From the IMG/VR virus record IMGVR_UViG_3300050821_013173, positions 1-24,718 of that record: a DNA stretch of 24,718 nt. One strand, 5' to 3'. The stretch's first letter is position 1; each line of letters begins with the position of its first letter. Source of the stretch: a virus. The translations under genes were made by a program, and so were the position numbers. Shown piece by piece: positions 1 to 24,718 of this stretch. The notes under the pieces were generated by a model, which saw only the letters and a program-made list of their open reading frames with translations, had not been told where the DNA came from and did no database searches.

Positions 1-301
1 CGCCCTTGGCCTTCTCGATCGCCTTGCGCTGTGCGTCGAGCACCTTGGCGACGGCGCCACCGTCGACGATCGTGCCGAAGCTGGTCGAGATGACGTGGAT
101 GCGGCGGAGGTCGTCGCTGTTCTTGATCGGGACGTGTCGGACTTCGCTGACTTGGCCGCGCAGCACGATGTGGACCTGATCGCCGACGTGGAGCTCAGCG
201 GGGGCGACGTCGAGTGCGTCTTGGAGGCCGGTGCCGGCGCCGGTGATGCGCACCGCGGTTTCGGTGACGTCGTGGTCGTCGAACGGGCTGAGCGTCGTCA
301 T
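1..301 (-). CDS. Conserved small phage protein, 3' end beyond window
   Basis: The ATG is on the minus strand at 301 and overlaps the stop of the gene before it (ATGA). About 100 codons are visible, starting MTTLSPFDDHDVTETAVRIT, and the frame stays open to the window edge, so the C-terminus is missing. The visible part reads as a small beta-rich domain (segments such as GDQVHIVLRGQVSEV) followed by a Lys/Ala-rich helical tail. I recognise the general look of small proteins beside RecT-type recombination genes in actinophages but cannot assign a function. It is translationally coupled to the recT operon, so it is probably expressed early. Confidence 0.75.
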   Translation of the reverse strand, partial: MTTLSPFDDHDVTETAVRITGAGTGLQDALDVAPAELHVGDQVHIVLRGQVSEVRHVPIKNSDDLRRIHVISTSFGTIVDGGAVAKVLDAQRKAIEKAKG

Positions 302-507
302 CGGGACTCCTCGGGCTGGTAGGTGGACAGGTCGGGCAGGTCGATGATCTCGGCGGGCTCGTCGACGCCGAGGTACTCGATGAGCAGCTCGAAGCGGGCG
401 TCGATGCCGTCGATGAGACGGGTGAGGGCGTTGACGACGGCGACGAGACCGTTGAAGTCGGCGAAAGTGACCGGCGCGCCGTCCGGGAGGCGGCCGAGCT
501 CGATCAC
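298..507 (-). CDS. Hypothetical phage protein, 69 aa
   Basis: The start chosen is the GTG at 507, which overlaps the upstream stop as GTGA. An ATG at 570 would extend it 63 bases into the upstream gene and is less likely. The product begins V-I-E-L-G-R-L-P and is rich in Leu, Ile and Asp (NALTRLIDGIDARFELLIEY), suggesting an amphipathic helix pair. No known motif is seen. It sits in an unbroken chain of overlapping genes downstream of recT, so it is probably co-translated with early functions. Confidence 0.65.
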   Translation of the reverse strand: MIELGRLPDGAPVTFADFNGLVAVVNALTRLIDGIDARFELLIEYLGVDEPAEIIDLPDLSTYQPEESR

Positions 508-746
508 CGGTCGCCGCCCTCGATCGGCGCCCGGGCCACGGCGGTGCGCTCGAGCCGGAACTCGGTCCACGCCCGGCTCAGCTCCTCATAGGTGTCGAGC
601 CAGTCCTGGCGATCGGCGAGCTGTCTGGCGCGGTCGGCGATCTCGGCCGTGAGCCGCTCGATGTCGGTGCGGCAGCGGTGCGCCTCGACGTCGAGGATCT
701 CCGAGATGAGGTCCTCCCTCCCGGTCATGGAGTGGTCGGGGATCAT
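504..746 (-). CDS. Hypothetical helical phage protein, 80 aa
   Basis: The ATG at 746 overlaps the recT stop (ATGA), which fixes the start better than the longer reading frame from 776. The protein is highly charged and looks wholly helical, probably coiled coil: residues about 12-60 have a heptad-like run of Leu, Ile and Ala with Arg/Glu (for example DIERLTAEIADRARQLADRQ). No enzymatic motif is visible. Position directly after recT suggests an accessory to recombination or an unrelated early gene; the sequence does not decide. Confidence 0.65.
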   Translation of the reverse strand: MIPDHSMTGREDLISEILDVEAHRCRTDIERLTAEIADRARQLADRQDWLDTYEELSRAWTEFRLERTAVARAPIEGGDR

Positions 747-1567
747 CGCTGGTCGCCCTTCGCCTCGTTGACCCACGCCTCGTCGGCGGCGTCCTCGTCA
801 TCGCCGGTTGTAGGGACGGGCGCGGCCAGTTCCTCGCGGGTCGGTGTGAGGTCTCCGGCGTGGTCCATCGTGCGCACGTCGAAGACCTGCTCGTCGGAGG
901 CGATGGCCTGGGTGAGCTGCGGGCTGTGGGGCAGCCAGCGCTTCATGTCCATCACGACCGACTTGAGCGCGGCGGCGTCGTAGCTCTTCGACCACATGTC
1001 GCCGTCGGGCTGCTTGGAGAAGGAGCGGTGGTACTCGACCTGCTCCTCGTCGAGGGCGTGGACCTGTTCGGAGCCGTCGGGGTAGGTGACTTTCACGTAC
1101 CAGGCGACCGCCGGTCCGCCCCTGGGCTTGGCGGGCCGGCGGGCCAGGTGCGGCTTGTGCTTGAGCGGCGGGGTGCGGCCGTAGTCGAGGTCGAAGATGT
1201 CGTTGGGGTAGACGGGGTGGCCCTCGAAGCGCAGGCCGGGCTGGGCGCGGCGGGCGAGCTCGATGACGCCGCCGTAGCCGAGCTGGAAAGTGGCGACCTT
1301 GCCGTAGGGGATGACCCACGAGAGGTTCGCTTCGGTGTTGGGCGGCAGGTCGAGCTGGGCGCAGCGCAGCGCAGCGCCGAGCACGGTCTCGGGCTCGCAG
1401 AGCCACAGCTTCGGCTGGGCCCGCAGCGCGTTGCCGAACTGGGCGACGAACGTCTCCTCGCTGGTGCCGGTGCGGCGCAGCAGCTTGTTGATGACCGGCT
1501 TGAACTTGTTGATGACGGCGACGGTCGCCTGGTTGGGCTCGATGACCGCCGGGGCGGCGTTGCTCAT
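743..1567 (-). CDS. recT: RecT-family single-strand annealing protein
   Basis: This 274-aa protein anneals complementary single strands during phage recombination, acting on ends resected by the YqaJ-type exonuclease encoded just upstream in the same operon. The start is the ATG at 1567, overlapping the preceding stop (ATGA); longer frames run into the upstream gene. RecT hallmarks are seen: an N-terminal helical region with PKLWLCEPETVLGAALRCAQ, then the conserved PYGKVATFQLGYGGVIELAR stretch, and a C-terminal part with DMWSKSYDAAALKSVVMDMK. The last 50 residues are acidic and low in complexity, which is common in this family. Length fits RecT (about 270 aa). Confidence 0.93.
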   Translation of the reverse strand: MSNAAPAVIEPNQATVAVINKFKPVINKLLRRTGTSEETFVAQFGNALRAQPKLWLCEPETVLGAALRCAQLDLPPNTEANLSWVIPYGKVATFQLGYGGVIELARRAQPGLRFEGHPVYPNDIFDLDYGRTPPLKHKPHLARRPAKPRGGPAVAWYVKVTYPDGSEQVHALDEEQVEYHRSFSKQPDGDMWSKSYDAAALKSVVMDMKRWLPHSPQLTQAIASDEQVFDVRTMDHAGDLTPTREELAAPVPTTGDDEDAADEAWVNEAKGDQR

Positions 1568-2001
1568 GTCGGGCGCTCGAAGGTGAGCAGGGCGGGGTTG
1601 AGCACGCCGCCCGTCTCGTTGGCGCGCTCGCCTTCGTCGTGGATCTGGGTGGCGAGGTTGTGCCAGCGGCGCAGCTCCTCGCCGTGCTCCCACACGTCGG
1701 CGAGGATGTGCACGGCGACGCCGTACTGAAAGCCGGTGAGCCCCCAGCGGCCCAGACCGCGGTCGACCTCGCGGAACGTGGCCTCGGCGGTGTCGCCGAA
1801 CGGAGCATCGCGCTCGGCCAGCGCGGTCTCCATGGCGTCCATCCAGCGACCGGCAGCGATCACGACGACCGCGCCGTAGCACGCACCCATCTGCTCCTGG
1901 GTGAGCTCCTCGGGCCACCGGTCGGGGTCGGCGTCGAATCCCTCGGGCAGCGGGTTGCCGGCGACCGTGCCGTCCCAGACGTCCTGGTTGCGGATCTTCA
2001 T
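1564..2001 (-). CDS. Hypothetical protein between exonuclease and RecT, 145 aa
   Basis: The ATG at 2001 overlaps the exonuclease stop (ATGA) and has a strong Shine-Dalgarno sequence, AGGAGG, 5 bases upstream inside the preceding gene. Sequence features are an N-terminal MKIRNQDVWDGTVAGNPLPE, a central Trp/Met-rich segment (AGRWMDAMETALAERDAPFG) and a helical C-terminus. I recognise no domain. Its place between exonuclease and annealing protein suggests a role in, or co-regulation with, the recombination module. The strong ribosome site may raise expression above that of its neighbours. Confidence 0.7.
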   Translation of the reverse strand: MKIRNQDVWDGTVAGNPLPEGFDADPDRWPEELTQEQMGACYGAVVVIAAGRWMDAMETALAERDAPFGDTAEATFREVDRGLGRWGLTGFQYGVAVHILADVWEHGEELRRWHNLATQIHDEGERANETGGVLNPALLTFERPT

Positions 2002-2993
2002 GCGGTCCTCCTGATGGCGCGCGGGGTGTGGAGGCGCAGCACGCGGACGGTGCCGTGCCGGTCGTACTTGTCGCCGTGGTCGGCGCGCAGGGCGTCGCGG
2101 TCGATGTCCGTTCGCGGCTGGGCGCGCCACGACACGACGACCTGCCCTTCGATGCAGCCCTCGGTCAGGTTCCCGAGGGCGGCCTTCAGCAGGTTCTCGT
2201 CGCGCTCGATGTCGGCCTCGAGCTGCTTGCGGGTGGCGCGCAGGGCGCGCAGCTCGTCGACGACGTGGGACATCGAGCGCACGTCGACGGCAGGGATGTG
2301 CTCGGGGGTGGTCCAGGCGCCGGCGAGCGCGGCGCTGGTCGCAGGGTGGCCGTCGGCGAGCGGCGGGACACCGGCGACGACGTGGTCCATCCAGAACCGC
2401 TCGCCCTCGGCGAGCAGCCGGTCGATCATCGCCTGATCCCGCGCCACCTCGTACACCTCGAAGCGGGGCCGCCCGAACGCCATGTGCATCACGGCGAGGA
2501 AGGCGGCGTCGAGACCGGTGACGGCCAGCTGCCACTGCACCTGCAGCCGATAGTGGTCGGGGATCTCGTCCCAGCGGCTGCCGGCGTCGTACTTCGACTC
2601 GAAGACCGCGACGGCGGAGTCGAGGTCGTCGCTGCCTTCTTCGACGATGAGCCCGTCGAGGGTGGCGAGCGCCCAGTCGTGTTCGGGGTGGGTGGCCCGG
2701 TACTGGCGCGCCATCACGTGCAGGCCGCGATGGCGGCGTTCGAACCAGGCGACGATGACGGGCTCCAGGTCGAGGCCGAGCTGCATGACGTCGCTCGGGT
2801 CGTCGTCGTCGAGCGGGGCGAGGCCGACCTTGTCGACCCACACGCTCCACCGGGAGCCCCAGGGGGAGGCGTTGGTGATGGCGGCGATGTCGCTGGCGCC
2901 GATGCCGCCGCGCCGCCACGTGAGCCAGTCGGCGCGGGTGGTGGACGCGCCGATCGTCCCCCCGGCAACCGGCGCGCCCAGATCAGGGCTCAT
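1998..2993 (-). CDS. YqaJ-like viral recombinase (5'-3' exonuclease)
   Basis: This 331-aa protein belongs to the YqaJ/lambda-exonuclease branch of the PD-(D/E)XK nucleases. It resects double-stranded ends so that RecT can anneal the exposed strand. Seen in order: RRGGIGASDIAAITNASPWG near residue 28 (conserved N-terminal loop), GLDLEPVIVAWFERRH (conserved Glu), a catalytic Asp in ATLDGLIVE, the E-x-K pair in VFESKYDAG, then YRLQVQWQLAVTG (the family's QvQ motif). The C-terminal third holds a helical hairpin (VVDELRALRATRKQLEADIE). The start at ATG 2993 overlaps the preceding stop. Full length, all catalytic residues present. Confidence 0.92.
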   Translation of the reverse strand: MSPDLGAPVAGGTIGASTTRADWLTWRRGGIGASDIAAITNASPWGSRWSVWVDKVGLAPLDDDDPSDVMQLGLDLEPVIVAWFERRHRGLHVMARQYRATHPEHDWALATLDGLIVEEGSDDLDSAVAVFESKYDAGSRWDEIPDHYRLQVQWQLAVTGLDAAFLAVMHMAFGRPRFEVYEVARDQAMIDRLLAEGERFWMDHVVAGVPPLADGHPATSAALAGAWTTPEHIPAVDVRSMSHVVDELRALRATRKQLEADIERDENLLKAALGNLTEGCIEGQVVVSWRAQPRTDIDRDALRADHGDKYDRHGTVRVLRLHTPRAIRRTA

Positions 2994-3142
2994 GGCTGGC
3001 GCCTCACCTCGCGCATGAGCGCGGCGTGGCGGGCCCGCTCGTACCGGGCGTGCTCGACCCCGTCGGCCCGGGCCCGCAGCGCGTCGATGGCCACGCCGAG
3101 GAGGACCAGGCCGGCGACCACGACGAGGACGAGCACGATCAC
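2990..3142 (-). CDS. Small single-pass membrane protein, 50 aa
   Basis: The GTG start at 3142 overlaps the upstream stop as GTGA. Residues 2-22 (IVLVLVVVAGLVLLGVAIDA) form one clear transmembrane helix at the extreme N-terminus, followed by a strongly basic 28-residue tail rich in Arg and Ala. This suggests an N-out, C-in anchor with the basic tail in the cytoplasm. No family is recognised. It lies in the early operon just before the exonuclease gene. Confidence 0.6.
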   Translation of the reverse strand: MIVLVLVVVAGLVLLGVAIDALRARADGVEHARYERARHAALMREVRRQP

Positions 3143-3306
3143 GACGGGCCCTCGAGGCGGCCGTGGAGGAGGTCCCGGCGGGCCTCGTACTTGCGGTCGT
3201 AGTGGGCGAACGGTGTGGCCGTGACGGCGTGGATGTCGTAGCCGTCGGCCGGGGTGCCGTCGATGACGTACAGGCGTCCGTGGGCACTGACGACTTCGAC
3301 GCTCAC
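3139..3306 (-). CDS. Hypothetical phage protein, 55 aa
   Basis: The start is the GTG at 3306, overlapping the preceding stop (GTGA). The protein starts with SVEVVSAHGRLYVIDGTP, which looks like two beta strands, and ends in a basic helix (KYEARRDLLHGRLEGPS). No motif links it to a known family. The same frame stays open much further upstream, but that extension is antisense-like, Arg-rich and overlaps two clear genes, so the short form is preferred. Confidence 0.6.
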   Translation of the reverse strand: MSVEVVSAHGRLYVIDGTPADGYDIHAVTATPFAHYDRKYEARRDLLHGRLEGPS

Positions 3307-3560
3307 GACGGCGCCTCGTCGTCGAAGGTGAAGGCGGCGACACCGGAGCACTGGTCGACGACCCCGAAGGTGACGCCAGGGAAGCGACGCTCCAGGGTGG
3401 TGCGGATGTCCTCGGCCTGCATGCGTGTGAGCGGGCCAGACGTGGCGACGATGACGCCGGTGCGGCCGGACGACACCAGTAGCTGGCCGCTGGCGGCGCT
3501 GTGCTCGGTGCACAGGTACGTCGTGGCCTCGACGCTGCAGCCGTCCTCTTCGCAGATCAC
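3303..3560 (-). CDS. Small protein with N-terminal zinc-finger-like Cys/His cluster, 85 aa
   Basis: The ATG at 3560 overlaps the rusA stop (ATGA). Cysteines at 3, 8 and 17 and a histidine at 20 (C-x4-C-x8-C-x2-H) form a plausible zinc site in the first 20 residues. The rest (GQLLVSSGRTGVIVATSG, then a helix and AAFTFDDE) looks like a small alpha/beta domain. No enzyme family is recognised. Co-transcription with rusA suggests an early, possibly nucleic-acid-related, role; that is inference. Confidence 0.65.
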   Translation of the reverse strand: MICEEDGCSVEATTYLCTEHSAASGQLLVSSGRTGVIVATSGPLTRMQAEDIRTTLERRFPGVTFGVVDQCSGVAAFTFDDEAPS

Positions 3561-4099
3561 AGCGGCACCCCGGCGAGGTCGGCGAGGCGCACAGCGACGT
3601 CGCAGCCGAGCCAGCCGTCGGAGTACTCCCGCTTGCGCTTGTGGACCTCGACGACGTTGCCGTCATCAGCGATCAGGCCGCCCTCGGTGAGCCCGTCGAG
3701 CATCGCCCGCTCGAGCTTGTCGATGTCGTCGCGCCGGCCGAGGTGGTACCAGACGCCGCGGGCCCGCTGCGCCTTGGTGCGCGCCTTGGGCATCGGGAAG
3801 CGGAAGTCGAGCGTGACCACGACCGGCTGGTCGCCGAAGGCACCGCCGGTCTCGGCGGCCTCGCGCGCGGCGCGGGCGACGGCCTGGCGCCACGGCAGCA
3901 AGCCCTTGCCGCCGACGGTGACCTGGCGGTAACCGGCCGGGGTCGGGACCGAGCGCATCCCGGCCTGAGTGACCGGCACGCCGTAGACGGTGAAGGACAC
4001 CGGAGCATCGGCGAGCGGGAGCGGCGGCTGCGGGACGGCTGTCGGCGGCGCGGGCCGGTCGAGAGGCGCGCCGCCGACAGGCGAGGTGGCGGGGAGCAT
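3557..4099 (-). CDS. rusA: RusA-family Holliday junction resolvase
   Basis: This 180-aa protein is a RusA-type endonuclease that cuts four-way DNA junctions arising during phage recombination and replication. The diagnostic block is RRDDIDKLERAMLDGLTEGG followed by LIADDGNVVEVHKRK: the Asp residues of D-x-DKL and the ADD motif bind catalytic metal. A beta-rich start (VSFTVYGVPVTQAGMRSVPT) matches the RusA fold. A Pro/Ala-rich stretch of about 32 residues precedes the domain, so the true start could be later; ATG 4099 is kept because it overlaps the upstream stop (TGATG). It completes the set with YqaJ and RecT. Confidence 0.88.
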   Translation of the reverse strand: MLPATSPVGGAPLDRPAPPTAVPQPPLPLADAPVSFTVYGVPVTQAGMRSVPTPAGYRQVTVGGKGLLPWRQAVARAAREAAETGGAFGDQPVVVTLDFRFPMPKARTKAQRARGVWYHLGRRDDIDKLERAMLDGLTEGGLIADDGNVVEVHKRKREYSDGWLGCDVAVRLADLAGVPL

Positions 4100-4290
4100 C
4101 AGGCGTCGTCCTGGCGGCGGGCGTCGAGGAAGCGGGCGAGCTGGTCGTCGGAGATGCGGTCGTAGCGGCCGACCTTGTGGCTGCCGAGCTCGCGACGCCG
4201 GATCCAGCCCCGCACCGTTTGCGGGTGGACGTGGAGGCGTTCGGCGACCTCCTCGACCGTGAACATCTGCGGGACGGATGATGCTGTCAC
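4099..4290 (-). CDS. Excisionase/MerR-like helix-turn-helix protein, 63 aa
   Basis: The start is the GTG at 4290, with GGGGGA about 7 bases upstream. The whole protein is one winged-helix DNA-binding domain of the excisionase/AlpA type: FTVEEVAERLHVHPQTVRGW (helix-turn-helix) then IRRRELGSHKVGRYDRISDD (wing) and a short C-terminal helix. Proteins of this size act as recombination directionality factors or as early regulators. It is the first gene of the leftward early operon and diverges from the repressor-like gene, which is a typical site for a Cro/Xis-like control protein. Which of the two roles applies cannot be told from sequence. Confidence 0.8.
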   Translation of the reverse strand: MTASSVPQMFTVEEVAERLHVHPQTVRGWIRRRELGSHKVGRYDRISDDQLARFLDARRQDDA

Positions 4291-4469
4291 TCAGATTCCC
4301 CCATGCTCATCCACAAGCAATCTGGCGGTCACCTAATCACCGCCGCCCTGTGGGGAACAAGTGGACAACTCGGCGCTGCCAGCGGTGCCGTATCACCTCG
4401 ACGCATCCATGCTCACGTTGCCGCAGTAGGGAGCAGCGGAGCGCTGTGGGTAAGTTTTCGCCGGGCGGG
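4291..4469. promoter_or_regulatory. Divergent control region with candidate operator
   Basis: This 179-bp region lies between the leftward excisionase-like gene and the rightward repressor-like gene and is much less GC-rich than its surroundings near 4301-4345. It holds a perfect 6-bp inverted repeat with a 9-base AT-richer spacer, GGCGGT at 4324-4329 and ACCGCC at 4339-4344, the best operator candidate. No convincing pair of -35/-10 boxes was found on either strand. By position it should contain the early promoter and the repressor promoter. Confidence 0.5.
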
Positions 4470-4949
4470 ATGGATGAGCGCAGGGCAGCGGCAATGAGCC
4501 CGAGGGGCGGCGGCGTCATAGCCTCGCGCCGAGCGATGGGTCTTCGACGTCTCGGCAACGAGCTCAAGAAGGCCAGGGGTATGCGCTCACAGAAGGCTGC
4601 TGCCGCCCACTGGAACGTGCCGTACTCGACGCTGTGCGCCATCGAGCAGGGCAAGGAGCGCAACTACCAGCCCCAGACGCTGGCCCACTTCGACGCCATG
4701 CTGGGGCGCAGCGCCTGGGAGCTCTACGAGCAGCCCGACGAGGCCGGCTACGACGTCCCCGCCGCGTCGGCGGCCAGCGTTGAAGAGGTCCGGACCCGGC
4801 TCGACGAGCTCGAGGCGGCGCTGCAGGCGCTGCGGGGTCAGCCGCCGAACCACCTGGAGGCGGTGACCAGCGAGCTCTCGCCCGACGAGCTGGCCGAGGT
4901 GGTGGCGTTCGCGCACTTCGTGCTCGCCCGCCGTCGCAGCGTGGGCTAG
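4470..4949 (+). CDS. XRE-type helix-turn-helix protein, probable phage repressor
   Basis: A rightward gene opposite the early operon. From ATG 4470 it is 159 aa; ATGs at 4494 and 4536 are alternatives, the last starting right at the HTH domain, and none has a clear Shine-Dalgarno sequence. The HTH domain reads LGNELKKARGMRSQKAAAAH then NVPYSTLCAIEQGKERNYQP, with a recognition helix in YSTLCAIEQG. A second helical part follows (VRTRLDELEAALQALRG, coiled coil for dimerisation) and a C-terminal helix LSPDELAEVVAFAHFVLARR. There is no LexA-like peptidase domain, so induction by RecA-driven self-cleavage is not expected. Position suggests the immunity repressor, but this rests on context. Confidence 0.75.
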   Translation: MDERRAAAMSPRGGGVIASRRAMGLRRLGNELKKARGMRSQKAAAAHWNVPYSTLCAIEQGKERNYQPQTLAHFDAMLGRSAWELYEQPDEAGYDVPAASAASVEEVRTRLDELEAALQALRGQPPNHLEAVTSELSPDELAEVVAFAHFVLARRRSVG

Positions 4950-5341
4950 CGCGCCTGGCGAGACGCGAAGGCCCGCACCTCGAGCCGGTCGAGGTCATCG
5001 TCGGTGAGGACGGCGTGGAGCTCGGCGGTGCGGCGTTCGAAGCGGTCGACGAGGTTGGCGCGGGCGGTGGCGGCGGTGAAGCGCTTGCCGCGCGGTGTGC
5101 GCACACCGGCGTCGTTGAGCCAGTCGGCCAGGTCGGCCCAACTGCCATGCGTCAGTAGCAAGACGTCGCCGAGCGCCATCCCTGCCGAGGTGGGCGCGGC
5201 GTAGGGGGTACCGGCCCAGACCTCGGTTGGTGGGGCGGGCGGCACGAGCAAGGCGACGTCGGCGGCCTGACGACGAGTGATGATACCGGCGCGCACGGCC
5301 TCGTCGAGGATGGCGCCGAACCAGGCGACGCCGTCGTCCAT
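4946..5341 (-). CDS. Hypothetical protein coupled to integrase, 131 aa
   Basis: The ATG at 5341 overlaps the integrase stop (TGATG), so the two are translated together. The N-terminus is helical (WFGAILDEAVRAGIITRRQA), a Pro-rich linker follows, and the C-terminal half contains WLNDAGVRTPRGKRFTAATA with ARANL after it. That motif closely resembles the DNA-binding segment of large serine recombinases and of some HTH-containing phage proteins, although no serine-recombinase catalytic domain is present. A DNA-binding accessory to integrase, such as a directionality factor, is possible but unproven. Its stop codon shares the CTAG palindrome with the convergent repressor-like gene. Confidence 0.7.
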   Translation of the reverse strand: MDDGVAWFGAILDEAVRAGIITRRQAADVALLVPPAPPTEVWAGTPYAAPTSAGMALGDVLLLTHGSWADLADWLNDAGVRTPRGKRFTAATARANLVDRFERRTAELHAVLTDDDLDRLEVRAFASRQAR

Positions 5342-6315
5342 CAGCGCACCGCCCGCAGGGCGCGCTGCTCGCGGCTGGCGCCGGTCTGGCGGGCGGCGAC
5401 GCGGTCGAAGCTGGCCTGCGCGGCCTCGGCGCGGGCGTCGGCGAGATAGCGGTGGATCATCACCGGCGAGGTCCACCCGGCGATGGTCATGGCCGCGGTC
5501 TCGTCGCCGCCGTTGATCATGAACTGCACGCACCAGCCGCGCCGCAGGGCATGGGGTGACACGTCGACGCCGGCGCGCCCGGCGGCGCGCTTGATGACGT
5601 TCTGGATGGCGTTGGTGGTGAGCCGTGCCGAGGCGCGCCGGCCGCCGACGTTGACGAGCAGCGGGCCGGGGCCGTCGCCGCGCCGGCGCGGGTGGAGGTA
5701 GCGGCGCAGCAGGTCGAGGGTGTCGGGGTGCAGCGGCGGGCGCCGGGGCCGACCGGTCTTGGTGATCGGCAGGTGCACGCTGCGGCGCTCGAGGTCGACC
5801 TGGTCGATGTCGATGCCGGCGAGCTCGCCGACGCGCAGCCCGGAGTGGAACATCAGCGACACGGCGATGGCGTTGCGCAGCCCGACCGAGGAGCGCAGGT
5901 CGAAGGCGGCGATGAGGGCCTCGAACTCGCCCGGCGTGCAGGCGTGGGTGTCGGCCCACTCGGGGGCTGCGGGCTGGGCGACGTCGCGCATCGGGGAGCG
6001 CCGACCCCCGAGCGGGTCGGTGGAGTGGCGCTCTGCGGTGCGGTAGAAGGCGACGAGCTGGGTCCAGTTCTTGACGCAGGTGGTCGGCGCGACGTCGCTG
6101 GCGCGCTGGGCCAGCCAGGCCCGGCAGTCGGGCGTGGTGGCCTCGAGCAGGGTCGTCCCGCGGGCGTCGAGCCACGCCGCGAACATGCGCAGCGTCGAGC
6201 GGGAGTTGGCCTGGGAGCGGGGCTTGGCGCCCCACGCCGCGAGCATCTCGTCGATCAGCTCGTCGGTGTACCAGTGGGCGTCGTTGGTCGGCAGGATCAG
6301 AGCGGGTTCGGGCAT
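5341..6315 (-). CDS. int: Tyrosine recombinase (phage integrase)
   Basis: This 324-aa enzyme catalyses site-specific integration and excision. Residues about 35-95 form the SAM-like core-binding domain (NSRSTLRMFAAWLDARGTTL). The catalytic domain has all six expected residues: Arg161 in SGLRVGEL, Lys186 in ITKTGRPRR, His255 and Arg258 in HALRRG, Trp281 (in the His/Trp position) in IAGW, and the nucleophile Tyr290 in MIHRYL. The ATG at 6315 has AAAGG about 8 bases upstream. An attP-like sequence matching a tRNA 3' half lies 115 bp upstream, the usual arrangement. No N-terminal arm-binding domain is obvious; the first 30 residues are short for one. Confidence 0.95.
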   Translation of the reverse strand: MPEPALILPTNDAHWYTDELIDEMLAAWGAKPRSQANSRSTLRMFAAWLDARGTTLLEATTPDCRAWLAQRASDVAPTTCVKNWTQLVAFYRTAERHSTDPLGGRRSPMRDVAQPAAPEWADTHACTPGEFEALIAAFDLRSSVGLRNAIAVSLMFHSGLRVGELAGIDIDQVDLERRSVHLPITKTGRPRRPPLHPDTLDLLRRYLHPRRRGDGPGPLLVNVGGRRASARLTTNAIQNVIKRAAGRAGVDVSPHALRRGWCVQFMINGGDETAAMTIAGWTSPVMIHRYLADARAEAAQASFDRVAARQTGASREQRALRAVR

Positions 6316-6337
6316 CGCGAGGGCCTTTCATGGTGGC

Positions 6338-6420
6338 GGTCTAGCCGTCTGGTGGAGGACTAGATCCGGTTTCGGTCGGCCTCTCGATGCCCCGACCTGC
6401 TGTCGAAACCCCGGTCTAGC
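6338..6420. repeat. Direct repeat CGGTCTAGC (two copies), candidate integrase arm sites
   Basis: The 9-mer CGGTCTAGC occurs at 6338-6346 and again at 6412-6420, between the integrase start and the attP-like core. Repeats at this location are typical of arm-type integrase or excisionase binding sites, but two short copies are weak evidence. Confidence 0.35.
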
Positions 6421-6430
6421 TGGGGTTTCG
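6404..6430. repeat. 9-bp perfect inverted repeat beside the attP core
   Basis: CGAAACCCC (6404-6412) and GGGGTTTCG (6422-6430) form a perfect 9-bp stem with a 9-base loop. It abuts the tRNA-like segment exactly at its 3' end. No T-tract follows on either strand, so a protein-binding or recombination role is more likely than an intrinsic terminator. Confidence 0.5.
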
Positions 6431-6475
6431 TGGGCACGACGGGACTCGAACCCGGGACCTCCACCGTGTCATGGT
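6431..6475 (-). other. attP: attP-like core: 3' half of a tRNA-Val(GAC)
   Basis: Read on the minus strand this segment runs from the anticodon arm to the discriminator base of a tRNA. It has U33 and anticodon GAC, a 39-41 stem half pairing with 29-31, variable loop AGGTC, the T arm with TTCGAGT loop, acceptor half CGTGCCC and discriminator A73, which fits tRNA-Val. There is no D arm and positions 27-28 no longer pair, so no full tRNA exists. Position 49-65 is a C/T mismatch. Phages integrating into tRNA genes carry exactly such a half to restore the gene. Isotype assignment is inference from the anticodon and A73. Confidence 0.8.
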
Positions 6476-6565
6476 CATCCACGCACTTTCAGGAGTCTCA
6501 GCGACGATACCTGCGGCTTCATGCATTCAGCTGAGTGACGCTGAGCGTTTATGGTGGAGGTCGGC

Positions 6566-6850
6566 ATGAGCAGCGACCCACCTCTGATCACAGCCAAGGG
6601 CATCAACGTCGAGGTCACCTTCGATGGCCGCATCGTGACGATCGCCCGGCGCACCGCGCTACGAACGAAGGAGAGGCGGATTCCGGTGAGCTCGATCACG
6701 GCGGTCGAGTGGAAGCCACTGCGGCTGGGCCGCGGATCGATCGGCTTCACGATCCCCGGTGACGAGGACGACGTCGAGGCCTCGTTCGTGAAGAAGTCGC
6801 TCGACGAGTTCACCGCGCTCCGTGACGCGGTCGAGGCAGCGATCGGCTGA
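6566..6850 (+). CDS. DUF4429-like (PH-fold) protein, 94 aa
   Basis: A rightward gene lying alone between attP and the lysis genes. ATG 6566 is chosen over ATG 6551 because GGAGG lies 5 bases before it. The sequence INVEVTFDGRIVTIARR, then RRIPVSSITAVEWKPLRLG and GSIGFTIPG matches the pattern of DUF4429, a pleckstrin-homology-like beta domain common in actinobacteria and usually of unknown function. A C-terminal helix follows (KSLDEFTALRDAVEAAIG), as in PH domains. Position next to attP and opposite orientation mark it as a likely lysogeny-expressed accessory gene. Function is unknown. Confidence 0.8.
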   Translation: MSSDPPLITAKGINVEVTFDGRIVTIARRTALRTKERRIPVSSITAVEWKPLRLGRGSIGFTIPGDEDDVEASFVKKSLDEFTALRDAVEAAIG

Positions 6851-6852
6851 GG

Positions 6853-7161
6853 TCAGGCGACTCTGGTCTCCTGTGGGTCCGGCGGCGCGTCGTCGGCCGG
6901 CTGGGTAGGGATGGGACCGAGCCGCTCCTGGCGGGAGCGCTCGACGGCGCGGCCGCCGACGTAGCCGCCGAGGAGGCCGATGATGCCGCCGAAGCCGGCG
7001 ATGATCACCTGCGTCGCGTTCTCCGAGAGGCCCGGCGTGTCGGAGCGGAGGGCGTCCCACAGGACCGCGAACATGAGCAGGTTGAGGGCCAGCCCGAGGG
7101 AGGCGGCGAGGATCACGGCGACCAGCTCGGCGCCGCGGTACTCAGAGGAGGAGGAGCCCAA
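6853..7161 (-). CDS. Two-span membrane protein, holin-like, 102 aa
   Basis: The last gene of the leftward late operon. The start is uncertain: the TTG at 7161 overlaps the previous gene by 20 bases and has no clear ribosome site, but no ATG or GTG precedes the first membrane helix in frame. Helix 1 is ELVAVILAASLGLALNLLMF and helix 2 is QVIIAGFGGIIGLLGGYVGG, joined by a short polar loop, with a charged Pro-rich C-terminal tail. This topology and its place after the amidase suggest a holin that lets the endolysin reach the wall. Holins have no defining motif, so the call rests on topology and context. Confidence 0.65.
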   Translation of the reverse strand: MGSSSSEYRGAELVAVILAASLGLALNLLMFAVLWDALRSDTPGLSENATQVIIAGFGGIIGLLGGYVGGRAVERSRQERLGPIPTQPADDAPPDPQETRVA

Positions 7162-7324
7162 GGGCGATGGCGGCGACGGCGAGCCAGCCGATGCCGATGT
7201 GGTAGCTGGTCGTCGACAGCCGTCGCACCGTGGCGAACAGACCGGCGACCACGGCGAGCACGAGCCCGACGAGGAACGAGACGTCTGCAGCGGCGAGGTC
7301 GCCGTGGGCGATGTCGGCGATCAC
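7142..7324 (-). CDS. Small two-span membrane protein, holin candidate, 60 aa
   Basis: The GTG at 7324 overlaps the endolysin stop (GTGA). Two hydrophobic helices are visible: residues about 14-31 (VSFLVGLVLAVVAGLFAT) and 44-60 (HIGIGWLAVAAIALGLLLL), the second running to the very C-terminus, joined by a basic loop (VRRLSTT). With the next gene it forms a pair of adjacent membrane proteins after the amidase, as in holin/antiholin pairs of several actinophages. Which one is the holin cannot be told. Confidence 0.7.
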   Translation of the reverse strand: MIADIAHGDLAAADVSFLVGLVLAVVAGLFATVRRLSTTSYHIGIGWLAVAAIALGLLLL

Positions 7325-8151
7325 TGGATGACGCCGGCGTCGGTGAGGCGCTGGATGAGGGCGTTGAGATCGCCGCGGGTGTTGACCACCTCGGCCCACA
7401 TGGCCGACTCGGCGCCGGCGTAGTTCGGCACCGTCTGGTGCCAGACGGCGTCGCTCACTTGTTGGGTCGAGCCGACCGCCGCGAAGACGGCGGCGAGCTG
7501 GGCGGCCTGTTCGTCGGTCATGTCGACCTCCTGCGGGGTGTTGGTGGCGCGGCTGATGGCTTCGTTGCGTACGTCGGCGACGCGCCACGAGCCGCTCGAG
7601 TTGATGGCGCCGGGCGCCCAGGGCCCTGCGACGGAGTTGACGGCTGGGTCGATCTTGCGGGTCGGGGCGTAGTCGACGTGGCCGGCGAGGTCGTCGGGGC
7701 GCCAGCCGAGGCGGGCGGCGTGGACGTTGTTGACGGTGAACATGGAGTCGACCTGCGCCTGCGGGTACTGCTCGCCGGTGCCGGCGTTGGCGATCTCGAC
7801 GCCGATGGCCGATGTGTTCATCGAGTCCTGCGCGACGCTGCCGGTGCTGAACGTTATGGGGTTGCCCTTGCCGTTCGTGTTGGTGGCGCCTGCGGCGAGC
7901 ACCCACACGGATCCGTCGCGGGCGATGAGCACGTTGGCGATGGGCCGATCGCTCGACCCGTTGCACATGTACGAGGCGTCGTTCTGCGGCGAGGTCGACG
8001 AGGCGGTGTGGTGCCACATCGTGCACACCGGGCGGCCGGCGGCGAACCCGCCCGAGCTGCGGGCGCGGGTCTGCCAGCCCTGGAACTCGACGACGGTGAG
8101 TCCGGCGGCGCGGTAGGCGTCGGCGAGCCAGGTGAGGTAGGTGCCGCTCAC
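7321..8151 (-). CDS. Endolysin: N-acetylmuramoyl-L-alanine amidase (Amidase_2/PGRP fold)
   Basis: This 276-aa zinc amidase cuts the bond between muramic acid and the peptide stem of peptidoglycan at lysis. Visible motifs are the first zinc ligand in MWHHTASS (His47/48), the core strand IGVEIANAG (about 116-124), and GHVDYAPTRKIDP with zinc ligand His158, Lys166 and zinc ligand Asp168. After the catalytic domain come a linker and a C-terminal helical region (MTDEQAAQLAAVFAAVGSTQ to the end) that may bind the wall or oligomerise. GTG 8151 overlaps the upstream stop (GTGA). No signal peptide is present, so release depends on a holin. Confidence 0.93.
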   Translation of the reverse strand: MSGTYLTWLADAYRAAGLTVVEFQGWQTRARSSGGFAAGRPVCTMWHHTASSTSPQNDASYMCNGSSDRPIANVLIARDGSVWVLAAGATNTNGKGNPITFSTGSVAQDSMNTSAIGVEIANAGTGEQYPQAQVDSMFTVNNVHAARLGWRPDDLAGHVDYAPTRKIDPAVNSVAGPWAPGAINSSGSWRVADVRNEAISRATNTPQEVDMTDEQAAQLAAVFAAVGSTQQVSDAVWHQTVPNYAGAESAMWAEVVNTRGDLNALIQRLTDAGVIQ

Positions 8152-8534
8152 AGCGGGCCTTCGGCCTGGAGCCAGGCGATGATGTGGGCCATGACGTCGA
8201 CGGCGACGTCTCGCTGGTCGGCTGGGAGGTCGTCCCACGCCGGGAGGACATCGCCCGACCAGTAGCGGCGGACGTTGTGGAGGGCGCGGGCGAGGCCTTC
8301 GGGGTCGTCGGGCTCGTGCTCGAGCAGCCACGAGACGATGACCGCGCCGACGGCGTCGGCCAGGGTGCGCTCATCCGGTGTGAGCTCCTCGAAGCGGGCC
8401 AGGCGGTCGCCGCCGGTGAGGTCGTCGAGGTAGGCGCGCAGCTCGTGGAGGCGGCGGGCGACCTGCTGGGGATCGGGCTCGCTGTCGGCGGCGTAGACGT
8501 CGTCGGGCTCGATGTCGCCGAACTCAATGGTCAC
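8148..8534 (-). CDS. Acidic helical phage protein, 128 aa
   Basis: The GTG at 8534 overlaps the preceding stop (GTGA). The protein is acidic and mostly helical, with a repeated layout: RLARFEELTPDERTLADAVG then VIVSWLLEHEPDDPEGLARA, and later DDLPADQRDVAVDVMAHIIA then WLQAEGPL. The two halves share a pattern of D/E-L-x-x-D-x-R followed by a hydrophobic helix ending in W-L-x-x-E, so it may be an internal duplication. No family is recognised. It lies between the last tail gene and the endolysin. Confidence 0.65.
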   Translation of the reverse strand: MTIEFGDIEPDDVYAADSEPDPQQVARRLHELRAYLDDLTGGDRLARFEELTPDERTLADAVGAVIVSWLLEHEPDDPEGLARALHNVRRYWSGDVLPAWDDLPADQRDVAVDVMAHIIAWLQAEGPL

Positions 8535-8818
8535 GGGGGCGGAATGATCGACGTGAACGGCTTCATGGACTGGACCTCGGCCAGGATCATGGCGTCGGTG
8601 ATGACGGCCGGGTCGGCGCCGGGGTGCTCGTTGCCGGAGGCGAGGGCGGACTCCCAGGCGGTCTCCCAGCCGGGCGAGCTCGCCCAGATGCGCCGCCATT
8701 GGTTCGTCCACCAATCGGGGTCGAGTCCGGCGTCGGCGACGCCTTCCTGTGCGGCGGCTTGGGCGACGCGGGTCAGCATCGACGGGTCGGCGGCGATCTC
8801 GCCTTGGGTCAGGTACAT
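8531..8818 (-). CDS. Hypothetical protein downstream of minor tail gene, 95 aa
   Basis: ATG 8818 has AAGGAG 7 bases upstream, one of few genes here with its own strong ribosome site. The product starts MYLTQGEIAADPSMLTRVAQ and contains the Trp-rich segment DPDWWTNQWRRIWASSPGWE. Small Trp-rich proteins between tail and lysis genes are common in actinophages; some may be tail-tip or tail-completion proteins, but there is no firm evidence here. Confidence 0.7.
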   Translation of the reverse strand: MYLTQGEIAADPSMLTRVAQAAAQEGVADAGLDPDWWTNQWRRIWASSPGWETAWESALASGNEHPGADPAVITDAMILAEVQSMKPFTSIIPPP

Positions 8819-8828
8819 GGGTGCTCCT

Positions 8829-9680
8829 TCACATCAGGGTGGCGACGTAGCTGATCGAAACGCCCGCCGTGACGATCGAGTTGTCGGCCGGGCGACGCAG
8901 ACCGACGCTCGCTCCGGTGGCGCTCACGTTGAACGGGACGCAGCCGACGTTCGCGTAGGAGATGCAGATGGCGTTGATCACCGGGATGGTCCCGGCCGGG
9001 AACGCCCGCGGGTAGGTGAAGCCGCCGTTGCCTCCGGCGTCGGGGGTGATCGCGGCGTTGGCGGCGATGACGATCGGGACGGTCTGCCAGGCGCCGGCGA
9101 CCCGCTTGTAGTCACGCCCGGTGCCGGTGACGAAGCACTGGGTGCCGTCCGGCGGGCTGGCCCCGAGCACGGCGTCTCGTTCGGCGGTGGTGGCGAACGT
9201 GAGCCCGACGCCGATGGAGCGGCGCATGTCGGTGAGCGTGACGCCGTTGAGGTTCGCCGCGCCGCCGGGCACCGTGTACTGGCAGACGAGCGCGGCGTTC
9301 GCCGGGACGGCCGGCGGGGACGGGGAGCTGGCGGCGACGCCCGAGTTGACGGTGAAGATGAAGTCGTTGTTCAGCCCGCCGTCGATCGCCGGGTCCCGCA
9401 CCTGGGCGATGACCTGGTCGATCCGTGACGTGCCGGCGCCGGGCGCGGTCGGTGACGTGACGATCTCGGCGGCGTCCCAGCGGCACAGGGCGGTGAACTG
9501 GCCCGACTGCAACGGGACGGCGATCGCCCCGGGCGGCACGCTGATGTTCATCGTGTTGGCGACGGCGGTCGCCGCGGAGCCGAGAGCGCCGGGGGCGGGC
9601 CAGAGAGTGCCCATGAGGGCCCGGTCGACCTGGGCGACGTAGGAGCCGGCCTGCTGCCAGAGCGGGGTGAAGCGGGTCAT
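8829..9680 (-). CDS. Minor tail protein, host-recognition end of tail module
   Basis: A 283-aa protein, last of the clear tail genes. The N-terminal half has the pattern of actinophage minor tail proteins: a strand-rich region with NISVPPGAIAVPLQSGQFTA, then SRIDQVIAQVRDPAIDGGLN and PANAALVCQYTVPGGAANLN leading to a TDMRR segment. The C-terminal half is beta-rich and low in charge (ITPDAGGNGGFTYPRAFPAG onward), as expected of a surface-exposed tip or fibre domain. ATG 9680 lies 4 bases past the previous stop. The exact role, baseplate or receptor binding, is inferred from place and composition. Confidence 0.8.
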   Translation of the reverse strand: MTRFTPLWQQAGSYVAQVDRALMGTLWPAPGALGSAATAVANTMNISVPPGAIAVPLQSGQFTALCRWDAAEIVTSPTAPGAGTSRIDQVIAQVRDPAIDGGLNNDFIFTVNSGVAASSPSPPAVPANAALVCQYTVPGGAANLNGVTLTDMRRSIGVGLTFATTAERDAVLGASPPDGTQCFVTGTGRDYKRVAGAWQTVPIVIAANAAITPDAGGNGGFTYPRAFPAGTIPVINAICISYANVGCVPFNVSATGASVGLRRPADNSIVTAGVSISYVATLM

Positions 9681-9684
9681 GGAT

Positions 9685-11016
9685 CTACCTCCGGCCGAGC
9701 GACGCGACGGCTGTGTTGGTGCGAGCGAGCAGGTCGGCCAGCGACGTGAGCGAGCGGCCGACCGTGATCTCGACGTCCTCTTCGCCGTCGTCGCCGACGT
9801 CGTAGGTGATCCCGACGACACGGACGGTGGTGTTGACGGCTAGCCGGCCCGAGCGGATCACGAGCGGGCACGAGTCCCCGATGTTCGGGGTGCCCCACAC
9901 GTAGGTGCCGGGCCGCAGGTCGATGGTGTACGACGGCACGAGGACACCCATCGAGGCGAGCAGGCCCGCCGCTCGCTGGTCGAGCGTGGCCTGCTGGTTG
10001 ACGTCGGACGGGGCCGAGTCGGCGAACGGCCACCATCCGACGATCGCGGTGGCGGCGTCGCTGTTCGCGGCTACGCCGATGAGCTGGGCGGCGTTCGGGT
10101 CGGTGGCGGCGTTGTTGCCGAGCGACCGGATGTAGTTGGCGTAGTCCGACGAGTTGACGGTCCGGGAGACGGTCGAGACGTTCCCGCCGTAGATCAGCGC
10201 CATGTCGGTCCGGGTAATCCCGCGCGACGGGTAGAAGATGCGTAGGGCGTCGCGTCCGGGGCCGAGCGTGCCGAGCGCCGAGCCGGGGGTCTGGTCGACG
10301 ACCGGGAGCGTGTCCGCGGCCTGGGGTTCTGGGATGACGTCGTAGTCGAACCCGCCTGACACCTTGGAGAGCTCGTCGATGGCCTCGCCGATCGATTTCC
10401 CGCCTTGGTACGTGCGATCCCGTGTCGCGCCGAGTCGGGCTCGGCCGGCGCCCGAGGGGTCGACGATCACCGCGGAGAGCGGGATGATCGACCCCGGCTG
10501 GTACGGCACGAACGGCGTGGCGCCACCGCCTGCTCGTGCAAGCAGGTTCCCGACGAGGGCGTCCTGGTCGTAGCCGGCGAGCACGATCGGCAGGGCGTCG
10601 AGGATGAACCGTCGTTCGAGCGTGGCGAAGTAGTCGTGCACCACGAAGTTGACGGTGTGCGCCTGCTGGCTGATCGTGTCCTGGCTGTGATCGACGGGGC
10701 CGCGGAACATGCACACGTCGGAGCCGCGGGTGTCGTCCCAGCGCCAGGCGAACACGTCGTGCTGAAGCTCCTGCACCGTCGCGGCGTCATCGGATCGACC
10801 GTCGATGGAGAACCGCAGCTCGGCGGGCTCGCCCAGCTTCTGCACGAGCTGGCGGCTGTAGGCGCCGGTCAGCTCGGCGATGATCGTCTGGTCCCAGCGG
10901 GCCGCGCTGAAGCTGCGGCGGTGCACGGTGAGACGCCAGCGACCGCGGCCTGGCGGGACTGGGTAGGTGCCGGGTGCCGCGGCCGGCGCCGGTGCGTCGA
11001 GCACGTCGAGCGTCAC
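9685..11016 (-). CDS. Gp37-like minor tail protein (ReqiPepy6 Gp37 type)
   Basis: A 443-aa tail protein. The part VQELQHDVFAWRWDDTRG, then FRGPVDHSQDTISQQAHTVN and FVVHDYFATLERRFIL matches the pattern of Siphovirus ReqiPepy6 Gp37-like proteins, which sit at the tail tip after the distal tail protein and are related to tail-hub proteins. The C-terminal part RPGTYVWGTPNIGDSCPLVI plus the closing VEITVGRSLTSLADLLARTN is also typical. The GTG at 11016 overlaps the upstream stop (GTGA). The family name is given from pattern memory. Confidence 0.78.
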   Translation of the reverse strand: MTLDVLDAPAPAAAPGTYPVPPGRGRWRLTVHRRSFSAARWDQTIIAELTGAYSRQLVQKLGEPAELRFSIDGRSDDAATVQELQHDVFAWRWDDTRGSDVCMFRGPVDHSQDTISQQAHTVNFVVHDYFATLERRFILDALPIVLAGYDQDALVGNLLARAGGGATPFVPYQPGSIIPLSAVIVDPSGAGRARLGATRDRTYQGGKSIGEAIDELSKVSGGFDYDVIPEPQAADTLPVVDQTPGSALGTLGPGRDALRIFYPSRGITRTDMALIYGGNVSTVSRTVNSSDYANYIRSLGNNAATDPNAAQLIGVAANSDAATAIVGWWPFADSAPSDVNQQATLDQRAAGLLASMGVLVPSYTIDLRPGTYVWGTPNIGDSCPLVIRSGRLAVNTTVRVVGITYDVGDDGEEDVEITVGRSLTSLADLLARTNTAVASLGRR

Positions 11017-11912
11017 GAGAGGTACCCGTCCTGCCACGACACCTGGGTCTGCGTCGAGCCCGACGTGGACGACCCGGTCATTTGGATCGTGGTCGTCTCG
11101 TGCGGCACGAGCTGGGGCCAGCCGCCGTTGGTCGCCAGGATCGCCGCCCAGTCGACGAACGCCAGCACGCTCTTGGTGTGGTCCCCGTTGAGCCACGCTG
11201 TCTTGGCGGCGCAGTCGACCTCGACGAACTGGCCCGCGCTGATGTTCATCGTCGGGAGCATGGCGAAGCCGTACGTGGTGGCGCCGCGGGTGAAGCGCAC
11301 GACGGGCGCGGTGACGGGCCCGAAGATGCGCAGGGTCGGCCACACGGTGACGTCGCCGTCAGGGGTCGCCGTCGCCGTGACGGGGCCACCGCCGCCGGCC
11401 GGGTAGACCCGCGGGAACGTCAGGTTGTAGCGCCGGCCGTCACCGGTCGACGCCCCGGTCCACGCTGTGACGGTCTGGACGGTCGGGTCTCGGGCGATCG
11501 GGTCGGCGGCGATCCATTGCAGGTGGATCTCCCGGCTATCGGGGTTGTCGACGACGAACCCGTAGCCCGCGGCGCGGATCGTGACGGTGCGTTCGGGGGT
11601 GCCGGGGCGGTCGAGCACGTAGTGCAGCACGGGGCGCGCCGAAGGGACCATGAACGGGGCGAAGCGAGTGGCGACGTCGTCGATCACCGCGCCGGCCCAT
11701 TGCACTGCCTTGACCGTCGCGGAGATCGCCCGCGACCCGAAGTAGGCGGTACGGTCGTCGACCCCGTGCTGGTCCGGGCGATTCGTCACAACGTCGCGAA
11801 CCTCTGGGTAGCCGAGGTTGAGTTCGGTCATGAACCAGCCGCCGTCCTCGTCTTCCAGCGGCATCGACAGCGCGCCGAGGACGAGCCAGGCGCGGGTTAC
11901 GCATTCGGTCAC
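11013..11912 (-). CDS. Distal tail (Dit-like) protein
   Basis: A 299-aa protein directly after the tape measure gene, the standard position of the distal tail protein that links the tube to the tip. The N-terminal half has LGYPEVRDVVTNRPDQHGVD and a strand-rich domain (RAISATVKAVQWAG), and the C-terminal half has a galectin-like beta character with FVEVDCAAKTAWLNGDHTKS. GTG 11912 overlaps the tape measure stop (GTGA). Function is inferred from order plus the characteristic YPEVRDVV and TAWLNG features seen in such proteins. Confidence 0.8.
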   Translation of the reverse strand: MTECVTRAWLVLGALSMPLEDEDGGWFMTELNLGYPEVRDVVTNRPDQHGVDDRTAYFGSRAISATVKAVQWAGAVIDDVATRFAPFMVPSARPVLHYVLDRPGTPERTVTIRAAGYGFVVDNPDSREIHLQWIAADPIARDPTVQTVTAWTGASTGDGRRYNLTFPRVYPAGGGGPVTATATPDGDVTVWPTLRIFGPVTAPVVRFTRGATTYGFAMLPTMNISAGQFVEVDCAAKTAWLNGDHTKSVLAFVDWAAILATNGGWPQLVPHETTTIQMTGSSTSGSTQTQVSWQDGYLS

Positions 11913-13615
11913 GGGGTGCGGCTCCTGATGGCGAAGGCGACCCGATCCATGAACAGGTCGAGATCCACGCCGGACTCGAACGTGGCGTGCTCGACGATGA
12001 CCGCCGGCCCACCGCCGAAGCCGGGCACCTTGTCGATCGGTGCGACGATCTCGCCGGCGTGGGCGAACACGAGCCCGTCCGTGGTGAGCAGGCCGCCGGT
12101 GGCGAGGTGCGGGATATTGGGGAAATCGAAGCTCCAGCCGCCGAACGACTGGCCGCCGAACGAGCCGAGCGGGCCGAGGTCGACCGACGGGAGCGTGATC
12201 GTCGGCACCCGGAACTCGATCGAGTTCCACCCGGTGATGAGCGCGTTGATCGGCGCCTTGATCGCCGACACGACCCCGGAGATCGCGCTCGAGATCGTGC
12301 CCACGACGTTCGAGATGGCGTCGGCGATGGCGTTGAACTTGTCCCGCACCCAGTTGTAGGTGGCCGTAGCGGCGTCGCGGACCGTCGCGAACCACGACCC
12401 GATGGTCTGCATGTACCCGCCGATCGAAGACACGGCTCCGCCGATGGCCGAGGTGATCGCGTTCCACTTGTCGACCACCCACTGCCACACGGCGGTGGCG
12501 GCCGCCTTAACGGTGTCCCAGTGCTGGATGACGAGGGCGACGGCGGCGCCGATCGGCCCGGTGATGATGGTGAGCAGGAGGGGCCAGTTGTTGACGATCC
12601 AGTCCCACACGGCCCGGACGGCGGCGACGACGGCGTCCCACGCTGCCTGCGTCGCCGCGACGATGGTGTCCCAGTTGTGGATGATGAGGAAGGCGACCCC
12701 GGCGATGACAGCGCCGATGGCGATGAAGGGGGCGGCGGCGGTCAGGGTGGCGATGGCGGCGGCGCCGGCCGCGGCGGCCCAGGTGAGGAAGGCCGGGACG
12801 ACGATCCCGCCGACGGTCGTCGCGAGCCCGATGAAGGCGGCGACGATCACCTCCTTGTGCCCCGTCACCCAGTCGGCGACGGCTGACAGGGCCGGGATCA
12901 GGGTCCCGGTGAGGAACGTCGACAGGGTCCCGATTACGGGTAGGAGCGCCGACCCGATCTGCTCTTGGAACTCGCCGAAGGCGATCTGCGCGGCCTTCAT
13001 CTTCCCGGCCGTCGAGTCGGCGGCGATCGCAGCCTGGCCGTTGAAGGTCGACGCGAGGTTGGCCATGATCTGATCCATCGACAGGGCGTGACCGGAGGCG
13101 TCCTTGGTGGCCACGCCAAGCTTGGAGAGCGCGCCAGTACTTCCGAGGGCGCCCTTGGACATGGCGGCGACGACCGTGTTGAGGTCCTTGCCGGTGCCGG
13201 CGGCCACGTCCGTCGCGATCGACAAGGCGTCCTGCGCCTTCCCGGTGTCACCGAAGCCGCGCGCCAGCGTCGCGAGGGCCGGGCGGAGGTCGTCATCAGC
13301 GATCGCGGCCTGCTGGGACAGGTTCGAGATGAACTTCTCGGCGGAGGCCACCTGAGCGTCCGTCGCCCCCGCGGTGTTCTTCAGGGCGGCGGCGAGCTGC
13401 GCTTGGGACTCGGCGTCGGCGGCGGCGGCTTCCACGGACGCCTTCCCGAACTCGATGACCTTGTCGGCCACGAAGGCACCACCGATGGTCAGCGCGGCCT
13501 TCTTCGCGAACGACCCGAGCGAGGACGTCATCCCTGAGGCGGCCTTGTCGACCTCCCCGGTCATCCCGGAGGTGTCGGCGATGAACTTCGTGACGATCGA
13601 CGGGCCGGCCGCCAC
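11909..13615 (-). CDS. Tail tape measure protein
   Basis: A 568-aa protein that sets tail length and is ejected with the DNA. The N-terminal part (SIVTKFIADTSGMTGEVDKA, then MTSSLGSFAKKAALTIGGAF) matches tape measure starts in many siphophages. A central hydrophobic region (about 265-325) and repeated Trp-rich helices follow, such as HNWDTIVAATQAAWDAVVAA and VWQWVVDKWNAITSAIGG. The C-terminal 70 residues are a compact globular part. The GTG start at 13615 is 3 bases past the upstream frame's stop. At about 0.15 nm per residue the tail would be roughly 85 nm, short for a siphovirus. Confidence 0.92.
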   Translation of the reverse strand: MAAGPSIVTKFIADTSGMTGEVDKAASGMTSSLGSFAKKAALTIGGAFVADKVIEFGKASVEAAAADAESQAQLAAALKNTAGATDAQVASAEKFISNLSQQAAIADDDLRPALATLARGFGDTGKAQDALSIATDVAAGTGKDLNTVVAAMSKGALGSTGALSKLGVATKDASGHALSMDQIMANLASTFNGQAAIAADSTAGKMKAAQIAFGEFQEQIGSALLPVIGTLSTFLTGTLIPALSAVADWVTGHKEVIVAAFIGLATTVGGIVVPAFLTWAAAAGAAAIATLTAAAPFIAIGAVIAGVAFLIIHNWDTIVAATQAAWDAVVAAVRAVWDWIVNNWPLLLTIITGPIGAAVALVIQHWDTVKAAATAVWQWVVDKWNAITSAIGGAVSSIGGYMQTIGSWFATVRDAATATYNWVRDKFNAIADAISNVVGTISSAISGVVSAIKAPINALITGWNSIEFRVPTITLPSVDLGPLGSFGGQSFGGWSFDFPNIPHLATGGLLTTDGLVFAHAGEIVAPIDKVPGFGGGPAVIVEHATFESGVDLDLFMDRVAFAIRSRTP

Positions 13616-13618
13616 GGG

Positions 13619-13804
13619 TCACCGGCGCTTCCGGGCGGCGCGCTCGCGGGCCTTGATCTCGTCGCGCATGTACGTGACGAAGGCCCGGTACACGTCGTCG
13701 TCCATCTCGTAGACCTCGCGCGGGCTCAGTCGCCAGAACCGGCAGAAGGCGGCGAGGTCACGAAGTCGGAGAGCTTCGTAGGGTCCACGGCGAGGGCGAC
13801 GTCG
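13619..13804 (-). CDS. Second tail assembly chaperone frame, reached by probable -1 frameshift
   Basis: This frame is open from 13804 to its stop at 13619-13621 and overlaps the end of the first chaperone gene in the -1 frame. It reads GGPYEALRLRDLAAFCRFWR, then LSPREVYEMDDDVYRAFVTY and a basic tail ending ARERAARKRR. This resembles the C-terminal extension of tail chaperone fusions (lambda G-T type). The only ATG lies well inside the domain at VYEM and gives 28 residues, so independent start is unlikely. The slip must fall between 13804 and 13726. No perfect X-XXY-YYZ heptamer exists; GGACCCT at 13786-13780 is the best candidate. Confidence 0.75.
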   Translation of the reverse strand, partial: RRRPRRGPYEALRLRDLAAFCRFWRLSPREVYEMDDDVYRAFVTYMRDEIKARERAARKRR

Positions 13805-14085
13805 TCATCGACCTCGACCGTCACCTCCGCGCAGTCATCCCAGCGCAGGCCCGGGAAGTCCCGGCGCAGCTTCATCCAGATGAGCGTCTGGTGCCGGTCC
13901 GCGCCCTCCGCGTCCGGCCCGCACAGCTGGTCGAACGAGCGGCCGGTCTGCGCCTTCAGCTCGCGCTGCGCGCCGGGAGACGGGATGCGGCGGGCCTCTG
14001 CCGCCGTCAGGTGGATGAGGTCAGGCAGGACGGTGGCGGGGGCGGCGACGGCGGCGGCGCCGTTCACAGGGATGGTGTCGACCAT
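13726..14085 (-). CDS. Tail assembly chaperone (G-like)
   Basis: A 119-aa protein just before the tape measure gene. The sequence HLTAAEARRIPSPGAQRELK, then KLRRDFPGLRWDDCAEVTVE and a short acidic C-terminus fits the small helical chaperones that bind the tape measure during tail assembly. The ATG at 14085 has GAGG 6 bases upstream and overlaps the previous gene by 22 bases. The gene ends at 13726, and a -1 shift near its end would add the downstream frame to part of the product. No similarity to lambda G itself can be claimed; assignment is by place, size and overlap. Confidence 0.8.
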   Translation of the reverse strand: MVDTIPVNGAAAVAAPATVLPDLIHLTAAEARRIPSPGAQRELKAQTGRSFDQLCGPDAEGADRHQTLIWMKLRRDFPGLRWDDCAEVTVEVDDDVALAVDPTKLSDFVTSPPSAGSGD

Positions 14086-14468
14086 GAGAACCTCGTGACT
14101 GACTCTTCGGCGGCCTTGGCGGCCGTCTCGGCGAACTGGTCTTGCTCCTCCAGCGCGGTCGGGTACAGATAGCGGCCGTCCGGGACGTAGGGCCGGCCGC
14201 GGCTGCCGCCGAACTCGATCCAGCCCGCGTAGTCGACGCCGTCCCCGAGCGACACCTCGACGCCGCCGTCCTCCGAGTCGCCCGATTCGACGGAGCCGGC
14301 GAGCGTCCCGGTCAGCACCGGGACCCGGGCGCGGACCTGGTCCGCCACGCGCTCAGCGAACGGGCCGGCGGCCTTGGCGACCTCGGCGGGGAGGTGGTCG
14401 GCCCAGCGCCGGAGATCCGCCGCCGCCTGCGGCCCGCCGATGACCTCGACGCGGGCCGGATCGCTCAC
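14064..14468 (-). CDS. HK97 gp10-like neck/tail completion protein
   Basis: A 134-aa protein with the classic HK97 gp10 pattern: an N-terminal helix (ERVADQVRARVPVLTGTLAG with LTG-x-L), then strands in VEVSLGDGVDYAGWIEFGG with the typical Y-A-x-x-x-E-x-G motif, and a C-terminal helix. These proteins sit at the head-tail junction. GTG 14468 overlaps the tail tube stop (GTGA). Its place downstream of the tail tube gene is unusual, since gp10-like genes normally come before the tube. Confidence 0.87.
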   Translation of the reverse strand: MSDPARVEVIGGPQAAADLRRWADHLPAEVAKAAGPFAERVADQVRARVPVLTGTLAGSVESGDSEDGGVEVSLGDGVDYAGWIEFGGSRGRPYVPDGRYLYPTALEEQDQFAETAAKAAEESVTRFSWSTPSL

Positions 14469-14923
14469 GCCGCGGCGCCCTCCAGCCCGGCGGCCGGGGT
14501 GATGTTCGTGACCGGTACGTCCAGCCAGCCGGAGATGGACCACTCCAGGTCCACGCTCGAGGAGTCCCCGATGTCGCCCGACAGCGGCGTGAACGGCTGC
14601 GGGATCAGGTCCCCGGTGTACTCCGGGTTCGTGGCCGAGATCGGCTGGTTCGAGTTGGGCAGCACGGTGAAGGGGACCGGGACGCGCCCGGCCACTGCCG
14701 CCGTGAGGACCTCGTTGGTGGCCTCAGGGTCGAACGAGTGGTAGAGCGACGCCTTCAGCGTCCACTTCACGGTCCCGGGGTACTCCCGGATGCCGCACGC
14801 CGTCTTGACCTCCACGGTCGAGACGTCCGGGTTGAGCTCGATGTGCGACAGGAGGCACTTCAGCTCGGAGCCTGAGATGGTGAGGGACGGGCTGTACAGG
14901 ATGACGGGCTCTGGATCGGCCAT
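14465..14923 (-). CDS. Major tail tube protein
   Basis: A 152-aa beta-rich protein, the size and place of a siphovirus tail tube subunit. It has ISGSELKCLLSHIELNPDVS, then VEVKTACGIREYPGTVKWTL and KASLYHSFDPEATNEVLTAA, a pattern common in actinophage tube proteins. The C-terminal half is also beta-rich and may contain part of the tube outer surface. Unlike most genes here it has its own ribosome site: GAGGAG 7 bases before ATG 14923, after a 10-base gap. That agrees with the large copy number needed. Confidence 0.87.
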   Translation of the reverse strand: MADPEPVILYSPSLTISGSELKCLLSHIELNPDVSTVEVKTACGIREYPGTVKWTLKASLYHSFDPEATNEVLTAAVAGRVPVPFTVLPNSNQPISATNPEYTGDLIPQPFTPLSGDIGDSSSVDLEWSISGWLDVPVTNITPAAGLEGAAA

Positions 14924-14933
14924 GAGGGCTCCT

Positions 14934-15314
14934 CTACGTGGTGACCTTGACTCGGAACGTGAGACGGGCGGCGAGGTAGCTCGTCTTGGCGACCACGAAC
15001 ACGCGGGGGCCGCCGACAGACTCCAGCGGCCAGGGGTCGCCGGAGGCGCGGAGCCGGTTCAGCGTGAACGAGACGAGCTCCTCGAGCGAGGCGATCCCGG
15101 CGCCGGGGACGAGACGGGTGGCGACCGCCGTGACGACGATCCGCCCGGAGTACCAGCAGCCGGTGTCCGGTGTCATCCACGGCTCCGCCCAGCCGAGCAT
15201 GAGGGCCGGCGGCGTGATCGAGTCGACGAGGTCCACGAGCACGGTCGGGTCCCCGTCCTCGACGGGCGCGAGGGCGGCGGCGAGCTTGGCGCGGGCGTCG
15301 AGGAGGTCTGTCAC
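14934..15314 (-). CDS. Neck/tail terminator-like protein, 126 aa
   Basis: The GTG at 15314 overlaps the connector stop (GTGA). The protein has an N-terminal helix (LLDARAKLAAALAPVEDGDP), then alternating strands and a helix (TGCWYSGRIVVTAVATRL, SLEELVSFTLNRLRASGDPW), ending in strands ARLTFRVKVTT. The size, fold pattern and place just before the tail tube gene fit the tail terminator (gpU-like), which caps the tube and joins it to the head. No sequence motif proves it. Confidence 0.7.
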   Translation of the reverse strand: MTDLLDARAKLAAALAPVEDGDPTVLVDLVDSITPPALMLGWAEPWMTPDTGCWYSGRIVVTAVATRLVPGAGIASLEELVSFTLNRLRASGDPWPLESVGGPRVFVVAKTSYLAARLTFRVKVTT

Positions 15315-15646
15315 GCCACACCCCACAGCTGCTTGAGCGGGATGAGCGCTGCGGCGTGGCGCTCGAACCCGGACGCTGGAGCGGGGAGCGCTCCGGTCTG
15401 GTCGAAGCCGACGCCGCCGTTGTAGGCGTCCGGCGCCTTGTACCACTCGACGGCCCGGTTGACGTTCGTCCGGACCACGAGCGCGGGCGCGGGGTCCGGG
15501 AGCGGGGTGTCGGTGTTGCGCTGGAGCCAGTGGTCGATCTCAGTGGCGGCCGCGTCGAGGCACGCCTGCAGGAGCTCGGTGTCGCTCGTTGCGAGCCGCT
15601 CATCGTTGAGGGCGCGGGCGAGGTCCTCCACCGGGGCGTACGACAT
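15311..15646 (-). CDS. Head-tail connector (gp6-like adaptor), 111 aa
   Basis: A small, mainly helical protein starting SYAPVEDLARALNDERLATS and followed by TELLQACLDAAATEIDHWLQ, the usual layout of gp6/gp15-type adaptors that dock under the portal. The part NVNRAVEWYKAPDAYNGGVG is also common in actinophage connectors. ATG 15646 lies 3 bases past the previous stop. Place after the capsid genes supports the call. Confidence 0.82.
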   Translation of the reverse strand: MSYAPVEDLARALNDERLATSDTELLQACLDAAATEIDHWLQRNTDTPLPDPAPALVVRTNVNRAVEWYKAPDAYNGGVGFDQTGALPAPASGFERHAAALIPLKQLWGVA

Positions 15647-15649
15647 CCG

Positions 15650-15949
15650 TCAGGGCGCCTTCCCGCCGACCCAGGCGGAGCCGGTCCAGCACGCCTGGCC
15701 GGGCAGCCCGGCCGTCGCCGTCTGCACGAACTGGCCCGTCGTCCACGGCGTGGCCGGCGTGGCCGTGATCGAGCTGGCCTGGAGCGCCGCCACGCTCGCC
15801 GGAGGCGCGGCCCCGGCGGGCGTCCACGTGCCCGGGATGCCCGCCGTCGCGCCGGTAGCCGGCGGCGGGTCCGGGACGTTGTCCTCGCTCCAGCACGGAG
15901 CGAGGCCGACGCACTCCTTGTTCGGCATGTCGTAGAACGTCGCACTCAC
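15650..15949 (-). CDS. Small virion protein, possible capsid decoration, 99 aa
   Basis: The GTG at 15949 overlaps the stop of the Pro/Glu-rich gene (GTGA). The N-terminus SATFYDMPNKECVG is closely similar to that of the preceding gene (TFWDAPNQQVV). A Pro/Ala linker follows, then a compact domain with GIPGTWTPAGAAPPASVAAL and PWTTGQFVQTATAGLPGQA, ending CWTGSAWVGGKAP. The TTGQ-to-W-x-G-x-A-W-V-x-G pattern occurs in actinophage virion surface or decoration proteins. Role is inferred from this and from place after the capsid gene. Confidence 0.7.
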   Translation of the reverse strand: MSATFYDMPNKECVGLAPCWSEDNVPDPPPATGATAGIPGTWTPAGAAPPASVAALQASSITATPATPWTTGQFVQTATAGLPGQACWTGSAWVGGKAP

Positions 15950-16179
15950 GGCTCTACGACCGGCTCGGGCTCGGGCTCGGGCTCCTCCGGTGCGTCCGGC
16001 GGCTCCTCAGGCGTCTCCGGCTCGGTGGGCGGCTCCTCCGGCTCGGTGGGCGGCTCTTCTGGCTCCACGGGCGGCTCCTCGGGTTCGGTGGGCGGTTCGC
16101 GCCCGGTCCCGACGCCTTCCGGCGGAGGGCGGCGGGACGGGCGGACGACCTGCTGGTTCGGGGCGTCCCAGAACGTCAC
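15946..16179 (-). CDS. Pro/Glu-rich repeat protein after capsid gene, 77 aa
   Basis: The GTG at 16179 overlaps the capsid stop (GTGA). An N-terminal motif TFWDAPNQQVV is followed by a basic stretch (RPSRRPPPEG) and then about 48 residues made almost only of Pro, Glu and Thr in imperfect EEPPTEP-type repeats. This part should be extended, highly negative and disordered or polyproline-II. The underlying DNA is repetitive (tandem GGCTCC-type units at about 15960-16100). Function is unknown; a stalk or surface fibre on the capsid is a reasonable guess. Confidence 0.72.
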   Translation of the reverse strand: MTFWDAPNQQVVRPSRRPPPEGVGTGREPPTEPEEPPVEPEEPPTEPEEPPTEPETPEEPPDAPEEPEPEPEPVVEP

Positions 16180-17411
16180 GGGGTCTTCGTGATCTTGATC
16201 ACGCCGGTCGGCTCCAGGACCGGGATGGCGAAGTAGCCGGCATACGCGACCTGGGTGCCGAGTACGGACGGCTCGACGACCTGGAGCGACCCGATCCGGT
16301 CCTCGTAGACCTCCACGGCGTTCGTGGAGACCATCAGAGCGGTCCCGGCCGCGAGGGCGCCGGAGACGATCGGCGTGATACCGGACACCTGCGGCTGCGC
16401 GCCCTCCCCGAAGGCCCCGGCGTTGAACCCGACCGACTGGGAGTTCTGCGGGTTGATCGGAGCGAACAACGGGCCGATGAGCCCGAGCATGTCCGGCGCC
16501 ACCGCGAGGATGAGCCGGCCGACCGGCGTACGCGCCGTCCACATGTTCCCGAAGGCGAGCCCGGCGGCGGCCCATAGCGCGTTGGCGATGTCCTGCGCGG
16601 TCGGCGTGGCCGGGAGCGCCGGGCCGGCGACGGCGGCGGCCGAGAGCACGGCCCCCGCCTCCTCCTCCGTCTCGAACGCGTACTCGGACGTCAGGTCGTT
16701 GATCACGATGTCCACGACCTGGGGCTGGGTCCAGTCGATGTTCTGGCGGGACACGTTCACGTACCCGCCGAACGTGTCCGCATCGATCGGGATCTTGCCG
16801 ATGACCATCTTCTGGCTCGGCAGCTCGGCCTTCTCCTGCGTCTGCTTGCCGACCTGCGTGTGCTGCGTGATGCGCGGCCGCGACCACGATCCCGACGGGA
16901 GCTGCTGCGGGCCGAGCGCGCCGACGAGTGGACGGGCGAAGTCGAGGCTCGACAGGATCGGCGTGATGAGCCGCTCTGGGAGCAGCCCCGGGTTGTCACC
17001 GGTCGTCTGGTGCGCAGCGGCCCGGTTGAACACCTCGAGGCGCTCCGCGACGTCATGGTTGCCGAGGGCGGCGCGCACGAAGTCGGTGATGTAGGCGCCC
17101 GCGGAGCGGTACTCGACCGGTCCGACTCCGGCGCGCTGGCGGGCGCCGACGATCTCGCTGTTGATCTCTCGGGCCCGGCTACGGGATTCGATCGAGATGC
17201 GGGACGTCTCGCGCAGCGGGGTGAGCTGCTCGTTCAGCGCACCGATCCGGGCCCGGGCGCTGGCAACCAGCTCCATCTCCTGGCTGTTGAGATCGCGGCC
17301 CCGGTTCTCGTCGGCCTGCTGGGCGTTGGCGATCAGGCCCTCGATGAATGCGTTGCGCTCCTCGAGCTCGGACTCCAGACGGGCGATCATCGCGTCGGTC
17401 TGCGCGGGCAT
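16176..17411 (-). CDS. Major capsid protein, HK97 fold with scaffold domain
   Basis: A 411-aa protein. Residues about 5-75 are a coiled-coil delta (scaffold) domain (MIARLESELEERNAFIEGLI and QEMELVASARARIGALNEQL). The HK97-type capsid part follows from about residue 100 (SAGAYITDFVRAAL), with the P-domain and A-domain stretches VNVSRQNIDWTQPQVVDIVI and later ILAVAPDMLGLIGPLFAP, ending with YAGYFAIPVLEP. The protease gene upstream would remove the delta domain. ATG 17411 has GAGGAG 8 bases upstream and a 118-bp gap before it, so its expression is set independently. Full length. Confidence 0.93.
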   Translation of the reverse strand: MPAQTDAMIARLESELEERNAFIEGLIANAQQADENRGRDLNSQEMELVASARARIGALNEQLTPLRETSRISIESRSRAREINSEIVGARQRAGVGPVEYRSAGAYITDFVRAALGNHDVAERLEVFNRAAAHQTTGDNPGLLPERLITPILSSLDFARPLVGALGPQQLPSGSWSRPRITQHTQVGKQTQEKAELPSQKMVIGKIPIDADTFGGYVNVSRQNIDWTQPQVVDIVINDLTSEYAFETEEEAGAVLSAAAVAGPALPATPTAQDIANALWAAAGLAFGNMWTARTPVGRLILAVAPDMLGLIGPLFAPINPQNSQSVGFNAGAFGEGAQPQVSGITPIVSGALAAGTALMVSTNAVEVYEDRIGSLQVVEPSVLGTQVAYAGYFAIPVLEPTGVIKITKTP

Positions 17412-17529
17412 GGGTGACTCCTCTACGGACACACGGACGGGTCTCGCAGGGCTTCGTCACCCGCTACTGCGGCCGGCTCCTAGCCGTCGCTCCTCCGCAG
17501 GTAGTGGCGTCGCTTCTACTCGGCCGGCA
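17412..17529. other. 118-bp gap before capsid gene
   Basis: No coding frame of note. On the minus strand it ends with GTAGAGGAG, the capsid ribosome site. GCCGGCC occurs twice near its upstream end. No promoter or terminator hairpin is clear. It is the largest gap inside the structural operon, so a promoter or RNA processing site for capsid mRNA is possible. Confidence 0.5.
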
Positions 17530-18147
17530 TCATGCGCGCGGCGTGGGCGGCCGCGTCAACGACTCTGCCGCCATCCAGGCGAGGACCTCATCGATGTTCG
17601 GCGTGGCGGCGCGCGGCGTGTCGACCGCCACGGCGGCGGTCCGCACCGACAACACCCGTCCCTCGTAGGCGCCCTCCGGGACCATCGCGACGTGGTCGAG
17701 GAACGCCTTGGTGACGCGCCGCCGGGTGCGGCCGTCGAGCCAGCGCTCTCCACCCGGCATCACGGCGAACCCGACGGATGCCTCAAGCGCCTGGTCCTCG
17801 GCCAGGCCGAGCGTCTCATCGCCGAGCGGGGTGCGGGCGATCCGCAGCTCTCCGACGAGACCCTCGGTGCGCGAAGGGTGCAGCCCGACGGCGCGCCCGA
17901 CGGTGCGCATCGTGTCGTGGTCCCGATTCACCTTGACCCGGTTCGCGCGGCGCTCGACCCCGTCAAACGCCCCGGGCGCGAGGGACTCCAGCACAGCCCG
18001 GCCGTTGATCATGACGGCGGCGTCGGTGTCGTAGGGCATCAGAACGAGCTCGATCGTCCGCTCGGCGTGGCGGACCTCCATGTCGAACACGGACCTGAAC
18101 TCGACCGGGCTCGCCGGACGCTGCTGCTCAATGTCGTCGTCGCTCAT
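17530..18147 (-). CDS. HK97-family prohead protease (S78)
   Basis: A 205-aa serine protease that matures the prohead by removing the capsid scaffold domain. Catalytic features: His77 in VNRDHD, the nucleophile Ser124 in LEASVGFAVMPGG, and the third member probably around His152 in AFLDHVAMVPEGAYEG. The N-terminal strands ERTIELVLMPYDTDAAVM and the FDGV segment match the family. The C-terminal 35 residues are Ala/Thr/Pro-rich. ATG 18147 overlaps the portal stop (ATGA). The order portal-protease-capsid is the standard one. Confidence 0.92.
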   Translation of the reverse strand: MSDDDIEQQRPASPVEFRSVFDMEVRHAERTIELVLMPYDTDAAVMINGRAVLESLAPGAFDGVERRANRVKVNRDHDTMRTVGRAVGLHPSRTEGLVGELRIARTPLGDETLGLAEDQALEASVGFAVMPGGERWLDGRTRRRVTKAFLDHVAMVPEGAYEGRVLSVRTAAVAVDTPRAATPNIDEVLAWMAAESLTRPPTPRA

Positions 18148-19430
18148 CGCAGGACTCCTGCCGCGAGGTCGGTGGGATGGCTGTTGTCGAGCCGCTCCGA
18201 GGCGCGGATCTCCTCCACGGTCATGGCCGGGTTGCCCTCGTCATCGCGGATCTGGTTGAAGATCTGGTCGGTCTGGGCGCGCTCGAGCGGACCCGGCTGC
18301 ACATAGGCGTCGCGGTTGACTTCGACGCGGGTGTCCCGCGGCAGCAACCAGCCCGACAGCGCGGCCATCACCGCCTGGGCTTTGGGCCGCAACCCGGCGC
18401 GCCAGTGGTAGTCGAACAGGCTGATCACATTGCTGTACGTCATCGAATCGCCGCCCGACGGCAGACCGACGAGGAACGGCGGGACGCCGAGAAGGATGGC
18501 GATGCGCGCCTCGTTCCACTGCGCCAGGTCGACCAGCGCCATCTTCTCGGGGTCGAGCTGGATCGTCTCGAACGTCACGCCACCCGACAGCACGGCTGGC
18601 AGCCCCATCGACGACAGGCGCGCCTCGATCCACTGCGACTGGAGTTCGGCGGCCTGCTCGGCGCCGAGGTCGTCAGGGTGCTTGAGCACGCTGTTCGGGA
18701 TGCCGCCGGACGCGGCAATGTTCGTGGCGTAGCGGGTAAGCATCGCGGCGGCGATCAGCCGGGCCCGGCCGGCCTCGAGGGGGCCGTGGCCGTGGGCGTC
18801 GTCGACGCTCGACTTGTAGCGGATGTGCAAGATGTCGGCGGTGACGTCGAGTGAGCCGATCGAGTATTGGCGCCGGCCGTCGACGAGCTCGGCGTTCACG
18901 GTCCACGGCGGCGCGACATGGAACCGCGCCGGCCAGCCGGTCGAGTAGTAGGCGGTAGAGACGACGAATACCTCGCCGAGGTGATAGTCCCAGAACAGCT
19001 GCTTGGCGAACTCTTCCCAGGACGTGTACTTGTCCGGGTCCGGATTGTCGATCCACCCGTATTGCAGAGTCGGCGCGGCGTCGACGAGATAGGGCGGCAT
19101 CGTCGATAGCAGCGAACTGTTGAGGTCGATGCACGACCAGGCGATGTCGGTGAGCGCGTCGAGCTGCCCCCACCAGTTGGGTGTCGCCCAGTCGGCCGGC
19201 CATCCCGACCACGCCGAGGGACGGATGATCGACGGCGGCCACGGCCGCCCCGGCCCATCGGAGACGATCTCGACACCGTTGGGATCGCCGGGGCGGGCCT
19301 CGGGTGGGCCGACAGTCGCCGGTGGAACGTCGGCCGGGTCGTTGTCGTTGGGGATCACCGAGCCAGACGGCGGCCGTAGCGACCGGTGCTCAACGACGGC
19401 GAGGCCGCTTGAGGTCACCCGTTCAGCCAC
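18144..19430 (-). CDS. Portal protein, HK97 family
   Basis: A 428-aa protein forming the dodecameric vertex through which DNA enters. Portal patterns include DIAWSCIDLNSSLLSTMPPY, the stem region with VTADILHIRYKSSVDDAHGH then GPLEAGRARLIAAAMLTRYA, SGGIPNSVLKHPDDL, and RIAILLGVPPFLVGLPSGGD before SMTYSNVISLFDYHWRAGL. About 55 residues of low-complexity Pro-rich sequence precede the core. GTG 19430 has GGAGG only about 4 bases before it, a short spacing. It follows a rightward gene on the opposite strand, so its promoter or a readthrough transcript must cross that gene. Confidence 0.92.
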   Translation of the reverse strand: MAERVTSSGLAVVEHRSLRPPSGSVIPNDNDPADVPPATVGPPEARPGDPNGVEIVSDGPGRPWPPSIIRPSAWSGWPADWATPNWWGQLDALTDIAWSCIDLNSSLLSTMPPYLVDAAPTLQYGWIDNPDPDKYTSWEEFAKQLFWDYHLGEVFVVSTAYYSTGWPARFHVAPPWTVNAELVDGRRQYSIGSLDVTADILHIRYKSSVDDAHGHGPLEAGRARLIAAAMLTRYATNIAASGGIPNSVLKHPDDLGAEQAAELQSQWIEARLSSMGLPAVLSGGVTFETIQLDPEKMALVDLAQWNEARIAILLGVPPFLVGLPSGGDSMTYSNVISLFDYHWRAGLRPKAQAVMAALSGWLLPRDTRVEVNRDAYVQPGPLERAQTDQIFNQIRDDEGNPAMTVEEIRASERLDNSHPTDLAAGVLR

Positions 19431-19527
19431 GGACCTCCAGGCTACGTCTCAGCGCTCGTCTCAGTTAGCACTGCGCTATCTGGAGCACGTGAGGTCCAGA
19501 TTTGGCCTCGAGCATTACGCTCGGCCG

Positions 19528-19758
19528 ATGGATTGCGGATACGAGCTCGTCGTCGCCTTCGACACCGACAGTGAGATGTTCGCTCGAGGGGCCGAAGTCG
19601 GCATGCTGCTCGTCCGTTTGCAGGTCGAGCCGAAGCCAGTCCGCGCCATCGCTCATACGCGCAACACCGAGATGCTGTTCCGGCTCGCCGAGGCGACCGG
19701 CACCCGGGTCCAGGCGCACGAACTCGGCGCGGACTGGCTGGAGGTCACGTTCTCCTAG
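19528..19758 (+). CDS. Rightward small orphan gene in late operon (moron-like), 76 aa
   Basis: A rightward reading frame between two leftward late genes. ATG 19528 lacks a ribosome site, but TACGCT at 19516-19521 is a fair -10 box placed 6 bases before the A of ATG, as in leaderless actinobacterial transcripts. No good -35 box is visible. The protein alternates strands and helices: DCGYELVVAFDTDSEMFARG, EVGMLLVRLQVEPKPVRAIA, HTRNTEMLFRLAEATGTRVQ. The frame is open well upstream (from 19120) but that part is antisense to portal. No family is recognised. The layout fits a phage moron, an independently expressed accessory gene. Confidence 0.6.
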   Translation: MDCGYELVVAFDTDSEMFARGAEVGMLLVRLQVEPKPVRAIAHTRNTEMLFRLAEATGTRVQAHELGADWLEVTFS

Positions 19759-19910
19759 TTGACCGTCCGCTGGATCAGCACCCAGCTGACGGCGCCGTGC
19801 GTGCGGCACGGCGGGAAGACATCACCTCGGGAGAGCGCGATCTGCAGCCGGCAGCTGCACGTGCTCTGGTAGATGCCGGACTCTGTGTTCCGGCTCCCAG
19901 TTGTCGCCAT
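19755..19910 (-). CDS. Small zinc-ribbon protein, 51 aa
   Basis: A short leftward gene with an excellent ribosome site, GGAGAGGAGGTGA, ending 4 bases before ATG 19910. The protein begins MATTGSRNTESGIYQSTCSC and continues with RLQIALSRGDVFPPCRTHGA and VSWVLIQRTVN. Cys18 and Cys20 with a Cys/His pair in PPCRTHG form a zinc-ribbon-like site; the LSRGDxFPPC block is shared by small bacterial zinc-ribbon proteins of unknown function. It stands between terminase and portal, and its stop shares CTAG with the convergent 76-aa gene. Confidence 0.78.
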   Translation of the reverse strand: MATTGSRNTESGIYQSTCSCRLQIALSRGDVFPPCRTHGAVSWVLIQRTVN

Positions 19911-20054
19911 TTGTTCACCTCCTCTCCGATGGCTCGGTGGCGGCAGCCGTCACCAGCACCGGATTAGGGGGATGGCGTCCATACGAGGTAGACCCTTCTA
20001 CACTGCGATGCAGTTGGGACCGCACGGAACCAGTCCTTCCGGTGTGGTCGAGGA

Positions 20055-20078
20055 GGGGTCGCCTGGCCGGGCGGCCCC
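20055..20078. repeat. GC-rich stem-loop in post-terminase spacer
   Basis: GGGGTCGCC (20055-20063) pairs with GGCGGCCCC (20070-20078) over 9 bp with one G-T pair and a 6-base loop. On the plus strand it is followed only by TT, and on the minus strand by no T-tract, so it is at best a weak intrinsic terminator. Confidence 0.5.
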
Positions 20079-20150
20079 TTGCTCGTTGTCGGGCTCTATG
20101 ACGAGCGCCACAGTAGCAGCGATCAAATGACATCCACCGGGGTCGCACGC

Positions 20151-20162
20151 GGCAAATTTGCC
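20151..20162. promoter_or_regulatory. Perfect 12-bp palindrome GGCAAATTTGCC
   Basis: A fully symmetric 12-mer with an AT-only centre, rare by chance in DNA of this GC content. Location in a non-coding spacer suggests a dimeric regulator binding site. The regulator is unknown. Confidence 0.45.
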
Positions 20163-20224
20163 TACCACCTGGTCAGATCGAATTACGCCAGCGGGTTGTC
20201 TGGATGATCGTGCAAGACCGTGGA

Positions 20225-22003
20225 TCACGCGTAGATCGCCGGTGAGGGCCGCCGTACGACTGCCTCGCGCAGGGCCCAGCATGTGGCGCGCACGAGGTCC
20301 GACCGCTTGCCGCCCACGAGGTGCAGCCCGCCGATCACCTCCCGGACGCGCGCTGCGGCGAACTGCTCGTCGAGCTCGGGCGTGTCGTCGTGTACCAGGC
20401 GGCGCTGCGCGACCAGCGAGCGCAGCAGCGGCAGCCCGTAACGGGTCTCGGCCGAGCTCGCCCGCACACACGACCGGCGCGCCTGGTTCAGCGACGCCCC
20501 GAGGATCAGCGTGGCCGCCGCCGGATGGGCGGCGATCAACGCCTCGGCCTGGGCGACGGCGTCGAACCGGTCGACGCACAGCCAGCCGTCGACCTCGAAC
20601 ACGTCGCCACCCAGCGATGCCACTGCGGCGACCGCCGCGCCGTGGCCGTAGTTGTCCTCCACCGCCACCCACAGCCGGCCTGGGGTGGCGTCGGCCGGTC
20701 GACGCAGACTGCGCCACGCCGCCACGTCGACGAGGGCCTCGCCGCCCCCGACCGTCAGACGCCGCGGCCAGATGTTCAGCCACTGCGACCGCACCGCCTG
20801 CACCGGGTCCGGCTCGTCCGGGTCCTCCGATGCCTGCCCCGACAACGCCCGCCGCACCGCCTTGGCGATCAGCCGCTCACGCTGCGCCGACCAGTGCGGC
20901 GACGCCTGCCGCCACGCCTCACGGTCCTCGAGCTCGGCGTCGTAGGGCGCCGACCACTCCACAATCAGGTCACCCTCGGAGCCGTCGTCCAACACCTCGA
21001 GCGCGGCGGCGCGCCGGTCCAGCATCAGCGACGTCGCCATCCGATGCGCCGTCGACACCAACAGCAGCTGCGACTGTCTGGCCGCGACTGTGGTCGGCTC
21101 AAGCGCATCATCGACTGTCGTCGCCCGCACAGCCCACGCCTCATCGACCACCGCTAGCGATGCCGACCGTCCATACGACCCGCCGGATTGACGGGTGCCC
21201 TTCGACGCCACCAGCCACGACGAACCGTCGACCCGGCGAGTGATCGCCTCCTCGGTCTGCACCTTGCGAGTTGCGTACTCCGCCGGCCGAGCATCAGCCC
21301 ACGACTGCTCCGGGTTGAACACCGCCAGCGCGTGCGCGACCGACATCGCAACATGGACGAGCTCCTGCGGCTCACCGAACCGCTCGCCCTGATGCAGCCG
21401 CCACATCAACACCTCGCGCAGCAACCACGACTTGCCCAACTGGCGCGCCATCGATAACAGCGCCGTCTCCCATACGAGCCGCCCCGCCCCGTCGATCTCG
21501 AGCAACCGTCGCACGAACAAACGCTGGAACCAGCGCAACCGGCGACCACCGCGCGCCCAGACCCACCACTCGAACTCCCGACCCAGTGAGTCCACCGCCG
21601 CCGGATGCGGCACCGTCATCAGCCGCGGCCACTGTGCGTCGTCCGGCACCTCGCGCAGCTCATCCAGCCACGCCACATCCCACACCCCGTCGCCCACGTC
21701 GAGTCCCAACGGCTCGTCGTCCAGCGCGACCAGGTCATCGACCGGCTCGACCCGACGGGCCCTCGTCTCGTTCGCCAGCATCGCCGCCTGGCGCCGCTGA
21801 CACGGACCACACGCCGGCCGATACCGGCAACACCCCGAACCCTCAACATGACCCCGCGGGCCATGCCGAGACAATGGCGGGTCGTGATCCACTTCCGTCG
21901 CTGGCGCCCCCGCGCACACCAGCCGAAGCGCGCACGGCCGGCCCAGCAGCCGGCGCCGGGCCGCCTCATGATCCGGCCCATACGGCGAGCCCCGACGCGG
22001 CAT
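20225..22003 (-). CDS. terL: Large terminase with HNH-like N-terminal extension
   Basis: A 592-aa DNA packaging motor (ATPase plus nuclease). Residues about 10-75 look like an HNH/zinc module: Cys24, Cys30, the TEVDHDPPLS block with Asp39-His40, then Cys65 and Cys68 in PACGPCQRR. The usual HNH Asn after the last Cys is Gln69, so it may be degenerate. An acidic linker follows to about 125. The ATPase has Walker A ARQLGKS (186-192), Walker B LAVVDEA (283-289, Asp287-Glu288) and coupling motif LLLVSTAHR. The nuclease part has LWVAVEDNYGHGAAV and GKRSDLVRATCWAL. ATG 22003 is preferred; GTG 22069 would add 22 residues. No ribosome site is clear for either. Confidence 0.9.
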   Translation of the reverse strand: MPRRGSPYGPDHEAARRRLLGRPCALRLVCAGAPATEVDHDPPLSRHGPRGHVEGSGCCRYRPACGPCQRRQAAMLANETRARRVEPVDDLVALDDEPLGLDVGDGVWDVAWLDELREVPDDAQWPRLMTVPHPAAVDSLGREFEWWVWARGGRRLRWFQRLFVRRLLEIDGAGRLVWETALLSMARQLGKSWLLREVLMWRLHQGERFGEPQELVHVAMSVAHALAVFNPEQSWADARPAEYATRKVQTEEAITRRVDGSSWLVASKGTRQSGGSYGRSASLAVVDEAWAVRATTVDDALEPTTVAARQSQLLLVSTAHRMATSLMLDRRAAALEVLDDGSEGDLIVEWSAPYDAELEDREAWRQASPHWSAQRERLIAKAVRRALSGQASEDPDEPDPVQAVRSQWLNIWPRRLTVGGGEALVDVAAWRSLRRPADATPGRLWVAVEDNYGHGAAVAAVASLGGDVFEVDGWLCVDRFDAVAQAEALIAAHPAAATLILGASLNQARRSCVRASSAETRYGLPLLRSLVAQRRLVHDDTPELDEQFAAARVREVIGGLHLVGGKRSDLVRATCWALREAVVRRPSPAIYA

Positions 22004-22035
22004 CAGCCCGAACCAGCCCGATCGCCCCGGATCAC

Positions 22036-22047
22036 GCCGGATCCGGC
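22036..22047. repeat. Palindrome GCCGGATCCGGC before terminase
   Basis: A perfect 12-bp palindrome 33 bases upstream of the terminase start, with a second CCGGATC copy at 22027-22033. GC palindromes are common in such DNA, so significance is low. It lies where a cos or packaging-initiation site might be expected. Confidence 0.3.
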
Positions 22048-22097
22048 CCGAGGGGGGGCAGAAGTGCACGGACGACGTCCGCTGGGTTGGTGGACAG

Positions 22098-22124
22098 AAA
22101 AAGTCGGCCGCCGGGTTCGGCCGA
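22098..22124 (-). terminator. Intrinsic terminator for leftward transcription
   Basis: On the minus strand TCGGCCG, a 7-base loop AACCCGG, and CGGCCGA form a perfect 7-bp GC-rich stem (22124-22104), followed by C and TTTTT (22102-22098). It is the clearest Rho-independent terminator in the window and lies between the small genes ending at 22202 and the terminase. Confidence 0.75.
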
Positions 22125-22201
22125 GGGCGGGACCGGCGGAGCGAGCCCCCTCCCCCCCGGCGTCGGGTGGGGACGCCCCCCCATGCGCGCGCCCTCGGGT
22201 G

Positions 22202-22411
22202 TCACGGCTCGTAGTCCCCGCCGACGGATGTGTGAGGTGGCAGCCGCTCGATGTGGACGGCGTCGCCCGGGTGCAGGGTCACGCCGACGATGTGCCACTC
22301 GTGGATGCCGTGCTTGCGTCCGGTGTAGATGACCTCGGCGCCGATCTGGGTGCCATCGCGGCGCACGATGCGGACGTCCTCGGGTGGCTCGGGTCGGCGA
22401 CGCCAGCGCAT
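22202..22411 (-). CDS. Hypothetical small phage protein, 69 aa
   Basis: The ATG at 22411 overlaps the upstream stop (TGATG). A basic N-terminus (RWRRRPEPPED) is followed by strands RIVRRDGTQIGAEVIYTGRK, then HEWHIVGVTLHPGDAVHIER, which read as a small beta barrel (SH3- or head-closure-like pattern). No family is recognised with confidence. It is the last gene before the terminator at 22098-22124. Confidence 0.7.
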   Translation of the reverse strand: MRWRRRPEPPEDVRIVRRDGTQIGAEVIYTGRKHGIHEWHIVGVTLHPGDAVHIERLPPHTSVGGDYEP

Positions 22412-22833
22412 CACGTCGGTACAAGGTTGGCGAACTGGTCTCGGGTCCAGACCTCGAGCGGGCACAGGCCTTCGTCGCCGTCGAAGATGACGAGCCGCCA
22501 GGCGACTCCGGCGATCACGGCCGGGGTCCACACCGCGCCGATGGCGGCGCTGGCGCGCGCAGGGTCTGCTGGGAGCGGGATGCGCAGCTGGCGGCCGGAG
22601 ATGTCGACGTAGATCGCGACGTAGCCGCCGGGGTTGGCGCCGGGCTCGATGGCTTCGGGGAAGCCGGCCGGCAGCTCGTCGAGGATGCGGCCGCAGTCTT
22701 CGGCGATGAGATCTGCGATGCGTCGGCGGGCCGGGGTGTCGGCGGTGGCGGCGAGGTCCTGGGCCTCGAAGGTGAGGCGGGCGGCCTTGCGGGTGGCGGC
22801 GTCGATGGCGGGCGGGGTCCAGGCGATGGTCAT
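22411..22833 (-). CDS. Hypothetical phage protein, 140 aa
   Basis: ATG 22833 has GGAGGG but about 13 bases away, so initiation may be weak. Residues 1-55 are helical (DAATRKAARLTFEAQDLAAT and DLIAEDCGRILDELPAGFPE). The remainder alternates strands, with GGYVAIYVDISGRQLRIPLP and VIAGVAWRLVIFDGDEGLCP. No domain is recognised. It is not convincing as a small terminase: it has no DNA-binding helix-turn-helix that I can see. Confidence 0.7.
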   Translation of the reverse strand: MTIAWTPPAIDAATRKAARLTFEAQDLAATADTPARRRIADLIAEDCGRILDELPAGFPEAIEPGANPGGYVAIYVDISGRQLRIPLPADPARASAAIGAVWTPAVIAGVAWRLVIFDGDEGLCPLEVWTRDQFANLVPT

Positions 22834-22875
22834 GGCGGGTCAGTCTTCCCTCCTCGTGAGCTCGCATCGGATCGG

Positions 22876-23109
22876 TCAGTCATCACGCTCGAACGCTCCG
22901 ATGAGGTCGACCTGGTCGCTGGCGACGACGGCGCTGAGCATGCCGAGCCGGTGCCAGACCGGCATCCGTGTCGACAGCACGCGCAGCGTCGGGTCGGACG
23001 TGTCGGCGTCGATGACCTCGACGACCAGGACGGCGGCGACCGCGACGTCGGCGGGGTTGAGCTTGCCCTCGAACGACAGCCCGAGCAGCTCGAGCGGCCT
23101 GTCATCCAT
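22876..23109 (-). CDS. Hypothetical small phage protein, 77 aa
   Basis: The ATG at 23109 overlaps the zinc-ribbon gene end by 8 bases. It begins MDDRPLELLGLSFEGKLNPA, then DVAVAAVLVVEVIDADTSDP, TLRVLSTRMPVWHRLGMLSA and a hydrophobic strand and acidic end (GAFERDD). A single beta-strand/helix domain seems likely. Similar short proteins occur in actinophage early regions, without assigned function. Confidence 0.7.
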   Translation of the reverse strand: MDDRPLELLGLSFEGKLNPADVAVAAVLVVEVIDADTSDPTLRVLSTRMPVWHRLGMLSAVVASDQVDLIGAFERDD

Positions 23110-23236
23110 TGGCGGGGACCTGCTCGGGCGGTGGGCTGGTCCAGTCGTGGCATGCCGCGCAGTAGCCCTCGCGGACGTCGTCGGGGTGGTGCGAGGTGCG
23201 GCCGCAGCGCGGGCAGGTGATCACCGGAGAACTCAT
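23102..23236 (-). CDS. Small zinc-ribbon protein, 44 aa
   Basis: A leftward gene starting at ATG 23236 with GTGAGG about 8 bases upstream. The protein carries CPRCG near residue 8 and CAACH near residue 27, a four-Cys zinc ribbon, with HHPDDVREGYC between them. This CPRCGRxSHHPDDVxxGYCxxCHDWT pattern is common among tiny actinophage proteins of unknown role. It is divergent from the toxin-antitoxin-like operon, so the 51-bp region between them may serve both. Confidence 0.8.
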   Translation of the reverse strand: MSSPVITCPRCGRTSHHPDDVREGYCAACHDWTSPPPEQVPANG

Positions 23237-23251
23237 ACTGGCAACCTCACG

Positions 23252-23280
23252 TTGTCAATCGGTGGTTGACAAGGTATCCT
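23252..23280 (+). promoter_or_regulatory. Strong sigma-A-type promoter for the toxin-like operon
   Basis: The -35 box TTGTCA (23252-23257) and -10 box TATCCT (23275-23280) are separated by exactly 17 bases. The expected transcription start near 23287-23288 coincides with the GTG start codon of the first gene, pointing to a leaderless mRNA. Confidence 0.7.
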
Positions 23281-23284
23281 TGTC
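23252..23284. promoter_or_regulatory. Two nested inverted repeats over the promoter (operators)
   Basis: TTGTCAA (23252-23258) and TTGACAA (23266-23272) form a perfect 7-7-7 repeat over the -35 box. GACAAGG (23268-23274) and CCTTGTC (23278-23284), separated by TAT, form a perfect 17-bp repeat centred on the -10 box. They share 23268-23272, so binding at one could affect the other. This is a typical layout for autorepression by an antitoxin-like protein. Confidence 0.65.
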
Positions 23285-23287
23285 GTT

Positions 23288-23503
23288 GTGGAGATCATGC
23301 CCGCCGCCCACCACCACGGGATCAGCGACGACGACATCCGCCACGCCGTGCGCAACGCCTTCCGCACCGCCATCGAGGAGGGCTTCGTCATGCTCACCGG
23401 CCCCGACCAGGCCGGCAACCCGCTGGAGATCGGGATCCGCGAGACCGCCACCGGCCTCGTCATCTTCCACGCCATGCCTGCCCGCGACAAGTACCTGAGG
23501 TGA
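23288..23503 (+). CDS. Toxin-like small protein (BrnT/DUF4258-type pattern), 71 aa
   Basis: First gene of a rightward two-gene operon. GTG 23288 is preferred because it coincides with the predicted transcription start; ATG 23297, preceded by GGAG at short spacing, is the alternative. The protein reads HHHGISDDDIRHAVRNAFRT, then MLTGPDQAGNPLEIGIRETA and VIFHAMPARDKYLR. This order (H-x-I-x-x-x-D-I-x-x-A, G-x-x-x-x-G-x-x-L-E-I and a final HAMPAR-x-KY) is seen in short toxin-like proteins of actinobacteria related to BrnT-type RNases. Enzymatic activity is inferred from this pattern. It has no signal peptide or membrane helix. Confidence 0.7.
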   Translation: MEIMPAAHHHGISDDDIRHAVRNAFRTAIEEGFVMLTGPDQAGNPLEIGIRETATGLVIFHAMPARDKYLR

Positions 23504-23508
23504 TACCG

Positions 23509-23835
23509 ATGCCCACGACCAAGCAGATGACCGACGAGGAGCTCGCCGACCGCATCGAGCAGACCGACGTCGACCCCGCGCAGTGGCGGGACGCGTCGCC
23601 GCTGCGGGCGATCGCCTCGGCGCTGATCGTCTCCGACGCCGCCGAGCGCAACCTGATTGACGCCGTGGCCACAGCCCGGGCCGCCGATCTGTCGTGGACC
23701 GAGATCGCGATGATGCTCGGTGTGAGCCGTCAGGCGGCCCGGCAGCGCTTCGGTGATGCCGTCACCGGGCGTCAGACCGGGCGTCTCGTGGAGGATCCCG
23801 ACAGCCCCCGCGTCCGCCTGCGTCGACTGCCGTAG
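23509..23835 (+). CDS. Helix-turn-helix partner, antitoxin-like, 108 aa
   Basis: ATG 23509 lies 5 bases past the toxin-like stop and has GAGGTGA 6 bases upstream. The N-terminal part (TDEELADRIEQTDVDPAQWR, then helices) is acidic. The helix-turn-helix lies at about residues 62-84: DLSWTEIAMMLGVSRQAARQ followed by RFGDAV. A basic Arg/Pro tail ends the protein (SPRVRLRRLP). Common antitoxins of BrnT-type toxins have ribbon-helix-helix domains, so an HTH partner is less usual. It is the probable autorepressor at the inverted repeats upstream of the operon. Confidence 0.72.
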   Translation: MPTTKQMTDEELADRIEQTDVDPAQWRDASPLRAIASALIVSDAAERNLIDAVATARAADLSWTEIAMMLGVSRQAARQRFGDAVTGRQTGRLVEDPDSPRVRLRRLP

Positions 23836-23850
23836 CCGCGTCGTCATCGG

Positions 23851-24249
23851 TCAGAACTCCTCGAACAGGGCGGCCGGTGTGGGCGCGCGGGATGCGGAGC
23901 GGGGGCGGGTGCAGCGGCACGGCACGAGCGTCGAGTACTCGTGCTGTTCGCCGTTGACGGTCTCGTACTCGGGCGGGCCCGGCTCGTAGCCGCAGCCGTC
24001 GCAGTGTTCGCATGTGGCGCTGGGGTCGTGCCGGCGCGCCTCGGTCGGTGTGCGCAGCGCGCGGTACGCCTCGAGGAAGCTCGCGACGGTGACACGCTCG
24101 GCGGTATCGCGCAGCTTGGCGTAGGCGCGGTTGGCGCCCGCGGCGTCGAGCTCGTTGACGGCTTGCGTCCAGACGTACGCCTTCGGGCCGGTGGGCCAGG
24201 TGGCCACGAGCAGGTTCACGAGCCTCGCTGCGTCGTCGTTAGTCATCAT
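23851..24249 (-). CDS. Cys-rich phage protein, possibly replication-associated, 132 aa
   Basis: The ATG at 24249 (another at 24246) follows a 157-bp regulatory gap. Residues 1-70 are helical (DDAARLVNLLVATWPTGPKA and VASFLEAYRALRTPTEARRH), resembling helicase-loader-like phage proteins. The C-terminal half has CEHCDGCGYEPGP and, 20 residues on, VPCRCTRP, five cysteines that could bind zinc. Such proteins often accompany replication initiators in actinophages, and the next gene upstream here looks like one. Function is inferred only from context. Confidence 0.72.
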   Translation of the reverse strand: MMTNDDAARLVNLLVATWPTGPKAYVWTQAVNELDAAGANRAYAKLRDTAERVTVASFLEAYRALRTPTEARRHDPSATCEHCDGCGYEPGPPEYETVNGEQHEYSTLVPCRCTRPRSASRAPTPAALFEEF

Positions 24250-24406
24250 CGCCCCTGGTCAGCGACGTCGCGCGAGATGAGAGTATCGGTCCACCGATGA
24301 GAGCCAGACCGCGCGGGTCGGGCAGGGCTGGGCAGGGCTGGGTCGGGGGGACCGTGACGCTGCCTGTAGTCACGGCGTGACGCGCGGCGTGTCGCGCGGT
24401 GGCTGT
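24250..24406. promoter_or_regulatory. Regulatory gap with nested repeats, upstream of 23851-24249 gene
   Basis: This 157-bp gap contains ATCGGT-CC-ACCGAT (24285-24298) flanked by direct repeats GATGAGAG at 24276-24283 and 24296-24303, which are 20 bp apart (two helical turns). Further on are a tandem GGCAGGGCTG (24321-24340) and a perfect 7-bp hairpin, CCGTGAC (24352-24358) with GTCACGG (24369-24375). No clear promoter boxes were found; the hairpin has no T-tract. A control region or replication-origin element is possible. Confidence 0.5.
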
Positions 24407-24718
24407 TCATGGGTGACCGTTGCGTCGGGCTTGGGCGGCTTCGCGGGCTCGGCGTTGTCGGTCGCGGGCGGCGGCGCGGTCGGCGCGGACCTGATCGGCC
24501 GACGGGTTGTACTCGAGGTAGTCGGGCATCAGGAATCCCTCCTTGGTCTCGACCCACAGGCGGGTGCGGAGCAGCTTGTCGATCTCAGCGGCGCGGCCGA
24601 AGGTGTGGGCGACCTCGGCCGGGATGACGCCGTCGGTGAGGTACTGGGCGGAGTAGGTGCCGCAGCGCACCCAGAGTCCGGTGGCGGCGTTGCCGGCGCG
24701 GGTCACCTTGGGGTGGTT
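24407..24718 (-). CDS. Replication-type phage protein, 5' end beyond window
   Basis: The stop is at 24407 and the frame is open to the right window edge, so the N-terminus is missing. The visible 103 codons begin NHPKVTRAGNAATGLWVRCG and continue AQYLTDGVIPAEVAHTFGRA, then TRLWVETKEGFLMPDYLEYN and a strongly basic, Arg/Ala-rich tail. This matches a common actinophage protein with a winged helix-like replication-organizer domain (AGNAAxGLWVRxGSxxxxxLTDG then LWVE-x-x-x-G-F-x-x-x-DYLEYNP). The start GTG at 24706 seen inside the frame is internal and not the true start. Confidence 0.78.
   Translation of the reverse strand, partial: NHPKVTRAGNAATGLWVRCGTYSAQYLTDGVIPAEVAHTFGRAAEIDKLLRTRLWVETKEGFLMPDYLEYNPSADQVRADRAAARDRQRRAREAAQARRNGHP

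Follow-up and report, generated by a model that had tools for sequence, protein, structure and literature searches.

The locus analysed here raises the question whether a phage large terminase (TerL) can carry within its own polypeptide the HNH partner that accompanies terminases elsewhere, and what such a module would do there. Terminase HNH partners are already known, as separate proteins. Kala et al. are said to have described in 2014 the HK97 TerL (gp2) with a separate HNH protein, gp74. HK97 gp74 stimulates cos cleavage by TerL (PMC9410871). In the viral fragment of 24,718 bp analysed (the window), an earlier note had read one open reading frame (ORF) as a complete TerL ATPase preceded by an HNH/zinc module fused in cis. 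The parts of this ORF are as follows.

20225..22003, minus strand: TerL ORF, 592 aa (HNH module, linker, ATPase and RNase-H-like nuclease domain)
21758..22003, minus strand: N-terminal HNH/endonuclease-VII-like zinc module, residues 1-82 (supported by relatives' profiles, hhalign, structure and selection)
21674..21757, minus strand: variable linker, residues 83-110 (pLDDT mostly low, dN/dS usually relaxed)
20759..21652, minus strand: TerL packaging ATPase, approximately residues 118-415 (Walker A RQLGKS with K191; Walker B VVDE with D287-E288)
20243..20746, minus strand: TerL RNase-H-like nuclease domain, approximately residues 420-587 (D450 and D569 kept; HK97 D388 unaligned)

The ORF product is an HK97-type large terminase with a complete ATPase. 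Using PHROG profiles, residues 124-447 were matched to phrog_9 (terminase large subunit, E 3e-29). The full-length structure was predicted by AlphaFold (mean pLDDT 90.7), and its best structural match was HK97 TerL (6z6d; Z 25.1, residues 138-581). The Walker A Lys and the Walker B Asp-Glu were kept in 161/161 TerLs of the family described below, and the earlier claim of a complete ATPase following the module thus holds. A PDB sequence search with the full TerL returned a chance repeat-protein match and nothing useful. Translation confirmed the 592-aa length, Cys24, Cys30, Cys65 and Cys68, the motif TEVDHDPPLS (containing D39-H40) and Gln69 after the last Cys, all as first reported. Downstream, the gene order is the usual one of portal, prohead protease and then tail genes. 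Elsewhere in the window, a small gene beside the packaging genes (23291-23503, plus strand) matched phrog_17063 'toxin' (1e-8); a gene beside the packaging genes of the relative L007 (5800-6027, plus strand) also matched this family (1.5e-7). A partial replication initiation protein (24407-24718, minus strand; phrog_2447, 3e-29) is cut by the window end.

There is good support for the start at 22003, since the window and its relatives share the beginning MPRRGSPYG (ATG or GTG), and the reading frame upstream of 22003 is not conserved and overlaps a putative cos. A true start downstream of residue 75, which the earlier note had considered, is excluded because the module is under purifying selection. 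For the module, dN/dS was 0.04-0.39 across all the pairs in which it could be measured, near that of the TerL core, and amounted to 0.24 and 0.39 for the two pairs involving the window; in the linker it was usually more relaxed than in the module. The module is therefore translated with the ATPase, and it matters.

The key residues of the module are C24, C30, D39-H40, H47, H52, C58-C59, C65, C68, Q69 and Q72. With the window sequence alone, no HNH family was matched in Pfam or PHROGs. Seventy modules (64 fused and six separate) were aligned; PHROG HNH families matched 32, 22, 17 and 14 of these (best 5.6e-8), and Pfam Endonuclease_7 matched 12 (best 4.8e-5). Comparison of the module family with three annotated HNH/endonuclease VII proteins using hhalign gave 96% and E 4.7e-9. 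In the AlphaFold model, a strand at 37-41 holding D39-H40, a strand at 60-64 and a helix at 66-84 follow one another in predicted beta-beta-alpha order, and its top-ranking structural matches belong to HNH/endonuclease VII proteins (Cas5-HNH, Z 5.1; GVE2 phage HNH nuclease, 5.0; T4 endonuclease VII, 4.1). These Z scores are middling, and it is their agreement with the sequence evidence that carries the weight. Foldseek against the PDB with the module alone gave no significant match, and a PDB sequence search with the module gave sub-threshold Cas5-HNH matches only. Taken from the relatives' PHROG matches, hhalign and structure, the assignment as an HNH/endonuclease-VII-like zinc module is supported, and the reading of an HNH/zinc module in the earlier note holds.

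H47, H52, C58 and C59 (within 21827-21867, minus strand) were invariant in 70/70 modules of the window's type (type A). Canonical HNH proteins do not have these residues, which lie between the zinc Cys pairs and possibly form a second metal site. Separately, phrog_4581, named terminase small subunit, weakly matched HNH modules (L012, 1500-1800; L286, 575-1300), a hint that some small terminases may also be fused to HNH domains.

A first scan recovered 14 relatives and an alignment scan 413 contigs with a relative; profiles made from the retained loci yielded 161 distinct TerL cores of the fused family. An in-frame HNH module was present in 157/157 distinct members whose N-terminus is uncut by a contig end, so that the fusion is not a chance pattern. 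Type A accounts for 94 of these modules and type B (the phrog_1808 type, with matches to 1e-17) for 63. A FastTree tree calls for at least 7 exchanges between the two types, and the N-terminal slot of TerL is filled by three or more HNH subtypes. The HNH-TerL fusion is real and fixed across a large family of uncultured phages.

Bacterial genome contigs gave no match when scanned with the window protein alone, and eight related loci in the alignment scan. One of these, in an Acidimicrobiia MAG (L283), carries a type A module; the remainder lie in Nocardioides, Sphaerisporangium and Occultella genomes. A third HNH subtype was found at the N-terminus in L285, L286, L287 and L289, a type-B-like module in L290 and a weak type-B-like match in L284, while L288 gave no clear subtype. 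The TerL relatives with other HNH subtypes (L284-L287, L289 and L290) occur in sequenced bacteria, which are culturable hosts. Three full-length fused queries were compared with 50,697 phage records, none of which covered 80% of any query; a fourth query (L289) had no match at all. The viruses of the fused family probably infect soil actinobacteria.

TerLs outside the fused family are without the module. As a separate gene, it was found in 12 recovered records, all of which (12/12) also encode a separate TerL. Nine of the 12 are contigs of 13-16 kb in which TerL and a separate type A HNH gene lie close to opposite ends (L254, L256, L259, L262, L263, L272, L274, L276 and L278). In L281 the two genes are joined, HNH lying approximately 600 bp upstream of TerL, and this TerL is identical to that of L278, in which they stand at opposite ends; the separate HNH gene therefore adjoins TerL across the genome end. 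This placement in distant relatives resembles that in HK97, whose HNH gene stands upstream of both cos and terminase (PMC10448857). In fused type A genomes the fused copy was the only type A match, and no second HNH was detected as an above-cut-off Pfam HNH match in 20 genomes. Because distant TerLs without the module adjoin it as a separate gene, the arrangement looks like a fusion of partner genes, as the earlier note had proposed in speaking of a partner fused in cis; most simply, TerL and HNH genes that were already neighbours were likely joined. The partnership itself is supported by the separate HNH adjoining TerL in outgroups, by different subtypes re-filling the slot and by the lack of a second HNH match in the fused genomes examined.

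Directly upstream of the fused gene, at a distance of 50-100 bp, lies a putative cos, composed as follows.

22052..22102, minus strand: putative cos, placed from contig ends of relatives
22098-22102: T5 tract
22069-22081: dyad CGGACGTCGTCCG, with a contig-end-like point near 22073
22052-22058: C7 tract

Contigs of the family ended at most 200 bp upstream of the module in 94 of 161 cases, often with a C6-8 or CTCTCT tract after the end. In loci that continue across the end point, T5-6 is followed by a short stretch, the end point and a pyrimidine tract. The putative cos lies upstream of TerL in many loci, examples being L005/L007, L058/L067 and L280/L282. L005 begins exactly at GTCCGGGGACCGTTTCCCCCCC, and in L007 further sequence precedes GTCCGGGGACCGTTTCCCCCCC. 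An explicit cos pattern was present upstream of 36/58 genes and in 1/1995 background windows, a contrast that is somewhat flattering since the pattern was written after the sequences had been seen. The window's gene on the upstream side of the putative cos (22414-22833) could not be recovered from 12 relatives and therefore gave no confirmation of the genome ends. The element at 22052-22102 is termed a putative cos on the basis of assembly ends and not of mapped termini. As in the gp74 group, the fused module is thus encoded next to terminase and a cos, here a putative one.

Three residues make up the site of HNH nucleases, namely a His (accompanied here by Asp), an Asn in the middle and a final His or Asn that takes part in metal binding (PMC5304195). 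The D39-H40 pair was invariant in 70/70 aligned modules. The middle Asn corresponds to Arg60 in the window and is replaced in the type A modules inspected; the final Asn corresponds to Gln69. In 51 type A members the final Asn is present and the residue three positions on is Gly, Ala or Ser; in 40, including the window, the final residue is a different one and Gln stands three positions on; the exceptions are two members with both Asn and Gln and one with Gln/Gly. Two lineage-wide type A signatures result, C-N-x-x-G and C-x-x-x-Q. Most of the family keeps the final Asn, and in most of the window's clade it has become Gln, Ala, Ser or Gly. The Asn-to-Gln change after the last Cys to which the earlier note drew attention is accordingly real, but it is not particular to this phage, as the C-x-x-x-Q signature is lineage-wide and the middle Asn is replaced as well. 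With two of the three classical residues replaced and Asp-His kept, the HNH catalytic set of the window module is incomplete, and the module was therefore filed as HNH-like in fold and not as an HNH nuclease. In our judgement it is rather doubtful that the window copy cuts DNA; the Asn lineages are more likely to do so.

The nuclease site of HK97 TerL consists of Asp302, Asp388 and Asp471, a set that is not complete in the fused family: D302 is aligned with D450 and D471 with D569, and nothing was aligned with D388. Within the family, position 569 holds Asp in the window's clade and, outside it, mostly His. Unfused TerL relatives are also irregular in this triad, those of FlagStaff and Huntingdon being non-canonical. 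When the final HNH residue was set against TerL residue 569, 107 members combined Asn with a residue other than Asp, 37 combined a residue other than Asn with Asp569, and 6 were exceptions. A trade-off between the HNH Asn and D569 was rejected as an explanation, because the association, though strong by count, is essentially one deep event, independent pairs give no support and unfused TerLs are non-canonical as well. It is improbable that in most of the family the fused HNH took over cos cutting from a TerL nuclease missing part of its Asp triad, with the roles partly swapped back in the window's clade (HNH Asn lost, D569 kept) or a Gln-based metal site in use there. If this were true, the enzyme that does the cutting in the packaging motor could be swapped within one protein.

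The reading that we prefer, with a probability of about 0.62, is that an HNH-like module, derived from an HNH gene neighbouring TerL, was fused in cis to TerL and acts at cos as HK97 gp74 does in trans. The fused module would bind DNA at the putative cos just upstream of its own gene, tethered to TerL by the variable linker, and each TerL subunit would bring its own cos-processing domain. The module probably also nicks this DNA in most family members. In the window's clade, with Gln for Asn, cutting may be weak, may proceed via Gln69/Gln72 or may have been lost with DNA binding kept. As no small terminase was recognised among the ORF proteins tested (in a limited search, TerS families being divergent), the module might, speculatively, also help in cos recognition.

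Three other explanations were weighed. For the window's clade, the module may be an HNH that has lost catalysis and persists as a zinc-stabilised DNA-binding domain, serving the TerL nuclease by recognising or holding cos and perhaps partly replacing a small terminase. This would account for the substitution of the final Asn in most of the clade together with the loss of the middle Asn, for the D569 kept in the same TerLs, for the conservation of the Cys ligands, D39, H40, H47 and H52, and for the absence of a recognisable small terminase from the ORFs tested. Plain DNA binding does not, however, require the D39-H40 pair that is invariant in all 70 modules, the conserved Gln at +4 could act as a ligand, and the search for a small terminase was of limited reach, TerS families being divergent. 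We consider a dead HNH unlikely, without finding it far-fetched. Fusion by chance to a relic of a homing endonuclease inserted beside terL, with no role in packaging, would agree with the frequency of HNH homing-type genes next to terminase genes (PMC10448857) and with the several HNH subtypes at the same place; it is very improbable given that all 157 family members have the module, that purifying selection acts on it and that it lacks the scatter of a mobile gene.

The N-terminus might finally be an unrelated zinc ribbon without the HNH fold. Such a domain would explain why the window alone had no HNH profile match and why scattered weak zinc-finger matches occurred in other members, but the evidence from relatives, from profile-profile comparison and from structure points jointly to HNH/endonuclease VII, and the D39-H40 position and strand-strand-helix order are those of canonical HNH proteins. 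A zinc ribbon is hardly credible on this evidence. The preferred reading, of a module that acts at cos in cis, is of interest because a natural fusion sets HNH and terminase at 1:1, which argues that their association is functional. HNH-terminase cooperation at cos is hard to read with two separate proteins; in the fused protein, mutations within a single polypeptide could separate cos binding, nicking and translocation from one another, and natural variation at the catalytic site is available in the Asn and Gln lineages.

The open-access literature yielded no description of an HNH-TerL fusion, most subscription papers lying outside the scope of the search; papers on cluster AN Arthrobacter and Microbacterium phages mention HNH genes and fused genes but not this fusion. 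The fused sequences are not new to databases, since BFVD lists full-length 'HNHc domain containing protein' matches, and the same fused architecture appears to be deposited already in BFVD/UniProt. Two of these entries, A0A6J5RK67 and A0A6J5QUV0 (uncultured Caudovirales phage, 586-602 aa), were among the best full-length structural matches; they differ in sequence (19-23% identity) and carry automatic names only, no description of them having been found.

Among characterised proteins, the GVE2 phage HNH endonuclease (5h0m) and T4 endonuclease VII (1e7l) share with the module the fold (Z 5.0 and 4.1), the zinc Cys pairs and the Asp-His or His position. Both differ in being stand-alone proteins and in their final residue, which is His in GVE2 and Asn in endonuclease VII as against Gln in the window. 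The nearest named sequence relatives of the module are a stand-alone HNH protein of Streptomyces phage Rowa and an endonuclease VII of Mycobacterium phage Optimus, with 42-46% identity over part of the module of the relative L006; unlike the window module, they are not encoded beside TerL and keep the middle and final Asn. An N-terminal match in Rhodococcus phage AngryOrchard was discarded as chance (E 0.06; the translated stretch holds stops). In Mycobacterium and Arthrobacter phages, HNH genes of the phrog_1808 type located at the right end of the genome matched the type B module (approximately 58%, 1e-20); they differ in being separate, not fused to TerL. The closest system as a whole is that of HK97 TerL and gp74, which has in common with the window the TerL fold (Z 25.1), an HNH partner of terminase and the position of HNH upstream of terminase and cos; in HK97 the HNH is a separate protein, whereas here it forms the N-terminus of TerL.
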